This document shows, one piece after another, positions 1 to 64,000 of a stretch of 64,000 bases of DNA. The DNA is from Salipaludibacillus daqingensis. Its GTDB lineage: Bacteria; Bacillota; Bacilli; Bacillales; Salisediminibacteriaceae. The number at the start of each line of letters is the position of its first letter. Position 1 is the stretch's first letter. A model generated the notes under the pieces. The model was not told where the DNA came from. It was given only the letters and a program-made list of their open reading frames with translations, and ran no database searches. The position numbers and the translations under genes are program-made. The DNA lies in assembly GCF_029891575.1 (NCBI RefSeq), contig NZ_JARZHF010000007.1, forward strand, positions 186,001 to 250,000. Reading direction: 5' to 3'.

Positions 1-2862
1 TTGGAAAAATACGGAGACGAACTCAATCACAAACTAAGGCAACGGCTGATGGCAACGAAACATGAGAAAGAACTGATAGAAAAAGAACAAGCTGGACTTG
101 GCGAAGCGTCCAAGGAAGCGTTGGAACAAGCGAAGGTTCAAGTGAAAGAGTTAGAAAAAGATATTACGAAACAACATCAGCTTATGGAGAAAAGCCAGGA
201 AGATTACGATAAAGCAAAACAATTGAGAGATTGGTCATTGAAACTTCAATCTGTCAATGAGGAGATCAAAGAATTAGACCGTCAAGAAGAACAGATGTCT
301 TCTAAAAAAGAAGAAATCAAATTAGCAAAAGAAGCGAATATTCTTTTTCCGTATGTGAAAGAAGTAAAGGAAAGTAAAGACCAGATATCCCAATGGCAAC
401 AGAAAGAAAAAGAAGCAAAACAAACGGTAAATGACTTGACTAAAGAAGTTGAATTGACGAACGGACATTTTGAAAAAGCCTATAATTATCAGCAGAATCA
501 TGAAGTGCCGCTGAAGATGGAACTTGAAAATCTTCGCCACATCAAGACGAAGACCGAAGACATGAAAAAACGTCAATCAGACGCCGACCTTGTGCATAAG
601 AAGATTGATTCATTGAAACAGCATATCGAGAAACTGAAAAATGAACAAGAGGTAACAAAAAAGAATCGAACGAAATACGAAGAGGGTCAACGTCAATTAA
701 AAGAACAGTTATCAGGCATTCTCCCTAGTGCAGATGAAAAAAGAACGGTTCAACAAGCCAATGAACAAAAGTTTACGTTGCGTCATCTAGAAGATCAAAT
801 CCGCGAGAAAGAACGACAAAAAACGGAGATCGCAAAAGAAAAGCAAACAGTGGAAAAAAAACATGAGGAAGTCAAATGGAATCATGAACGAAAGCAAGAA
901 AAGTTAAACCAACGATTTATTCAGATTAATCGTTGGTACAATGGGATCATGGATAAAAAAAAGCAGATAACGAAAGTCGGTCATGAGATTTCTCAACATA
1001 AAACATCGTTAGAAGACCATCGCTTGGAGATGGCGACTGTTCAATTAAGACACACGTTAAAAGATGGCTCACCGTGTCCTGTCTGCGGCTCTAAAGACCA
1101 TTACCTCGATCAAGGGGAAGTAGCTAGTGCTATTGATGACGGTCATGGATCATTAAATCGCAATCAAATAGAAGAATTAGAACAAAATGCCCAACATCTT
1201 GAGCGATCAATGGATGAAATGATCTGGAAGTTAAACCAAACGGCACAGCAGTCACCAGTTGAACCGGAATTCAATGAAAAAGATGATCCTGTTACAGAAC
1301 AACTTGATTTCCTTTCAATCAATGACGTACACTTTTTGGCTCAATGGCAGCAGGAGATGCATCAATGGGAAAAGGAGCAGGAAGCGATTACCACTCTTCT
1401 CAGTACATGGGAGCAAGAACGTCAGCAACTCACGACTGCGAATGAAGAGTTATCTAAAATGGAGCTCCTACTCACTCAAGTTATTGCTCGTTACGATGAG
1501 ATTCTTCAAGAAAACAAACAAAAACAGCAAACGTATGATGAGGCATTAGTCAGGTGGCAAGAAAGTTTCCAAACAATTAACTACAGTGAAATTGATCATG
1601 TAGCGAAAGATTTACAAAAAAGAGAAGATGACGCGGATGCTCTTAGAATGAGAATTGATAAGAGTGTGCCAATTATCGAAGAGATTCATCAAAAATTGGA
1701 AACGATAAATGAGCAAATCCAGCAAGGATTAGTCGATATCTCAAAATATAAATCGGAGTATGATGAGCGTCTAAAAACAATTGAGGAAATGGATCGTCAT
1801 ATCCAAGAAGTTGTGAAGGGTCAAGATGTGGACGAGCAATTACATCAGAAAAAGCTTGAATTAGATAAGATGATTTCAGAAACAGCAGACAGTAAAAATC
1901 TGCTTGATCGCATGAAAGAGAAATTGTCCCAAGCCGAAACGGCCCTTGCAGAAAAGACTCATTCATTAAAAGAATCAAACATTCGCTATGAACGTTCACT
2001 GAATCGATGGGATGAGCAACGAAAAGAATCTTCGTTTAGTGAAATGAATGACGTCGATAAGTGGACGAAACCAACGGCAACAATCAAAGAGTGGGAAAAA
2101 ACAGTGGTGGACTATGACAACAAATGCCGCGACTCCACCCTTAAGCAAAGCGAACTTCAAGAACAATTACAAAATGATGTGATGACAGAAGAATCATTTA
2201 AACAAATGGAAACAGTTTATAAAGAAACGAAGGGGAGATTAGAACAGCTTCAAACAGCAGTTGGAGCGGCAAAGCATTTCTATGATGAATTGACAAAGAA
2301 AGCCGATCGTTTTGAAAACCTTGAAAAACAACGAAAAGAATATGAAGAGTTACATGGGAAGTTAGCGAAACTTGATAAAGTTTTCCGTGGCAAAGAATTT
2401 GTTGAATTTATTGCTGAAGAACAGCTTGTTCAAGTGAGTCAATTGGCGTCAGATCGGCTGCGCGTATTAACGAGAGGTCGCTATGCGATAGAAGTTGATT
2501 CTGGCGGTGGTTTTATTATGCGAGACGATGCCAATGGCGGAGTAAAGCGCCCTGTCACAACGCTATCCGGTGGAGAAACGTTCTTGACCTCTCTCGCATT
2601 AGCTCTGTCACTATCGGCATCGATCCAATTAAAAGGAGATCACGCCCTAGAATTCTTCTTCTTAGACGAGGGCTTTGGTACGCTAGATCCTCAATTACTA
2701 GAAACAGTAGTGACGGCGCTTGAGCAATTGCACACAGATCAACTTTCAGTAGGGGTTATTAGCCATGTGCCAGAATTAAGGGAGCGACTTCCAAGAAAAC
2801 TAATTGTCACGCCAGCTGAATCCGGAGGCAAAGGTAGTCGCGTGGCGATCGAGAATATGTAA
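1..2862 (+). CDS. sbcC: Exonuclease SbcC (5'-truncated by window edge)
   Basis: ATPase subunit of the SbcCD (Rad50/Mre11-like) nuclease, which opens hairpins and processes DNA ends. The frame is open from base 1, and the N-terminal Walker A lobe is missing, so the real start lies upstream; family members are about 1000-1150 residues and 953 are seen here. Most of the visible protein is a long Glu/Lys/Gln-rich coiled coil, interrupted by a zinc-hook CPVCG at residues 359-363. The C-terminal ATPase lobe follows, with the ABC signature TLSGGETFLTSLAL (about 856-869), Walker B and the D-loop (FFFLDEGFGTLDP), and the switch His in VISHVPELRERL. SbcD would be expected just upstream, outside the window. 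An intrinsic terminator follows 118 bp downstream. The call is secure; the TTG at base 1 is not claimed as the start. Confidence 0.96.
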   Translation: MEKYGDELNHKLRQRLMATKHEKELIEKEQAGLGEASKEALEQAKVQVKELEKDITKQHQLMEKSQEDYDKAKQLRDWSLKLQSVNEEIKELDRQEEQMSSKKEEIKLAKEANILFPYVKEVKESKDQISQWQQKEKEAKQTVNDLTKEVELTNGHFEKAYNYQQNHEVPLKMELENLRHIKTKTEDMKKRQSDADLVHKKIDSLKQHIEKLKNEQEVTKKNRTKYEEGQRQLKEQLSGILPSADEKRTVQQANEQKFTLRHLEDQIREKERQKTEIAKEKQTVEKKHEEVKWNHERKQEKLNQRFIQINRWYNGIMDKKKQITKVGHEISQHKTSLEDHRLEMATVQLRHTLKDGSPCPVCGSKDHYLDQGEVASAIDDGHGSLNRNQIEELEQNAQHLERSMDEMIWKLNQTAQQSPVEPEFNEKDDPVTEQLDFLSINDVHFLAQWQQEMHQWEKEQEAITTLLSTWEQERQQLTTANEELSKMELLLTQVIARYDEILQENKQKQQTYDEALVRWQESFQTINYSEIDHVAKDLQKREDDADALRMRIDKSVPIIEEIHQKLETINEQIQQGLVDISKYKSEYDERLKTIEEMDRHIQEVVKGQDVDEQLHQKKLELDKMISETADSKNLLDRMKEKLSQAETALAEKTHSLKESNIRYERSLNRWDEQRKESSFSEMNDVDKWTKPTATIKEWEKTVVDYDNKCRDSTLKQSELQEQLQNDVMTEESFKQMETVYKETKGRLEQLQTAVGAAKHFYDELTKKADRFENLEKQRKEYEELHGKLAKLDKVFRGKEFVEFIAEEQLVQVSQLASDRLRVLTRGRYAIEVDSGGGFIMRDDANGGVKRPVTTLSGGETFLTSLALALSLSASIQLKGDHALEFFFLDEGFGTLDPQLLETVVTALEQLHTDQLSVGVISHVPELRERLPRKLIVTPAESGGKGSRVAIENM

Positions 2863-2979
2863 AATGAAATAAATGCGTAGACCTAAACTTGTGTATAGTT
2901 TCTTTCAGCAAAGCGAAGGGCAGTTAACAGGTGGGAAAAAAACTGGCAAGCTACTAAAAAAAGATTGTGAATTTTTTAC

Positions 2980-3016
2980 ACTCAAAGCTTATGAGAATAG
3001 GCTTTGAGTTTTTTTG
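2980..3016 (+). terminator. Intrinsic terminator after sbcC
   Basis: A 9-bp stem, ACTCAAAGC (2980-2988) with GCTTTGAGT (3001-3009), is followed by a run of T. It separates sbcC from the glyoxylate operon. Confidence 0.85.
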
Positions 3017-3050
3017 TGTAAAATTAGCTATGTTTTTTTTGAAAAAAGGG

Positions 3051-3104
3051 TTGCAATATTTTCTCTCTGTTATACAATACATTACATAATACTTTCTGTA
3101 TTAT
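3051..3104 (+). promoter_or_regulatory. aceBA promoter with adjacent inverted repeat
   Basis: A -35-like TTGCAA (3051-3056) and a -10-like TACAAT (3073-3078) are 16 bp apart, just ahead of aceB. Directly downstream, where transcription would start, lies a perfect 7-bp inverted repeat ATAATAC (3086-3092)/GTATTAT (3098-3104) with a 5-bp spacer. That is a plausible operator for a repressor of the glyoxylate genes; no regulator is assigned. Confidence 0.5.
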
Positions 3105-3134
3105 AACAGTATCGAGAAGAGGAGATGAAGCATC

Positions 3135-4736
3135 TTGCAGGAACTAACATTTACTAAGAATCCACCTGAAGGTTGTGACTTCTTATTGACGGAAGGAGCG
3201 AAAGAATTTTTGCAACATCTCCATCATCGTTTTGGAGAAGAAAGGAAGAGACTCCTAACATTACGTAAAGAACGTCAAGATGAAATTGATGGTGGACTAC
3301 TGCCGCATTATTTACCTGAAACAAAACACATTAGAGAGAAAGAATGGAAGATTAAGCCGATTCCGGATGATATTCAAGATCGTAGAGTAGAAATTACCGG
3401 TCCTACAAGTCATCGAAAAATGGTCATTAATGCTCTCAACTCTGGAGCGAAAGTGTTTATGGCTGACTTTGAGGATGCTAATTCTCCTTCATGGCAAAAT
3501 ACAATGAACGGTCAAAAAAATATGTATGACGCGATTCGCAGAAAAATTGATTTTGAAGCTGATAACGGCAAATCTTATCAATTAAAAGAAGAGGTAGCTA
3601 CATTATTTGTAAGACCTAGAGGATGGCATTTAGAAGAAAAGCACGCATTTTTTGGAATGGAACCAATTTCAGCATCATTATTTGATTTCGGTTTATACAT
3701 TTATCATAATGCGAAAGAATTATTAACTAGAAATTCTGGACCCTATTTCTATCTTCCTAAAATAGAAAGCTATAAAGAAGCGAGATTATGGGATGAAGTT
3801 TTCAGTTTTGCTGAAGAAAAACTGGGGTTAAATAAAGGTACCATTAAAGCAACAGTGCTTATCGAGACGCTTACTGGTTCATTTGAAGCAGATGAAATAT
3901 TATATGAACTTCGTGATCATAGTGCTGGCCTCAATTGTGGTAGATGGGATTACATTTTCAGTTATATTAAACGCTTACGTAATCATCCAGCTTTCATATT
4001 GCCTGATCGATCAGAAGTGACAATGACGACGAATTTTATGAGAGCGTATACTCTATATGTCATCCAAACGTGTCATAAAAGAGGAGCACAGGCGATCGGA
4101 GGAATGGCAGCCCAAATACCAGTGAAAGATGACCCTGTGAAAAATGAAGAAGCGATGAATAAGGTCCATGAAGATAAAGAACGGGAAGTAAAGGATGGTC
4201 ATGACGGAACATGGGTTGCACATCCAGGGTTAGTTCCCATTGCTTTAGATGTATTCAATGAACATATGCCAAAGCAAAATCAAGTCGATCGTCAAAGGGA
4301 CGATTATGCGATTACGGAAAAAGAATTGTTAGCTGTTCCTAAAGGGAATATTACAGAAAAAGGACTAAGATTAAATATTACTGTATCAATACAGTACATG
4401 GAAGCTTGGTTAAGAGGACAAGGAGCAGTTCCAATTTTTAATCTCATGGAAGATGTTGCTACTGCTGAAATTTCCAGAGCGCAAATATGGCAGTGGATTC
4501 ATCATCCAGATGGAAAGTTCAAAAGTGGAGATAAAATCACAGAAAATCTAGTGAAACAATTGATAGAAGAAGAGATGGATAAACTAGAAAAATCATTTGG
4601 TCGATCCATGATAGAGCAAGGTAAGTTTAAAGAATCAAAGACGTTATTATTACAAATGGTAGAGAAAAAAGACTTCGAAGAATTTATGACGATACCAGCT
4701 TATGAAAATATGATTAAACAAAAGGAGAGGGTTTAA
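3135..4736 (+). CDS. aceB: Malate synthase A
   Basis: Condenses glyoxylate and acetyl-CoA to malate, the second step of the glyoxylate bypass, in the cytoplasm. The 533-residue length matches malate synthase A. Conserved blocks are [25 protein letters not shown], the [13 protein letters not shown] segment, and [12 protein letters not shown], which carries the catalytic-base Asp of the family. The start is a TTG at 3135, preceded at proper distance by AGAGGAG (3117-3123); an ATG at 3124 is out of frame. The stop is one base before the aceA ATG, so the two genes are co-transcribed. Expression probably depends on growth on acetate or fatty acids; a promoter and a short inverted repeat lie upstream. 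Confidence 0.96.
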
Positions 4737-4737
4737 C

Positions 4738-6021
4738 ATGAAAAAAGAAGAAATGATCAATCATTTAGAAAAAGTTTGGAAAAGCGAGCGCTTTAATGGG
4801 GTAGAAAGACCATATACTGCGGAAGATGTCTATCAGCTATCTGGTTCATTAACGGTAGAGCATACACTAGCAAGAAGAGGTGCAGAAAAACTTTGGAAAA
4901 TGTTACATGAAGAAGACTACATTGCAGCATTAGGTGCCCTAACAGGAAACCAAGCAGTCCAACAAGTAAAGGCTGGACTTAAAGCAATTTATCTCAGCGG
5001 CTGGCAAGTTGCTGCTGATGCAAATATTTCAGGGCAAATGTATCCTGATCAAAGTCTCTATCCTGTAAATAGTGTTCCGAACGTCGTTCAACGGATCAAC
5101 CAAGCTTTGACTAGAGCGGACCAAATCGAACATAGTGAAGGTGGAGCAAAAAGAGATTGGTTTGCACCAATTGTAGCCGATGCAGAGGCTGGCTTTGGTG
5201 GTCAGCTGAATGTATTTGAATTAATGAAAAGCATGATTGAAGCTGGTGCATCAGCCGTTCATTTTGAAGATCAGCTTTCTTCTGAGAAAAAATGTGGACA
5301 CCTTGGTGGGAAAGTATTGTTACCAACACAACAAGCAGTGAAAAACCTTATTTCTGCAAGATTAGCAGCAGATGTGTCAGGTGTTCCAACAGTGATCATT
5401 GCTAGAACGGATGCAAACGCAGCCAATTTGATTACTAGCGATGTGGATGAATATGATCACCCATTTATTCATGGAGAAAGAACGCCTGAAGGTTTTTATA
5501 GAACAAATGCAGGCATTGATCAAGCGATTAGTCGAGGTTTAGCTTATGCACCTTATGCTGATTTGATCTGGTGCGAAACATCAGAACCTAATTTAGAAGA
5601 AGCAAAACAGTTTGCAGATGCCATTCATGAACAATATCCAGGTAAACTACTTGCATATAACTGCTCACCTTCATTTAATTGGAAAAAGAAACTTGATGAC
5701 GTAACAATTGCTCGTTTCCAAGATGAATTAGGAAAGATGGGTTATAAATTCCAGTTTGTAACGCTCGCAGGTTTCCATGCTTTAAATCATAGTATGTTCC
5801 AGTTGGCTAAAGGATATAAAGAAAGCGGAATGACAGCTTATTCTAAACTTCAAGAATCAGAATTCATTGCTGAACAAGATGGGTATTCAGCAACAAAACA
5901 CCAACGTGAAGTAGGTACGGGTTATTTTGATGCTGTATCAACGGTAGTATCAGGTGGTACCTCTTCTACCACTGCACTTAAAGGATCTACAGAAGAGGAA
6001 CAATTCACAACATCTTCATGA
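4738..6021 (+). CDS. aceA: Isocitrate lyase
   Basis: Cleaves isocitrate to glyoxylate and succinate, bypassing the decarboxylating TCA steps. At 427 residues it is of the short bacterial type. The catalytic signature KKCGH is present, with the nucleophilic/acid Cys at residue 186, and the metal- and substrate-binding segments DAEAGFGG and the NCSPSFNW block are intact. The start at 4738 has the RBS AAGGAGAGG. The gene is translationally close to aceB (1-bp gap), forming a two-gene glyoxylate shunt operon that ends at the strong terminator just downstream. The last 30 residues (Ser/Thr/Glu-rich) look poorly conserved. Confidence 0.97.
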
Positions 6022-6030
6022 TAGGGAATA

Positions 6031-6063
6031 AAAAACACCTCCGGACATCCGGAGGTGTTTTTC
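6031..6063 (+). terminator. Intrinsic terminator of aceBA
   Basis: A 14-bp perfect GC-rich stem (6031-6044 with 6049-6062, core CACCTCCGG) has a 4-nt loop and a T tail. It lies 9 bp after the aceA stop. Confidence 0.93.
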
Positions 6064-6148
6064 TGTGTAAAAATGATTGTTTTGTATGTATTAGTTATTT
6101 ATAATAATGGAGAAAAGTGAACGGAATGTGATATAAACATATTATTAA

Positions 6149-6208
6149 TAGTGACAATTTAAATTGTCACTAGTTTGACACCAATAAATACAATCCATTC
6201 GTTATAAT
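6149..6208 (+). promoter_or_regulatory. 24-bp palindrome plus promoter-like elements upstream of the DUF952 gene
   Basis: A perfect 24-bp palindrome (left half TAGTGACAATTT) spans 6149-6172. It abuts TTGACA (6175-6180), and TATAAT (6203-6208) follows after a long 22-bp spacer. The arrangement looks like an operator next to a promoter with non-standard spacing. No poly-T tract follows the palindrome, so it is not a terminator. The regulator is unknown. Confidence 0.45.
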
Positions 6209-6258
6209 AAAAACAGATTAATCATCAATGATACAATTTTTTTGAGGGGGGGATTTAG

Positions 6259-6579
6259 ATGATTTATTATGTTTTAACTGAGGAAGAGTGGGAATTAGCT
6301 AAAGAGGAAGATGAGTATTGGCCATCTGACTTTGATGATCGAGGCTATATTCCATGTGCTAACCCTGGTCAAACGGAACATCTAGTCGATGAGTTAATGT
6401 TAAAAAATGACCCCCTAGTTTTAGTATCCATTGATCCACAAAAGCTAGAAAGTGTCATAATTTATGAAGATGTTCATGAAAGTGGAATGATGAAACCGCA
6501 CGTATATGGCTATATTAATATCGATGCGATTATGGGAGTAAAGGATTATCATCGCCCTACTTTTCCTATAACAAATTAA
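6259..6579 (+). CDS. DUF952-family protein
   Basis: A 106-residue cytoplasmic protein with the layout of DUF952 (PF06108). It has an N-terminal IYYVLTEEEWELAKEEDEYWP block, then a DFDDRGYIPCANPGQTEHLVD segment matching the family's 'GFIHCS..Q' motif with the polar residues altered, then LVLVSIDPQKLES and the C-terminal KPHVYGYINIDAIMG block. The molecular function of the family is not established; its fold is thought to be ADP-ribosyltransferase-like. A strong RBS (GAGGGGGGG) precedes the ATG. It is a single-gene unit between a promoter/palindrome region and its own terminator. The family assignment is by eye. Confidence 0.7.
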   Translation: MIYYVLTEEEWELAKEEDEYWPSDFDDRGYIPCANPGQTEHLVDELMLKNDPLVLVSIDPQKLESVIIYEDVHESGMMKPHVYGYINIDAIMGVKDYHRPTFPITN

Positions 6580-6587
6580 GATTAAAT

Positions 6588-6621
6588 AAAAACGCTACTC
6601 ATATAGAAGAGTAGCGTTTTT
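6588..6621 (+). terminator. Intrinsic terminator after the DUF952 gene
   Basis: A 13-bp stem, with ACGCTACTC (6592-6600) pairing GAGTAGCGT (6609-6617) plus A/T flanks and an 8-nt loop. A-rich on the left and T-rich on the right. Confidence 0.9.
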
Positions 6622-6738
6622 GCTGTTTTTGTGTAGCTTTTTTGAGTTATTCGGGATATTTATGTATGATAGGTATAAATACCGATACTTTAGATCTCAC
6701 TTCACTCGTTCATAAGAATATCAAGAAAGGAGAAAAAT

Positions 6739-7098
6739 ATGGATAAAAAGATACATGACCGGCTAGAACAATTTCTTCATGCAATCAATGTTGATAAAGA
6801 TTACATTAAAGGTCATGATATTGGCAGAGAAATGTTACTAAACGGAGAGGATAAACAATTAGCAAAATTGTTTGCTAGTATTGCAGGTTTAGCTCAACAA
6901 CATTCAAATAATAAGGTGAGCGGGTATTTAAAGTTCAGAAAAATGGTGGTTGATAGATTAGCTGAAATGCCCAACCATCCGTTTGATGAGGCACATCTTA
7001 TGTCAGAATTTAATAAGCTTGATGATGTCCTTAATAATACTGGAAAAGAAATAAAAGGTAAAAATTCTCTGTATCTATACATTAAAAAGTCAGAATAA
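6739..7098 (+). CDS. Unrecognised small cytoplasmic protein
   Basis: I do not recognise this 119-residue protein. It has a good RBS (AAAGGAG, 7 bp before the ATG), coding-like composition and no signal or membrane segment. It appears mostly helical: a charged N-terminal helix, a central AKLFASIAGLAQQHS segment, and a C-terminal KGKNSLYLYIKKSE tail. It stands alone between two intergenic regions. An imperfect palindrome GGTATAAATACC sits about 55 bp upstream, near the expected promoter. No function is proposed. Confidence 0.6.
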   Translation: MDKKIHDRLEQFLHAINVDKDYIKGHDIGREMLLNGEDKQLAKLFASIAGLAQQHSNNKVSGYLKFRKMVVDRLAEMPNHPFDEAHLMSEFNKLDDVLNNTGKEIKGKNSLYLYIKKSE

Positions 7099-7442
7099 TA
7101 CAATTATTAATTCTATTAAAGCATATTATTTATGTTAAATATCTATCCAACATCTGCGGATATTGTATCAACTGAAGATCCTGTAAGTAGTTTTTCTCGA
7201 GAAAGCGTCCGCTTGTAGCGAAAGCGAGTGTGTCTAAGCAGTTATAGCAACAATCTCATAGAAAACAGCCTTAAAAATCTAAATGGAACGATAATAGAAC
7301 CAAATTTATTAACTATGATGATGGTTTTGTACGAAAAATAATTCCAACCAATAAGTGACAATAAATGTTTCTTTACCGCATAATGAATGAAATGTGGTAA
7401 AATTCAGATTAATAAGTTTTCATTACTATAAGGAGGTTATTC
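7099..7442. other. 344-bp intergenic region: dispersed-repeat remnant and korA promoter region
   Basis: There is no credible ORF. The middle (about 7189-7255) holds the segment GAAAGCGTCCGCTTGTAGCG followed by AAAGCGA. It resembles, from memory, a short dispersed repeat seen in many Bacillaceae intergenic regions, and is more GC-rich than its flanks. The 3' end holds the inverted repeat and promoter-like sequence of korA. Confidence 0.45.
7372..7403 (+). promoter_or_regulatory. Inverted repeat overlapping the putative korAB -10
   Basis: Arms TTTACCGCAT (7372-7381) and ATGTGGTAAA (7392-7401) pair over 10 bp with one G:T. The right arm runs into TAAAAT (7398-7403), a possible -10, about 40 bp before the korA start. 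It is a probable operator of unknown specificity. Confidence 0.4.
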
Positions 7443-9191
7443 ATGAGACAATCGATTGAATGGATGGTAGGAGGTCAGCAGGGGGAGGGCATTGATTCCA
7501 CTGGTGAGTTATTTGCTAAAACATTAGTGAAATATGGATATTCAGTTTCAACCTATAAGCAATTTATGTCTAGAATTAAAGGCGGCCATTCTAATTTTAA
7601 ATTAAAGGCCACTAAAGAAAGAAACTATTATGCTGGGGATAAAATTGATATTCTCCTTTGTTTAGACAAGGAATCGTTGGAAGTAAATGAGGGTTATTTG
7701 TCAGATGATGCCGTTGTGATACGTGAAGGCAAAGAAATAAGTGTGACAAAAAACGATGGTTCGATGTCATATGATATATTAACTGTTCCAATGAAAAAAA
7801 TTGCAACTGAATTAGGTAATCCATTAGCTAAAAATATGATCGCAATTGGGATAAGTTCTGCGCTTATCGATTTGCCAAAAGACTTATTGAGTCACTTTAT
7901 CTCAGAAATATTTGCAAAAAAAGGTGATGGGGTTATTCAAACAAACATTCAAGCAGTACAAAAAGGGTATGATTTAACTAATGAACATTTATCACATCGC
8001 ATTTCTTCTTTAGAGAAATCTGATAAAACAGATCAGTTGTTCATATCTGGAAATGAAGCGACGGCTTTTGGTAGTTTAATGGCAGGGTGTCGCTTTTTGA
8101 GTGCGTACCCAATTACTCCAGCAAGTGAAGTAATGGAATGGCTTGCGAAAGAACTTCCTGCTGTTGGTGGTACTGTGATGCAAGTAGAAGATGAAATTGC
8201 GGGAATTTGTTTTGCTATCGGAGCCAATTACAGTGGTGTGCGGGCAATGACTAGTACTTCAGGACCGGGATTAAGTTTAAAAACAGAAGCATTAGGGATG
8301 GCAGGGATGACGGAAGTACCAATCGTGATTGTGAATTCTCAAAGAGGTGGTCCATCTACGGGACTTCCAACAAAACATGAGCAAAGTGATTTACAACAAA
8401 TGATTTATGGCACTCATGGTGAAATACCACGAATAGTATTATATCCTGCCACAATTGAAGATGCGTTTTATATAGCTGCTGAAAGTTTCAACTTAGCAGA
8501 AATTTATCAATGCCCTGTCATTGTTGGTCTGGACCTTGGTTTATCGATGAATAAAATGACTATCCCATCATTCGATCATAGTCGTGTAAATATTGATCGT
8601 GGGAAACTTATTACTAATGAAGAAGCTGCTGAGTACGATGAAGCGTTTTTTAAACGTTATCGATTGACAGATGATGGAATTTCGCCAAGACCTAAACCTG
8701 GAATGAAAAATGGATTACATTTGACAAGTTCTAATGAACATGGAGAAGATGGTTATATATCAGAAGATCCTGAATTACGTGTGAAGATGATGCGTAAACG
8801 ATTAGAAAAAGTGAAAAATGCGATGATTCAAGAACCGTTTAAGCTTCAAAGTTCTGGAGATATTAAGCCAGAAGATGCAGACGTCTTACTCGTAGGTATG
8901 GGATCAACTTATGGAGCTATTGGTGAATCAATGATCCAGCTTAATGAAGAAGGTAATGAAACATATGCTCATTTGCATATTCAGCAACTTTATCCTTTGC
9001 CGTTAAATGAATTAACTTCATTGTTCAAAAACAAAAAAATCATTACTGTTGAAAATAATTACAATGGTCAACTCTTGTTGTTATTGAGACAGTATTTACC
9101 TATTCATGAACATTCAGATAGTATTGTCCAATTTGATGGGAATCCTTTTATGATAAAAACAGTACTAGAACAAATGAAGAAGGTGGTGTAA
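7443..9191 (+). CDS. korA: 2-oxoacid:ferredoxin oxidoreductase, fused gamma/alpha subunit
   Basis: Large subunit of a CoA-acylating 2-oxoacid oxidoreductase (2-oxoglutarate or pyruvate type) that passes electrons to ferredoxin. The 582 residues begin with the gamma domain (QQGEGIDSTGELFAKTL, about 1-180) and continue into the alpha (pyrimidine-binding) domain. That domain carries the diagnostic YPITP motif at residues 222-226, followed by QVEDEIAGICFAIGANYSG and the MTSTSGPGLSLKTEALG block. The start has a perfect AAGGAGG. korB begins 2 bp after the stop, so the two are one operon. Substrate (2-oxoglutarate versus pyruvate) cannot be fixed from sequence alone. The two-subunit gamma-alpha/beta layout is that of aerobic KorAB enzymes. 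Confidence 0.9.
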   Translation: MRQSIEWMVGGQQGEGIDSTGELFAKTLVKYGYSVSTYKQFMSRIKGGHSNFKLKATKERNYYAGDKIDILLCLDKESLEVNEGYLSDDAVVIREGKEISVTKNDGSMSYDILTVPMKKIATELGNPLAKNMIAIGISSALIDLPKDLLSHFISEIFAKKGDGVIQTNIQAVQKGYDLTNEHLSHRISSLEKSDKTDQLFISGNEATAFGSLMAGCRFLSAYPITPASEVMEWLAKELPAVGGTVMQVEDEIAGICFAIGANYSGVRAMTSTSGPGLSLKTEALGMAGMTEVPIVIVNSQRGGPSTGLPTKHEQSDLQQMIYGTHGEIPRIVLYPATIEDAFYIAAESFNLAEIYQCPVIVGLDLGLSMNKMTIPSFDHSRVNIDRGKLITNEEAAEYDEAFFKRYRLTDDGISPRPKPGMKNGLHLTSSNEHGEDGYISEDPELRVKMMRKRLEKVKNAMIQEPFKLQSSGDIKPEDADVLLVGMGSTYGAIGESMIQLNEEGNETYAHLHIQQLYPLPLNELTSLFKNKKIITVENNYNGQLLLLLRQYLPIHEHSDSIVQFDGNPFMIKTVLEQMKKVV

Positions 9192-9193
9192 TC

Positions 9194-10039
9194 ATGGCTA
9201 CGATGAAAGATTTACGAGGAGACGTATCTACATGGTGTCCTGGGTGCGGTCATTTCAGTATCATGGCAGGTATTCAAAAAGCGATCATTGAGCTAGGATA
9301 CGAACCACATGAATTTGCGATTATTTCAGGTATTGGTTGTTCTGGAAAGGTATCTGAATATATACGAAGTAATGGTTTTCATTCGATTCATGGACGTTCG
9401 GTCCCAGTTGCTCAAGGTGTAAAAATGGGGAATCCTGATCTTAAAGTCATTGCCTCTGGTGGTGATGGTGATGGGTATGGTATTGGATTAGGTCACTTTG
9501 TCCATGCCTCGAGACGTAATATAGACATGTCTTATATTGTTATGGATAATAACATTTATGGATTGACGAAAGGGCAGACATCTCCTCGATCTCAACATGG
9601 TTTCGTTACAAAGTCTGCGGCAACGGATAATAAAGAATATCCAGTAGATCCGATTTCTACATCTATTATTAACGGAGCGACTTTTGTTGCTCAAGGCTAC
9701 TCAGGAAACATTAAGGAATTAAGTAATATTCTCAAAAGAGCGATAGAACATCGTGGTTTTTCTCATGTTAACATTTATAGTCCGTGTGTTACATTTAATA
9801 AAATTAATACGTACGATTACTATAAAGAGAATCTTGTAACGATTGAACAACCTTTTGAATCTCGTGATGAAGCCGTGAAAAGCATACGAGAAAATAATGG
9901 TCTTGTGACGGGTATTCTATATGAAGAGCATCGAGATGATTTCCAAACAAAATTAGGAATTGATTTTGACATGCAGTCGCTTGAGTCTGGAAAAATGGAT
10001 AAAGAACTTCTAAATTCGATACAAAAAAAGTTTGAATAA
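9194..10039 (+). CDS. korB: 2-oxoacid:ferredoxin oxidoreductase beta subunit
   Basis: Thiamine-diphosphate-binding beta subunit partnering the upstream gamma-alpha chain. It is 281 residues long. The four cysteines expected to hold the single [4Fe-4S] cluster are visible: C15 and C18 in WCPGCGH, C49 in GIGCSGK, and C198 in YSPCVTFN. The ThDP motif GDGDGYGIGLGH continuing to DNNIYGLTKGQ is intact. The RBS AAGGTGG lies inside the 3' end of korA. No ferredoxin gene is adjacent, so the electron acceptor must be encoded elsewhere. The operon ends at a bidirectional terminator shared with the convergent ABC-F gene. Confidence 0.91.
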   Translation: MATMKDLRGDVSTWCPGCGHFSIMAGIQKAIIELGYEPHEFAIISGIGCSGKVSEYIRSNGFHSIHGRSVPVAQGVKMGNPDLKVIASGGDGDGYGIGLGHFVHASRRNIDMSYIVMDNNIYGLTKGQTSPRSQHGFVTKSAATDNKEYPVDPISTSIINGATFVAQGYSGNIKELSNILKRAIEHRGFSHVNIYSPCVTFNKINTYDYYKENLVTIEQPFESRDEAVKSIRENNGLVTGILYEEHRDDFQTKLGIDFDMQSLESGKMDKELLNSIQKKFE

Positions 10040-10068
10040 AGTTGTTATGAAGGATTAATTGTCTCAAA

Positions 10069-10110
10069 AAAAGAGTCAAACTGAGAAAACACTCTCGGTT
10101 TGACTCTTTT
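10069..10110. terminator. Bidirectional terminator between korB and the ABC-F gene
   Basis: An 18-bp stem with one G:T pair (10069-10086 with 10093-10110) has a 6-nt loop. It has A-rich and T-rich ends in both directions, so it serves both convergent genes. Confidence 0.93.
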
Positions 10111-10123
10111 AACATATTAAAGG

Positions 10124-11722
10124 TTATTTTGCTTTCACCTTTAAATTAATATACTCATTATATGTGATTTCTTTGTCGAAGACCCCTTGGTCTCGAATCT
10201 CAATAATACGATTTGCAATGGACTGATTAAATTGATGGTCATGAGTCGTAAAAATCAATGATCCTTTGAAATTTACTAAACCATTATTCAAAGCGGTAAT
10301 TGATTCTAAGTCAAGATGATTTGTTGGCTCATCAAGTAGAAGGACATTTGCTCCACTTAACATCATCTTTGAAAGCATACAACGAACTTTCTCTCCACCA
10401 GAAAGGACACTTGGTTTCTTTTTCGCTTCTTCACCAGAGAAAAGCATTCTTCCTAAAAATCCACGAAGGAACGTTTCTGTTTGATCTTCAGGTGAATATT
10501 GACGAAGCCAGTCAACAAGGTCTGAATCATTTCTTTGAAAGTATGCAGTATTGTCTTTTGGGAAATAAGATTGAGATGTTGTGACACCCCATTTATAGGA
10601 ACCACTATCAGGTTCTACTTCGCCCATTAAGATTTGCATTAAAAGAGTTTTCGCGTTTTCATTTGGTCCAACTAATGCGACTTTGTCGTCTTTTTTCAAT
10701 GTGAAACTAACATTATCAAGTAGTTTCTCCCCGTCAATCGTTTTTGTTAATCCATCTACAGTTAAAAGATCATTTCCAACTTCGCGTTCTGGTTTGAAAG
10801 CAATATAAGGGTATTTTCTAGATGAAGGTTTGATATCATCTAGTTGGATTTTATCTAACGATTTTTTACGAGAAGTTGCCTGTTTAGATTTAGATGCATT
10901 TGCACTGAAACGAGCAACGAAAGCTTCTAGTTCTTTGATTTTTTCTTCTTTCTTTTTGTTTTGTTCTTGAGCCATTTTAAGTGCAAGTTGACTAGACTCA
11001 TACCAGAAGTCATAGTTACCAACATAAACTTGGATTTTACCAAAGTCAACATCAGCAATATGCGTACAAACATTGTTTAGAAAATGTCTGTCATGAGAAA
11101 CGACGATGACAGTATTATCAAAATTAATTAAAAAGTCTTCAAGCCATTGAATTGCTTCAATATCTAAGCCGTTTGTAGGTTCATCTAGTAATAAGACGTC
11201 TGGATTACCAAATAACGCTTGAGCTAATAATACTTTAACTTTTTCTCCACCTGTAAGTTCAGCCATTTTTTTGTCATGAGCTGTTTCATCTATTCCTAAT
11301 CCTTTGAGAAGAACAGCAGCATCTGATTCCGCTTCGTAGCCGTTCATTTCAGCAAATTCACCTTCTAATTCAGCTGCCTTCATGCCATCCTCATCAGAAA
11401 AATCTGGCTTCATATAAATCTCGTCTTTTTCTTTCATAACACTAAATAACCGCTCATGACCACTCATGACCACTTCAAGAACGTGCTCACTTTCATAAGC
11501 AAAGTGATCTTGTTTTAATACAGCCATCCTGTGTCCTGGCGGTAAATGCACATTACCTGACTGAGAGTCAATTTCTCCTGATAATATTTTTAAAAAAGTA
11601 GATTTCCCTGCACCGTTTGCTCCAATAAGTCCATAACAATTTCCTGGAGTAAATTTAATGTTCACATCTTCAAACAGCTTCTGGTCTCCGAACCTTAAGC
11701 TGACATCTGTTACGTTAATCAT
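10124..11722 (-). CDS. ykpA: ABC-F family ATPase, YkpA/YbiT type
   Basis: A soluble protein with twin ATPase domains and no membrane segments, of the ABC-F group that acts on ribosomes. NBD1 has Walker A GANGAGKS (34-41), signature LTGGEKVKV and Walker B DVLLLDEPTNGLD. A charged linker (about 245-290, KKKEEKIKELEAF) corresponds to the P-site tRNA interaction motif. NBD2 keeps the signature LSGGEKVRCML and Walker B VLLLDEPTNHLD, but its Walker A reads GPNENAKT (352-359), with two glycines replaced. From memory a similar sequence occurs in Bacillus YkpA, so this is probably a subfamily trait. The start has the RBS AGAGGATGAG. Monocistronic; the specific role is unknown. Confidence 0.88.
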   Translation of the reverse strand: MINVTDVSLRFGDQKLFEDVNIKFTPGNCYGLIGANGAGKSTFLKILSGEIDSQSGNVHLPPGHRMAVLKQDHFAYESEHVLEVVMSGHERLFSVMKEKDEIYMKPDFSDEDGMKAAELEGEFAEMNGYEAESDAAVLLKGLGIDETAHDKKMAELTGGEKVKVLLAQALFGNPDVLLLDEPTNGLDIEAIQWLEDFLINFDNTVIVVSHDRHFLNNVCTHIADVDFGKIQVYVGNYDFWYESSQLALKMAQEQNKKKEEKIKELEAFVARFSANASKSKQATSRKKSLDKIQLDDIKPSSRKYPYIAFKPEREVGNDLLTVDGLTKTIDGEKLLDNVSFTLKKDDKVALVGPNENAKTLLMQILMGEVEPDSGSYKWGVTTSQSYFPKDNTAYFQRNDSDLVDWLRQYSPEDQTETFLRGFLGRMLFSGEEAKKKPSVLSGGEKVRCMLSKMMLSGANVLLLDEPTNHLDLESITALNNGLVNFKGSLIFTTHDHQFNQSIANRIIEIRDQGVFDKEITYNEYINLKVKAK

Positions 11723-11856
11723 ATATATCTCATCCTCTACGTTAAATTACGTTAAGAATTATAACATCTATTGATGATAATTACGAGGTCAGAAAAGTGT
11801 TCTAAAGATTAAATCTTCGCATAAGATATAATATCTGGAAAAAATGGAGTGATGAG

Positions 11857-12300
11857 ATGAATTCTTTTACAAAGATAAAGTTAGAAAATGACTATCAAGT
11901 ATTTTTAAATGAGCTTAAAGAAACAATTAATCAGAAGTATTCAGCAAAACATCGTTATCAACAACTCATTCATGATTCTAACAACCATCAAACAGAAGTG
12001 ATTGCAACTATTATGGAAGATGAGAACAAACATTACGAACAATTGAGTGACATGTATCAACATTTAACAGGAAGGAAACCGGATCCTGTAATATTTAACG
12101 ATTGGTTTAAAAATAGTGAAGAAGATTTTTCTGATTTATTTAAAGCCGAACAAAAAAATGTCAAGTTGTATTTGAATTTAAGCACAAAAGCGCCAACACC
12201 TTTATTTAGAAGACAATTTGAAAGAGCCGCAGCAGAGGAACAAAATCATGCTGTTTGGTTTCTATATTTATTAACAGAAAAAAACTCTAAAAGAACATGA
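11857..12300 (+). CDS. Ferritin-like (rubrerythrin-fold) protein
   Basis: A 147-residue, all-helical protein. It has two glutamate/histidine motifs spaced as in diiron four-helix bundles: EDENKHYEQL (about 50-59) and AAAEEQNHAVW (about 126-136). Additional acidic residues lie on the intervening helices (KAEQKNVKLY). This suggests a ferritin-like or rubrerythrin-like metal site and a role in iron or peroxide handling; no rubredoxin domain is present. An RBS GGAGTGATGAG precedes the ATG. It is divergent from the ABC-F gene with a 134-bp shared upstream region. The exact subfamily is not recognised. Confidence 0.65.
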   Translation: MNSFTKIKLENDYQVFLNELKETINQKYSAKHRYQQLIHDSNNHQTEVIATIMEDENKHYEQLSDMYQHLTGRKPDPVIFNDWFKNSEEDFSDLFKAEQKNVKLYLNLSTKAPTPLFRRQFERAAAEEQNHAVWFLYLLTEKNSKRT

Positions 12301-12504
12301 AATATTTATTGTGAAGCCTATTAAAACTACATAGTGAAACGGTAAATAAAATGAAACCCTTGTGAATTTGCATGACGTGCTTAACACAAGGGTTTTACTA
12401 TGATTAATGATATGAGTAGTAAACATGTTTACCAAACAAAAATATAGGTTATAAAATAACGTGACATAGAAGACAGCTTTTTAGATTGGAGAGAGGATGT
12501 TCAA

Positions 12505-13464
12505 ATGAACAACGAACATGACTTCATACTTTTGATGAAAAAACACCCAGAAATGATAGACCCAACATTTTCTTTTAAACAAGCATTTACTTATTTTTCG
12601 AAAAAAATGACTCAATTGATTTACCAAGATAAAAATAAAAAAATGTGGATTGTTTATTATTTTCACGAAACGATAGTAGAAAATCAGCTCGGAAAATTCT
12701 TTGACGATATGGCAAAAAATTTATTAACTAATTCTAATAAAAACTTCATAGTAGCAAGCATAGGAATCAGTGAGAAGCACAAAAAGCTATTTGACCATTT
12801 GAAAATTAACTATGTTGAGCTGCGAGCTAGTCAATTAGAAGAACTGAACAATAGCAAAAATAAACCTCATGAACAATTTTCGATTACACAACAAAATAAT
12901 TATCGTTTAAATGATGAAATTATTCTTTTCGCAGAAAGCTTATTACGAGCTGACTTGAACACTAGTTGGTCAGACTTTTCGATTCTTGTTGCTGATAAAG
13001 AATTATCAACAGAAGTAAGCGGAGATGATAATTGTAAACAAAGAACATTCCAAATATATTATCATCATCGTTTAAAATATGAGGGGAGACTTGTTCTTTC
13101 TTATGAAAATGTTAAAGGATATTTGAAAAAACCTCGTTTTCTAACTGTTCTTTTAGAAGAAATAACAAAAGAAGAGGCAACTTCAAACGAACAGGAGTCT
13201 TTTAAACTTAAGATGGATCTAAATTCATGTATTGATTGGAATAGTGGAATTTTTTATACGGATGTAGCTCAGATAGATCATACATTAAGCCTTGAGGATA
13301 CCGATAAAATTAATATGATATTACAAAAATGGGAACTTCATCAACACGATATGATTTCACTTCATGATTTTCATACTCAAGAACTTGATTACTTTATACA
13401 GAGACTAATGAGTTTAAGTATGTTAATACGTGCGGCTGAAAAAAGAGGCATACAGTATATGTGA
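12505..13464 (+). CDS. Unrecognised 319-residue cytoplasmic protein
   Basis: I do not recognise a family. The start is supported by AGAGAGGA upstream of the ATG. The first 110 residues have an alternating alpha/beta look (KMWIVYYFHETIVENQLGK; KNFIVASIGISEKHKKLF; LKINYVELRAS), vaguely like restriction-endonuclease-fold proteins, but no clear D..ExK site is visible. The C-terminal half (IDWNSGIFYTDVAQID; ELDYFIQRLMSLSML) is different in character. There is no signal peptide or membrane span. It stands alone, with a bidirectional terminator 63 bp after the stop. Confidence 0.55.
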   Translation: MNNEHDFILLMKKHPEMIDPTFSFKQAFTYFSKKMTQLIYQDKNKKMWIVYYFHETIVENQLGKFFDDMAKNLLTNSNKNFIVASIGISEKHKKLFDHLKINYVELRASQLEELNNSKNKPHEQFSITQQNNYRLNDEIILFAESLLRADLNTSWSDFSILVADKELSTEVSGDDNCKQRTFQIYYHHRLKYEGRLVLSYENVKGYLKKPRFLTVLLEEITKEEATSNEQESFKLKMDLNSCIDWNSGIFYTDVAQIDHTLSLEDTDKINMILQKWELHQHDMISLHDFHTQELDYFIQRLMSLSMLIRAAEKRGIQYM

Positions 13465-13526
13465 ACTTCCCACTACTTAAATTCTAACCAATGTTTGAGG
13501 AAAGAGAGTTCTTGCTAAATTTCGAT

Positions 13527-13564
13527 AAAAAACCATTCCACAATTAAATGTGGAATGGTTTTTT
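13527..13564. terminator. Bidirectional terminator between convergent genes
   Basis: A 16-bp perfect stem (13527-13542 with 13549-13564, core CCATTCCACA) has a 6-nt loop, with poly-A on the left and poly-T on the right. It ends both the 319-residue gene and the minus-strand membrane gene. Confidence 0.93.
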
Positions 13565-13577
13565 AGTTATATTCATA

Positions 13578-15116
13578 TTAAAAGATGATCAGCGCACCAG
13601 TAACTCCTATTACTCCGAGAAGAGCAAGGATATATACTGGTTTTACTGGCATTTCACCATCGTTTTCCATCGCTTTACCAAACATATAGAATACTAATGG
13701 GTGAACTAAGAAAGGCATAGAGAAAATAAACGGAATGAGTGCAGCAGCATCTGCACCAAACATACCTTCTTGAATCGCTGCAAATAACCCGAAGTGAGAA
13801 ATAGCACTTGTTTGAGCCATCGCACCATAATCCATTTGCATAGCACTTAGACTCAATAGTGTTAACCCACCGAATACTGCACAAATTTGCCAACCGAATG
13901 AAAACTGCATTAAGGCATTGACTTCTTTTTTATCATTCCCTTGTGCATCTCTTAAGTTGCGTAACGCATAAATCGTCAAAAGGATACCAATCGACACGAG
14001 AATAAAGGAAGGTAATAACCATAAGTTTCCTCTCTCTGCACTAATAGCCAAAATGGAGAAAACAAAAATGTGACCGAAAAACGGAATGTTGATCATAATT
14101 GGCGCTCTTTTTGCTGCTACATTTCCAAAGTCCCCAGCTGTACAAGCCCCTGTTAAACCTGAGTGAGATAGTGCACCGGCCATACCCGGTGCTAAGTTTC
14201 TTGCATTCGTTGTTTTTGAAAAATACATTATTAACGCAATACCACCAAACATCCATAACAATTGTCCGAAAAATCCATATGCGAGAACAGCATTCATGCC
14301 GTCGATCGTAAATGCTTCTCCTATTCTGGAACCACCAACCATAAAGTTTGCAGCTAAAACAACTGGAATACCTCCGAATAACAGCGCTCGAATTGTCGGA
14401 CCAAATGTCCAGCGGTACATGACAGCCCCAATAGCTGCTGCGATCATCATCGCAAAGAAAATTTGTGGAAGAGCGATAATTGGTTTAATCAATTGCGCAA
14501 CTTGATAGGAAAGAAACAAAACGGCAACAATGCCTGTGATTTCAATTAATCCTTTTCTTATATATAAACGTTTATTTGTTATTCGCGCTTTGTTATCAAT
14601 GAAAATAATAGCACCAACAAGACCGATGTAGGCGATAAGTGGATAATAATTACTTAACATAGCATCTTGCCCTGTACCTAGAATAAGTCTAATTAAACCT
14701 TCAATACCTAATAGTAAGAAGAAAGAACGTAAAATGAAAATAAATTGTGTACGGGTCGTTCCTAACACTGTTTCTTCTTCAGATGGAACAACCATATTAT
14801 CTGCAATTTCTTTTTTGTTACCAAGAATTTTTCGTAATTCTTGTCCCCCTACAAAAAAGGAAACTGTTAAAGCGATGATTGTCGTACTAGCCATTAAATT
14901 GACAAAAGGAAATTCTGATAAGCCTGGAGTGGAAACATCACTAATAACTAATATGTAACCTAACGACAATCCGAAGATAACTATAATAAGTATTGGAGAG
15001 TACCTTGTTCCTGCTACAACTGTTCTAGATATAATTACCATAGGTATTAGAAAAAACAGAAGAATCCAAAATTGATTCAACAACTGTAAGTTCGTAATTT
15101 GTTCTACAATGTCCAT
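13578..15116 (-). CDS. Polytopic membrane protein, transporter-like
   Basis: A 512-residue integral membrane protein with roughly 12 hydrophobic spans. The architecture is that of a secondary transporter, but I do not recognise its family. Notable conserved-looking re-entrant-type segments are STTIIALTVSFFVGGQELR (about 78-96) and the Gly/Ala/Ser-rich GMAGALSHSGLTGACTAGD (about 310-328), each between spans, as in ion-coupled carriers with two structural repeats. A distant relation to sodium:glutamate symporters is possible but unproven. The start follows AAGGGG on the minus strand. It is monocistronic, and its upstream region is shared with adhE. Confidence 0.6.
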   Translation of the reverse strand: MDIVEQITNLQLLNQFWILLFFLIPMVIISRTVVAGTRYSPILIIVIFGLSLGYILVISDVSTPGLSEFPFVNLMASTTIIALTVSFFVGGQELRKILGNKKEIADNMVVPSEEETVLGTTRTQFIFILRSFFLLLGIEGLIRLILGTGQDAMLSNYYPLIAYIGLVGAIIFIDNKARITNKRLYIRKGLIEITGIVAVLFLSYQVAQLIKPIIALPQIFFAMMIAAAIGAVMYRWTFGPTIRALLFGGIPVVLAANFMVGGSRIGEAFTIDGMNAVLAYGFFGQLLWMFGGIALIMYFSKTTNARNLAPGMAGALSHSGLTGACTAGDFGNVAAKRAPIMINIPFFGHIFVFSILAISAERGNLWLLPSFILVSIGILLTIYALRNLRDAQGNDKKEVNALMQFSFGWQICAVFGGLTLLSLSAMQMDYGAMAQTSAISHFGLFAAIQEGMFGADAAALIPFIFSMPFLVHPLVFYMFGKAMENDGEMPVKPVYILALLGVIGVTGALIIF

Positions 15117-15454
15117 ATTAAAACCCCTTATATAATTTTCTCACACAAGTTTATATATTATCCTATTAATACGTTAAAATAAATACCTTTTAACATAAAT
15201 GTATTACAATATTGTTAATTATATAGAAGGTAGCTGAATGATCTTACATAATGGAGTTCGTTTTATTTAGCTATATTCAAAAAAGATACAATTAGTAAAG
15301 ACAGAACTCACGAACTTTCGCTTCTATTTATTTTAAACAAAACAACATAGTGTTAAAAACAAAATATAAATAGATTTATTTTATTTGAGTCGTTTGCTAT
15401 GAAAAAAACAATGAAAATCAAGTGTTGAAAGGAACTGTCAATAAATCGACAAAA

Positions 15455-15468
15455 TGAATACGGTATCA
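15455..15468 (+). promoter_or_regulatory. cre-like site (CcpA) upstream of adhE
   Basis: TGAATACGGTATCA matches the catabolite-responsive element consensus TGWAANCGNTNWCA at all but one position. It lies about 60 bp upstream of the -10 hexamer. Single-site matches of this kind are moderately common by chance. Confidence 0.35.
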
Positions 15469-15474
15469 TTGTGA

Positions 15475-15492
15475 ATGTGAATCATTTCACAA
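15475..15492 (+). promoter_or_regulatory. Rex/Fnr-like operator upstream of adhE
   Basis: ATGTGAATCATTTCACAA matches the Rex operator TTGTGAA-N4-TTCACAA except at the first base. The same bases also fit the Bacillus Fnr pattern TGTGA-N6-TCACA. Both regulators respond to low oxygen or redox state and both fit control of adhE, so sequence alone cannot choose between them. Confidence 0.7.
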
Positions 15493-15523
15493 ATTGGTCA
15501 TTTTATTTTATGTGAATACGCGC

Positions 15524-15594
15524 TATAATACAATTGTAATCAACAGAACAGCAAGGCGATTTATTTTTTAAGAAAACATGTGAAACACATCACA
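15524..15594 (+). promoter_or_regulatory. adhE -10 element and second TGTGA-N6-TCACA site
   Basis: TATAAT (15524-15529) is the only strong -10 upstream of adhE and has no good -35 (TTTTAT at 17 bp), as expected for a regulated promoter. A second TGTGA-N6-TCACA palindrome (15579-15594) lies between the -10 and the RBS, in the 5' leader, and would act as a repressor site if bound. Confidence 0.55.
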
Positions 15595-15615
15595 TAATCT
15601 TTAGGAGGAATTAAA

Positions 15616-18219
15616 ATGGCTGTAAATGAAAAGAAGATGACAAAAGTTAATGAGACAGTTCAAGTAATTGATGAGTTAGTGAAAAATGGAAAAAAAGCAC
15701 TTGAAGAATTTCTTGAATATGATCAACAACAAATTGATCATATCGTTCAAGAAATGGCGTTAGCTGGACTTGACCAACATATGCCTTTAGCAAAAATGGC
15801 AGTGGAAGAAACAAAACGCGGTGTTTATGAGGATAAAATTATCAAAAATATTTTTGCTACAGAATATATTCATAATACGATTAAACATGATAAAACAGTA
15901 GGAATTGTACATGAAAATGAACATGAAGAAATGGTCGAAATAGCTGAACCTGTTGGGGTTGTAGCTGGAGTTACACCTGTAACAAATCCAACTTCCACAA
16001 CAATGTTCAAAGCACTGATCGCTATTAAAACTAGAAACCCTATCATTTTTGCTTTCCATCCATCAGCACAAAAATGTAGTTCAACTGCTGCAGAAGTAGT
16101 TTACAAGGCCGCTGTTAAAGCGGGGGCGCCAGAAAATTGTATTCAATGGGTAGAAAAACCATCAATAGAAGGAACGCAACAATTGATGAATCACCCAGGA
16201 GTGGCTGTTGTATTGGCAACCGGCGGAGCTGGTATGGTGAAATCAGCATACAGCACTGGAAAACCAGCATTAGGTGTTGGACCAGGAAATGTACCTTGTT
16301 ATATAGAAAAAACTGCTAATGTAAAGCAAGCTGTCAACGATCTAATCCTATCAAAAACGTTTGATAACGGTATGATTTGCGCTTCTGAGCAAGCAGTTAT
16401 CATTGATAAAGAAATTTATGAAGAGACAAAATTAGAATTACAAGAAAACAACTGCCATTTCTTAACGGAAGACGAGCGCAAAAAAGTTGAGACGTTAGTA
16501 ATTAATGAGGATACTTGTGCAGTAAATCCTAAGATTGTTGGTATGCCAGCAGCTGAAATTGCTAAAATGGCCGGAGTTACCGTTCATAATGAAACGAAGA
16601 TTTTACTTGCTGAATTAAAAACGGTCGGACCTGAATCTCCATTATCAAGAGAGAAATTAAGTCCAGTACTTGCGTGTTTTAAAGTGAAAAATCAAGAAGA
16701 AGGTTTTAAGAGAGCAGAAGAAATGCTCGAATTTGGAGGACTTGGTCACTCTGCAGTTATTCACTCAGGTAGAGAAGACGTCATTCGTCAATATGGCATG
16801 AAAATGAAAGCTGGAAGAATTATTTCAAACGCTCCTTCTTCTCAAGGTGCAATAGGTGATATTTATAATGGATTCCTCCCTTCATTAACACTAGGATGTG
16901 GATCTTACGGACGTAATTCCGTTTCACAAAACGTAGGTACAATTAATCTTGTAAACTTCAAAAAAATAGGGATGAGAAAAAATAATATGCAGTGGTTTAA
17001 AGTTCCGCCAAAAGTATACTTTGAAAAGAATTCTACTCAATATTTAGAAAAAATGCCTAATATTACTCGAGCTATGATTGTAACAGATGAAATGATGGTA
17101 AAGATGGGATATGTAGATAAAGTTCTTTACTACTTGAACAAACGAGAAGATAAAGTACAATATGAGGTCTTCTCAGATGTAGAACCTGATCCATCTATTG
17201 ATACAGTTATGGCAGGAGCAGCAGCGATGGCTAGATTTGAACCTGACGTAATCATAACATTAGGTGGAGGATCTGCGATGGATGCTGCGAAAGGGATGTG
17301 GGTTTTCTATGAGCACCCAGACTTAGAATTCCATGGTTTAAAACAAAAATTCTTAGATATTCGTAAGAGAGTTTTCAAATATCCTAAATTAGGAAATAAA
17401 GCCCAATTTGTAGCAATTCCTACAACATCAGGTACAGGTTCAGAAGTAACGTCATTCTCTGTTATTACTGATAAAGAGAATAATGTAAAATATCCATTGG
17501 CTGATTATGAGTTAACACCTGACGTTGCGATTATTGACCCAGTTTACGTTAAATCAGTCCCACCTTCTGTGACAGCAGATACAGGAATGGACGTCCTTAC
17601 ACATGCGATTGAGTCTTACGTTTCTGTGTTAGCGAATGATTATACGGATGGATTAGCTATGAAAGCAATCCAGCTAGTATTCGAATATTTACCAAAGGCT
17701 TACAAGAATGGAAATGATGAATTAGCTCGTGAAAAAATGCATAATGCTTCCACCATTGCTGGTATGGCATTCGCTAATGCGTTCTTAGGAATTAATCATA
17801 GTTTGGCACATAAAATGGGAGCAGAATTCCACATTGCTCACGGTCGTGCAAATACCATTTTGATGCCACACGTCATTCGATATAATGCTACAAAACCAAG
17901 GAAATTTGCATCTTTCCCTAAATACAACCATTTTAAAGCAGATGAGCGTTATGCTGAAATTGCTAGAATGCTTGGTTTGCCAGCAAAAGATACCCAACAG
18001 GGTGTAGAAAGTCTTGCCCAAGCAATTATTAAAATGGCAAAAGAAATGAATATTCCAATGAGTATTGAAGCATGTGGAGTAGACAAAAAAGTCTTTGAAG
18101 AAAAAGTGGACTATCTTGCAGATCGAGCATTTGAAGATCAATGTACAACTGCAAACCCTAAACTTCCTCTAGTTACAGAATTAGCTGAAATTTATCGTTT
18201 AGCATATAAGGGCGTTTAG
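15616..18219 (+). CDS. adhE: Bifunctional acetaldehyde-CoA/alcohol dehydrogenase
   Basis: Reduces acetyl-CoA to acetaldehyde and then ethanol, regenerating two NAD+ during fermentation; family members assemble into cytoplasmic spirosome filaments. The N-terminal aldehyde dehydrogenase domain has its catalytic Cys at residue 255 (NGMICASEQAV) and the NAD-binding ATGGAGMVKSAYS block. The C-terminal iron-dependent alcohol dehydrogenase domain has the GGGSAMDAAK motif and the metal-binding His residues in GINHSLAHKMG and FHIAHGRANT. The 867-residue length is normal. The start is backed by TAGGAGG. The upstream region carries Rex/Fnr-like sites. The PFL-like gene follows after 84 bp containing a hairpin, so partial co-transcription is likely. 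Confidence 0.97.
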   Translation: MAVNEKKMTKVNETVQVIDELVKNGKKALEEFLEYDQQQIDHIVQEMALAGLDQHMPLAKMAVEETKRGVYEDKIIKNIFATEYIHNTIKHDKTVGIVHENEHEEMVEIAEPVGVVAGVTPVTNPTSTTMFKALIAIKTRNPIIFAFHPSAQKCSSTAAEVVYKAAVKAGAPENCIQWVEKPSIEGTQQLMNHPGVAVVLATGGAGMVKSAYSTGKPALGVGPGNVPCYIEKTANVKQAVNDLILSKTFDNGMICASEQAVIIDKEIYEETKLELQENNCHFLTEDERKKVETLVINEDTCAVNPKIVGMPAAEIAKMAGVTVHNETKILLAELKTVGPESPLSREKLSPVLACFKVKNQEEGFKRAEEMLEFGGLGHSAVIHSGREDVIRQYGMKMKAGRIISNAPSSQGAIGDIYNGFLPSLTLGCGSYGRNSVSQNVGTINLVNFKKIGMRKNNMQWFKVPPKVYFEKNSTQYLEKMPNITRAMIVTDEMMVKMGYVDKVLYYLNKREDKVQYEVFSDVEPDPSIDTVMAGAAAMARFEPDVIITLGGGSAMDAAKGMWVFYEHPDLEFHGLKQKFLDIRKRVFKYPKLGNKAQFVAIPTTSGTGSEVTSFSVITDKENNVKYPLADYELTPDVAIIDPVYVKSVPPSVTADTGMDVLTHAIESYVSVLANDYTDGLAMKAIQLVFEYLPKAYKNGNDELAREKMHNASTIAGMAFANAFLGINHSLAHKMGAEFHIAHGRANTILMPHVIRYNATKPRKFASFPKYNHFKADERYAEIARMLGLPAKDTQQGVESLAQAIIKMAKEMNIPMSIEACGVDKKVFEEKVDYLADRAFEDQCTTANPKLPLVTELAEIYRLAYKGV

Positions 18220-18231
18220 AAAATAATTCTA

Positions 18232-18264
18232 ATATGTATAGGAGGTTTATCCTCCTATACATAT
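18232..18264 (+). terminator. Hairpin between adhE and the PFL-like gene (attenuator candidate)
   Basis: A 14-bp perfect inverted repeat (18232-18245 with 18251-18264, core TATAGGAGG) has a 5-nt loop TTTAT. It is followed only by the weak T-rich CTTTATTTCTC. It may be a leaky terminator or an mRNA-stabilising/processing hairpin that lowers expression of the downstream gene. Confidence 0.6.
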
Positions 18265-18303
18265 CTTTATTTCTCTTGATGATTTCATAGAGGAGAGATT
18301 GCA

Positions 18304-20535
18304 ATGCAAACGGTAGAAAATTTTAAACAAGGTGTATGGTGTGAAGAAATTGATGTTAGAGATTTTATTTTACGAAATATGGTTACTTATAAAGGAAATG
18401 ATGACTTCCTTGAATCACCTACAAATAGAACAAATAAGTTATGGGAAAAGGTTCAAATTCTCATTGAACAAGAAGAAATAAAGAATGGAATGTTAGATAT
18501 TGATACAAAAACCGTATCAACCATTACCTCTCACGATCCTGGGTACATTGATAAAAATTTAGAGATAATTGTAGGTTTGCAAACAGATGAACCACTAAAA
18601 CGTGGAATTATTCCTTATGACGGCATTCAAACTATAAAACAAAACTGTGAACATTATGGCTACAAATTAGATTCTAATCTAGAAAAGTCCGTTTTACTTA
18701 ACCGAAAAACGCATCAAAAGAATCTTCTCCAATTATATTCTGAAGAAATGAAACTTGCTAAACATGCAGGTGTTTTTTTTGATCTTCCAGACACTCAAGG
18801 AAGAGGTAAAATAATAGGCGATTACCGCAGAATCGCGCTTTATGGTGTTGATAGACTAATACGAGATAAATGGATTGAAAGAGAAGAGTTAGAAAAACAA
18901 CGGATGTTGACAGAAGATGTCATTCGTCAGTTAGAGGAAGTTTCAGAACAGATACAAGCATTATTTGACCTTAAACAAATGGCTTTATCCTATGGATTTA
19001 ATATATCACATGAAGCTAAAACTGCAAAAGAAGCATTTCAGTGGATTTATTTTGGTTTTTTAGCCGCGATAAAAGAGCAAAACGGATTAGGTATGAGCAT
19101 CGGAAGAATATCAACCTTTTTAGATATATATATCGAAAGAGACTTGGAAGAAGGTCTCATTAATGAGTCACAAGCACAAGAGCTTGTTGACCAATTTGTG
19201 ATGAAGTTAAGACTGGTAAGGTTTCTAAGAACGCCGTTAGATAACCATCCCATTAGAGAAGTTCCAATGTGGATTACTGAATCTATTGGGGGAATAGCGA
19301 TGAATGGAGTACCTATGATTACGAAAACCTCTTATCGTTTTCTTCATACACTTACGAACTTAGGTCCATCTCCTGAGCCTAATTTAACAGTACTCTGGTC
19401 AACTAAACTCCCTAATAATTTCAAAAATTATTGTGCAAAAACGAGTATTAAAACGAGTTCCATTCAATATGAAAATGATGATCGAATACGTGCAGCAGTG
19501 GGAGATGATTATGCTATTGGAGGTTCCGTATCTGTTCTGAGAATTGGTAAAGAAGTCCAATATTTCGGAGGAGTTGCGAACTTTGGAAAAGCATTATTGT
19601 ATGCAATTAATGGTGGGCAAGATGAAGTTTTGGGCGAACAAGTAGCTCCTGAAATAGAAGCAATAAAATCAGACTACTTGGATTTTGATGAAGTAATATA
19701 CAAATTTGATAAAGTATTAGCATGGTTAGCTTCTCTTTATGTAAAAACCTTAAATATGATTCATTATTCTCATGATAAATATGCTTATGAACGCATGCCT
19801 ATGGCCCTTCACGATCATGACACAGTACGAAAGATGGGGCTTGGTGTTTCAGGTTTGTCTGTTGTTGCAGATAGTCTGAGTGCAATCAAATATGCGAAAG
19901 TCCGAATTATTCGTGGGAGTAATGGTTTATCGAAAGAATTTGAAATTGAAGGAGATTTCCCTAAGTATGGAAATAATGACACGAAAGTTGATGAATTAGC
20001 CATACAAGTAACTAACATGTTTCTTTCTAAGCTTCAAAATATTTATACGTATCGATTTTCCTTACCGCTGTTATCTGTGTGTACAATGTCATCAAATATC
20101 ATTTCCGGTCAAAAAACAGGAAGTACACCAGATGGTCGGAAAGCAGGATTACCATTTGCTCCTGGGGCAGATCCAATGCATGGGCGTGATCAAAAAGGCG
20201 CTCTAGCTTCCCTTAGTTCTATTGCTAAAATTAGTTATGATCAATTGAAAGATGGAACATCTTGCACTTTTTCCATTTCACCTAAAGCGTTAGGTAGTGA
20301 AAAAGAATTGGTGATATCTAATTTAATTGGGATTATAAATGGTTATATGGACTTAGGTGGTCATCATATGAATGTGAACATCATTAATCGAGAACATTTG
20401 ATTGAAGCCATGAAATGTCCAGACCATTATCCGCAAATCACTATTCGAGTTTCAGGATATGCTTGTAACTTTATTAAACTTAGAAAAGACCAACAGTTAG
20501 ATGTAATTTATCGAACATGTCATTTGACTATGTGA
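18304..20535 (+). CDS. Pyruvate formate-lyase-like glycyl radical protein lacking the catalytic Cys pair
   Basis: A full-length (743-residue) PFL-family protein. The glycyl radical loop RVSGYA is intact, with the radical Gly at 718. [12 protein letters not shown], the active-site Trp (W323, in MWITESIGG), the [13 protein letters not shown] segment and [13 protein letters not shown] are also conserved. At the place of the catalytic C418-C419 of E. coli PFL (AIACCVS), the sequence reads AIGGSVS, giving G407-S408. Where E. coli has the pyruvate-binding R435 (FFGARAN), it reads YFGGVAN (V424). Ordinary formate-lyase activity is therefore doubtful. No pfl-activating radical-SAM gene is adjacent. 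RBS AGAGGAGAG. The frame is undamaged over 2.2 kb, which argues against a pseudogene. Whether it has different chemistry or is a subunit/decoy of a true PFL is unknown. Confidence 0.85.
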
Positions 20536-20562
20536 TAAAGAATGTGAATTGTATAATGACGT

Positions 20563-20595
20563 CCTCCTCTCTTGTTTAATAACAGAGGGGGTTTT
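20563..20595 (+). terminator. Intrinsic terminator after the PFL-like gene
   Basis: An 8-bp stem, CCTCCTCT (20563-20570) with AGAGGGGG (20584-20591, one G:T), is followed by TTTT. It lies 28 bp past the stop. Confidence 0.75.
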
Positions 20596-20888
20596 AATTT
20601 ATAAATAGAATACACATCTTTTAATGTATGTATATTTCTATGGATTTCTAGACTAAATTAGATTTATTACATAATTTTTGCTGGTATATTAAGGTTTTCG
20701 CTAAAATGTTAGTTTTTATGTTAGATTATTTCACAATTTTTGAAATTTATATTGTAATTCTAAATTTACTGAATTATACTAATTTTATTAAATGATTTCG
20801 GAATACGCAGAATATTTAAAGAAAAACGATTAATTTCGTAATTTATTTAGCAATTTCAATCGAAAAGGTAAAGAGATGTGATAATCTA
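20596..20888. other. AT-rich intergenic region before the Lrp-type gene
   Basis: About 290 bp of very AT-rich sequence without an ORF. A TTTCA...TGAAA inverted repeat lies around 20729-20748. It may hold the promoter and autoregulatory sites of the downstream regulator, but no clear -35/-10 pair stands out. Confidence 0.4.
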
Positions 20889-21338
20889 ATGGGAAAACTT
20901 GATCAAAAGGATTTAGCAATTTTAAATTACTTACAAGAAAATGGTAGATGCTCATATACCGAAATAGCTAGACTACTTAATGTGAGTGAAGGGACAGTTC
21001 GTACTCGAATCAATCGAATGTTAAAAGATGATGTTTTTGAATTTGTTATACATACTAATCCAAATAAAATTGGATTGAACGTTCAAGCTATTATTGGAAT
21101 AACAACAAAATTAGGAAAACATGAGGAAATAGCAGAAGAATTAAGAAGTTATTCGGAAGTTCGTTTTGTAGGGGCTTTTTCCGGAACTCACGATATTATT
21201 ATTCAAGCTTATTTTAAAAACAATGAAGAATTGATGGATTTTGTTAATAAAAAATTAGCTCAAATTGATGGTATTGAGAGTGAAGAAGTGAATGTTGAAT
21301 TAAAACAATATAAAGATTCCTTTTCCTATATTCCTTAA
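20889..21338 (+). CDS. Lrp/AsnC-family transcriptional regulator
   Basis: A DNA-binding regulator of the feast/famine family. Its 149 residues open with the AsnC-type winged helix-turn-helix (LDQKDLAILNYLQENGR, then YTEIARLLNVSEGTVRTRI, about 4-45). A RAM/ligand-binding domain follows, with the GAFSGTHDIIIQAYF motif (about 97-111). Such proteins sense amino acids or related metabolites and often regulate a neighbour. It lies between the fermentation genes and the app peptide transporter, and either could be a target. The Shine-Dalgarno is weak and distant (AAAGGTAAAGAG), so poor translation or another start is possible. Ligand unknown. Confidence 0.88.
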   Translation: MGKLDQKDLAILNYLQENGRCSYTEIARLLNVSEGTVRTRINRMLKDDVFEFVIHTNPNKIGLNVQAIIGITTKLGKHEEIAEELRSYSEVRFVGAFSGTHDIIIQAYFKNNEELMDFVNKKLAQIDGIESEEVNVELKQYKDSFSYIP

Positions 21339-21360
21339 GTGAAGAAGTTTAAAAGCCTAA

Positions 21361-21375
21361 AATTTTCCGAATATT
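21361..21375 (+). promoter_or_regulatory. CodY-like box upstream of appD
   Basis: AATTTTCCGAATATT matches the CodY consensus AATTTTCWGAAAATT at 13 of 15 positions. It lies 93 bp before the appD start. CodY control of peptide uptake genes, including the app operon, is known in Bacillus. A direct repeat CGAATATT overlaps it (21368-21375 and 21385-21392). Confidence 0.55.
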
Positions 21376-21467
21376 CATTTTAAACGAATATTGCGTAAGC
21401 AAAAGAAGAATTAACATACTGGTTTAATTGGAACGTTCATTAAATTATTTTGATTTGAGGTGCAGGA

Positions 21468-22472
21468 ATGAAGAAAGACAGAATTTTAGATGTTAAAGGG
21501 TTAAAAACACAATTCAAAATAGATAAAACAAGAGTTGCCAAAGCCGTAGACAACATAGACTTTTACATCGAAAAAGGAGAGACACTTGCGATAGTTGGAG
21601 AATCTGGTAGTGGGAAAAGTATTACTGCTCTATCGATTATGCAACTCATTCCAAGTCCACCAGGAAAGATTGTAGATGGTTCTATTGAACTTGACGGTAT
21701 CGATCTATTGAAACTTAATGAAAAACAAATGACCGAAACAAGAGGAAATGACGTTGCGATGATTTTCCAAGAGCCAATGACGTCGTTAAATCCAGTTTTT
21801 ACGATAGGAACTCAAGTCTCGGAGCCTTTAAGAAAGCATAAAAAGATGGGAAAAAAAGAAGCGAAAAAACAAACGATTGAGTTATTGAAACTTGTTGGTT
21901 TTCCGAGAGCAGAAGATATTTTTCATGAATACCCACACCAACTTTCAGGTGGTATGCGTCAAAGAGCAATGATTGCGATGGCTCTATCTTGTGCTCCTAA
22001 ATTAATTATTGCTGATGAGCCTACAACAGCTCTTGACGTGACAATACAAGCTCAAATTCTTGATCTGATGTTAGATATGAAAAAGAAAACTGGATCTTCG
22101 ATTTTGATGATTACTCACGATCTTGGAGTTGTAGCGGAAACGGCCGATCGTGTAGCTGTTATGTACGCTGGACAGATCGTCGAATCAGCTTCTGTTAAAG
22201 AGTTATTCGTTAATCCAAAACATCCTTATACAGTAGGTCTTTTAAATAGTATGCCGAAAATTGAACAAGATACAGAGCGGTTAGAATCCATTCCTGGAAT
22301 GGTTCCACCAGCTCATAACTTTCCTCAAGGATGCCGATTCGCTCCAAGATGTAAACATGCAATGGAGCAATGTACAGAAGCCCTTCCGGAGTTAATTGAA
22401 GATGGCTTGAATCACAAAGTCCGCTGTGTATTATACGATGGAAGCGGCAAAGGAGTCTCTCATGTCAAGTAA
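21468..22472 (+). CDS. appD: Oligopeptide ABC transporter ATP-binding protein (AppD/OppD type)
   Basis: One of two ATPases energising peptide import at the inner face of the membrane. It is 334 residues long. Motifs are Walker A GESGSGKS, the Q-loop segment MIFQEPMTSLNPVF, signature LSGGMRQRAMIAMAL, Walker B LIIADEPTTALD, and the C-terminal oligopeptide-transporter extension with the Cys-rich GCRFAPRCKHAMEQC. The start has GAGGTG. The 3' end overlaps appF by 11 bp. The D-F-A-B-C order is that of the Bacillus app operon rather than opp (A-B-C-D-F). Confidence 0.93.
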   Translation: MKKDRILDVKGLKTQFKIDKTRVAKAVDNIDFYIEKGETLAIVGESGSGKSITALSIMQLIPSPPGKIVDGSIELDGIDLLKLNEKQMTETRGNDVAMIFQEPMTSLNPVFTIGTQVSEPLRKHKKMGKKEAKKQTIELLKLVGFPRAEDIFHEYPHQLSGGMRQRAMIAMALSCAPKLIIADEPTTALDVTIQAQILDLMLDMKKKTGSSILMITHDLGVVAETADRVAVMYAGQIVESASVKELFVNPKHPYTVGLLNSMPKIEQDTERLESIPGMVPPAHNFPQGCRFAPRCKHAMEQCTEALPELIEDGLNHKVRCVLYDGSGKGVSHVK

Positions 22473-23487
22473 AACTAGTAAAAAACAAGAAGTGTTGTTC
22501 GAAATAAAGAATTTAAAAAAATACTTCCCGGTTAAGGGTGGAGTATTACAGCGAACGGTTGGTCACGTAAAAGCAGTCGATGATATTAGTTTCACTATTT
22601 ACAAAGGAGAAACGTTAGGGATTGTAGGAGAATCTGGTTCAGGAAAATCGACACTCGGGCGAACGATATTAAGATTGTTGGATCCGACAGAAGGCGAAAT
22701 TATTTACAACAATGAAGATATTGCTAGTTTAAGGCAAGGGAAGTTAAGACCATTAAGAAAAGATATGCAAATGGTATTTCAAGATCCATATGCTTCTTTG
22801 AATCCACGAATGAGTGTAGGAGAATTAATAGAAGAACCTATGATCGTTCAAAATACATTATCAAAAGCAGATCGAAAACAGATGGTTGTTGATTTATTGG
22901 GCAAAGTTGGTTTAGGTCCAGAAGCAAGGATGAAGTACCCTCACGAGTTCTCTGGTGGTCAGCGTCAAAGAATTGGAATCGCTCGATCTTTATCTACAAG
23001 ACCTAAATTTATTATTGGTGATGAACCAGTTTCTGCATTAGACGTTTCTGTTCAGTCACAAGTATTAAATTTAATGGAAGATTTACAAGATGAATTTGAA
23101 CTTACATATCTTTTCATTGCTCATGATTTGAGTGTGGTCAAACATATCAGTGACCGAGTAGGGGTCATGTATTTAGGAAGAATGGCAGAAATTGCACCGA
23201 AGAAATCTTTATATGACAAACCATTACATCCATATACACAAGCACTTATTGCAGCTGTTCCTTCAACAGATGTTTTGAATGTAAGAGAAAAGACTCCGTT
23301 AAAAGGAGATTTACCTAGTCCATCCAATCCTCCAACTGGTTGTGCTTTTCATACAAGATGTCCGAAAGTACATGACCGTTGCAAAGTTGATCGACCTGAA
23401 CTTGTACATATGGGAGAAGAACATTACGTTGCTTGCCACTTATATACAAACCCAGAATCTAAATCATCTGAAGATTTACAAAGCTGA
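22462..23487 (+). CDS. appF: Oligopeptide ABC transporter ATP-binding protein (AppF/OppF type)
   Basis: Second ATPase of the importer. The start is set at the ATG at 22462 (MSSKTSKKQEVLF), which has AAAGGAG at proper distance; an in-frame ATG 36 bp upstream lacks an RBS. This gives 341 residues. Motifs are Walker A GESGSGKST, signature FSGGQRQRIGIARSL, Walker B FIIGDEPVSALD, and the C-terminal GCAFHTRCPKVHDRC cluster. The 11-bp overlap with appD implies translational coupling. Confidence 0.93.
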   Translation: MSSKTSKKQEVLFEIKNLKKYFPVKGGVLQRTVGHVKAVDDISFTIYKGETLGIVGESGSGKSTLGRTILRLLDPTEGEIIYNNEDIASLRQGKLRPLRKDMQMVFQDPYASLNPRMSVGELIEEPMIVQNTLSKADRKQMVVDLLGKVGLGPEARMKYPHEFSGGQRQRIGIARSLSTRPKFIIGDEPVSALDVSVQSQVLNLMEDLQDEFELTYLFIAHDLSVVKHISDRVGVMYLGRMAEIAPKKSLYDKPLHPYTQALIAAVPSTDVLNVREKTPLKGDLPSPSNPPTGCAFHTRCPKVHDRCKVDRPELVHMGEEHYVACHLYTNPESKSSEDLQS

Positions 23488-23601
23488 TATTTAGCCTAAA
23501 TTTGATGATTTAAGGGAGGTGAGGCAAGAAAGGCAGCAAAGTATTGTAACTATTTAAGGTTTTCATTTGGTCAAGATTAAAAAATAGGGGGAATTAGTAT
23601 T

Positions 23602-25410
23602 ATGAAGAAAAGCTTTTGGCTAATGATTGTTCTTCTTTTATCACTTATGGTTGCTCTTGCAGCTTGTGGTGGAAATAACGAAGAAGGAACAGAAAATGGC
23701 GGTAACGACGTAAACAATGAAGTGAATAATAACAACGATGATGCTAACAACAATAATAATGATAATGATGCAGAGGATTCTGACGGAGAACCTCAATCAG
23801 GTGGATCGATTACAGCTGCAATGTATTCAGCTCCAGATCACCAATTTAATCCTTTATTCTACAGTTCTGCTTATGACGCAAATATTTTAGATATAGCGTT
23901 TGAAAGCCTTGTGAAACAAGATGAAAACTTAGAATTTATTCCTGGATTAGCTCATGACTGGGAATTTAATGATGAGTTTACAGAATTAACTTATCAATTG
24001 GAAGAAGATGTTACTTGGCATGATGGAGAGCCAATGACAGCTCACGATGTTGTCTTTACTTACACAGCTATCGCAGACCCTGATTATGTTGCAGCAGGTG
24101 GGGTAAGAACAAACTATGCCAGCACTCTTGCAGGATATGAAGAGTATGTGTCAGGAGATGCGGATACATTAGAAGGTGTTGAAGCTCTTGATGATTATAC
24201 AGTTAAATTTACTTTTGCTGAACCAAACATTAAAGCTTTAGCAGATACTAGTTTCTTTATTGTAGCTGAACATATTTTAGGAGATATTCCAGTAGCAGAA
24301 ATGGCTGAACATTCATCAGCTTATAATGCGGAAGAAGTTATTGGAACAGGTCCTTTTAACCTTACTGAATATCAAGAAGGTGAGCAATACATCCTTCAAG
24401 CTTACGAAGACTATTGGCAAGGTACTCCTTATTTAGATAGTGTCGTATGGCAAGTAGTTGACCAAGCAATTATGACAGGTATGCTTCAAAATGACGAAAT
24501 TCATTTACTTAATCGACCAGGTGGTGTTCCAGCAGCTGATCGAGAAGACGTAGAAGCGATGGACAATGTTGAAATCCTTGAATTGCAAGACTTAGGTTAT
24601 CAATATATGGCATTTAAACATAATCACGGACCTAATGACAGTCTTACAGATAAAGATTCTTGGGTTCCAAATGAAAAAGTGCAAGATGTAGCACTTCGCC
24701 AGGCAATTGCTCATGCAATTAACAGAGAAGGTTTTGTCGATGGTTTAATGTATGGAGCGGGTCAGGTCATGCACGCAACATTCCCTGAAGCTTCATGGGC
24801 ATACAATGAAGATGCACCAATTAAATATGATTACAATGAAGATCGTGCAAATGAAATTTTAGATGAAGCTGGATATGAATGGGATGGCGATTTCAGAACC
24901 AACCCAGATGGAGAAGAGTTCACGTTAAATCTTGATTACCCAACAGGGAATGAGATTCGCGAAAGAACAGCTCCAATTATTCAAGAAAACCTTCAAGCAG
25001 TAGGCATTCAAGTGAACTTAAATAGTCCACGTGAGGCCAGTGCTCACTTTGATAGAATTGAAGAAAATGATACAGATATGGATCTTTACCTTGCTGGATG
25101 GAGTCTAGCTTCTGGTGATCCAGATCCATCAGGTTACTTCTTGTCTACAGCAGCATATAACTATCCTCGTTACGATGATGAGACGTTTGATCAATTAATG
25201 CTAGAAGCAATTACTGCTCCTGACGCTTTTGATCAAGAATACAGAGAAGAAAAGTATAACGAGTGGAGCGAATATATGTCTGAGCAACTTCCAGTTATTC
25301 CTTTGTATTCACAAAATGTTATTTATGCACACAATGCAAATTTACAAGGTATTACATTTAAAACACATCAAATCCTAGATGATTCTCATCTATGGTATCT
25401 AGAACAATAA
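23602..25410 (+). CDS. appA: Oligopeptide-binding lipoprotein (AppA)
   Basis: Extracytoplasmic peptide receptor of the App importer. The signal peptide ends in lipobox LAAC, with the lipid-modified Cys at residue 22. An unusually long, low-complexity Asn/Asp/Glu linker (about 24-66) then tethers the solute-binding domain. The family 5 SBP body has PQSGGSITAAM, LAHDWEFNDE and the WHDGEPMTAHDVVFTY hallmark. The mature protein is strongly acidic, which suggests a surface adapted to high pH or salt. The 602-residue length is normal. RBS AGGGGGAA. A hairpin downstream may keep appA mRNA more abundant than the permease message. Confidence 0.94.
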   Translation: MKKSFWLMIVLLLSLMVALAACGGNNEEGTENGGNDVNNEVNNNNDDANNNNNDNDAEDSDGEPQSGGSITAAMYSAPDHQFNPLFYSSAYDANILDIAFESLVKQDENLEFIPGLAHDWEFNDEFTELTYQLEEDVTWHDGEPMTAHDVVFTYTAIADPDYVAAGGVRTNYASTLAGYEEYVSGDADTLEGVEALDDYTVKFTFAEPNIKALADTSFFIVAEHILGDIPVAEMAEHSSAYNAEEVIGTGPFNLTEYQEGEQYILQAYEDYWQGTPYLDSVVWQVVDQAIMTGMLQNDEIHLLNRPGGVPAADREDVEAMDNVEILELQDLGYQYMAFKHNHGPNDSLTDKDSWVPNEKVQDVALRQAIAHAINREGFVDGLMYGAGQVMHATFPEASWAYNEDAPIKYDYNEDRANEILDEAGYEWDGDFRTNPDGEEFTLNLDYPTGNEIRERTAPIIQENLQAVGIQVNLNSPREASAHFDRIEENDTDMDLYLAGWSLASGDPDPSGYFLSTAAYNYPRYDDETFDQLMLEAITAPDAFDQEYREEKYNEWSEYMSEQLPVIPLYSQNVIYAHNANLQGITFKTHQILDDSHLWYLEQ

Positions 25411-25435
25411 TATTAGCTAACGATAAATGATATTT

Positions 25436-25469
25436 GGGCGTATGGTCTAGACCAGCCATGCGCCCCTTT
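25436..25469 (+). terminator. Partial terminator/attenuator between appA and appB
   Basis: A 10-bp stem with one G:T pair, GGGCGTATGG (25436-25445) and CCATGCGCCC (25456-25465), is followed by CTTTTATT. Such hairpins after binding-protein genes commonly give stoichiometric excess of the receptor. Confidence 0.7.
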
Positions 25470-25491
25470 TATTGAGTGGGAGGAAACCTGT

Positions 25492-26457
25492 ATGTATAAA
25501 TACATAACTAGAAGAGTTTTACAGTTTATTCCAATGCTCTTCTTAGTAACAGTGGTCGTATATGGATTAGCCCAAGCAGCGCCAGGTGATCCGATGAGTG
25601 GGGAGATTTTAGATCCTGATATTCCAGCTGAAGTATTGGAAGAGCGAAGAGAAGCACTAGGATTGAACGATCCAATTCCTGTGCAATATTGGAACTGGCT
25701 TAGTTCTGTGGCAGTTGGTGACTTCGGTCAATCGATGCATTACACAGGCCGATCAGTTTCTGAGTTAGTAACATCACGAATAATGAATACATTATATCTA
25801 TCTTTATTTGCACTTGCAGTCACGATTCTTGTGGCCATTCCTATAGGGATTTATTCGTCTAAAAAACCATATTCATTACTTGATTATAGTGCAACAACAT
25901 TTGCTTTTCTCGGTCTTGCAACACCGAACTTTTTCGCTGCATTAATAGCGATTTATTTCTTCTCGTTTCAGTTGGGATGGTTCCCATCACAAGGAACTGT
26001 TTCTTCCGTTGGTCTAACAGGATTTGAGTATTTTATTGATAAACTTCGTCACTTAATTTTACCTGGGTTTACTCTTGGGTTAGCAAGCACGGCTATATAT
26101 ATGCGTTACTTAAGAACAGAAATGCTTGAAGTTATGGGAAGTGACTTTATCCGTACAGCTAGAGCAAAGGGGTTAGGCCCTGGTTCTGTATTGTACAAGC
26201 ATACGCTTCGAAATGCTTTAATACCTATTATAACGTTACTAGGATTTGAGTTTGGAACGTTATTAAGTGGAGCCGTTATTACAGAAGCTGTATTCAATTA
26301 TCCAGGGTTAGGAACATTGTTTTTGAATTCAATACAAAATCGTGATTATCCTGTAATCATGGCGATTAATTTAATACTTGCTGTTACTATATTAGTTGGA
26401 AACCTATTAGCAGATATATTTTATGCAATAGTTGATCCTAGAATACGTTACGATTGA
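25492..26457 (+). CDS. appB: Oligopeptide ABC transporter permease (AppB type)
   Basis: First membrane subunit of the importer. It is 321 residues with about six spans, the N-terminal MYKYITRRVLQFIPMLFLV span typical of OppB/DppB, and the cytoplasmic EAA loop RTARAKGLGPGSVLYKHTLRN (about 221-241), which contacts the ATPases. The RBS GGGAGG is 9 bp from the ATG. The stop overlaps the RBS of appC. Confidence 0.94.
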   Translation: MYKYITRRVLQFIPMLFLVTVVVYGLAQAAPGDPMSGEILDPDIPAEVLEERREALGLNDPIPVQYWNWLSSVAVGDFGQSMHYTGRSVSELVTSRIMNTLYLSLFALAVTILVAIPIGIYSSKKPYSLLDYSATTFAFLGLATPNFFAALIAIYFFSFQLGWFPSQGTVSSVGLTGFEYFIDKLRHLILPGFTLGLASTAIYMRYLRTEMLEVMGSDFIRTARAKGLGPGSVLYKHTLRNALIPIITLLGFEFGTLLSGAVITEAVFNYPGLGTLFLNSIQNRDYPVIMAINLILAVTILVGNLLADIFYAIVDPRIRYD

Positions 26458-26467
26458 GGTGAGCGCA

Positions 26468-27367
26468 TTGGGAATTAGAAAAACAGAAGACGTAAAATCA
26501 TCACAACCAGAAAAAAGTAAAAGTCCATTACAGCTTGCCATGCGTCGCTTTCTTCGTAATCGGTTAGCTGTAGCAGGAATTGTTATCATCATTATTATGG
26601 TTAGTATTGCTGTTTTCGCCCCTTTACTAGCACAACATGACCCGAGGCAATCGGACTTAATTAATGTTATGCAGAAACCGAGTGGAGAAAATTGGCTTGG
26701 AACGGATAGTTCAGGGCGGGATAATTTTTCTAGACTCGTATATGGCTCGCAAGTGTCTCTTTTAATTGGATTCTTTGCGATGTTATTCACATTGGCAATT
26801 GGCGTTGTTCTTGGTTCTTTGTCTGGTTTTTATGGGGGTAAAGTAGATAGCTTAATTATGAGAGCAGCAGATTTAATGTTAATTTTCCCTTTCTTACTTT
26901 TAGTATTAACAGTCATGGCAATTTTAGATCGTGTGACGATTGGTATTTTTATTACAATCATTGCTCTAACAACTTGGCCTAATATTACGAGGATATTGAG
27001 GGGAACATTCTTATCATTAAGAGAAAAAGAATACATTATAGGAGCACGTTCTATTGGATGTTCTGACTTAAGAATTATAGTTAAACATTTCTTGCCAAAT
27101 GCAATTGGACCTATTATAGTAAATGCAACTATTATGATGGCAACTTTAATCATCATTGAATCTGGTCTAAGCTTCATTGGGTTTGGTATACCGCAACCTA
27201 CACCGACATGGGGAAATATGGTTACCGAAGCAAGAAGTTTAAGAGTATTAACACAACATCCGGAAGCATGGGTACCACCAGGTTTAGCCATATTGTTGAC
27301 AGTATTAGCGATTAACTTTATTGGTGATGGATTAAGAGATGCATTTGATACTAAAAGTAATATGTAA
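26468..27367 (+). CDS. appC: Oligopeptide ABC transporter permease (AppC type)
   Basis: Second membrane subunit. I place the start at the TTG at 26468 (MGIRKTEDVKSS), because GAGGTGAG (26456-26463) lies just upstream; the in-frame ATG at 26432 sits inside appB without an RBS. This gives 299 residues. An N-terminal cytoplasmic region is followed by about six spans. Features are the OppC-type N-terminal LAMRRFLRNRLAVAG, LGTDSSGRDNFSRLVYG, and the EAA loop GARSIGCSDLRIIVKHFLPN. It is the last gene of the app operon, followed by a strong terminator. Confidence 0.93.
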   Translation: MGIRKTEDVKSSQPEKSKSPLQLAMRRFLRNRLAVAGIVIIIIMVSIAVFAPLLAQHDPRQSDLINVMQKPSGENWLGTDSSGRDNFSRLVYGSQVSLLIGFFAMLFTLAIGVVLGSLSGFYGGKVDSLIMRAADLMLIFPFLLLVLTVMAILDRVTIGIFITIIALTTWPNITRILRGTFLSLREKEYIIGARSIGCSDLRIIVKHFLPNAIGPIIVNATIMMATLIIIESGLSFIGFGIPQPTPTWGNMVTEARSLRVLTQHPEAWVPPGLAILLTVLAINFIGDGLRDAFDTKSNM

Positions 27368-27372
27368 TACAT

Positions 27373-27403
27373 ACGTTCCTAATATATATTAGGAACGTTT
27401 TTC
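27373..27403 (+). terminator. Intrinsic terminator of the app operon
   Basis: A 26-bp self-complementary sequence (27373-27398, left half ACGTTCCTAATAT) is followed by TTTTT. Confidence 0.88.
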
Positions 27404-27514
27404 CATTTTTGGCAACAGAAGACCAATTATTTGTTTGGATATTAATTATAAAATTATCGTTTTGTGGAACATTTTTTATTTAAGTTCGTATAAAAAATGA
27501 AGGGGGATTTATAC

Positions 27515-28450
27515 ATGATAAGTTTGAATGAAGAAATTAGAGAAGTGAAAGAGAAAATACGAAAGCACACAAAATGGAATGAACACCTTGGAAGATTAGA
27601 GGAAAGTCTTCAATTAAATGAAAAAGAAGTACAGTCATTGGAGAATGAATTAATGTTAGAAAAAGAGGATGTTGAAAAATTACATAGCTTTTCCTTGGCG
27701 AATGTTTTTTCTACCATCGCTGGTAATAAGCAAGAAAAAATGGATGAACGAAAAAAAGAGGTTGTCAAAGCAAAATTAAAATATCAAGAAGCTTATCAAA
27801 CGTTAAAGGAATTAAAAGCCGAACATGATGAGTATCAATTTTCTGTCAATCAACTAGGAGACGTGGAGCGAGACTATCATTCTTTAATCAATAGAAAAGA
27901 AGAGTTGATTCACAATGAAACGAGTTTATGGAGTCAACAACTATTTGATATCACGGAACAAGAAGCGGAGTTGGCAGGGCAAATAGAAGAGGTTCAAGAA
28001 GCACTAGATGCAGGAGAGATTGCTCAGAATGCTTTGAACAAAGCATCCGCTTCTTTCGATAAGGCAAAAGGATGGTCTACTTTTGATTTGTTTGGTGGAG
28101 GTATTATAACTACCGCAATAAAACATAGTCATTTAGATACAGCAAAAGAAACCGTTCACCATGCTGAAAGAAGGTTAAGGCAGTTTCAAGATGAACTATT
28201 GGATATTAAAAATCATATGAAAGTAGACTTAAATATTGGAGAACTTCTCACTTTCGCAGATTATTTCTTCGACGGAATAATAGTCAATTGGATGGTTCAT
28301 GATAAAATTTCAGATGCAGCAAATCAAATTGAGGCAACAAATAGTCTCGTTAACAAAACGATTTATCAGCTTCAAAAGAAACAAAAAGAGATGTTCGAAA
28401 AGTTAAATGATTTATCAATAAAGAGGATTAAAATGATTGAAAAAGCTTAA
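27515..28450 (+). CDS. Coiled-coil protein of unknown function
   Basis: The start is set at the ATG at 27515 (MISLNEEIREV), with AAGGGGG (27500-27506) upstream; the in-frame ATG at 27497 overlaps that RBS. This gives 311 residues, mostly charged helices. There are two long coiled-coil regions (about 1-115 and 130-175). A short non-coiled centre, GWSTFDLFGGGIITTAIKHS (about 187-206), is followed by more helix (HAERRLRQFQDELLDIKNHM). No signal peptide or membrane span is clear. The central Gly-rich motif looks like one I have seen in uncharacterised Firmicute proteins, but I cannot name a family. Monocistronic. Confidence 0.65.
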   Translation: MISLNEEIREVKEKIRKHTKWNEHLGRLEESLQLNEKEVQSLENELMLEKEDVEKLHSFSLANVFSTIAGNKQEKMDERKKEVVKAKLKYQEAYQTLKELKAEHDEYQFSVNQLGDVERDYHSLINRKEELIHNETSLWSQQLFDITEQEAELAGQIEEVQEALDAGEIAQNALNKASASFDKAKGWSTFDLFGGGIITTAIKHSHLDTAKETVHHAERRLRQFQDELLDIKNHMKVDLNIGELLTFADYFFDGIIVNWMVHDKISDAANQIEATNSLVNKTIYQLQKKQKEMFEKLNDLSIKRIKMIEKA

Positions 28451-28598
28451 GTTACGATAATAATATTATGTAAACTAATGGATGTATTTCTGTACTTATT
28501 CTTATTTCAAAACATAACTCAACCTAAAGCAATTGTTTTGAAGAGTTCTTTCATTTGATATATGATTAGGTACAGAATATATTTTTTGAGGTGGAAAA

Positions 28599-29519
28599 AT
28601 GGAATATGATCATTCATTAGAAGATCGATTACTTAAATTTTCGGTAATGGGTGCATTGTTTTTTGCCGCAGGGGGCGTTACCTTGGGGTTGATTGCTAGT
28701 TCACAGATGATTCTGTTTGATGGTTTATACTCTTTTATTAGTGTACTTCTATCAGGCATGTCATTTGTTGCTGCAAAGTTTATTAGAAAGCATGATATGA
28801 GAAGGTTCCCATATGGAAAAGATATGCTTGAACCGATAGTAATCATGTTTAAATATTTTATGATTGGTGTCATCAGTATTGCTGCTATGATTTCTGCGAT
28901 AAGTGATTTGATATCTGGTGGTCGAGAAGTGTCCGTAGGAATCGCTTTAGGTTACGCTGCTATTTCAACTATTGCATGTTTTTTCGTTTTCAAGTATTTA
29001 AGAAGAAAACAAACTAGTTCATCATCAGATTTTGTAAAAGCGGAAGCGAATCAATGGTACATGGATATGTTATTAAGTGCAGGGGTACTAGGCGGTTTTC
29101 TCATTGCGTTTGCCCTCGTGTTCACCCCGTTTGATTATATCATCCCATATGTAGATCCAGTGATGGTTTTGCTCGTCTCTATATATTTCTTAAAAGTACC
29201 GTTGTCAGAAATGTTTAAGAATGGAAGAGAGATAATCGGAATGGCACCAGACCATTCATTGGTTCAGATGATTGAAGAAGCAGTTGAGTCTTTAGAAGAG
29301 AAATATCATATTCATGAATCGATCACTCGAGTACAAAAAGTAGGTAGTGGTATTTTTATAGAAGTAGATTTTATAGTTGAAGATGATATATCTCAACCGA
29401 TTAATAAAATTAGTGAACAAGATCGTGTTAGGGAAGAACTAGATTTATTACTGTCTAAGATTCCTTATAATAAATGGTTAACTGTTTCATTTACTGCAGA
29501 CAAAAAATGGGCTGTTTAA
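28599..29519 (+). CDS. Cation diffusion facilitator family transporter
   Basis: A metal-cation/proton antiporter-like membrane protein with 306 residues and about six spans. The usual transmembrane metal site of the family (HxxxD, twice) appears altered: LFDGLYSFISV in span 2 and EANQWYMDMLLSAG in span 5 keep Asp/Asn but not the His. The loop FPYGKDMLEPI fits the family's 'YG..R.E' motif after span 2. The C-terminal cytoplasmic domain (about 205-306) has the ferredoxin-like VESLEEKYHIHESITRVQ...FIEVDFIVEDD pattern. Substrate cannot be inferred (Zn, Mn, Fe or Co). RBS GAGGTGG. Monocistronic. Confidence 0.8.
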   Translation: MEYDHSLEDRLLKFSVMGALFFAAGGVTLGLIASSQMILFDGLYSFISVLLSGMSFVAAKFIRKHDMRRFPYGKDMLEPIVIMFKYFMIGVISIAAMISAISDLISGGREVSVGIALGYAAISTIACFFVFKYLRRKQTSSSSDFVKAEANQWYMDMLLSAGVLGGFLIAFALVFTPFDYIIPYVDPVMVLLVSIYFLKVPLSEMFKNGREIIGMAPDHSLVQMIEEAVESLEEKYHIHESITRVQKVGSGIFIEVDFIVEDDISQPINKISEQDRVREELDLLLSKIPYNKWLTVSFTADKKWAV

Positions 29520-29694
29520 TGAATAGATTACGATAAAGATAGACTTTCTTTAAAGGATAAATACTCTGCCCCTTGTCTTGTTCTAGGCTACCTCTATAAA
29601 TCACACTTTTAGGGATCTAAGTGAGCAGTTTTTCAATATCAAGATGGAGCAATAACAGCACTAATTTATAAACTATTTAGGAAGGTGTGTTTGA

Positions 29695-30567
29695 ATGAAT
29701 AATAGAGAAGATTATGTTTTTGTTTATGGAACGTTAAGGAAAAATCAAACAAATCATGCGTTATTAAAAAATGCAGTCCTTATATCAGAGCAAGCCAAAA
29801 TAATAGGTGGGCTTTATGACACAGGTCATGGTTATCCAGCCTTACTTCTGAATGATAACCTGAACGTATTTGGTGAAATTTATCAGGTTAACAAAGAAAC
29901 CCTCAATAGTTTAGATGTTCTGGAGGGGTATGAAGAAGGACGAGAGTCAAACCTTTATTATCGCTGCAAAAAAGAAGTGACAACAGATGAAGACACTTAT
30001 ACATGTTGGGGATATGTGTTAGATGAACGTCATGAAAAATCGTTAGGAGAAGCAATTCCATTTCAAGATTGGAATGTCCACCAGTGGTTTAAATCGTTCA
30101 CACATGTATACTACTTTGCTTATGGGTCTTGTATGGACACAGAACGGATCGAAAAAGCAGGAATGATTGAACATTTCTCAAAGGAAGTTAAAATCGGTAA
30201 ACTAGATGGTTATCGCTTTGCCTATTCCTTTCCGCAACCAGACGGTGCTAGAGCAGACATTATAGAAACTAATAGCAACGAATTTGTAGAAGGAATTGTG
30301 TATAGCTTACCAAAAGAAGCAATTAATTATTTGTTTCAACGGGAAGGGGTCTATTCTCATAATTATCGACCTACTTTTGTCAATGTTGATATTAATGGAG
30401 AGTTAGTAGAGCAAGTTTTAACCTTTACGGTGATAGATAAAAAACCTTCTACTGCACCACCAGAACACTATGCGACAGAAATATTAAGAGGTGCTCAAGG
30501 AAGAGTGTCAACAGAATATTTTCAAAAATTAAATCGTCAACTCTTCGATCTGGGGTATAAATTTTAG
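29695..30567 (+). CDS. Tandem gamma-glutamylcyclotransferase-like protein
   Basis: Two GGCT/AIG2-fold domains in one 290-residue chain. The N-terminal domain starts VFVYGTLRKNQTNHALL and has the family's LDVLEGYEEG acidic segment (about 81-90). The C-terminal domain begins YYFAYGSCMDTERIEKAG (about 140) and has LPKEAINYLFQREGV, whose Glu aligns with the catalytic acid of GGCTs. Members convert gamma-glutamyl amino acids or amines to 5-oxoproline; the substrate here is unknown. A similar two-domain protein (YkqA) exists in Bacillus, as I recall. RBS AGGAAGGTG. Monocistronic. Confidence 0.8.
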   Translation: MNNREDYVFVYGTLRKNQTNHALLKNAVLISEQAKIIGGLYDTGHGYPALLLNDNLNVFGEIYQVNKETLNSLDVLEGYEEGRESNLYYRCKKEVTTDEDTYTCWGYVLDERHEKSLGEAIPFQDWNVHQWFKSFTHVYYFAYGSCMDTERIEKAGMIEHFSKEVKIGKLDGYRFAYSFPQPDGARADIIETNSNEFVEGIVYSLPKEAINYLFQREGVYSHNYRPTFVNVDINGELVEQVLTFTVIDKKPSTAPPEHYATEILRGAQGRVSTEYFQKLNRQLFDLGYKF

Positions 30568-30665
30568 CTTTCATATTCTTGTAATTGAGCTATCAAACTT
30601 CTTTGTCATATTTTTTTATATTGTTGTACAAAATATAAAAATGTATTCAAAGAGGTGGTGCTTTC

Positions 30666-31769
30666 ATGAAAGTAGCTATTATAGGAGCTGGCTTTTCAGG
30701 TTTATGTGCAGCGATTACGCTGGAGAAGCATGGCATTTTTCCTGATATTTTTGAAATAAAAGAGGAAGTTGGCGATTTATTTGATTGCGGGCATGTTTTG
30801 TTCTCAAATCTTTCTCCCCTGACAGGAGATGTCGTCAGATATATGACAGAGGAACACGGAATCATTATCCGTCCTGATGCGAATATCCGTAAGTTGACAG
30901 TATTTTCTGAACGTGAACAGGTGTCTATTCACGGTCAGTTCGGATATTTTATTCAAAATTCACAGCACAAACCATCAATCAGTTTGCAACTTAAAGAACA
31001 AATAAAGACACCTATTCACTTCAATTCAAAAGTAAGCTACGAGGAGTTACTTCACGAATACTCTCACGTTTTAGTTGCAACAGCCGAACCTGAAGAATTC
31101 ACGGCTAAAATTGGGTTATTCGAGAAAGAGAAACAAGGATCGCTTACTTGGAAAAATATCAAAGGCAATTTTGACCGATATGAGCTTACAGCATGGTTGG
31201 ATAATAATATCGCACCCAAAGGGTATGGATTTCTTATTCCGTATAATTCAAAAGAAGCTTGTTTGGGCATTTCCATTCCTTCGAAAGAACACATTGGTGA
31301 TGGAGGATTAGATCATTATTGGGAAACATTTATGGAACGTGCTGAAAAAAACCTTCAAATGTCTTTTCACGTCCCGAATAAAAAATATCAGGCAAATGAT
31401 CGAGCGACAGGACTTTGTCGCTACCCACGAATAGGAAATACTTTTTTTATAGGCGCTTGTTATTCTTCGGCACTTCCATATATTGGAGCAGGGTACTTCA
31501 CTCATATGTTAACAGGAGTATATGCCGCTCAAGATTTGTTGGGTATGGGAGAGTTTGAGAATTTAACAAAGCCAATTTGGAAAACATACCATCAAGGGAT
31601 CGTCGCTCGGGATGTCTGGTCATCGTTTGATAATAGGGATTTCGATTTTATTGTAAAACTAGTTCAGAGACGTTTAACTAAAAAAGCAATTACTGGAGAA
31701 TATAACTTATTAAGTTTAATTACTCGGTTGATTAAACCATCGGCTACTTTCAGTAAACCACCGAAATAA
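30666..31769 (+). CDS. FAD-dependent oxidoreductase (geranylgeranyl reductase/monooxygenase-like)
   Basis: A 367-residue flavoprotein with the N-terminal dinucleotide-binding motif VAIIGAGFSGLCAAITLEKH (about 3-22). Later segments of the group are GYGFLIPYNSKEACLGISIP and RVIGNTFFIGACYSS-like 'RIGNTFFIGACYSSALPYIGAG' (split about 257-278), where the latter corresponds to the FAD-contacting GD..G..P..G region. The likely role is oxidation or reduction of a lipid or isoprenoid-like substrate, but no partner genes are adjacent. The RBS AGAGGTGG precedes the ATG. The substrate is unknown. Confidence 0.75.
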   Translation: MKVAIIGAGFSGLCAAITLEKHGIFPDIFEIKEEVGDLFDCGHVLFSNLSPLTGDVVRYMTEEHGIIIRPDANIRKLTVFSEREQVSIHGQFGYFIQNSQHKPSISLQLKEQIKTPIHFNSKVSYEELLHEYSHVLVATAEPEEFTAKIGLFEKEKQGSLTWKNIKGNFDRYELTAWLDNNIAPKGYGFLIPYNSKEACLGISIPSKEHIGDGGLDHYWETFMERAEKNLQMSFHVPNKKYQANDRATGLCRYPRIGNTFFIGACYSSALPYIGAGYFTHMLTGVYAAQDLLGMGEFENLTKPIWKTYHQGIVARDVWSSFDNRDFDFIVKLVQRRLTKKAITGEYNLLSLITRLIKPSATFSKPPK

Positions 31770-31821
31770 AAAAGAAGGGAATGTATAGAACCATTAACCT
31801 CTTTTTACGAGGAGGGATGTA

Positions 31822-31890
31822 TTGAAATTAAATGCACAAAAAAATTGTGTGATCTTTGATTTGGATACAATACCTTTAAACTCTCTGCTA
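31822..31890 (+). pseudogene. Possible 5' remnant of a HAD-superfamily hydrolase gene
   Basis: A strong RBS (GAGGAGGG, 31810-31817) precedes a TTG that opens MKLNAQKNCVIFDLD followed by TIPLNS. This resembles HAD motif I (FDLDGTLxxS, minus the Gly). The frame then runs into sequence antisense to the convergent alpha/beta hydrolase and loses any similarity. It looks like the beginning of a deleted gene. The resemblance is short and could be chance. Confidence 0.35.
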
Positions 31891-32631
31891 TCAATTTATT
31901 TGGATCCAATTAAGCATAGCTTCCGTAATTTCTTGAAGTTGCTCTTGTTCTGTTATCTCAGCATCTCCATCTCCTCGTTGTTGACCATAGGATCCAAATT
32001 GACCATGGTTTCCACCTTCGATGACAATTTTCGTTATTTCTTCTCCTAAATATATTTGTGCCTGTTCATGTGATTCCCAGTTTAATATTTCATCGTTTGT
32101 TGCTGTAATGGAGAGCACCGAAAGATTCTTGTTTGATAAATCTCCGTCCTCATCTGGATAAGAAGCATGGAAAAATACACCATCCACAAGATCTTCGTTT
32201 TCTGTTGCAAATCTTGAAGCCATCACTCCACCTAGTGAATGTCCACCAATAACAATGGGCTGCTCTAATTCGTCAAAATTGAGGTTCGAGGCACGATTTT
32301 CACCAAAAACAGCTAAGTTCAGAGGCATATGAACTAAATATGTATCCATTCCGTTAAGCGCCAAATTATATGCAAGAGGAGCATAGGCTTCTGTTTTTAC
32401 TAATCCACCTGGATAAAATATTACTGTACCTTGCGTTTCTTCATAAGATTTGAAATAAATGATCTGATCGATTTCCTCCACATCAACACGCTGATCACCT
32501 TTTAAGGCTTCCATCGCTAACTGATTTGGCTCGTAAGGGCGTAATAAGTAATAACCTCCAACAATCAAAATTGTCATTAAAGCAACTGCAATTTTCCATC
32601 CATGTTTTTTAATTTTTCTCCACATAATCAT
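31891..32631 (-). CDS. Membrane-anchored alpha/beta hydrolase
   Basis: A 246-residue hydrolase with an N-terminal hydrophobic anchor (about 12-29, KIAVALMTILIVGGYYLL), so the catalytic domain probably faces outside. The nucleophile elbow is GGHSLGGVMAS (Ser in GHSLGG), a later Asp is in SITATNDEIL, and the His is in IEGGNHGQFGSYG. This is the order of the PF12695-like carboxylesterase group. The RBS AGGAG is on the minus strand; the ATG at 32631 and one 6 bp downstream are both usable. It is divergent from zagA and shares its upstream region with the Zur box. The substrate is unknown. Confidence 0.82.
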   Translation of the reverse strand: MIMWRKIKKHGWKIAVALMTILIVGGYYLLRPYEPNQLAMEALKGDQRVDVEEIDQIIYFKSYEETQGTVIFYPGGLVKTEAYAPLAYNLALNGMDTYLVHMPLNLAVFGENRASNLNFDELEQPIVIGGHSLGGVMASRFATENEDLVDGVFFHASYPDEDGDLSNKNLSVLSITATNDEILNWESHEQAQIYLGEEITKIVIEGGNHGQFGSYGQQRGDGDAEITEQEQLQEITEAMLNWIQIN

Positions 32632-32708
32632 TTATCTCCTCACAGATTTATTCTAGCTATTTATAAATTGATTTTATCAATCTTTCTAAAAGTAAGATAA
32701 TGATTTGC

Positions 32709-32761
32709 TTTACAAATCAGCTAATCGTTTGTAAGATATTAAATAGTAATAATTACGATTT
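32709..32761 (+). promoter_or_regulatory. zagA promoter and Zur box
   Basis: A -35 TTTACA (32709-32714) and a -10 TAAGAT (32732-32737) are 17 bp apart. Immediately downstream (32741-32761) lies a 21-bp palindrome, AAATAGTAAT + A + ATTACGATTT. It matches the B. subtilis Zur box (AAATCGTAAT-N-ATTACGATTT) at all but one defined position. Zinc-loaded Zur bound there would block initiation. Confidence 0.85.
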
Positions 32762-32784
32762 GAATCGAAGGAGACTGAATAAAT

Positions 32785-33987
32785 ATGAATACAAAAATCC
32801 CCGTAACCGTTTTAAGCGGTTATTTAGGTGCAGGTAAAACGAGTATGTTAAACCATATTCTCGATAATCGTGAAGGATTGAGAGTTGCTGTGATTGTTAA
32901 TGATATGAGTGAAGTCAATATTGATTCGCAGCTTGTTGAAAAAGGAGGCTTCCGAAGAACGGAAGAAAAGCTAGTAGAAATGTCTAATGGATGTATTTGC
33001 TGTACATTACGTGAAGATTTGCTTTTAGAAGTAGACAAACTAGCAAAGCAAGGGGACATTGACTGCATTGTCATTGAATCTTCAGGTATATCAGAACCAG
33101 TTCCTGTTGCTCAGACCTTTTCTTATATCGATGAAGAAGTTGGTGTTGATTTAACGGAAAGCTGTCAATTGGACACGATGGTTACGGTCGTCGATGCGAA
33201 TCGTTTTTGGTACGACTATGAGTCTGGGGAAAGTTTATTAGAACGACAGCAAGCAGCTACAGATGATGATATTCGAGATGTATCAGATTTACTCGTTGAT
33301 CAAATAGAATTCTGTGATGTCCTTGTCATTAACAAATCTGATATGATCACGAAGCCTCAATTAAATAAATTAGAAAGTATTTTGCGAAAGCTACAGCCTG
33401 ATGCAAAAATCATCAAAAGCAATCACGGAAAGGTAGCTTATTCAGAAATTATCAATACAAATTTATTTAATTTTGATCAAGCAAGTATGTCTGCAGGTTG
33501 GCTAAAAGAATTAGAAGCAGAAGAGCATGTACCAGAAACAGAAGAGTATGGGATTAGCTCGTTTGTATATCGACGTGAGCGACCTTTTCATTCTGAACGA
33601 TTTTTCAAATGGGGAGATGATTTCCCTAAAGGGGTCGTTCGAGCGAAAGGAATTGCTTGGTGCGCAACTCGTAATGATTTAGCTTTATTAATGTCGCAAG
33701 CAGGACCCTCTGTTTCCTTAGAGCCAGTATCGTTTTGGGTTGCCTCTATGTCTTCGGAGAAACAACAGCAGTTTTTAGAAGAAAATGCAGACATGAAAGA
33801 GGAGTGGAATGAGGATTTTGGAGATCGGAAAAATGAACTTGTTTTTATAGGGACGGATATGGATAAAGCTCAAATCATTTCTGAACTGAATAATTGTTTA
33901 TTAACGGACGAAGAGATGAAGACCGATTGGACAAAGATGACTGATCCATTCCCGTGGGATGTCCAAGTTCCAATTGAAAATACATGA
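32785..33987 (+). CDS. zagA: Zur-regulated GTPase of the COG0523 family (ZagA/YciC-like)
   Basis: A zinc-starvation-induced GTP-binding metallochaperone. Its 400 residues match B. subtilis ZagA/YciC. Motifs are Walker A GYLGAGKT (12-19), NDMSEVNID, the metal-binding CxCC motif GCICC (C70, C72, C73), and NKSD for guanine recognition. The C-terminal CobW_C domain has FKWGDDFPKGVVRAKGIAW. Expression should rise when zinc is scarce, through the Zur box just upstream. In B. subtilis this protein supports GTP cyclohydrolase FolE under zinc limitation. RBS GAAGGAG. It ends at a terminator shared with the convergent gene. Confidence 0.92.
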   Translation: MNTKIPVTVLSGYLGAGKTSMLNHILDNREGLRVAVIVNDMSEVNIDSQLVEKGGFRRTEEKLVEMSNGCICCTLREDLLLEVDKLAKQGDIDCIVIESSGISEPVPVAQTFSYIDEEVGVDLTESCQLDTMVTVVDANRFWYDYESGESLLERQQAATDDDIRDVSDLLVDQIEFCDVLVINKSDMITKPQLNKLESILRKLQPDAKIIKSNHGKVAYSEIINTNLFNFDQASMSAGWLKELEAEEHVPETEEYGISSFVYRRERPFHSERFFKWGDDFPKGVVRAKGIAWCATRNDLALLMSQAGPSVSLEPVSFWVASMSSEKQQQFLEENADMKEEWNEDFGDRKNELVFIGTDMDKAQIISELNNCLLTDEEMKTDWTKMTDPFPWDVQVPIENT

Positions 33988-34010
33988 GCTAGTTTTAAAT
34001 AATAAGGTAG

Positions 34011-34046
34011 AAGGGAGGTGGTTTTATCGCCACCTCCCTTTCCATT
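34011..34046. terminator. Bidirectional terminator between zagA and the GNAT-like gene
   Basis: An 11-bp stem AAGGGAGGTGG (34011-34021) with CCACCTCCCTT (34030-34040) and an 8-nt loop. T-rich sequence follows in the plus direction. Confidence 0.85.
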
Positions 34047-34057
34047 TTTTGATTCAT

Positions 34058-34573
34058 TTAAGGATGCCAATAAATTTCACCTTTTTGTTCTGAATGCTCA
34101 AGATCTAGATAAAAATGATGCTTCTTATAAAAATGAATGAGTCGATCTAAGTGGTCCCAGTCTCGGTGTGAGATGTCTCCTGAGATCGTATGGATATTTT
34201 GATCGATGGTGTATTCTTTAAGAAATTTCATGCAAACGGATCCATAACCGCGATTTTCTTCTCCTCGAATATCATCTATGTGAATGTGATAGTTTGGCTT
34301 ATAATGCGCGTGAATGGAAAAAGCCCAATTACCTTGAAAAGCTTCTTCACAATCATGGGCCATTATTTTACAAACGTTACCATCATCTGAAGAATAGACA
34401 ATAACCCACTTTTCCTCTTTTGTTTGATCTATTCCTAAAACGTTCCATTTTTTAGCGATCTCTTTCATGTTTTCTTGCATTCGAAACATTTGAAACTCTA
34501 AATCTTCCATTTCTTCGATTAATGTTTCTTTGTTTTTATCCTGCTTTGGCTCATAAACGGCAGGAGCTAACAT
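34058..34573 (-). CDS. GNAT-fold acetyltransferase-like protein
   Basis: A 171-residue protein. The N-terminal third is a charged helix (KETLIEEMEDLEFQMFRMQENMKE). The rest has GNAT features: NYHIHIDDIRGEENRGYGSV, where R-G-Y-G-S resembles the acetyl-CoA pyrophosphate loop (Q/RxxGxG/A), then ISGDISHRDWDHLDRLIHFYKKHHF, typical of strand 5/helix 4. The helical extension suggests a partner or substrate specificity I cannot name. The RBS AAAGGAG is on the minus strand. Monocistronic. Confidence 0.65.
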   Translation of the reverse strand: MLAPAVYEPKQDKNKETLIEEMEDLEFQMFRMQENMKEIAKKWNVLGIDQTKEEKWVIVYSSDDGNVCKIMAHDCEEAFQGNWAFSIHAHYKPNYHIHIDDIRGEENRGYGSVCMKFLKEYTIDQNIHTISGDISHRDWDHLDRLIHFYKKHHFYLDLEHSEQKGEIYWHP

Positions 34574-34789
34574 AACTCATTACTCCTTTCAACGTAGTTT
34601 CCGATTTAAAACACAGGTACATATTTTACTAGAGAATAATTCCCTTTTCAAGACTTTATAACATGTTTTCTCAAAATGGAAAAGAACCATTGCTTTTCAT
34701 AAAAAAATACGTTATTCTGTTTTTATATCAATATATTGCAAAAAAATTAATAGTGATGTCAATATATAGTATATACAATTTTATATGAA
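34574..34789. other. AT-rich leader/promoter region upstream of the cobalamin riboswitch
   Basis: 216 bp without a gene. It should contain the promoter of the nrd operon. A TATACAAT (34771-34778) is a possible -10, but no good -35 lies 17 bp upstream, so the promoter is not assigned firmly. Confidence 0.4.
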
Positions 34790-34972
34790 CGGAATATCAG
34801 GTGCCTCTAAAGAGGCTTAAAAGGGAATTCAGTGTAAATCTGGAGCTGTCCCCGCAACTGTAAATGTGGACGAACTGAGACAACCACTGTATAAGAACGT
34901 CATGGAAATGGTGCTTATATGGGAAGGCTCAAAGTAGAGTGAAGCATAAGTCAGGAGACCTGCCTTGATTTT
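34790..34972 (+). ncRNA. Cobalamin (B12) riboswitch
   Basis: The aptamer's conserved parts are all visible in order: the 5' P1 arm TCAGGTGCC, the GAGGCTTAAAAGGGAA element, the B12-box core GCTGTCCCCGCAACTGTA (about 34846-34863), the GGGAAGGC-like block (34921-34928), AAGTCAGGAGACC, and the closing CTGCC. In Firmicutes this RNA represses downstream genes when adenosylcobalamin binds. Here it precedes two B12-independent ribonucleotide reductases. Its 3' end CCTTGATTT (34963-34971) is perfectly complementary to AAATCAAGG in the downstream terminator (35085-35093), giving an anti-terminator. Confidence 0.95.
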
Positions 34973-35017
34973 CTATAGTTTCTGATCTTCGGGGGTTGAG
35001 AATGAGAAACGGTAGTG

Positions 35018-35104
35018 GATATCGCTTTTTGCGATTTTTTAACTTCGTCTTCAGACCTAACCTGCCGTTTTATCAGCCTCCTTGAAATCAAGGGGGCTTT
35101 TTTG
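35018..35104 (+). terminator. Riboswitch expression platform: small hairpin and main terminator
   Basis: The main terminator has a 10-bp stem with one G:T pair, AGCCTCCTTG (35075-35084) and CAAGGGGGCT (35089-35098), followed by TTTTTT. A smaller upstream hairpin ATCGC-TTTTT-GCGAT (about 35020-35034) is also followed by T's. The main stem can be opened by pairing with the riboswitch 3' end. Confidence 0.85.
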
Positions 35105-35187
35105 TATGCTTTGACGTTTCCTATTATGACCGTTGCATTCGCTATTCACAAATGAGTTAGTTACTACACTTTGAAAGGATGAATAAG

Positions 35188-37398
35188 ATGAGCAAAAGTA
35201 CTATTACAAAGAATGGATTAGATGAAATCATAGGAGAATTAAGGCATCGATTTCCACACCTAACATGGAAACCGTTCCTAGAAAGATTAAAGGCCATGAC
35301 AAGCCAGCACCAAACGGAAGCAAATATTCCAGTTATGGCAGCGTTGGATCAGTTAACTGCTCAAGAGGCTGATTGGACCTTTGTTGCATCAAAACTATAT
35401 TCTCACAATCTATATGAGGAAGTATCATCTGAACGTCACATCCCAGCTTACGAACAATTTTCGTTATTAATCAAACAACTAGTTGAACAAGGTTTCTATA
35501 AAAAAGAATTAATCGAAGAGTACTCAGAAGAAGAATTACAACATTTAGGGAGTTACATCGATAAAAAGAAAGATGAATTCTTTACATACATCGGGTTAAA
35601 AACACTGGCTGACCGTTACTTGGCAAGAACACATAGGGGACAATTGCTTGAATTACCCCAAGAAAGATTGATGATCATTGCGATGAGTTTGATGGTTAAA
35701 GAGTCTAAGCAAAAACGAATAAAACTAGTTGAAGAATCTTATTGGGCTCTTTCGAATTTGTATATGACTGTTGCTACTCCGACACTTGCAAATGCCGGTA
35801 AAACGCACGGTCAACTCTCGAGCTGCTTCATAGATACGGTAGATGATAGTTTAAAAGGCATTTTTGATAGTAATACAGACGCAGCAACCGTTAGCAAAAA
35901 CGGAGGGGGATTAGGTGTCTACTTAGGGAAAATTCGTGCAAAAGGTTCAACAATTAAAGGGTTTAAAGGAACATCATCCGGCGTTCTTCCATGGATGAAG
36001 CAATTAAATAACACCGCAGTCAGTGTCGATCAACTAGGCCAAAGACAAGGAGCGATTGCTGTTTATTTAGATGTTTGGCACAAAGATATTTTTTCTTTTC
36101 TTGATGCCAAACTTAATAATGGAGATGAGCGTCAGAGAACACATGACCTATTTACTGGTGTTTGTATTCCAGACTTGTTTATGGAAAAGGTGGAAGCTAG
36201 AGAAGATTGGCATTTATTTGATCCACACGAAGTTCGCCAAGTGATGGGATTTTCGTTAGAAGATGTTTATGACGAGAGAAAGGGACGAGGAAGCTTTCGA
36301 GATTATTATTATGCATGTGTGGCAAATGAAGACTTATCTTCTGTGAAAGTTCCAGCTATAGACATTATGAAGCGAGTCATGATTTCACAGTTGGAAACAG
36401 GAACACCATATATGTTTTACAGGGATACGGTGAATCGTATGAATACTAATCGTCATGAAGGAATGATTTATTCATCAAACTTATGCACAGAGATTATGCA
36501 AAACATGAGTGCGACGACAGTACGTGAACAAACGACTAGTGACGGTGAAATTATTACAACGAAAAAAGCAGGTGACTACGTCGTATGCAATTTAAGTTCG
36601 ATCTCTTTAGCGACTGCTGTTAAAAACGATGTTCTTGAAAGACTGATTCCCATTCAAGTCAGAATGCTCGATAATGTCATCGATTTGAACACGATCGAAG
36701 TCCCTCAAGCCGAAATGACGAATCAAAAATATCGCGCGATTGGTCTAGGGACATTTGGTTGGCATCACTTACTTGCAGAAATGAAAATTCCATGGGAATC
36801 AGAAAAAGCTGTGCAATATGCGGATGAGCTTTATGAAAACATCCATTATTATACAGTGAAAGCTAGCATGGAACTTGCGAATGAAAAAGGGTCATACCCT
36901 GTTTTTGAAGGGTCCACTTATTCTACTGGAGAATATTTTGATAGTCGTGGGTACCATTCAAAAAGATGGTCAGACCTGAAGCAACAAGTAAAAGAAAAAG
37001 GAGTACGTAACGGGTATTTAATGGCTGTAGCTCCAAATTCCAGTACGTCTCTGATCGCAGGGGCTACGGCATCAATTGACCCTATCTTTAAAAAAGAGTA
37101 TGCCGAGGAAAAAAAGAATTACAAAATTCCAGTGACTGCGCCTAACTTGAATCAAGATACGACATGGTATTATAAGCCGGCCCATACAATTGATCAGCAT
37201 TGGAGTATCAAACAAAATGGAGCCAGACAAAAGCATATCGATCAATCTGTCTCTTTCAATTTATATGTGAAAAATAATATTAAAGCGAAAGAATTACTCG
37301 ATTTGCATAGTGATGCTTGGAAAAACGGATTGAAAACGACTTATTATGTACGCTCAACTTCTAGTGAATTAGAAGACTGTGAAAGCTGCTCAAGTTAA
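35188..37398 (+). CDS. nrdA: Class I ribonucleotide reductase, alpha subunit
   Basis: Reduces ribonucleoside diphosphates, using a radical passed from the beta subunit. The start is set at the ATG at 35188, spaced 8 bp from GAAAGGA; an in-frame ATG at 35179 overlaps that RBS. This gives 736 residues. The redox/active-site Cys are in SSCFIDTVDDSL, SNLCTEI (with the Asn and Glu of the family) and VVCNLSSIS. The radical-transfer Tyr pair is TTYYVRS, and the C-terminal CESC is the reduction pair. No clear ATP-cone motif (VxKRDG) is visible at the N-terminus. It heads the riboswitch-controlled operon nrdA-nrdB-nrdD-nrdG. No nrdI is present, which argues against class Ib. Confidence 0.93.
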   Translation: MSKSTITKNGLDEIIGELRHRFPHLTWKPFLERLKAMTSQHQTEANIPVMAALDQLTAQEADWTFVASKLYSHNLYEEVSSERHIPAYEQFSLLIKQLVEQGFYKKELIEEYSEEELQHLGSYIDKKKDEFFTYIGLKTLADRYLARTHRGQLLELPQERLMIIAMSLMVKESKQKRIKLVEESYWALSNLYMTVATPTLANAGKTHGQLSSCFIDTVDDSLKGIFDSNTDAATVSKNGGGLGVYLGKIRAKGSTIKGFKGTSSGVLPWMKQLNNTAVSVDQLGQRQGAIAVYLDVWHKDIFSFLDAKLNNGDERQRTHDLFTGVCIPDLFMEKVEAREDWHLFDPHEVRQVMGFSLEDVYDERKGRGSFRDYYYACVANEDLSSVKVPAIDIMKRVMISQLETGTPYMFYRDTVNRMNTNRHEGMIYSSNLCTEIMQNMSATTVREQTTSDGEIITTKKAGDYVVCNLSSISLATAVKNDVLERLIPIQVRMLDNVIDLNTIEVPQAEMTNQKYRAIGLGTFGWHHLLAEMKIPWESEKAVQYADELYENIHYYTVKASMELANEKGSYPVFEGSTYSTGEYFDSRGYHSKRWSDLKQQVKEKGVRNGYLMAVAPNSSTSLIAGATASIDPIFKKEYAEEKKNYKIPVTAPNLNQDTTWYYKPAHTIDQHWSIKQNGARQKHIDQSVSFNLYVKNNIKAKELLDLHSDAWKNGLKTTYYVRSTSSELEDCESCSS

Positions 37399-37412
37399 TT
37401 GGAGGGAAAACA

Positions 37413-38450
37413 ATGACAAAGTTAACGGAAAGAAAACTATATGATGTACAAGCACCGAATTCTTCTACAGGAATTATTTTAGGGGAAAGTTCAAACGTAC
37501 TGAACTGGGATGATGTTCGATTTTCTTGGGCTTATCCTCTATACAAAAACATGTTAGGCAACTTCTGGACACCATTTGAAATTAATATGAGTTCAGATGC
37601 CAAACAATTTGCAGATTTATCCGAAACAGAAGAGGAAGCTTTTAAAAAAATTATCGGTTTATTGGCCTTTCTTGATAGCATTCAAACAGATTATGCCATG
37701 CACGTTTCGAAGTATTTAACAGACTCCAGTCTAAATGCCCTAATGACCGTATTGGCATTCCAAGAAGTGGTTCACAACCAAAGCTATTCTTATGTGCTTT
37801 CGAGTCTTGTAAACAAAGATGAACAAGATGAAATATTTGAATACTGGAAACATGATCCTATATTGAGAGAGAGAAATGATTTTATCGCGGAAGGATATGA
37901 AGCATTCATAAATAATCCGACTCCTCGGACGCTCTTAGAATCAATTGTTTACGATGTGATTTTAGAAGGTTTAAACTTTTACTCAGGATTTAGTTTCTTT
38001 TATCATTTGGCAAGAAATCAAAAAATGGTCTCTACATCGACAATGATCAATTACATCAATCGCGATGAGCAACTTCATGTGTTTCTTTTTGCAAATCTGT
38101 TTAAAGAACTTCGAAGGGAATTTCCAGAACTTCAAACAGAGGAAGTAGATGATTTCGTTCAACGAACGTTTATACATGCAGCAGAATTAGAAATCAAATG
38201 GGCGAATCACATTATTGGTGAAAAGATACCAGAAATTCCGATCAACGATTTGGAAAACTATATCAAATTCATGGCGAATAAACGTGTAAATGAATTAGGA
38301 ATTGAACGACCATTTGAGGGACATCGGTCCAATCCGATGAAATGGATTAAAGTTTATGAAGATGTGAACCAAGGGAAGACTGATTTTTTCGAGCAAAAAT
38401 CAAGACAATATACAAAAGTATCAGAGGATAACGGGTTTGACGATCTGTAA
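37413..38450 (+). CDS. nrdB: Class I ribonucleotide reductase, beta (radical) subunit
   Basis: Holds the dimetal/tyrosyl radical for the alpha subunit. It is 345 residues and helical. Metal ligands are in LDSIQ (Asp), FQEVVHNQSY (Glu and His), EGLNFYSGF (Glu) and RDEQLHVFLF (Glu and His). The radical Tyr sits four residues after the first His (HNQSY), as in NrdB. C-terminal acidic NGFDDL is the tail that docks on alpha. The RBS TTGGAGGG is 14 bp after nrdA. Oxygen is needed to generate the radical, so this pair serves aerobic growth. Confidence 0.93.
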   Translation: MTKLTERKLYDVQAPNSSTGIILGESSNVLNWDDVRFSWAYPLYKNMLGNFWTPFEINMSSDAKQFADLSETEEEAFKKIIGLLAFLDSIQTDYAMHVSKYLTDSSLNALMTVLAFQEVVHNQSYSYVLSSLVNKDEQDEIFEYWKHDPILRERNDFIAEGYEAFINNPTPRTLLESIVYDVILEGLNFYSGFSFFYHLARNQKMVSTSTMINYINRDEQLHVFLFANLFKELRREFPELQTEEVDDFVQRTFIHAAELEIKWANHIIGEKIPEIPINDLENYIKFMANKRVNELGIERPFEGHRSNPMKWIKVYEDVNQGKTDFFEQKSRQYTKVSEDNGFDDL

Positions 38451-38476
38451 AGATTGTTAATTTAGGGGGAGAAACG

Positions 38477-40324
38477 ATGAAGGAGTTAATCAAATCTTTT
38501 CAAGAAATTGAACAAATAAACAGTGAATCATTAAAAGAAAATGCAAATGTTGACGGCTGTTCACCGTTGGGTAAAATGAATACTTTCGCATCAGAAACGT
38601 GTAAATGGTATACAGATGAGTTTCTGTTATCAGAAACAACAAAACAAGCTCAAAATGAAAACATTCTCTATATTCATGACAAAGATTTTTATCCTACAGG
38701 AACAACGACATGCAGCCAAATTCCGTTAGACAAGTTATTGGATAAAGGGTTTTATACAGGACATGGTCATATCAGGGCACCAAAATCGATTCAGTCAGCC
38801 ATGTCCCTTGCAGCGATTATTTTGCAATCGAATCAAAACAATCAACACGGCGGTCAATCGTTTCAAAAGTTCGATTATGATTTGGCACCTTTCGTCCGCA
38901 AATCATATGAAAATATGAAACAACGATTGATTGAGAAACATAAAACATCCTTTAATAATGAAAAAGAATTAGAGGCGTTTGCTTGGGACGAAACAAGACA
39001 AGAAACGTTTCAAGCTTGTGAAGCATTTATTCATAATGCCAATAGCATGCATTCTAGAGGTGGTGGCCAAGTTCCTTTTGTATCGATCAATTACGGGACG
39101 GATACATCATTTGAAGGGAGAATGCTCGTAGATGAATTACTTCAAGCGACTAGAAATGGATTAGGAAATGGCGAAACGCCGATTTTTCCAATACAAATCT
39201 TTAAAGTGAAAAATGGTGTCAATGCGAAGGAAGAAGATCCTAATTATGATTTATTTGAAAAAGCCATACTAACAACCAGTAAAAGGTTATTCCCGAATTT
39301 TAGTTTTTTGGATGCCCCTTTCAATAAGCAATATTTCAATGGTGAACCAGAATCAGAAGTTGCTTATATGGGATGTCGAACAAGGGTAATGGCTAATATA
39401 CACGGAGAAGAAACGTCTGTCGGTAGAGGGAATTTGTCATTTTCTTCATTAAACCTTGTTCGATTAGCATTATTAGCTAATGGAGATAGGAATAAATTTT
39501 GGTCTGGCTTATCAGAAGCGATTGAAACAGTCATTCAACAATTGCTCGATCGTTATCGCTATCAATGTGACAAAGTTGCTGCAGAGTTCCCTTTTTTATT
39601 TTCACAAGGGATATGGAAAGATGGAGACCAACTAAAATTAAATGAGAAGGTAGAAAAGGTAATTAAACAAGGAACACTGAGCCTAGGATTTATTGGATTA
39701 GCAGAAGCGCTAGTCGTTTTAACTGGAGAACATCACGGACAGTCTAAAACATCATGGGAATTAGGAATAGAGATTGTTGCAAAACTTAGACAAGCAGCTG
39801 ACAAAGCAACGCAACATTATTGTGTGAATTTTGGAGTCATTGCTACGCCAGCAGAAGGTTTGTCAGGAAAATTTGTTAAGACTGATCGTAATGATTTCGG
39901 TTCGATTACTAATGTAACCGAAAGGGACTACTATACAAATTCTTTTCATATTCCCGTTCATTATTCTCTATCTATTCATGAAAAAATTAGACTAGAAGCA
40001 CCCTTTCATGCATTATGTAATGCAGGTCATATAACTTATGTAGAGCTTGACGGTAATGCTTGTAAAAACACAAAAGCTCTCATGCAGATCGTCGATTATA
40101 TGAAACAATCAGGCATTGGATACGGTTCGATTAATCATCCCGTAGATCATTGTATGACATGTGGTTATCAAGGTGAAATCAATATACAATGTCCGTCCTG
40201 TGGAGAAATGGATGAACACAAATTACATCATATTAGGCGAATTACGGGATACCTTGTTGGGGATATGAAAAGGTGGAATAAAGCAAAAAGAAAAGAAGAA
40301 GAAAACCGGGTAAAACACTTATGA
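38477..40324 (+). CDS. nrdD: Class III anaerobic ribonucleoside-triphosphate reductase
   Basis: Glycyl radical reductase for anaerobic dNTP synthesis. At 615 residues it is shorter than the roughly 710-residue E. coli enzyme because an N-terminal ATP-cone is absent. It has HGGQSFQKFDYDLAPFV, the zinc ribbon CMTCGYQ...CPSCGE (about 561-580), and the glycyl loop RITGYL with radical Gly at 591. Active-site Cys candidates are TTTCSQIP and YMGCRTRVM. RBS AGGGGGAG. The stop overlaps the nrdG start by 4 bp (ATGA), giving translational coupling with its activase. Confidence 0.94.
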   Translation: MKELIKSFQEIEQINSESLKENANVDGCSPLGKMNTFASETCKWYTDEFLLSETTKQAQNENILYIHDKDFYPTGTTTCSQIPLDKLLDKGFYTGHGHIRAPKSIQSAMSLAAIILQSNQNNQHGGQSFQKFDYDLAPFVRKSYENMKQRLIEKHKTSFNNEKELEAFAWDETRQETFQACEAFIHNANSMHSRGGGQVPFVSINYGTDTSFEGRMLVDELLQATRNGLGNGETPIFPIQIFKVKNGVNAKEEDPNYDLFEKAILTTSKRLFPNFSFLDAPFNKQYFNGEPESEVAYMGCRTRVMANIHGEETSVGRGNLSFSSLNLVRLALLANGDRNKFWSGLSEAIETVIQQLLDRYRYQCDKVAAEFPFLFSQGIWKDGDQLKLNEKVEKVIKQGTLSLGFIGLAEALVVLTGEHHGQSKTSWELGIEIVAKLRQAADKATQHYCVNFGVIATPAEGLSGKFVKTDRNDFGSITNVTERDYYTNSFHIPVHYSLSIHEKIRLEAPFHALCNAGHITYVELDGNACKNTKALMQIVDYMKQSGIGYGSINHPVDHCMTCGYQGEINIQCPSCGEMDEHKLHHIRRITGYLVGDMKRWNKAKRKEEENRVKHL

Positions 40325-40788
40325 TCCGGATTTTATCAATTATTCATGATTCTATTGTGGATGGAGAAGGCTTACGAACAACGATGTTTTTTGCTGGTTG
40401 TCCTCATGAGTGCATTGGTTGTCACAATCCAGAAAGCTGGCTATATGAGAATGGACAACTTTATTCAGTAGATGCTTTACTAAAAACAGTTACCGATTTT
40501 CCATTAAATCAGGTCACTTTCTCTGGAGGAGAACCTTTTCATCAAGCAATGGAAATTATCCCATTAGCAAAAGAGATTAAAGCAATGGAAAAAAATATAT
40601 GGTGTTATACGGGTTATACATTTGAATGGTTACACAGCCATGGGAATGAATATCAGAAGACGTTGTTAACTTATATCGATACTCTTGTAGACGGACCTTT
40701 CATACAGAATTTAAGAGATACAACCTTGCATTTTCGAGGAAGTACGAATCAACGAATCATTGATCTTAACAGCGTTTTATTAGAATAA
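40321..40788 (+). CDS. nrdG: Anaerobic ribonucleotide reductase activating protein
   Basis: Radical-SAM activase that installs the glycyl radical on NrdD. It is 155 residues. The [4Fe-4S] motif CPHECIGC (C27, C31, C34) and the SAM-binding FSGGEPF segment are intact. It overlaps nrdD by 4 bp and is the last gene of the B12-regulated operon; a terminator follows 15 bp downstream. It is the only radical-SAM activase in the window. It is not an obvious partner for the distant PFL-like protein. Confidence 0.95.
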   Translation: MIRILSIIHDSIVDGEGLRTTMFFAGCPHECIGCHNPESWLYENGQLYSVDALLKTVTDFPLNQVTFSGGEPFHQAMEIIPLAKEIKAMEKNIWCYTGYTFEWLHSHGNEYQKTLLTYIDTLVDGPFIQNLRDTTLHFRGSTNQRIIDLNSVLLE

Positions 40789-40803
40789 TGATGATTTTAA
40801 TAT

Positions 40804-40832
40804 AACTAGAAGGACCTCCTTCTAGTTTTTTA
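40804..40832 (+). terminator. Intrinsic terminator of the nrd operon
   Basis: A 10-bp stem AACTAGAAGG (40804-40813) with CCTTCTAGTT (40818-40827), a 4-nt loop and a T tract. Confidence 0.92.
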
Positions 40833-40970
40833 GTGCATTATTTTTTATCTTTTGAGCTTTTATCGATATAATACACTTAACAAAGATTTAAGTTTATAAA
40901 CACTTACACAAAAATAGTATTTATTCGAATCATTCAACAATCAATCTAAGACTAGCAGAGGAGTTAAGCG

Positions 40971-42065
40971 ATGATGCGGATGGAAGTTGATGTTATCCAA
41001 GGGCGGGGTGATGCGTATACTTTTGGATTAGAACAAGCATATTCCTTGATTAATATGCCTCTATTTGAGAAGCACGCTAAACGACGTAAAAAGTCGATAA
41101 AAAAATACACAACAGATTATAAAATGGCTACGGAATATATGATGGAATACTCCCCCCAGTTGATGGAAGAAATACAAGGTATTGCAGATGGGTTGGAATG
41201 GTCCATACAAGATGTGATGCATGAATACGGTGGCTATCAACAAAGTTGGCGTAAATCTGGATGTAGTGCGATCATGGCAAATGGGATTTATGGTAGAAAT
41301 TATGACTATCATCCCAAAACTTACGACGGTCGATTTGTACTTTGGCAGCCTCATAAAGGGTTTGCTCATATTGGTTTTGCGCAAAGAATGATAGGTCGCA
41401 TGGATGGTATGAATGAAAAAGGGTTAGCTATCGGGTATCACTTTGTTAATCGATTGAGACCAAATGATGGATTTATTTGCACGAGCATTGCACGATTCGT
41501 ATTAGATTCATGTGAAAATGTAACAGATGCGATACTAACATTGAAAAAAATCCCTCATCGCCATGCGTTTAATTACTCTCTAGCAGATTATCATGGAAAT
41601 GCAGCTGTAGTGGAAGGTTCAGCACAAGGCGTGGAAGTTTTTCAACAACATCAAGGAGCTTGTACCAATCATTTTCAAACGAAAAACAAACAAAAAGAAA
41701 ATCGCTATAAAATTGAAGAGTCTCAAAATAGACTTATTACTCTTCAACAATTTCAACAGCAAAATCCTACTGCAAAGGAGATGTCTCAGCTATTAAATGA
41801 GCGACAGCATGGAATAGCAAAAGTGGACTATGGCAATTGGTCTGGAACGATTCATACGGCTATTTATGACACAAGGTCATTGACTGTTCATATTGGAATT
41901 GGGGTGAATGCTCAGTTTGTCACATTCCCTTTTAAACGCTGGTTAAAAGGGAATAAGTCAGTAATTAAAAAAGTAAGGGGACATCTACCCGAGGTAAATG
42001 GAGCAGGTCACCTAAAGCCTCAAGCGAGGTTAGCCCGAAATACATTCGTTAATGTAAGTGAATAA
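40971..42065 (+). CDS. C45-type N-terminal nucleophile amide hydrolase/acyltransferase
   Basis: A member of the penicillin acyltransferase (C45)/linear amide C-N hydrolase group. It is 364 residues. The presumed nucleophile is C98 in GCSAIMANGIYGRNYDY; in this family the chain is often cut just before that Cys. Later conserved segments are GRMDGMNEKGLAIGYHF and YSLADYHGNAAVVEGSA, and CTNHF is the typical late block. There is no signal peptide, so it is cytoplasmic. The RBS GAGGAG is 8-11 bp from two possible ATGs (40971, 40974). It lies 23 bp upstream of the UbiA fusion gene, so the two are likely co-transcribed. The substrate is unknown. Confidence 0.82.
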   Translation: MMRMEVDVIQGRGDAYTFGLEQAYSLINMPLFEKHAKRRKKSIKKYTTDYKMATEYMMEYSPQLMEEIQGIADGLEWSIQDVMHEYGGYQQSWRKSGCSAIMANGIYGRNYDYHPKTYDGRFVLWQPHKGFAHIGFAQRMIGRMDGMNEKGLAIGYHFVNRLRPNDGFICTSIARFVLDSCENVTDAILTLKKIPHRHAFNYSLADYHGNAAVVEGSAQGVEVFQQHQGACTNHFQTKNKQKENRYKIEESQNRLITLQQFQQQNPTAKEMSQLLNERQHGIAKVDYGNWSGTIHTAIYDTRSLTVHIGIGVNAQFVTFPFKRWLKGNKSVIKKVRGHLPEVNGAGHLKPQARLARNTFVNVSE

Positions 42066-42088
42066 ATATAGAGGAGGGATTATCCACC

Positions 42089-43612
42089 ATGGCAGAAAGA
42101 ACTAAAAAAGAGATCTATGAATACTTAAATAGAGCAGAAGTAGGTTCCGTTGGAACATCAAACATGGGTAAACCTAGGCAACGAATGATGCACTTTGCTG
42201 CAGACGAAGACTTTCATTTATATTTAACGAGTATGAAAGGTGATCCGAAAGTGATTCAATGGAGCAACATTCCTGAAACGGCTATTTTAATCCACCAAGG
42301 GAAATCTTTTATGGAAATGGAAGAATGCGAGATTATGGGGCGTGCTTCGATTGTAAGAACAGATGAAGAGAGAGAAAAGGCAGCTCAACTCTTAGCACCT
42401 CGTTCCCCAATTGTTGCACAATTCAAAGACATGGAGGCACTCGATCGGTTGGAATTCATTAAAATTACCCCCCTTACAGTTAAATACCGATATGTTCCTG
42501 AAATTCTCCAAGGGGAAGCACCAACCGTTTATGAGTTTAAAGAAAATCAGGATTCTTCTAATGATCGTCAAGAATTGAAATCTCGATTTAGAGCATGGAA
42601 AGAGGCCGTTCGACCACTATCATTGACCGCTTCCTTGATTCCATTATTACTAGGGGGTGCGATGGCTTTTTCGTTAACAGAAATGTTTACTTGGTCATTA
42701 TTTATCCTCACCCTATTAGGCGGTTTGATGGTTCAAGCAGGCACGAACATGATTAATGATTGGAAAGATGCAGAACGAGATGCAGACAATACACAAGGTA
42801 TTAGACCATTTACAGGTGGATCGAAAATGATCCAGTTAGGTTTAATTTCAAAGGCGGACATGGGCTTTTTCGGAATTTTACTAACGATAACTGCAGGATT
42901 AATTGGTTTGTTTCTAGTATTTCAAAGTGGTTGGGGGATTTTACCACTCATCGCTTACGGTTTATTAGCTGGCTTTTTCTATACAAATGGACAAGGAAAA
43001 TTTTCATTTATCAATTTATCCCCAGGTATTGCTGAATTATTGATAGCAACCACATATGGTATTGGGATGACGTTAGGTTCCTTTTACGTTCAGACAGGAT
43101 CATATTCCCTTGAAGTCTTCCTTATTTCTGTTCCTGTTGCATTATTAATTACTAATGTTCTGTTAATTAACCAATTCCCAGATGCTGCTGCGGATGAAGC
43201 ATCAGATAAGAATACATTAGTTGTCCGAATAGGAAAAGAAGGATCTAAAAACGTCTTAATTAGTTTGTTTATCATAGGATATAGTATAATTGCTATGTTA
43301 CCGCTGTTTGACATAGCGCCTTATAGTATATATCTATCTTATTTATCTTTACCTTTTATGATTCAGGCCATTAAGTATGCGCAACGAAACTATGATAAAC
43401 CTTCTACAGATATTATATCTAGTAATGCTCATACGGCGATTCATCATTTATTCACCGGATTACTACTTACGATTAGTTACTTGTATTTAACTCTAAATGT
43501 GTGGATTATAGCTAGTTTATTCATCGCTGCCATCTTGTTCGTCATTTGGGTATGGCGTTACATTGAACGTCAGCGTCGAGTGATGAATGATTTCAAAAAA
43601 GCTTTTTCTTGA
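42089..43612 (+). CDS. Fusion of PNPOx-like split-barrel domain and UbiA-family prenyltransferase
   Basis: A 507-residue two-part protein. Residues 1 to about 150 are a pyridoxamine-phosphate-oxidase/general-stress-26-like split barrel (RQRMMHFAADEDFHLYLTS; PETAILIHQGKSF; ECEIMGRASIV), which would bind FMN or a related cofactor. Residues about 170-500 form a polytopic UbiA/MenA-type prenyltransferase. It has both Asp-rich motifs: N223-D224-x2-D227-x3-D231 and D365-x3-D369-x3-D373. A membrane prenyltransferase with a cytoplasmic flavin-binding domain suggests coupled reduction and prenylation, perhaps of a quinone-like substrate, but this is inference. RBS GAGGAGGG. The gene ends at a hairpin. 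Confidence 0.85.
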   Translation: MAERTKKEIYEYLNRAEVGSVGTSNMGKPRQRMMHFAADEDFHLYLTSMKGDPKVIQWSNIPETAILIHQGKSFMEMEECEIMGRASIVRTDEEREKAAQLLAPRSPIVAQFKDMEALDRLEFIKITPLTVKYRYVPEILQGEAPTVYEFKENQDSSNDRQELKSRFRAWKEAVRPLSLTASLIPLLLGGAMAFSLTEMFTWSLFILTLLGGLMVQAGTNMINDWKDAERDADNTQGIRPFTGGSKMIQLGLISKADMGFFGILLTITAGLIGLFLVFQSGWGILPLIAYGLLAGFFYTNGQGKFSFINLSPGIAELLIATTYGIGMTLGSFYVQTGSYSLEVFLISVPVALLITNVLLINQFPDAAADEASDKNTLVVRIGKEGSKNVLISLFIIGYSIIAMLPLFDIAPYSIYLSYLSLPFMIQAIKYAQRNYDKPSTDIISSNAHTAIHHLFTGLLLTISYLYLTLNVWIIASLFIAAILFVIWVWRYIERQRRVMNDFKKAFS

Positions 43613-43620
43613 TAATCATG

Positions 43621-43650
43621 AGACACCTGTTTCGGACAGGTGTCTTGTTC
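43621..43650 (+). terminator. Hairpin terminator after the UbiA fusion gene
   Basis: A 10-bp perfect stem AGACACCTGT (43621-43630) with ACAGGTGTCT (43636-43645) has a 5-nt loop and a weak T tail. Confidence 0.75.
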
Positions 43651-43752
43651 ATTAACATATTTCTGAGAAACATCATCACGGCATCAGGAGACTAGAGCCT
43701 TGGAGGAGCGCTTAAGTAATCGTCATAACAAAATTAAAAAAGGAGTTTATGT

Positions 43753-44985
43753 ATGTCCTCAACAACCCTATTATCCGAACCAATGGAATTAAGTAATAAA
43801 GTAAAAATTAAAAATCGTATTTTTAAATCTGCTATGAGTGAAGGGTTATCTACAAAAAACCACCTTCCGAATGATCAACTTCTGCGATTATATAAAGCTT
43901 GGGCAGAGGGTGGTGCTGGGCTAGTAGTAACAGGAAATGTCATGGTAGATAGAAGAGCATTAGGAGAACCTAGAAATGTTGTTTTAGAAGATGATAATAA
44001 CCTTTCTTTGTTTAAAAAGTGGGCAAATGCTGGGACGAAAAACAACACTCAGTTATGGATGCAAATCAATCACCCAGGTAAGCAAGTTTTCAAAGGGGTC
44101 GTAAAAGAAGCGGTGGCACCTTCTGCTGTTCCATTTGAATCAAAACTACAGCGCTTTTTTCCATTGTGCCGGGCTTTAACAGTGTTAGAAATCCGAGAGA
44201 TTATTAATCGTTTCGCTCAGACAGCATTATTAGCAAAGCGAGCAGGCTTTACTGGTGTACAAATCCATGCAGCACACGGTTATTTAATTAGTCAATTTTT
44301 ATCTCCGATCCACAACAAACGAATGGATGAATGGGGAGGACCTATTGAAAATAGATTCCGTTTTCTATCTGAAATATATTTAACGATGAGAGAAAAAGTA
44401 GGGGATGATTTTCCAATTGGTGTGAAAATTAATAGTTCAGATTTTAGTAAAGCAGGTTTTTCAGAAGAGGAGTCTCAGTTTGTCATTGAAAAGTTGGACA
44501 ACTTAGGAGTAAATCTCATAGAAATATCTGGTGGAACATACGAAAAACCTGAAATGACAGGAAAAAATGTCAAAGCAAGCACCATGAAAAGAGAAGCATA
44601 TTTCATGGATTATGCTGAAAAATTAAAAAAGAAATCAAACGTGCCTCTCGTATTAACTGGTGGATTTAGAACTCTAGAGGGGATGGAGCATGCGTTACAT
44701 GAAAATGCAACTGACATGATAGGTCTTGCAAGACCAATGGCTATTTATCCAAATTTCCCTAACTTACTTATGGAAAATGATGTACCGACGTTGGGGATTA
44801 GTCCTGTAAAAACAGGGCTTTCCTTTATTGATGATCGAGCAATGTTAGAGTTAACTTGGTATAGCCAGCAATTAGAAAGAATTGCAAAAGGAAAAGCAAC
44901 AAAACCATCTTTTTCGCCATTGCTATCCCTCTTTTTAACGTTAGCTAAAAATGGAAAAGAAGTGTTTCAACAAAGAAGAGCCTAA
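43753..44985 (+). CDS. NADH:flavin oxidoreductase, Old Yellow Enzyme family
   Basis: An FMN-dependent ene-reductase-type TIM barrel. It is 410 residues. It has the N-terminal NRIFKSAMSEGLS, the substrate-side MQINHPGKQ, QIHAAHGYLISQFLSP (the family's catalytic-region signature), KRMDEWGGPIENRFRF, and the C-terminal phosphate-binding LTGGFRT...MIGLARPM. Only the single barrel is present, without the [4Fe-4S]/FAD extension of dienoyl-CoA reductase. RBS AAAGGAG. The stop overlaps the 3' end of the convergent hydrolase by 4 bp. The substrate is unknown. Confidence 0.9.
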   Translation: MSSTTLLSEPMELSNKVKIKNRIFKSAMSEGLSTKNHLPNDQLLRLYKAWAEGGAGLVVTGNVMVDRRALGEPRNVVLEDDNNLSLFKKWANAGTKNNTQLWMQINHPGKQVFKGVVKEAVAPSAVPFESKLQRFFPLCRALTVLEIREIINRFAQTALLAKRAGFTGVQIHAAHGYLISQFLSPIHNKRMDEWGGPIENRFRFLSEIYLTMREKVGDDFPIGVKINSSDFSKAGFSEEESQFVIEKLDNLGVNLIEISGGTYEKPEMTGKNVKASTMKREAYFMDYAEKLKKKSNVPLVLTGGFRTLEGMEHALHENATDMIGLARPMAIYPNFPNLLMENDVPTLGISPVKTGLSFIDDRAMLELTWYSQQLERIAKGKATKPSFSPLLSLFLTLAKNGKEVFQQRRA

Positions 44986-45833
44986 TTAGAAACATGTCGA
45001 ATGATTGCTGCCATCTTTCTAGTAAATTCCTCACTCGTTAAGACACTGTTATGATCAAGTTCTTCCAAGAGGTTGGTTTCATTACCAACCTCTTTTTCCC
45101 AATAGTCTTTGAATTTCTTCCCATGAATAACTTCATCGTTTTCTCCAATAAAGATATGGATTCTTTCAATAGGTAGACGTTTGATGATTGCAAGGTTGCT
45201 AACAAACCTAGAAATCATTAGCCGAAAACTCAACGTATAACTGATTGTTTTCGACGAAGTATCGTAGGGTATTTCTCTTAATGGTATTTTTACAACCGGT
45301 AAATGCGAGAGGAAGCCAATTTTTAAACGATCTAACAAGCCTAAAAAAACAGCACGCTTGAAAAAGATTTCATAAAGATCATCACTTTGGTCATCGTTTT
45401 TATCATGAAATACTTTCATTGATGGGTTAATAAAAGGGGCAACGAGAAAAATATTTATTATTTTTTCTGAAGGGGTATTAAGATAATAACGAAGTATATT
45501 TCCAGCCCCCATAGAATGACCTAATAAATATATTTCTTCATACTCCTTTGATAACTCATCAATCATTTCTATTAAGTCTTGATCATAGATTCCTTTTCGC
45601 TTAATGTCTCCTTTGCCTTCTTCGAAAGACGTGTACCCTCTTAAAATCGGAATATGAATATCAATTCGAACGTTTGAACGAATGTTTTCCGCCATTATAA
45701 ATAAATGTTCTAAGTCTGAAGTAATGCCATGAATGCAAAGCAACACTTTATTTGTTGTTGGCTTAACAGGAAACTCATAATATGGAATGCTAGTTTTATC
45801 AGAAAATGTGAAAAGTGACGTAATATGTTTCAT
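44982..45833 (-). CDS. Alpha/beta hydrolase (serine hydrolase)
   Basis: The start is set at the ATG at 45833 (MKHITSLFTF), because AAAGGAG lies 10 bp upstream on the minus strand; a longer in-frame version from 45917 has no RBS. This gives 283 residues. It has CIHGITSDLEHLF (oxyanion HG region), the nucleophile elbow LGHSMGAGN, the acid in GENDEVIHGKKF, and the His in ELDHNSVLT. This is the lysophospholipase/monoacylglycerol lipase-like pattern. It is cytoplasmic. Convergent with the OYE gene, with a 4-bp 3' overlap and no terminator between them. Substrate unknown. Confidence 0.82.
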   Translation of the reverse strand: MKHITSLFTFSDKTSIPYYEFPVKPTTNKVLLCIHGITSDLEHLFIMAENIRSNVRIDIHIPILRGYTSFEEGKGDIKRKGIYDQDLIEMIDELSKEYEEIYLLGHSMGAGNILRYYLNTPSEKIINIFLVAPFINPSMKVFHDKNDDQSDDLYEIFFKRAVFLGLLDRLKIGFLSHLPVVKIPLREIPYDTSSKTISYTLSFRLMISRFVSNLAIIKRLPIERIHIFIGENDEVIHGKKFKDYWEKEVGNETNLLEELDHNSVLTSEEFTRKMAAIIRHVSN

Positions 45834-46056
45834 TAAATTAGGTCTCCTTTTATATGATTCATTCAAATTTGTTTGTTTATAGAGTTTATTTATGTAGATT
45901 AGTATATCAGTCATCATCTGATTTTTCTAAAGATGAAGCTTTGGTTTATTCCATACTAATATATTTTAAATCCTAAAGTAGGTTTAGATTTTGACATAAA
46001 CGTAAATATAATAAGGTGTAGGACAGATTTTCTAAATTAACGAAGGAGTGTGGAGT

Positions 46057-46479
46057 ATGGCTGAAAAAATCTTTACAACAAGTGCTACAGTAAATGGTGG
46101 CCGTGAAGGTCATGTGAAGTCCGATAATGGTGTCATTGATGTTGATTTATCAATGCCTAAAGGCGGAGACCTTCCTAAAGACGCGTCAAATCCTGAGCAG
46201 TTATTTGCAGCGGGTTATGCAGCTTGTTACGACGGAGCTTTAAATTTAATGGCTTCAAAAGAGAAAAAAGAAATTAATTCAACTGTAACAGGGGAAGTTA
46301 GTCTCATAAAGGATCCTTCAGATGGCGGCTTTAAAGTTGGCGTAACTCTTCATGTAGAAGTTGCTGGTGCAAGCCAAGAAGAAGCTGAAGCGCTCGCTCA
46401 TAAAGCTCACGATTTCTGTCCATATTCAAAAGCGACTAGAGGAAATATTGACGTTGATCTCGTAGTAAAAGCAAAATAA
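46057..46479 (+). CDS. ohr: Organic hydroperoxide resistance protein (Ohr)
   Basis: A thiol peroxidase that reduces organic hydroperoxides. The start is set at the ATG at 46057 (MAEKIFTTSATV), 8 bp after GAAGGAG; an in-frame GTG 9 bp upstream lies within the RBS. This gives 140 residues. The two catalytic Cys are C57 (YAACYDGALN) and C121 (DFCPYSKATRG). It heads a cluster of oxidative-damage genes. No ohrR gene and no clear OhrR operator are seen nearby. Confidence 0.95.
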   Translation: MAEKIFTTSATVNGGREGHVKSDNGVIDVDLSMPKGGDLPKDASNPEQLFAAGYAACYDGALNLMASKEKKEINSTVTGEVSLIKDPSDGGFKVGVTLHVEVAGASQEEAEALAHKAHDFCPYSKATRGNIDVDLVVKAK

Positions 46480-46486
46480 TACATTA

Positions 46487-46516
46487 AAAAGCCTGAGAGT
46501 ATTCTCAGGCTTTTCG
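46487..46516 (+). terminator. Intrinsic terminator after ohr
   Basis: A 12-bp stem (46487-46498 with 46503-46514, core GCCTGAGA), a 4-nt loop and a short T tail. Confidence 0.9.
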
Positions 46517-46624
46517 TTTGTAAATCTATTTAAACGTAAGTCACTATTCATGTGTTTTGTAATAAAATTAAGTATAATAGCATTAATCCATATATATAGC
46601 GCAACATGAAAGAGGTGACAACAA

Positions 46625-47770
46625 ATGAAAAAACTCGTTGTTCTTTTGTTTATAGGTGTTTTTACAGTCCTTTCCGTTATTTTTATTCCAATAATATATG
46701 ATTATTTTACATCGCGATCTTATGGTAGTGAACCAATGGAATTAGCAGACGAAGATACACGTGGAGTAGCAACATTTGCTGGAGGTTGTTTTTGGTGTAT
46801 GGAACCACCTTTTGAAAAAGTAGAGGGAGTGCACGACGTTATTTCTGGATACATTGGCGGGGAGGAAGAAAATCCTTCTTATGAAGATGTAGCAGGAGGT
46901 AACACAGGTCATCTAGAAGCTGTGCAAGTAATTTATGACCCTGACATGGTTACGTATGAAGATTTATTACAAATTTTTTGGAGACAAATTGATCCTACCG
47001 ATGATGAGGGACAATTTGTTGACCGTGGTTACCAATACACTTCAGGAATCTTTTACTATGATGAAGAACAAAAACTGTTGGCTGAAGAATCGAAACAGGA
47101 ACTAGAAGATTCCATGCGTTTTGATGAACCTCTCGTCACAAAAATAACAGAAGCTGATACATTTTATAAAGCGGAAGAGTATCATCAAAATTATTACAAG
47201 GAAAATCCAGTTCGATATGAATTTTACCGTTCTAACTCTGGAAGAGACGAATTTTTAGATGAATATTGGGGTGAAGATAGAGAGGTTTCTCTCAATGAAC
47301 CAGAAGAAGAAAATATTTCATTTTGGCGAATGTATGAAAAAGAAGATGAGGAAACGTTGAAAGAAAAGCTTTCAACTATACAATTTGAGGTCACACAAGA
47401 AGATGGTACTGAACCAGCATATAGAAATGCTTATTGGGATCACTATGAGGACGGGATTTACGTTGATCTTTTATCAGGTGAACCGTTGTTTAGTTCTACT
47501 CATCAATACGATTCTGATACAGGGTGGCCAAGTTTCACACAACCAATTTTAGAAGAAACCATAGTTGAAGAAGATGACTGGGGGTTACTTGGTCGCCGAA
47601 CAGAAATTAGAAGTAAATATGGTGACTCTCATTTAGGCCATGTGTTCAATGATGGTCCTGATCCAACCGGGCTTAGGTATTGTATGAATTCTGCAGCATT
47701 AGATTTCATTCCGAAAGAAGAGATGGAATCTGCTGGCTATGAAGAATTCTTGTATTTATTTGAAGATTAA
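46625..47770 (+). CDS. msrAB: Membrane-anchored MsrA-MsrB fusion (methionine sulfoxide reductase)
   Basis: Repairs both S- and R-methionine sulfoxide, probably outside the cytoplasm. The N-terminal hydrophobic segment (about 4-26) has no lipobox and acts as a signal anchor. The MsrA domain has GGCFWCME (C55, C58) and [10 protein letters not shown]. An acidic linker follows, then the MsrB domain with [21 protein letters not shown] and catalytic C353 (RYCMNS). The structural zinc CxxC pairs of many MsrB proteins are absent. The exposed part is very acidic. The electron donor for an exported enzyme (a thioredoxin-like/CcdA partner) is not in the window. RBS AGAGGTG. Confidence 0.93.
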
Positions 47771-47817
47771 TGAATTGATTTCTTCTATGAAAAAACTTGA
47801 AAATATTTATCTGTCTT

Positions 47818-47849
47818 AGAACGATACAAAACGTATCGTTCTTTTTTTT
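47818..47849 (+). terminator. Intrinsic terminator after msrAB
   Basis: A 10-bp perfect stem AGAACGATAC (47818-47827) with GTATCGTTCT (47833-47842), a 5-nt loop and eight T's. Confidence 0.95.
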
Positions 47850-47944
47850 GAATTAATCGATACGTTATGCTTGATTAATCGTTGCATTCGTATAAAATAG
47901 GTATAAAGGTATTAAACAAAAGTTATACGAAGGAGATACATAAC

Positions 47945-49261
47945 ATGGGAATATTTAAACTGAAGCAAAACCAAAGGAAAAACCAAGACTTTCATCCTAC
48001 TCTTCAATATGTTAAAGGAAAATCTTTTAAACTTGAGGATTCTGTTCTTGAACAACGTTTACAATATATGAACGTAACACCTGAAAACCTAATAATTTTA
48101 CAAGAGGTAAAACCACACATGGAGGAAATAAAGGATGAATTTCTGGAGTCCGTTTTGGATAATGTCTATCAATTTAATGACTTGGTCGCCATTGCTGAAA
48201 CACATTCATCTAGAGAACGGTTAAAAGATGTTTTTTCTATGTATTTGGACACCTTATTTGCAGGTGCTATAGATGATAAATATGTTCAGATTAGAAAAAG
48301 AATCGGAGCAACACACAATCGTGGGGAATTGCCTGTTGGTTGGTTTTTAGCTACGTACCAAGCATTTAATAGTCTATTAATTCCTAAAATCGTTCAACTC
48401 TATGTTCATGATCCGAAAAAATTAGCAGATGTGCTCGTTGCTATCACAGACGTGATGAATTTCGATGCTCAACTTGTAGTTGAAACGTATATAGATAGCA
48501 AGGTAGAAGAAATTACGTCTTTATATAATGAACAGCAAGGCCTTCAACAAGAATTGAGTGGGTTGAGTCAACAGCTAGCAGCAATGGTTGATGAAAATGA
48601 AGCAGCCCTTGATGAAACAGCAGCACGTGCTGAAAAAGTGAGTAAAGATACTTTAATAACAATGAAGAGTAATCAAAATGTCTTAGGCTTAGCTAATATG
48701 AGTGAAAAAAATATTGAAGAGATGACCTTATCTTTTAAAGTACTTCGAGATCAAATGGAAATAGGAACAAATAAAGTAGAAGAGATGAAAAAGATTTCCG
48801 AAAATATCTCTAATATGACAGGGAAAATTGAGCAAATCGCAGATCAGACAAATTTACTTGCACTCAACGCTTCTATTGAAGCGGCTCGAGCAGGAGATGC
48901 TGGAAAAGGGTTTGCTGTTGTTGCAAACGAGGTGCGAAAACTAGCGGAAAATTCGAAGCAAATCACCCAATCAATTATTGACTTATCTTCAGAAAGTAAT
49001 CATAATACAAATCAGCTTGTAGAATCACTTGCAACGATGAACCAAGCTACGAGAGAATCAGATAAGAAAATTACGGATGTAAAATCTAGTTTTTCAGGTG
49101 TAAAAATTGAAATGGAAAATTATAATGAAATGTTCCAATCAAATAAAAATGAAGTGGACTTAATTGTTCATTCCGTTAAAGAATTAGCAGAATCTACTAA
49201 AAATTTAACAAATGTATCAAATGAGCTTCTAGACAAAGGACAGAAATTAACATCCGTCTAA
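47945..49261 (+). CDS. hemAT: Heme-based oxygen sensor chemoreceptor HemAT
   Basis: A soluble aerotaxis transducer. The start is set at the ATG at 47945, 8 bp after AAGGAG (an upstream in-frame ATG lacks an RBS). This gives 438 residues, close to the B. subtilis protein (432). The N-terminal globin-coupled sensor domain (about 40-190) has the heme-ligand candidate H124 in [12 protein letters not shown] and the [12 protein letters not shown] helix. A coiled coil leads to the methyl-accepting signalling hairpin with its tip [16 protein letters not shown]. No transmembrane span is present. It sits between two methionine sulfoxide reductase genes, consistent with a shared oxygen-related role. Confidence 0.93.
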
Positions 49262-49302
49262 CCTTGCCTTTTTTGAAAACTATATGAAAGGAGAAACATT
49301 GG

Positions 49303-49824
49303 ATGTCATATAAAAAAGCTACATTTGCGGGTGGTTGTTTTTGGTGCATGGTTGAGCCATTTGATGAACTACCAGGTATTATTGATGTTTTATCAGGTTA
49401 CACAGGCGGTCATGTAAAAAAACCAACATATAAGCAAGTAAAACAAGGAATGAGTGGTCATTATGAAGCTGTTCAAATCATATATGATCCCGATGTTTTT
49501 TCTTATCAAAAGTTACTTGATTTATATTGGCCACAGATTGATCCAACCGATGATGGCGGTCAATTTATCGATAGAGGTAGCCAATATCGAACGGCAATTT
49601 TTTATGAAGATGAAGAACAAAAACAGTTAGCAGAGCAATCATTGTTAAAGGTAGAAGAAAAGGGCCCCTTTACGAGCCCAATCGTCACGAAAATTCTTCC
49701 ACTGTCTACCTTTTATAGTGCTGAATCAGAACATCAATCGTTTTATAAAAAAAATCCCGAAAAATACAAACAAGAAAGAGAAGATTCCGGTCGAGATCAA
49801 TTTATACATAGCCACTGGTCATGA
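49303..49824 (+). CDS. msrA: Peptide methionine-S-sulfoxide reductase MsrA
   Basis: A cytoplasmic single-domain MsrA with 173 residues. It has the catalytic GGCFWCMVEPF (nucleophile in GCFWC), GHYEAVQIIYDP and QIDPTDDGGQFIDRGSQYRTAIF. It is related to, but clearly different from, the MsrA half of the upstream fusion: no anchor, less acidic. RBS GAAAGGAG. It starts 41 bp after hemAT with no terminator between, so the two may be co-transcribed. Confidence 0.95.
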   Translation: MSYKKATFAGGCFWCMVEPFDELPGIIDVLSGYTGGHVKKPTYKQVKQGMSGHYEAVQIIYDPDVFSYQKLLDLYWPQIDPTDDGGQFIDRGSQYRTAIFYEDEEQKQLAEQSLLKVEEKGPFTSPIVTKILPLSTFYSAESEHQSFYKKNPEKYKQEREDSGRDQFIHSHWS

Positions 49825-49884
49825 AGGGTATTCTTAGCTTCTATATGAAAAGAAGAGAATGACTTAAAAGCCTTTCTACATTTA

Positions 49885-49923
49885 AAAAACGAGTCAGATA
49901 TATCCATTCTGACTCGTTTTTCT
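49885..49923 (+). terminator. Intrinsic terminator after msrA
   Basis: A 14-bp stem (49885-49898 with 49908-49921, core CGAGTCAGA), with A-rich and T-rich flanks. Confidence 0.92.
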
Positions 49924-50302
49924 ATACCTTGGCGGAATAATTTGCATATGAAATACCGATATGTGAACATCTCCTAGAAATATAACCGCTGGTAGTTTGT
50001 CAAAAAGCTATTCTGGAGAATTACAGTTTTACTATGATTAGTTCTGATGCAATTGGGGAAAATCTAAAATAGTCCTCCATGCGACATAATCCGAATTATG
50101 ACATGAAAATAATAATCAATGTAACATTAATTAAAGAAGAAGATATCAAATTAGCCCCAAAAACAGGGCAGTCAGAGGTAGCTTGTTGATTCCTCCGTTG
50201 TATGACAGGGGGCACAGCTTGAACTCACTCCACTGTTTTTTAGTTTTATGGTGGTTTTTTATCAAAAACTGCACTAATTTTATTTTAAAAGGAGTAATTA
50301 AT
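49924..50302. other. 379-bp intergenic region, possibly with a decayed coding fragment
   Basis: No supported gene. A short open frame from an ATG at 50103 reads MKIIINVTLIKEEDIKLAPK and stops at 50188. It has coding-like composition but no RBS, so it may be a remnant. The rest holds no clear repeat or operator. The promoter of the following serine hydrolase is not obvious. Confidence 0.35.
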
Positions 50303-51241
50303 ATGTCTAAACATCATTCATCTTTTTTCTCGCATGCAACGATCAAAGAAAGTAATTTATCAAAGAGTAAAATTGAAAGTCTCGAAAAACAATTCGATGA
50401 TTACAAAATAGAAACAGTGATGATTTATCAGTCTAGTGCTTTGGCTTATACATATGAAAGAACGGAAAATCTTATTTTAGAACCACATCAAATGAATTCT
50501 GTAACAAAATCTGTTTTATCGACTCTAATTGGTATCGCTATTGATAAGGAGCAGATCGATTCATTAGATCATTCGATCGCAACATATTTTCCATACTATA
50601 AAGGGAACATCACCATTCGCCAATTATTAACAATGACTTCCGGAGTCGATCCTACAATATGGAAACAGGCAATAGAATCACCTGATTCTGTCGAAAAAAT
50701 TTTAACATCTGCATTGCCAAAAGATCCAAGAAATCAAATGGTTTATAATAATGCTGATTCTCATCTTTTAAGTGCAATACTTGAGAAAGCGACAGAGATG
50801 AATCCGCTTACTTTCGCAGAAAAGTATTTATTTCGTCCTTTAAAGATGAACAATTATTCTTGGGATAAAGACTCGTTTGAATTACCTATCGGCGGATATG
50901 GCTTGTTTCTCACAGCCGAAGATTTAATGAAATATGCCGTCATGATGTTGCAAAATGGTCAATGGGAAGGAGAACAAGTAGTTTCAGAGTCATGGACTCG
51001 TGAAGCATCTAAGCAACATGTTTCTACGGAAAAATGGAAACAATCGTATGGTTACCATTGGTGGGTAAGTGAATCCGTTAATCATCAACCTGAATTTTAC
51101 TATGCAGCAGGCAGAGGAGGAAAATTTATTTTTATTTGTCCTGAACAACAATTAGCCGTTACTGTTACTGCGAACTTATCAACAAAAGATAGCCTATTAC
51201 CTTATCAATGGTTTGTGAAATATATTATAAATAAGGATTAG
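50303..51241 (+). CDS. Serine hydrolase, beta-lactamase class C/PBP-like fold
   Basis: The start is set at the ATG at 50303 (MSKHHSSFFS), with AAAAGGAG upstream; a longer in-frame reading from 50183 lacks an RBS. This gives 312 residues. The SxxK motif is S66-V-T-K69 (NSVTKSVLSTLIG), the YxN motif is YNN (VYNNADSHLL), and AAGRGGKFIFICPEQ takes the place of the KTG/HxG box. There is no signal peptide, so it is probably a cytoplasmic esterase/peptidase-type member, not a secreted beta-lactamase. Monocistronic, function unknown. Confidence 0.85.
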   Translation: MSKHHSSFFSHATIKESNLSKSKIESLEKQFDDYKIETVMIYQSSALAYTYERTENLILEPHQMNSVTKSVLSTLIGIAIDKEQIDSLDHSIATYFPYYKGNITIRQLLTMTSGVDPTIWKQAIESPDSVEKILTSALPKDPRNQMVYNNADSHLLSAILEKATEMNPLTFAEKYLFRPLKMNNYSWDKDSFELPIGGYGLFLTAEDLMKYAVMMLQNGQWEGEQVVSESWTREASKQHVSTEKWKQSYGYHWWVSESVNHQPEFYYAAGRGGKFIFICPEQQLAVTVTANLSTKDSLLPYQWFVKYIINKD

Positions 51242-51404
51242 ACTATAAATATCTACTAGTATCACTAGAACGAGGAAAATAAAACATATAATTGTTTAGT
51301 AAGATTGTTAATTAGAATAGGTTTTATAATCACTTCTTCTTGATTTAACTAATTAAAATATATATACTTTATAAAAGTTAGTATGGTAGTTTTGGAGGGA
51401 TATT

Positions 51405-52367
51405 ATGAATGCTTTAAGAGGAATTCATCACGTATCAGCACTTACTGCGAATGCGAAAGATAATTTATATTTTTACACGACAATATTAGGGATGAGATTA
51501 GTTAAGAAAACAGTTAATCAAGATGATACGAGTGTATACCACCTATTCTATGCGGATGAACGAGGAAACCCGGGGACAGATTTGACTTTTTTTGAGATTC
51601 CACATGCCGCAAAAACAAAAGAAGGAACACACAGTATTAGTCAGACATCGTTGAGAGTGCCAAATGATCATTCATTAAACTATTGGATCAATAGGCTCCA
51701 TGAATATGATGTTGAGCATGGAGAAATAACAACAAATAACGGACGGAAAACTTTAAATTTCCGAGATTTTGAAGGACAGAGGCTTCAGTTTATTTCTGAT
51801 GAAAATAATATTGGTGTTCCAGGTGGGACTCCTTGGGAGAAAAGTCCGGTTCCAAGAGACAAAGGCATTATCGGTCTTGGTCCCATAAGACTGACCGTTC
51901 CAAAACCGACTAAAACACATGCTGTTTTAAAAGATGTATTAGGTTTTACTGAAACCTCCCGATATGAATTAGAAGGAACGGACGTTGTCGTATTTTCTAC
52001 AGGAGACGGAGGTAATGGCGCAGAAGTACATGTGCAAGCCTCCATAGATTTACCTACGGAACGGCCGGGGCGAGGGAGTGTCCATCATGTTGCTTTTCGA
52101 GTAGACAATGAAGAGGAGCTTCGGAAGTGGGTAGAGCATATTCAGTCTCTTGGATTTATAAATTCTGGTTTTGTAGAAAGATATTATTTCCGTTCTTTAT
52201 ATTTTCGTGAATCAAATGGAATACTATTTGAATTAGCGACGGATGGACCTGGATTTGAAGGAGATGAATCTTTTGATACTTTAGGAGAAAACTTAGCGCT
52301 ACCTCCTTTTTTTGAAGATCAGCGTGAGGAGATAGAGGCTAAATTGAAACCTCTTCACACGAAATAA
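51405..52367 (+). CDS. VOC-family ring-cleaving dioxygenase-like protein (MhqO/MhqE type)
   Basis: A 320-residue protein with paired vicinal-oxygen-chelate modules. The first begins GIHHVSALTANAKDNLYFY (metal His in HHVSA); the second contains GSVHHVAFRVDNEEE (His) and NGILFELATDGPGF (Glu), which complete the usual His-His-Glu site. This layout matches the Bacillus hydroquinone-specific dioxygenases of the MhqO/MhqE/YkcA group, which detoxify quinone-like electrophiles. No MhqR-type operator is visible upstream. RBS TTGGAGGG. Monocistronic. The substrate is inferred from family only. Confidence 0.85.
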   Translation: MNALRGIHHVSALTANAKDNLYFYTTILGMRLVKKTVNQDDTSVYHLFYADERGNPGTDLTFFEIPHAAKTKEGTHSISQTSLRVPNDHSLNYWINRLHEYDVEHGEITTNNGRKTLNFRDFEGQRLQFISDENNIGVPGGTPWEKSPVPRDKGIIGLGPIRLTVPKPTKTHAVLKDVLGFTETSRYELEGTDVVVFSTGDGGNGAEVHVQASIDLPTERPGRGSVHHVAFRVDNEEELRKWVEHIQSLGFINSGFVERYYFRSLYFRESNGILFELATDGPGFEGDESFDTLGENLALPPFFEDQREEIEAKLKPLHTK

Positions 52368-52895
52368 TAGCTTCTTTGTTGAACTTGAAAACATTTTTCT
52401 CTTGTGTTTGTCAATGCCATTTCTACTAATAAATTAATTGCTTTCAGATAGATCAAAATAGAGCACAGCAAACTTATTTAGCTAAGTTTGTTTCAACCTG
52501 GCTAGTCCGGTAGTTATTCCAACGCACTATCTCGTCTCTATTTCTTCCCTGAAATTCTTTAGAAATGGAGTAAGGCGAGAGTCTAGTGACTTTTGTTGAG
52601 TTGGTTGCTATGTGAAAGGAGAATAGTGCGCGGCGAGTGAGAACGTCGTTGATGAAGTACAGGAAATAGGTTACAAACAGCAACTTCGACTCTATCTTAA
52701 AAAGACTGTTTAGAAAGACCGCAACAGTCTTTTTAAGATAGAATAGTATTTAAAGTACAAAATGGGTTTCTTTTTTACTATGGTCCTTATGAGAAAATCT
52801 TAAATTCAACATTACGCGATTACAATAAATGATATACAGATAATAGTAAAATAGGTTATATTTAATTATGTCAATTCTCTTTTAAAGGAGGGCCT
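52368..52895. other. 528-bp intergenic region with two hairpins and a GC-richer core
   Basis: No supported gene. A hairpin CAAACTTA/TAAGTTTG lies at 52468-52489. A GC-richer stretch follows (about 52495-52680), then a 20-bp perfect hairpin (52691-52742). A 69-codon open frame on the minus strand (52474-52683) covers the core but lacks an RBS. The block between the hairpins looks like a dispersed element or structured RNA rather than ordinary spacer. 52745-52880 is AT-rich promoter-like sequence for cls. Confidence 0.45.
52691..52742. repeat. 20-bp perfect inverted repeat hairpin
   Basis: Arm 52691-52710 (TCTATCTTAAAAAGACTGTT) pairs perfectly with 52723-52742 across a 12-nt loop. The stem is longer than a normal terminator, and the T run is inside the stem rather than after it. 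Confidence 0.8.
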
Positions 52896-54344
52896 ATGGA
52901 CATTACATCCGTTTTACTAGTGCTTTTATTTGTGTTTAACATTTTATTTGCTGGAGTTATTATATTTATTGAAAGAAAAGATGCTTCTTCTGCATGGGCT
53001 TGGGTTCTTATTTTATTTTTTATTCCTGTCTTAGGATTTATAATTTATCTCTTTTTAGGACAAAATTTAACGAGACGACGGTTGTTCGACTGGGAAGGTG
53101 TAAAAAAGGTTGGGATTGTAGAGATCATATCCAAACAAATAGAACAAATACAAAACCCATCTTTTACCTTTCACGACACGAACGTTGATCCATACCGTGA
53201 TTTAATTTATATGCATTTAGTGAATAACGATGCTATATTGACGAAAGATAATAATGTAGAAGTATTTCACGATGGTAGACATAAGTTTGATCAGTTAATA
53301 GAAGATATTCGTCAAGCAAAAGATCATATTCACATTCAATATTATATTTTCCGAAATGACACGATTGGCAAACAGTTGATCAATGAAATGACCAAAAAAG
53401 CAAAAGAAGGTCTGAATGTTAGAATATTGTACGATGAGTTAGGTTCTAGAAAGCTTCGTCGAAAAGATTTTCTTGAGTTAACGGAAGCTGGTGGAGAAGT
53501 AGGTGTATTCTTCCCAGCACGGTTCCCTTTAATTAACATACGTTTAAACTACCGAAACCACCGTAAACTGTGTATTATTGATGGACAGATCGGTTATGTC
53601 GGAGGATTTAATGTTGGTGATGAATATATTGGAGAAAGTAAAAAATTCGGATATTGGAGAGATACTCACTTAAAGATAAAGGGAAATGTTGTTGATCCGA
53701 TGCAAACACGTTTTATCTTAGACTGGAATCAAGCGTCTAAACATCTTTTCATCGAATATGAACCCAGGTATTTCCCGATGAAAACAAATCAAGGAAATGC
53801 GACCATACAGCTCGTTTCAAGTGGACCTGATTCTGAGTGGGAACAAATAAAAAATGGTTACATGAAGATGATCATGACAGCAAAGGAATCTATTTATATT
53901 CAAACACCTTATTTCATTCCAGACGAAAGTTTATTAGATGCGCTAAGAATAGCATGTTTATCGGGAAAAGATGTTCGAATTATGATACCTAATAAACCAG
54001 ATCATCCATTTATTTATTGGGCAACTCTCTCTCATATTGGGGGACTTTTAAGCTCAGGTGCAAAAGTGTACATTTATGAAAAAGGATTTATTCATGCCAA
54101 ATCAATCGTTGTTGATAGAAATATGAACTCCGTAGGAACGGCGAATATTGATAATCGTAGTTTCAAACTTAATTTTGAAGTGAATGCCTTTATCTATGAC
54201 AAGGAAACATCGGAAACACTCGCACAGGCTTTTGAAAGGGATATTCTTGATTCAACTCGACTAACAGAAGAACTGTATAATAAACGATCCAACTGGATTC
54301 GGTTTAAAGAATCTATTTCTAGGTTATTATCGCCAATCTTATAA
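52896..54344 (+). CDS. cls: Cardiolipin synthase
   Basis: Membrane-bound phospholipase-D-family enzyme that makes cardiolipin from phosphatidylglycerol. It is 482 residues. Two N-terminal spans (about 3-58, with the WAWVLILFFIPVLGFIIYL segment) are followed by two HKD catalytic motifs, HRKLCIIDG (H222) and HAKSIVVDR (H400), each followed by the GGFN/GTANID Gly-Asn box. RBS AAAGGAGGG. Monocistronic, with a strong terminator downstream. Bacillaceae usually have several paralogues; which one this is cannot be told. Confidence 0.95.
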   Translation: MDITSVLLVLLFVFNILFAGVIIFIERKDASSAWAWVLILFFIPVLGFIIYLFLGQNLTRRRLFDWEGVKKVGIVEIISKQIEQIQNPSFTFHDTNVDPYRDLIYMHLVNNDAILTKDNNVEVFHDGRHKFDQLIEDIRQAKDHIHIQYYIFRNDTIGKQLINEMTKKAKEGLNVRILYDELGSRKLRRKDFLELTEAGGEVGVFFPARFPLINIRLNYRNHRKLCIIDGQIGYVGGFNVGDEYIGESKKFGYWRDTHLKIKGNVVDPMQTRFILDWNQASKHLFIEYEPRYFPMKTNQGNATIQLVSSGPDSEWEQIKNGYMKMIMTAKESIYIQTPYFIPDESLLDALRIACLSGKDVRIMIPNKPDHPFIYWATLSHIGGLLSSGAKVYIYEKGFIHAKSIVVDRNMNSVGTANIDNRSFKLNFEVNAFIYDKETSETLAQAFERDILDSTRLTEELYNKRSNWIRFKESISRLLSPIL

Positions 54345-54354
54345 GTATACCAGC

Positions 54355-54386
54355 AACAGGTGTTTTCTATAACACCTGTTTTTTTA
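54355..54386 (+). terminator. Intrinsic terminator after cls
   Basis: A 10-bp perfect stem AACAGGTGTT (54355-54364) with AACACCTGTT (54371-54380), a 6-nt loop and a T tract. Confidence 0.94.
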
Positions 54387-54393
54387 TGCACTT

Positions 54394-54498
54394 TACAATA
54401 ATTTATACCGATTTTATACACTGTAAGTATAAATTATTGTATAAAAATAAATGATGTTTCATAAAAATGTTGCATATATATGTACCTGAGAGTATAAT
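54394..54498 (+). promoter_or_regulatory. arg operon promoter with inverted repeat and ARG-box-like repeats
   Basis: A near-ideal promoter TTGCAT (54470-54475)-17 bp-TATAAT (54493-54498). Upstream are a perfect 15-bp inverted repeat (54394-54408 and 54427-54441, arm TACAATAATTTATAC) and two ATAAAAAT direct repeats exactly 20 bp apart (54441, 54461). The latter resemble the core of AhrC/ArgR ARG boxes, but full 18-bp matches are imperfect. Confidence 0.6.
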
Positions 54499-54540
54499 AA
54501 TGAATTAAATCAACTTATAGATGAAAGGTAGATGGTTTTT

Positions 54541-55581
54541 TTGAAAAAGGTAGCTATTGTAGGTGGCACGGGGTATGGAGCATTGGAGTTAATGAGGTTC
54601 ATAGAGGGACACTCTCATCTTCAATTAAAACAAATTATCTCCCAATCACAGCATGGTACACAATTAGATGATTTTTACCCACATCTTACAACATTTATAG
54701 AAGAACCATTACACACATATGACGTTTCAAACTTAAAAGAAAACATTGATATCGTGTTTTTTGCAACACCAGCAGGGGTTACTAAACAATTAATCTCTTC
54801 TTTTTTGGATACTACGATTCAATGCATCGATTTATCAGGTGATTTAAGACTTTCTGATCGGAGTTCTTATAGGAGTTGGTATGGGGAAGAGGCTGCAGCC
54901 CAAGCAATATTAGATAGAGCTGTTTATGGATTATCAGAAATATATGGCACTGAAATAAAAGATTCGTTGATTTGCTCCAATCCAGGTTGTTTTTCAACAG
55001 CTAGTTTACTAGGCTTAATTCCAGCTGTTCAGAGTGAACTGATCGAAACGGATTCCATTATCATAGATGGAAAAACTGGTGTATCAGGTGCCGGAAGAAA
55101 ACAGTCATTAATGACTCACTTTTCTGAAACTAATGAAAACGTCAAACCTTATAAAATTGGAAAACACCAACACATACCTGAAATTGAACAATATTTAACG
55201 AAGGAAGCAAATTCTTCTGTATTTATTAATATGACGACTCATTTAATTCCAATGACGAGAGGTCTTCTATGCACGATGTATGGTCGCTTAACTTCTACTA
55301 TTTCACCAGAAGAAGTGCATGAACAATATACGAAATTTTATCAATCACACCCATTTGTGCGAATTAGACCTCTTGGCAGCTTCCCTGCAACAAAAGAGGT
55401 ATACGGTAGTAACTTTTGTGATATTGCAGTGCATATCGATGCGAGAACAAACCAACTTATTGTGATCTCAGCGATTGACAACCTCGTAAAAGGTGCCGCA
55501 GGGCAGGCAATTCAAAATGCAAATATTATGAATAATTGGCCAATCGAAGAAGGCCTAAAACATATCCCTATCTATCCATAA
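54541..55581 (+). CDS. argC: N-acetyl-gamma-glutamyl-phosphate reductase
   Basis: Third step of arginine synthesis: NADPH-dependent reduction of N-acetylglutamyl phosphate to the semialdehyde. The TTG at 54541 (MKKVAIVGGTGYG) is preferred: it matches the usual ArgC N-terminus and lies 11 bp from AAAGGT, whereas an in-frame ATG at 54532 is only 2 bp from it. This gives 346 residues. It has the NADP-binding VGGTGYGALE, catalytic C150 in SNPGCFSTA, KTGVSGAGRK, and the His in TTHLIPMTRG. It is the first gene of the arg operon. Confidence 0.95.
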   Translation: MKKVAIVGGTGYGALELMRFIEGHSHLQLKQIISQSQHGTQLDDFYPHLTTFIEEPLHTYDVSNLKENIDIVFFATPAGVTKQLISSFLDTTIQCIDLSGDLRLSDRSSYRSWYGEEAAAQAILDRAVYGLSEIYGTEIKDSLICSNPGCFSTASLLGLIPAVQSELIETDSIIIDGKTGVSGAGRKQSLMTHFSETNENVKPYKIGKHQHIPEIEQYLTKEANSSVFINMTTHLIPMTRGLLCTMYGRLTSTISPEEVHEQYTKFYQSHPFVRIRPLGSFPATKEVYGSNFCDIAVHIDARTNQLIVISAIDNLVKGAAGQAIQNANIMNNWPIEEGLKHIPIYP

Positions 55582-55647
55582 GCGTTAGGCGATAAAACCT
55601 ATTATGAAAATGAATGGAATGGTAAAGAATCGAAAGGAGTATGTTAT

Positions 55648-56874
55648 ATGTTTACACCATCAAAAACAGAGATTCAATTAATAACGGAAGGCCATGTTAC
55701 AAGTCCAAAAGGGTTTACTGCAGGAGGTATGCATTGTGGTATACGAAAAACTAAATTAGATTTTGGATGGCTTCATTCAGAAATTCCTGCAACAGCAGCA
55801 GGTGTATATACGAAGAATACCTTTCAAGCAGCTCCGCTAAAATTAATGAAAAAAAGTATTGCAGTAGATCAAAAGTTGCAAACGGTCGTTGTGAATTCAG
55901 GTATTGCTAATTCTTGTACTGGAGAACAAGGGATGACCGATGCGCTAGAAACACAACAAAAAACAGCTGATGAGATGGGTGTGAAAAAACATCATGTAGG
56001 AGTTGCTTCTACTGGCGTTATAGGGGTTAACCTTCCAATGGAGAAGATCTCAAGTGGTGTTTCTTCCATGAACATAGAAGAAAATCAGTCTGCCGAGCGT
56101 TTCGAACAGGCAATTTTAACGACAGATACGAAAACAAAACATACAGCTGTAAAACTTGAGATAGACGGTAAAACGATTACTATTGGTGGTGCTGCTAAAG
56201 GTTCCGGGATGATTCACCCTAATATGGCGACAATGTTAGCCTATGTGACAACGGATGCTGAAGTAGAAGCAGATAGTCTTCAACTTGCATTAAGAACGGT
56301 TACGAATCAAACGTTTAATATGATCACCGTAGATGGGGACTGCAGTACAAATGATACTGTATTAGTTTTAGCAAACGGTCTTGCAAAAAATGAACCTTTA
56401 TCAGAAAAACATCCCCAGTGGTCATTGTTTGTGAATGCGTTGCAAGAAGTTAGTGAAGAGTTAGCGAAACAAATTGCAAGAGATGGAGAAGGAGCAACAA
56501 AATTACTCGAAGTAACCGTGAAAGGAGCTCCATCAACCAATTCTGCTCGTCAAGTTAGTAAGGCAGTCATTTCTTCTAATTTAGTTAAATCGGCTGTTTA
56601 TGGTGCTGACCCCAATTGGGGAAGAATCATCTGCGCTGTTGGTTATAGCGAGCAATATGTTGACCCAGATAAAGTCGCTGTATTCATTGGACCAATTCCT
56701 GTTGTAAAAGATGGATTACCTGTCGATTTCGATGAAGATGAAGGGAAAAGGTATTTATCAAATGAACATGTACAACTATTCGTAGACCTTCAAGACGGGG
56801 ATCATGAGGCAACAGCGTGGGGATGCGACTTGACCTATGATTACGTAAAAATCAATGCATCTTATCGAACGTAA
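55648..56874 (+). CDS. argJ: Bifunctional glutamate N-acetyltransferase/ornithine acetyltransferase
   Basis: Recycles the acetyl group from N-acetylornithine to glutamate, and in bifunctional forms can also use acetyl-CoA. It is 408 residues. The self-cleavage site is at T195 within NMATMLAYVTTD; the precursor splits there into alpha and beta chains and the Thr becomes the nucleophile. Other conserved blocks are GAAKGSGMIHP and GADPNWGRI. RBS GAAAGGAG. It is the second gene of the operon, 66 bp after argC. Confidence 0.96.
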   Translation: MFTPSKTEIQLITEGHVTSPKGFTAGGMHCGIRKTKLDFGWLHSEIPATAAGVYTKNTFQAAPLKLMKKSIAVDQKLQTVVVNSGIANSCTGEQGMTDALETQQKTADEMGVKKHHVGVASTGVIGVNLPMEKISSGVSSMNIEENQSAERFEQAILTTDTKTKHTAVKLEIDGKTITIGGAAKGSGMIHPNMATMLAYVTTDAEVEADSLQLALRTVTNQTFNMITVDGDCSTNDTVLVLANGLAKNEPLSEKHPQWSLFVNALQEVSEELAKQIARDGEGATKLLEVTVKGAPSTNSARQVSKAVISSNLVKSAVYGADPNWGRIICAVGYSEQYVDPDKVAVFIGPIPVVKDGLPVDFDEDEGKRYLSNEHVQLFVDLQDGDHEATAWGCDLTYDYVKINASYRT

Positions 56875-56885
56875 GGAGTGAAATC

Positions 56886-57680
56886 ATGGATATTATTGTT
56901 TTTAAACTAGGTGGCAGTATTTTAGCAAAACTTCCAAACTCTTTTTTTGAAACATTAGTTAAGGTGAAACAAGATTATAAATGCCAACCTGTCATCGTAC
57001 ACGGTGGTGGACCTGAAATTACAGAAGCTTTAAATAAATGGAATGTTAAATCAACGTTTGTTAATGGTTTACGAGTGACAACGGCTGACGTATTGCATGT
57101 TGCAGAGATGGTATTAAGTGGTTCTTTAAATAAACAGATTGTCGCAAATATACAGCGGGCGGGTGGCTCTGGGATTGGATTAAGTGGAGTGGATGGTTCG
57201 TTATTAACGACAAAACCATTGGATTCTAAACTAGGCTTCGTCGGGGAGGTGTCTTCGGTGAATAATAACATGTTAAATATGGTCATTAACCAAGATTCGA
57301 TTCCAGTTATTTCTCCCATTGGAATCGATGCAGATGGTCAAAAATATAACATCAATGCTGATATGGCAGCAGCCGCAATCGCTATTGCATTAAAAGGAAA
57401 ACTTGCTTTTATCTCAGACGTACCAGGTGTGATGGAAGAAAAATCCTCTGGCTCTTATGTTTATCCAGAGTTGACCAAATCAAAAATAAAAGAATTGATA
57501 CAAATTGGGGTTATCACAGGTGGCATGATTCCAAAAGTACAGTCCGCATTAAGTGTCCTTGAAGCAGGGGTCTCCGAAGCCGTAATCTTAAATGGTTGTC
57601 AACCTGCAGATGTTACACAATACATCCAAGGAAATCCAGTAGGAACAAAAGTAGTGCATGAGGAGGCATATTATGTCTGA
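56886..57680 (+). CDS. argB: Acetylglutamate kinase
   Basis: Phosphorylates N-acetylglutamate, the second step of arginine synthesis. It is 264 residues. It has the N-terminal KLGGSIL nucleotide loop, the VHGGGPEI oxyanion/glycine motif, SGVDGSLL, and NINADMAAAAIA with the catalytic-region Asp. It lacks the N-terminal helix of arginine-inhibited kinases, so feedback inhibition is less likely here. RBS AAGGAG, 11 bp after argJ. It overlaps argD by 8 bp. Confidence 0.96.
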   Translation: MDIIVFKLGGSILAKLPNSFFETLVKVKQDYKCQPVIVHGGGPEITEALNKWNVKSTFVNGLRVTTADVLHVAEMVLSGSLNKQIVANIQRAGGSGIGLSGVDGSLLTTKPLDSKLGFVGEVSSVNNNMLNMVINQDSIPVISPIGIDADGQKYNINADMAAAAIAIALKGKLAFISDVPGVMEEKSSGSYVYPELTKSKIKELIQIGVITGGMIPKVQSALSVLEAGVSEAVILNGCQPADVTQYIQGNPVGTKVVHEEAYYV

Positions 57681-58875
57681 GTTAACAACGACAAATAAAA
57701 GCACAATTATGAATACGTACTTAAGACTACCTCTAACATTGTCAAAAGGAAAAGGTAGTTATGTATGGGATCAAAATGATCATATGTATTTGGATTATAC
57801 ATCAGGAATCGCCACGCTGAATTTAGGTCATGTGCCTCCTGAAGTACATGCAAAAGTAACTGAGCAATTAGATAAGCTTTGGCATTGCTCCAATCTTTTT
57901 GAAATTCCAGCACAGCAAAACTTAGCAGATGAATTAACATCACTCAGTTGTTTTTCACAAGCTTTCTTTTGTAATAGTGGGGCCGAAGCAAACGAAGCTG
58001 CCATTAAACTAGCTAAAAAATACGCAAAAGATCAAGGGAATGAAGAAAGAGTAGAAATTGTTAGTTTTACTGGGTCTTTTCATGGTCGAACTGGAACAAC
58101 TCTTGCGGCAACTGCTCAAGAAAAAATTCACCAAGGATTTACTCCTATTACACCTGGGTTTCGTTATTTACCATTTAATGATTTTGAATCGCTTGAAAAA
58201 ATAAATAATGGTAAAACGACTGCGGTAATCCTTGAACTCGTTCAAGGGGAAGGGGGCGTTCGTCCCGCTAACCTCGAATGGGTTCAAGAATTAGCAAATG
58301 CTTGTCAAAAAGAAGATATTTTACTCATTATAGATGAAGTACAAACCGGAATGGGACGAACGGGAACACTATTTTCCTATGAACAATATGGTATTGAACC
58401 AGATATGATGACGTTGGCCAAAGGATTAGGGTCAGGTTTTCCAGTCGGAGCTTTATTAGCGAAAGATAAATCAGCACTATCTTTTCAACCAGGAACACAC
58501 GGAAGTACGTTTGGTGGAAATCCTTTAGCAATGACAGCTGCTAAAGCAACGCTTGATACAATTGTCAGCCACCATTTAGTAGATGAAGTGAAAAGATACA
58601 GCGAAAAGATTTTCACTAAATTACATGAGTGGAAAAAGGAATTCCCAGCAATCGTTGATGTTCGCGGGAAAGGATTTCTTATCGGGGTTGAATTTGATAA
58701 AGAAGTCAAAGGAATAATCGAAGGATTACGTAAAAACCATGTATTAGCCCTTGTAGCTGGACCAAATGTATTAAGAATTCTTCCACCTTTAAATACGACA
58801 GAGGAAGAAATTGATCAATTTTTAATGATACTACATGACATACTTGACGAACAGTTAAAGGAGGAATCTTCATGA
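57673..58875 (+). CDS. argD: Acetylornithine aminotransferase
   Basis: PLP-dependent fourth step, converting N-acetylglutamate semialdehyde to N-acetylornithine. The start is set at the ATG at 57673 (MSELTTTNKS), 6 bp after GAGGAGG and inside the 3' end of argB. This gives 400 residues. It has NSGAEANEAAIKLA, SFHGRTGTTLAAT, IIDEVQTGMGRTG and the PLP lysine K250 (TLAKGLGSG). Overlaps with argB (8 bp) and carA (4 bp) indicate translational coupling. Confidence 0.96.
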   Translation: MSELTTTNKSTIMNTYLRLPLTLSKGKGSYVWDQNDHMYLDYTSGIATLNLGHVPPEVHAKVTEQLDKLWHCSNLFEIPAQQNLADELTSLSCFSQAFFCNSGAEANEAAIKLAKKYAKDQGNEERVEIVSFTGSFHGRTGTTLAATAQEKIHQGFTPITPGFRYLPFNDFESLEKINNGKTTAVILELVQGEGGVRPANLEWVQELANACQKEDILLIIDEVQTGMGRTGTLFSYEQYGIEPDMMTLAKGLGSGFPVGALLAKDKSALSFQPGTHGSTFGGNPLAMTAAKATLDTIVSHHLVDEVKRYSEKIFTKLHEWKKEFPAIVDVRGKGFLIGVEFDKEVKGIIEGLRKNHVLALVAGPNVLRILPPLNTTEEEIDQFLMILHDILDEQLKEESS

Positions 58876-59966
58876 CAAAGGGATATCTTGTTCTAGAAAC
58901 AGGTGAAATATTTGAAGGAGATTGGATCGGCGCTTTAAAACCAGTTACTGGTGAAGTTGTATTTAATACAAGTATGACTGGATACCAAGAAATGATGACG
59001 GATCCTTCTTATGCAGGACAAATTCTCACATTTTGTTATCCTCTTATAGGAAACTATGGATTAAATGATTATGATCAAGAATCGAAGAAAATAGCCGTTT
59101 CAGCGGTCATTGTGAATGATTTATGTGAAGAACCTAGTCATTATCAATCATCTCGAACATTCACCGAACAATTAGAAGATGAAGGAATACCTGGATTAAA
59201 AAATATTGACACGAGAGAATTAGTTTCTGTTATTCGTCAACACCATACCGTTAGAGGGAAAATCGTAGATGATATGGAAAAAGTTAAGGAATTGAGTTGG
59301 ATTTCAGAGACAGAAAGAAATCTAATAGATCTTGTATCTGTCAAAGAATCGGTGACCTTTGATAATAATGGACCTCACGTTGTGATGATGGATTTCGGTT
59401 ATAAGAAGTCTATTTTAGATGCTTTGCTAAATGAAGGGTGTAAAGTGACCATCGTCCCATATGAATCATCGATAACGGATATTCACCAGTTAAATCCTGA
59501 CGGCATTTTATTAAGTAATGGTCCTGGAGATCCGATGCAAATGAAAGCTCAGTTCTCAAAAATCAAAGTTATTACGGAACAGTATCCAACTCTTGGTATC
59601 TGCTTAGGCCATCAATTAATTGCTTTAGCTCATGGCGCTAAAACGAAGAAAATGCCGTTTGGCCATCGCGGAGGAAATCACCCTGTGAAAGATATTATTT
59701 CTGGTAAAGTAGCGATCACATCACAAAATCACGGCTATGTTGTCGAAGAAGGATCGATAAATAAAGCAACATTTCAAATCCAATTTCAAAACGTGAATGA
59801 CGGATCATTAGAAGGAATAAAACATCACTATTTACCGATCCAAACTGTCCAGTTTCATCCTGAAGGACATCCTGGACCAAGTGATACAGCGTATATCTTT
59901 AAACAATTTATTCAGCAGGTGGAAGCAGCAGGAGGGGAAGAAATATGTGGAAGTGCGATTCTTTAA
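58872..59966 (+). CDS. carA: Carbamoyl-phosphate synthase small (glutaminase) chain
   Basis: Releases ammonia from glutamine for the large chain. It is 364 residues. The N-terminal CPSase_sm domain (ETGEIFEGDWIG; NTSMTGYQEMMTDPSYAGQI) is followed by a class I glutaminase with nucleophile C244 in GICLGHQL and the His/Glu pair in QFHPEGHPGP. Its position in the arginine operon, not with pyr genes, marks it as the arginine-specific isozyme. RBS AAGGAGG. It overlaps argD by 4 bp and carB by 22 bp. Confidence 0.96.
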   Translation: MTKGYLVLETGEIFEGDWIGALKPVTGEVVFNTSMTGYQEMMTDPSYAGQILTFCYPLIGNYGLNDYDQESKKIAVSAVIVNDLCEEPSHYQSSRTFTEQLEDEGIPGLKNIDTRELVSVIRQHHTVRGKIVDDMEKVKELSWISETERNLIDLVSVKESVTFDNNGPHVVMMDFGYKKSILDALLNEGCKVTIVPYESSITDIHQLNPDGILLSNGPGDPMQMKAQFSKIKVITEQYPTLGICLGHQLIALAHGAKTKKMPFGHRGGNHPVKDIISGKVAITSQNHGYVVEEGSINKATFQIQFQNVNDGSLEGIKHHYLPIQTVQFHPEGHPGPSDTAYIFKQFIQQVEAAGGEEICGSAIL

Positions 59967-62900
59967 AAAAAGTACTCGTTATTGGGTCAGGACCAATTGT
60001 GATAGGGCAAGCAGCAGAATTTGACTATGCAGGAACACAAGCTTGTTTAGCATTAAAAGAAGAAGGAATTGAAGTTGTTCTTGTTAATAACAATCCCGCA
60101 ACGATCATGACAGACGAAATGATCGCTGATCACGTATATATGGAGCCTTTAACAGTTCAGTCTATCGAAAAAATTATCGCAAAGGAAAAGCCAGATGGAA
60201 TGATCGGAAGTCTCGGAGGCCAAACTGGTTTAAATTTAACGGTAGAACTGTTTGAACATGGCATTTTAGAAAAATATAATGTTCAATTACTAGGGACGTC
60301 CGTTCCTTCCATTCAAAAAGGAGAAGATAGAGACCAATTCCGTCAGTTAATGATGGAGTTACATGAACCAATTCCTGAATCTGAAATTGTCGAAACGATG
60401 GAAGAAGGAATGACGTTCATCGAACAAATCGGATTTCCTGTCATTATTCGACCAGCCTATACATTAGGAGGAGCTGGAGGCGGATTTGCTTATGATATTG
60501 ACGAGTTTCAAACGATTTTAAAACAAGGATTAACGCTTAGTCCCATACACCAAGTACTCGTTGAAAAAAGCATTAAAGGTTGGAAAGAAGTAGAATACGA
60601 AGTGATGAGAGATGCGAATGATACATGTATCATCGTATGCAACATGGAAAACATGGATCCTGTTGGTGTTCATACGGGTGATTCTATTGTTGTCGCACCT
60701 TCACAAACTTTAACAGATCACCAATATCAAATGTTACGAACCTCATCAATCAAAGTGATTCGAGCTCTTGATGTTGTAGGTGGGTGTAATATTCAGTTTG
60801 CTTTAAATCCTGAATCAAATGAATATGCGATCATCGAAGTAAATCCGCGGGTAAGTCGTTCTTCTGCACTGGCATCCAAAGCAACAGGTTATCCTATCGC
60901 TAGAATCGCTGCAAAATGTTCGATTGGATACCCATTAGATGAAATCATTAATCCGATTACAGGAAATACGTATGCGTCGTTCGAACCTGCGTTAGATTAT
61001 GTTGTTGTGAAGCTTCCTAGATTTCCATTTGATAAGTTTCCTGAAGCGGATCGAACATTAGGAACACAAATGAAAGCAACCGGCGAAGTGATGGCTATCG
61101 ACAGAACATTTGAAGGGGCATTGAATAAAGCGATCCGCTCATTGGAATTGAATGTGCATAGCCTTCATTGGCCTAACATGGAGAAAAAATCGTTGCAGGA
61201 ATTGACGAACTTATTAAAAACTCCGAATGATTTACGAATCTTCGCAATAGCAGAAGCACTTGTCCGTCATATTTCTATCGATATATTGATGGAATGGACA
61301 GAAATAGATTACTGGTTTTTAAGAAAAATAGAGCGAATTATTCAATGTGAAGAGCACTTAAAACAAACGAATTGGGCGCAGTTATCAAAAGAAGACTTAT
61401 TATATTCAAAGAAATTAAATATTAGTGATGAAAGAATTGCGGAACTTTTTGACTTTTTACCGTCATTTTTACGAAATGAATATAAGCGAATGAATATTCA
61501 ACCTTCATACAAATTAGTGGATACTTGTGCTGGAGAATTTGATGCCATCACACCTTATTATTATTCAACTTGGCACGGAAAAGATGAAGTGAAAGTGCAG
61601 AACGACCGTAAAAAAATTCTTGTTCTTGGTTCTGGACCGATTCGAATTGGCCAAGGCGTCGAATTTGATTATTGTTCTGTTCATGCTGCATTAGCTGTGA
61701 AAAAAATGGGTTATGAAGCGGTTGTCATCAATAATAATCCAGAAACAGTTAGTACAGATTATTCTATTGCCGATCGTCTCTACTTCGAACCGTTGGCTGC
61801 AGAAGATGTATTAGCAGTGATTGAAAAAGAGCAAGTCGAATCAGTATTGATTCAATTTGGTGGTCAGACAGCAATAAATTTAGCGAAAACCTTAGAAGAG
61901 GCTGGAGTGAAAATTTTAGGTACAACACCAGACCATATCGATCAAATAGAAGATCGCGAACAGTTTTATTCTCTATTAAATGAGTTAAATATCCCGCATA
62001 TTGCTGGTGACATGGCTCATTCATCTACTGCTTTAAAAGAACTCGCTTCAACGATAGGATATCCTGTACTTATTCGACCTTCGTATGTGATTGGCGGTCA
62101 ATCGATGTTTATATGCTATAACGAAAGCGAATTACAGCAATATGCGCATAGAGTGCAAGAAGATACTAATGACCGCTGTTGGCCATTGCTCATCGACCAG
62201 TATGTGCCCGGACTTGAGTGTGAAGTGGACGTGATTTGTGATGGAGAAAATATCCTCATCCCAGGTATATTCGAACATTTAGAAAAAGCTGGTGTTCATT
62301 CTGGAGATAGTATGACTGTTTTCCCACCTGTTTCCATTTCAGAGGAAATAAAAGAAGTCATTGTGGAGCAAGTAAAACAAATTTCTAAAGCGATACCTAT
62401 CATAGGGATCATGAATATACAGTTCGTTGTCCATGAGAATGTTGTCCATGTACTTGAAGTTAATCCAAGGTCTTCAAGGACTGTTCCGATCATCAGTAAA
62501 GTGACAGGAGTACCGATGATTGAATGGGCTGTGATGGTTCAAAACGGGAGTCATCTGAATGAACTAACACCTGAGACAGGATTAATGAGTGAACCTGATT
62601 ATTATACAGTTAAAGCTCCGATTTTTTCGGCAACGAAGTTAAAAGGAGTCGACCACGTTCTTGGTCCTGAAATGAAATCAACAGGAGAAATTATCGGAAT
62701 CGGTTTAACAAAAAATGAAGCAATAAAGAAAATTGCATCCTTTGCTGGATATACAAAGTTAGAAACAGATGAGCCTTTGCAATTGTTTGTATCCGTTTCT
62801 GATCGAATGAAACAAGAAAGTGTCTCCGTTATTAAATCACTTTATGATGCTGGAGCAGAGGTCACTGCTACAACAGGAACAGCTCAATTTTTGGAAACGA

Positions 62901-63190
62901 AAAATATATACGCAAAAACAATGGTGAAAGATAAAAAAGAACTGTTAAGCTATTGGAAAAACTCTCCGCCTCACATGGTTTTAAACATCCCAAACCAAGG
63001 TAGAGAGAAGGAGAAAATCGGCTTTTACATTCGCGAACTGTCAGTAAAATACGCCGTTCCTTACTTTACAAGCTTAGAAACGATGAGCGCTGTCATCGGT
63101 TGGGTTAATGGTGAGGACATGGAAGATACACCAAGAGCAATTGATGAATTTGTTCATAAGTTATCTCAACAAACAATAGTTAACAAATAA
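59945..63190 (+). CDS. carB: Carbamoyl-phosphate synthase large chain
   Basis: Makes carbamoyl phosphate from bicarbonate, ammonia and two ATP. It is 1081 residues, the full length for the family. It has two homologous ATP-grasp halves, each opened by a 'VLVIGSGPI.IGQ..EFDY' block (about residue 9 and about 557). Later come GSLGGQTGLNL and QFGGQTAINLA, and the C-terminal MGS-like allosteric domain (ATTGTAQFLETKNIY; ELSVKYAVPYFTSLETMSAVI). The ATG at 59945 has AGGAGGGG upstream within carA. Arginine-specific isozyme by context. Confidence 0.97.
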   Translation: MWKCDSLKKVLVIGSGPIVIGQAAEFDYAGTQACLALKEEGIEVVLVNNNPATIMTDEMIADHVYMEPLTVQSIEKIIAKEKPDGMIGSLGGQTGLNLTVELFEHGILEKYNVQLLGTSVPSIQKGEDRDQFRQLMMELHEPIPESEIVETMEEGMTFIEQIGFPVIIRPAYTLGGAGGGFAYDIDEFQTILKQGLTLSPIHQVLVEKSIKGWKEVEYEVMRDANDTCIIVCNMENMDPVGVHTGDSIVVAPSQTLTDHQYQMLRTSSIKVIRALDVVGGCNIQFALNPESNEYAIIEVNPRVSRSSALASKATGYPIARIAAKCSIGYPLDEIINPITGNTYASFEPALDYVVVKLPRFPFDKFPEADRTLGTQMKATGEVMAIDRTFEGALNKAIRSLELNVHSLHWPNMEKKSLQELTNLLKTPNDLRIFAIAEALVRHISIDILMEWTEIDYWFLRKIERIIQCEEHLKQTNWAQLSKEDLLYSKKLNISDERIAELFDFLPSFLRNEYKRMNIQPSYKLVDTCAGEFDAITPYYYSTWHGKDEVKVQNDRKKILVLGSGPIRIGQGVEFDYCSVHAALAVKKMGYEAVVINNNPETVSTDYSIADRLYFEPLAAEDVLAVIEKEQVESVLIQFGGQTAINLAKTLEEAGVKILGTTPDHIDQIEDREQFYSLLNELNIPHIAGDMAHSSTALKELASTIGYPVLIRPSYVIGGQSMFICYNESELQQYAHRVQEDTNDRCWPLLIDQYVPGLECEVDVICDGENILIPGIFEHLEKAGVHSGDSMTVFPPVSISEEIKEVIVEQVKQISKAIPIIGIMNIQFVVHENVVHVLEVNPRSSRTVPIISKVTGVPMIEWAVMVQNGSHLNELTPETGLMSEPDYYTVKAPIFSATKLKGVDHVLGPEMKSTGEIIGIGLTKNEAIKKIASFAGYTKLETDEPLQLFVSVSDRMKQESVSVIKSLYDAGAEVTATTGTAQFLETKNIYAKTMVKDKKELLSYWKNSPPHMVLNIPNQGREKEKIGFYIRELSVKYAVPYFTSLETMSAVIGWVNGEDMEDTPRAIDEFVHKLSQQTIVNK

Positions 63191-63218
63191 ACCATAGGAT
63201 TAAAAGAGGTGTAAAACA

Positions 63219-64000
63219 ATGGAGAATGTAAAAGAGAAAGATCAAGAGTGGACATTGACAACTGATCATTTATTAACCATATTTGATTTAACAAGTGAGG
63301 AAATTGTTCAATTAATCGAAGAAGCTGCGATCATGAAAAAACAATTAAAAGAAGGGGTTCCTCACCCTCATTTACAAGGTAAAACGTTAGGAATGATTTT
63401 TGAAAAATCTTCTACAAGAACAAGAGTATCATTTGAAGTAGGAATGATGCAGTTAGGTGGTCATGCGTTATTTTTAAGTTCAAAAGACATTCAATTAGGT
63501 CGAGGGGAAACAGTATCTGATACCGCGCAAGTGCTTTCTCGTTATGTAGATGGGTTGATGATTCGTACTTTTGAACATGCAACAATCGAAGAATTTGCAA
63601 CAAACTCTTCGGTTCCAGTGATAAACGGATTAACCGATTCCCATCATCCAACACAAGTTTTAGCTGACCTTCTAACAATTTATGAAAATAAAGGGACGTT
63701 AAAAGGACTAAAAATTGCTTATGTGGGAGATGGAAACAATAATATGACGCACTCTTTATTACAAGGAGCTGCATTAGCAGGAATGCATATGGGTGTATCG
63801 AGTCCAAAAGGATACGAACCAGACGAACACATATATAATCGAGCTGTTGAGAAAGCTTCAGAAAATGGAACAACCATTTCCTTTCATTATGATCCAGAAT
63901 CAGCAGTGAAGGATGCAGATGTTGTTGTCACAGATGTTTGGGCAAGTATGGGGCAAGAAGAAGAGCAGGAAAAACGCAAAGAACATTTTAAACCTTATCA
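63219..64000 (+). CDS. argF: Ornithine carbamoyltransferase (3'-truncated by window edge)
   Basis: Transfers carbamoyl phosphate to ornithine, giving citrulline. The reading frame opens at the ATG at 63219 ([13 protein letters not shown]), 8 bp after AGAGGTG, and stays open for 260 codons to the window end. The carbamoyl-phosphate loop is S65-TRTR69 ([14 protein letters not shown]), then [23 protein letters not shown] and [13 protein letters not shown]. Roughly the last 50-60 residues, including the HCLP Cys motif, lie outside. It is the last gene of argC-J-B-D-carA-carB-argF, 28 bp after carB. Confidence 0.95.

Follow-up and report, generated by a model that had tools for sequence, protein, structure and literature searches.

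Glycyl radical enzymes are regarded as unable to do without their Cys loop. For pyruvate formate-lyase (PFL), R176 and R435 are described as the ligands of the pyruvate carboxylate and F327 as lying near the methyl group of pyruvate (PMC10653868). An engineered E. coli PflB in which both cysteines of the loop are replaced, C418A/C419A, still bears the glycyl radical in vivo, shown by oxygen-dependent cleavage, but it made no formate and was unable to supply the radical to another subunit or to replace GrcA (PMC12338860).

Here we describe a natural PFL relative that lacks both cysteines. It is encoded in a stretch of 64,000 nucleotides of Salipaludibacillus daqingensis DNA, referred to in the following as the window (GCF_029891575.1, NZ_JARZHF010000007.1, positions 186,001-250,000 of the forward strand). 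The gene, P0001 (18304..20535, plus strand), was delimited from the list of open reading frames and from Pfam and TIGR01255 matches; it encodes a PFL paralogue of 743 residues with a PFL-like and a glycine-radical domain, from which the catalytic Cys pair is absent.

The P0001 gene and its altered active site

The frame of P0001 starts with ATG and continues for 743 codons with zero internal stops and no frameshift, which confirms an earlier note on this DNA that had called it undamaged. A reading of the sequence places a Shine-Dalgarno-like GAGGAGA (18290..18296, plus strand) 7 bases before the ATG. Pfam assigns residues 14-600 to the PFL-like domain PF02901 and residues 618-724 to the glycine-radical domain PF01228 (109.4 bits); the RVxGY motif of the latter is present as RVSGYA, with the glycyl-radical glycine at G718 (20455..20457, plus strand, by sequence and alignment). 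The score with TIGR01255, the NCBI PFL equivalog, is 961.7 bits and thus below the cut-off of 994.2, which was passed by all four comparison PFLs (1089-1463 bits), namely the canonical PFL of the same genome (1232.5 bits), E. coli PflB and two PFLs from MAGs. The codon usage and GC3 of P0001 are inside the range of the neighbouring genes, and codon usage and GC carry no foreign signal.

Where PFLs have AIACCVS, P0001 has AIGGSVS (19513..19533, plus strand; residues 404-410), with GGT encoding G407 and TCC encoding S408. In the alignment with E. coli PflB, a check the earlier note had proposed, G407 aligns with C418, S408 with C419 and G718 with G734. The claim that Gly-Ser replaces the Cys pair is thereby borne out by sequence and alignment, and the positions given for W323, F421 and G718 are correct as well. 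C419 is Cys in all 127 other PFLs compared; at C418, 125 of them have Cys and 2 have Ser. These 127 are distinct sequences of near full length with an identity of 45% or more, chosen after partial and more distant ones had been dropped, and they are not a random sample, as the C418S sequences L033 and L034 came from a scan for non-Cys motifs and some viral-contig copies from a scan for Cys-Cys. A profile alignment to HypD-type enzymes places the second position of the pair, C419, on their single catalytic Cys (GCVE). Since S408 occupies this column, P0001 has Ser at the thiyl-radical site shared by glycyl radical enzymes, and the catalytic Cys of the Cys loop is absent.

The changes extend well beyond the motif. 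Near-invariant columns, defined as those at least 97% uniform across 96 other PFLs, number 272; P0001 breaks 47 and keeps 225 of them, as compared with a mean of 1.0 and a maximum of 19 (L033) among the 96 others. In view of this difference, the altered motif is unlikely to stem from chance or from a point error in sequencing. Nine residues were counted as the recognised pocket: R176, A272, A273, F327, W333, C418, C419, F432 and R435, of which A272, A273, W333 and F432 are included as what we take to be pocket residues, and F327, at 96% uniformity, lies outside the 272 columns. Seven of the nine are changed (R176K, A272L, A273G, F327I, C418G, C419S and R435V), W333 and F432 being retained. By alignment, the replacements outside the Cys pair are K169 at Arg176 (18808..18810), L262-G263 at Ala272-Ala273 (19087..19092), I317 at Phe327 (19252..19254) and V424 at Arg435 (19573..19575), all on the plus strand. 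The proportion of changed residues in the pocket exceeds that in the other near-invariant columns (41/264; Fisher p = 9.6e-5), also when the Cys pair is left aside (5/7, p = 0.0019). N145, F149 and R160, presumably residues of the CoA site, are all changed, and on these assumed roles the CoA site would be lost too.

The earlier note had stated that nearly every PFL landmark and the flanking motifs are conserved; this did not stand, because R176, R435, A272, A273 and F327 are replaced in addition to the Cys pair. R176, A272, A273, C419, R435, L604, G734 and V737 are invariant in all 127 PFLs, and in place of the two carboxylate ligands, Arg in every one of them, P0001 has K169 and V424. Judged by its missing Cys pair, its TIGR01255 score and these ligands, P0001 falls outside PFL, and we class it neither among the PFLs nor among the proven glycyl radical enzymes. 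The retention of RVSGYA does not exceed what the general change rate of 17% allows, and special retention of this motif lacks statistical support.

Genomic setting and relatives

Directly upstream of P0001, at a distance of 84 bp, lies adhE (15616..18219, plus strand; 867 aa; named from its sequence). A hairpin of 14 pairs between the two genes (18232..18264, plus strand; folding z = -5.18) is a candidate terminator or attenuator; it is terminator-like on both strands and may uncouple adhE and P0001. A Rex-like site is found upstream of adhE (15475..15492, plus strand) with 1 mismatch, and a second one (15578-15595) with 3 mismatches, to an assumed consensus; the pattern with up to 3 mismatches occurs 16 times in the window, a total reached by 4 of 100 shuffles. 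No Rfam family matches in 14900-21500. Downstream of P0001 is a gene for an Lrp/AsnC-type regulator (20889..21338, plus strand; likewise named from its sequence), which directly follows adhE in G007. The latter, called here the closest genome, is the one with the adhE most similar to that of the window (stretch L140). Its genes adhE (90% identical), the Lrp-type gene (80%) and appD-appF (92%) are arranged as in the window, with no PFL between them, and the spacing from adhE to the Lrp-type gene is 343 bp in G007 vs 2669 bp in the window. Alignment to the closest genome did not define where the additional 2.3 kb begins or ends. No PFL is located downstream of adhE in 12 other adhE stretches either, one of which (L147) has a PFL upstream on the other strand. 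Based on these comparisons, the P0001 copy either arose by gain or was uniquely kept in its own lineage. In a tree, its branch is 1.85 changes per column long, its placement is unsure, and grouping with the PFL clade of its own family was not rejected (AU p = 0.164, quick tree); transfer is an equally possible origin.

The order adhE-pfl-pflA was seen in two of ten stretches, L059 and L065, the ten being nine relatives and the genome's own canonical locus. In the window there is no pflA after P0001 and no activase adjoining it. The canonical pfl-pflA pair sought at the suggestion of the earlier note was found 33 kb from P0001, where the genome's one canonical PFL (AIACCVS) has PflA beside it. 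TIGR02493 yields five matches in the genome, and the PflA next to the canonical PFL alone passes the cut-off. The only other Gly-radical domain found in the genome belongs to an NrdD-like gene in the window (38477-40324). It is accompanied by a gene for an NrdG-like activase (40321-40788), whose TIGR02493 match is below the cut-off, and the pair is directly preceded by what reads as a class I ribonucleotide reductase small-subunit gene (37413-38450). The genome also contains a second AdhE-like frame (G000:C7:28484-30961, ~880 aa, 31-47% identical to the window's adhE). In L146, from the same genus (G004), adhE is in three pieces, two of them with a stop in the match.

Protein searches covered 100 relatives and samples of 8 genomes of the genus, 35 of the family, 397 of the order, 398 of the class and 398 of the phylum, which overlap and each include the window's own genome. 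Among the matches listed there was no full-length relative of P0001 above 61% identity. An orthologue that would allow selection after the Cys loss to be tested was not among them. Fragments in a broken draft, G034, are 62% identical to P0001 over ~490 residues and have the canonical CC; the best plasmid match is 59.1%, and in a phage collection 24 of 1545 records fall in the 60-80% band, the ten matches listed all being below 58%. Full-length PFL genes occur in records labelled phage (H21-H29), several of which are short and unannotated and possibly host DNA. A locus-level search of genome contigs revealed no relative of the P0001 locus. The genome contigs of 84,980 species were then scanned for sequences that have the PFL context but, at the first Cys of the pair, a codon not beginning with T. 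This context recovers 118 of the 127 PFLs plus P0001; the scan would miss a serine encoded by TCN and may not have encountered the genome studied here, which is possibly outside the collection. It gave two matches, both Ser-Cys and neither Gly-Ser; in viral contigs, the same scan gave none, vs 18 canonical motifs. Two PFLs of Clostridia-type MAGs that read ASCVS (L033:3158-5392, minus strand, and L034:67-2301, plus strand; Defluviitaleaceae and Lachnospiraceae) are natural single-Cys PFLs, and in L034 a PflA-like gene, recognised from its sequence, lies alongside. Among the literature matches listed, consisting of titles and abstract openings with subscription papers mostly outside, no natural PFL without both cysteines was encountered.

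Possible functions of P0001

In the model we favor, to which we assign a probability of about 0.45, P0001 is a PFL-fold protein of full length that no longer carries out the PFL reaction, would still bear the radical and would act without PFL catalysis. With C418, C419, R176 and R435 replaced and seven of the nine pocket residues changed, no PFL chemistry is to be expected from it. The gene looks maintained, as far as can be judged from one genome. Folding and radicalisation of P0001, which keeps RVSGYA, are likely by analogy, since PflB C418A/C419A carries the radical in vivo and its structure, 1cm5, has been solved. Among solved structures, 1cm5, which reads AAVS at the aligned positions, gives the best match to P0001 (875.7 bits vs 873.5 for the wild type).

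The PflA of the genome would thus remain able to introduce the radical at G718, just as the pair-less PflB acquires its radical from E. coli PflA, and the activase serving P0001 would be that of the canonical pair. P0001 would then act independently of PFL catalysis. In the simplest case it would compete for PflA or pair with normal PFL subunits, and it might thereby tune the amount of active PFL beside the adhE ethanol route; this last step is the least secure. A role as radical donor is unlikely, because the E. coli double mutant could neither pass its radical to another subunit nor replace GrcA. The earlier note had raised three possibilities, namely other chemistry, a Cys recruited from elsewhere and a partner of a real PFL, and each of them is compatible with the data. 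We prefer a non-catalytic role exerted through PflA or PFL, either of them a putative partner, because it needs no new chemistry. An intact frame and fold family, the loss of catalytic residues and a gene that appears to be maintained, as seen in one genome, are what would make P0001 a pseudoenzyme of PFL. Arguing against a non-catalytic protein is C593, which fits catalysis better than a dead enzyme.

According to the main alternative, P0001 functions as a glycyl radical enzyme, but on a different substrate and with the radical passing from G718 to C593 on strand beta-8 within a rebuilt pocket; C593 would face the old site, and the Cys-loop cysteines became Gly-Ser. C593 (TGT; 20080..20082, plus strand) aligns with Leu604, which is Leu in 127/127 PFLs compared (96/96 in a smaller set), and the change from Leu to Cys takes at least two base changes. 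The earlier note had suggested a Cys recruited from elsewhere and had named two: C593 (in LLSVCTMSS) replaces an invariant Leu and provides this idea with a specific candidate, whereas C654 (in GTSCTFSIS) is ordinary, 12 of 96 other PFLs having Cys there. The profile alignment places L604-x-I606 of PFL on the L-x-T of HypD-type enzymes, which in HypD is L643-x-T645, as placed by a primer sequence in PMC7077986. In isethionate sulfite-lyase, IslA, F682 is equated with HypD T645, and Val680, two residues before F682, lies ~3 Å from the catalytic Cys468 (PMC8473560). C593 aligns with IslA Val680 and so would occupy a position in contact with the former catalytic Cys, which in P0001 is Ser preceded by two Gly. 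The pocket appears remodelled rather than emptied, and a second new cysteine, C721 (TGT; 20464..20466, plus strand; at Val737 by alignment), lies three residues past the radical glycine. In benzylsuccinate synthase, an enzyme outside the alignment with P0001, Val709 is named as one of a pair of residues that the Cys has to displace before it gets to the opposite face of the glycyl radical (PMC11194802).

Against these arguments stands the number of new cysteines. P0001 has eight, of which five (C13, C593, C705, C721 and C739) are at positions that lack Cys in all 96 other PFLs, and by our own estimate one of the five would lie near the pocket by chance with a probability of ~10%, if 15-20 of the 743 positions count as near. 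Two Cys among the 47 replaced near-invariant columns are only mildly above expectation. Moreover, we know of no glycyl radical enzyme with its catalytic Cys on beta-8. Because one near-pocket Cys out of five is within chance, we consider relocation of the thiol possible but rather doubtful.

It is less probable still that P0001 is a redundant, perhaps foreign, PFL copy that has lost its function and has simply not yet acquired a stop. Such decay would agree with its occurrence in one genome only among the matches listed, its very long branch, the presence of a normal PFL in the same genome and its position below the TIGR01255 cut-off. However, at fourfold-degenerate sites of residues shared with L058, 0.30 of the third bases agree, with 0.31 expected at random, and three other relatives gave 0.39, 0.33 and 0.30. 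The synonymous sites are thus saturated, yet the 225 near-invariant columns are retained. In neutral simulations (six sets of 500 runs) driven to P0001's level of change, on the assumption that all 47 breaks postdate the loss of PFL function, drift to 47 broken columns changed ~17% of the residues, with 7 to 9 stop codons expected, and a stop-free outcome was obtained in 1 of 3000 runs, which is no proof of selection at present. Start codon, Shine-Dalgarno-like site and frame of P0001 are all intact, and its changes are denser in the pocket than in other columns. Pure decay is therefore disfavoured by the saturated sites, the retained columns and the simulations, in support of the earlier note's view that this is not simple decay.

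That P0001 is still a PFL, another residue doing the job of the Cys pair while pyruvate continues to be cleaved, is very improbable: W333, F432, G734 and most of the core are retained, but R176, A272, A273, C419 and R435, unchanged in the 127 other PFLs, are all replaced, and the E. coli C418A/C419A protein makes no formate (PMC12338860). An assembly or sequencing artefact at AIGGSVS can practically be dismissed, since P0001, although known from a single assembly, diverges along its full length (at most 61% identity to the full-length relatives listed) without a frame break, and the other genes around it are in the same order in G007.

P0001 and known radical systems

P0001 is a natural and apparently maintained PFL relative without the Cys loop, and it may be either a pseudoenzyme or a glycyl radical enzyme whose thiol has moved. 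As an enzyme it would test whether the position of the thiyl radical can move, and thiol migration, if true, would be the first natural case we know of in the glycyl radical enzyme superfamily. As a pseudoenzyme it would provide a way to ask whether PFL can be regulated by a subunit that bears the radical but is not catalytic. For the prediction of fermentation from genomes it matters that a perfect glycyl-radical motif in a protein of the PFL fold does not guarantee formate production.

P0001 resembles PflB (TIGR01255; E. coli structures 1h16 and 2pfl) in its length class, both domains, RVSGYA, W333 and F432, at 53% identity to E. coli PflB and at most 61% to other PFLs among the full-length matches listed; it differs by the seven pocket replacements and by its sub-threshold TIGR01255 score. 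The natural C418S PFLs L033 and L034 have likewise lost C418, but C419 and the pocket residues are retained in both, and both score above the TIGR01255 cut-off. With GrcA/YfiD, P0001 shares a PFL-type Gly-radical domain, and three NCBIfam GrcA models match its residues 670-742, all below their cut-offs; GrcA, however, is a small spare part, whereas P0001 is full length, and the pair-less engineered PflB cannot replace GrcA (PMC12338860). That protein, PflB C418A/C419A, is like P0001 in having lost the Cys pair while the radical glycine is present. It is an engineered variant, in contrast to P0001, in which nature has also changed most of the pocket and introduced new cysteines at L604 and V737.
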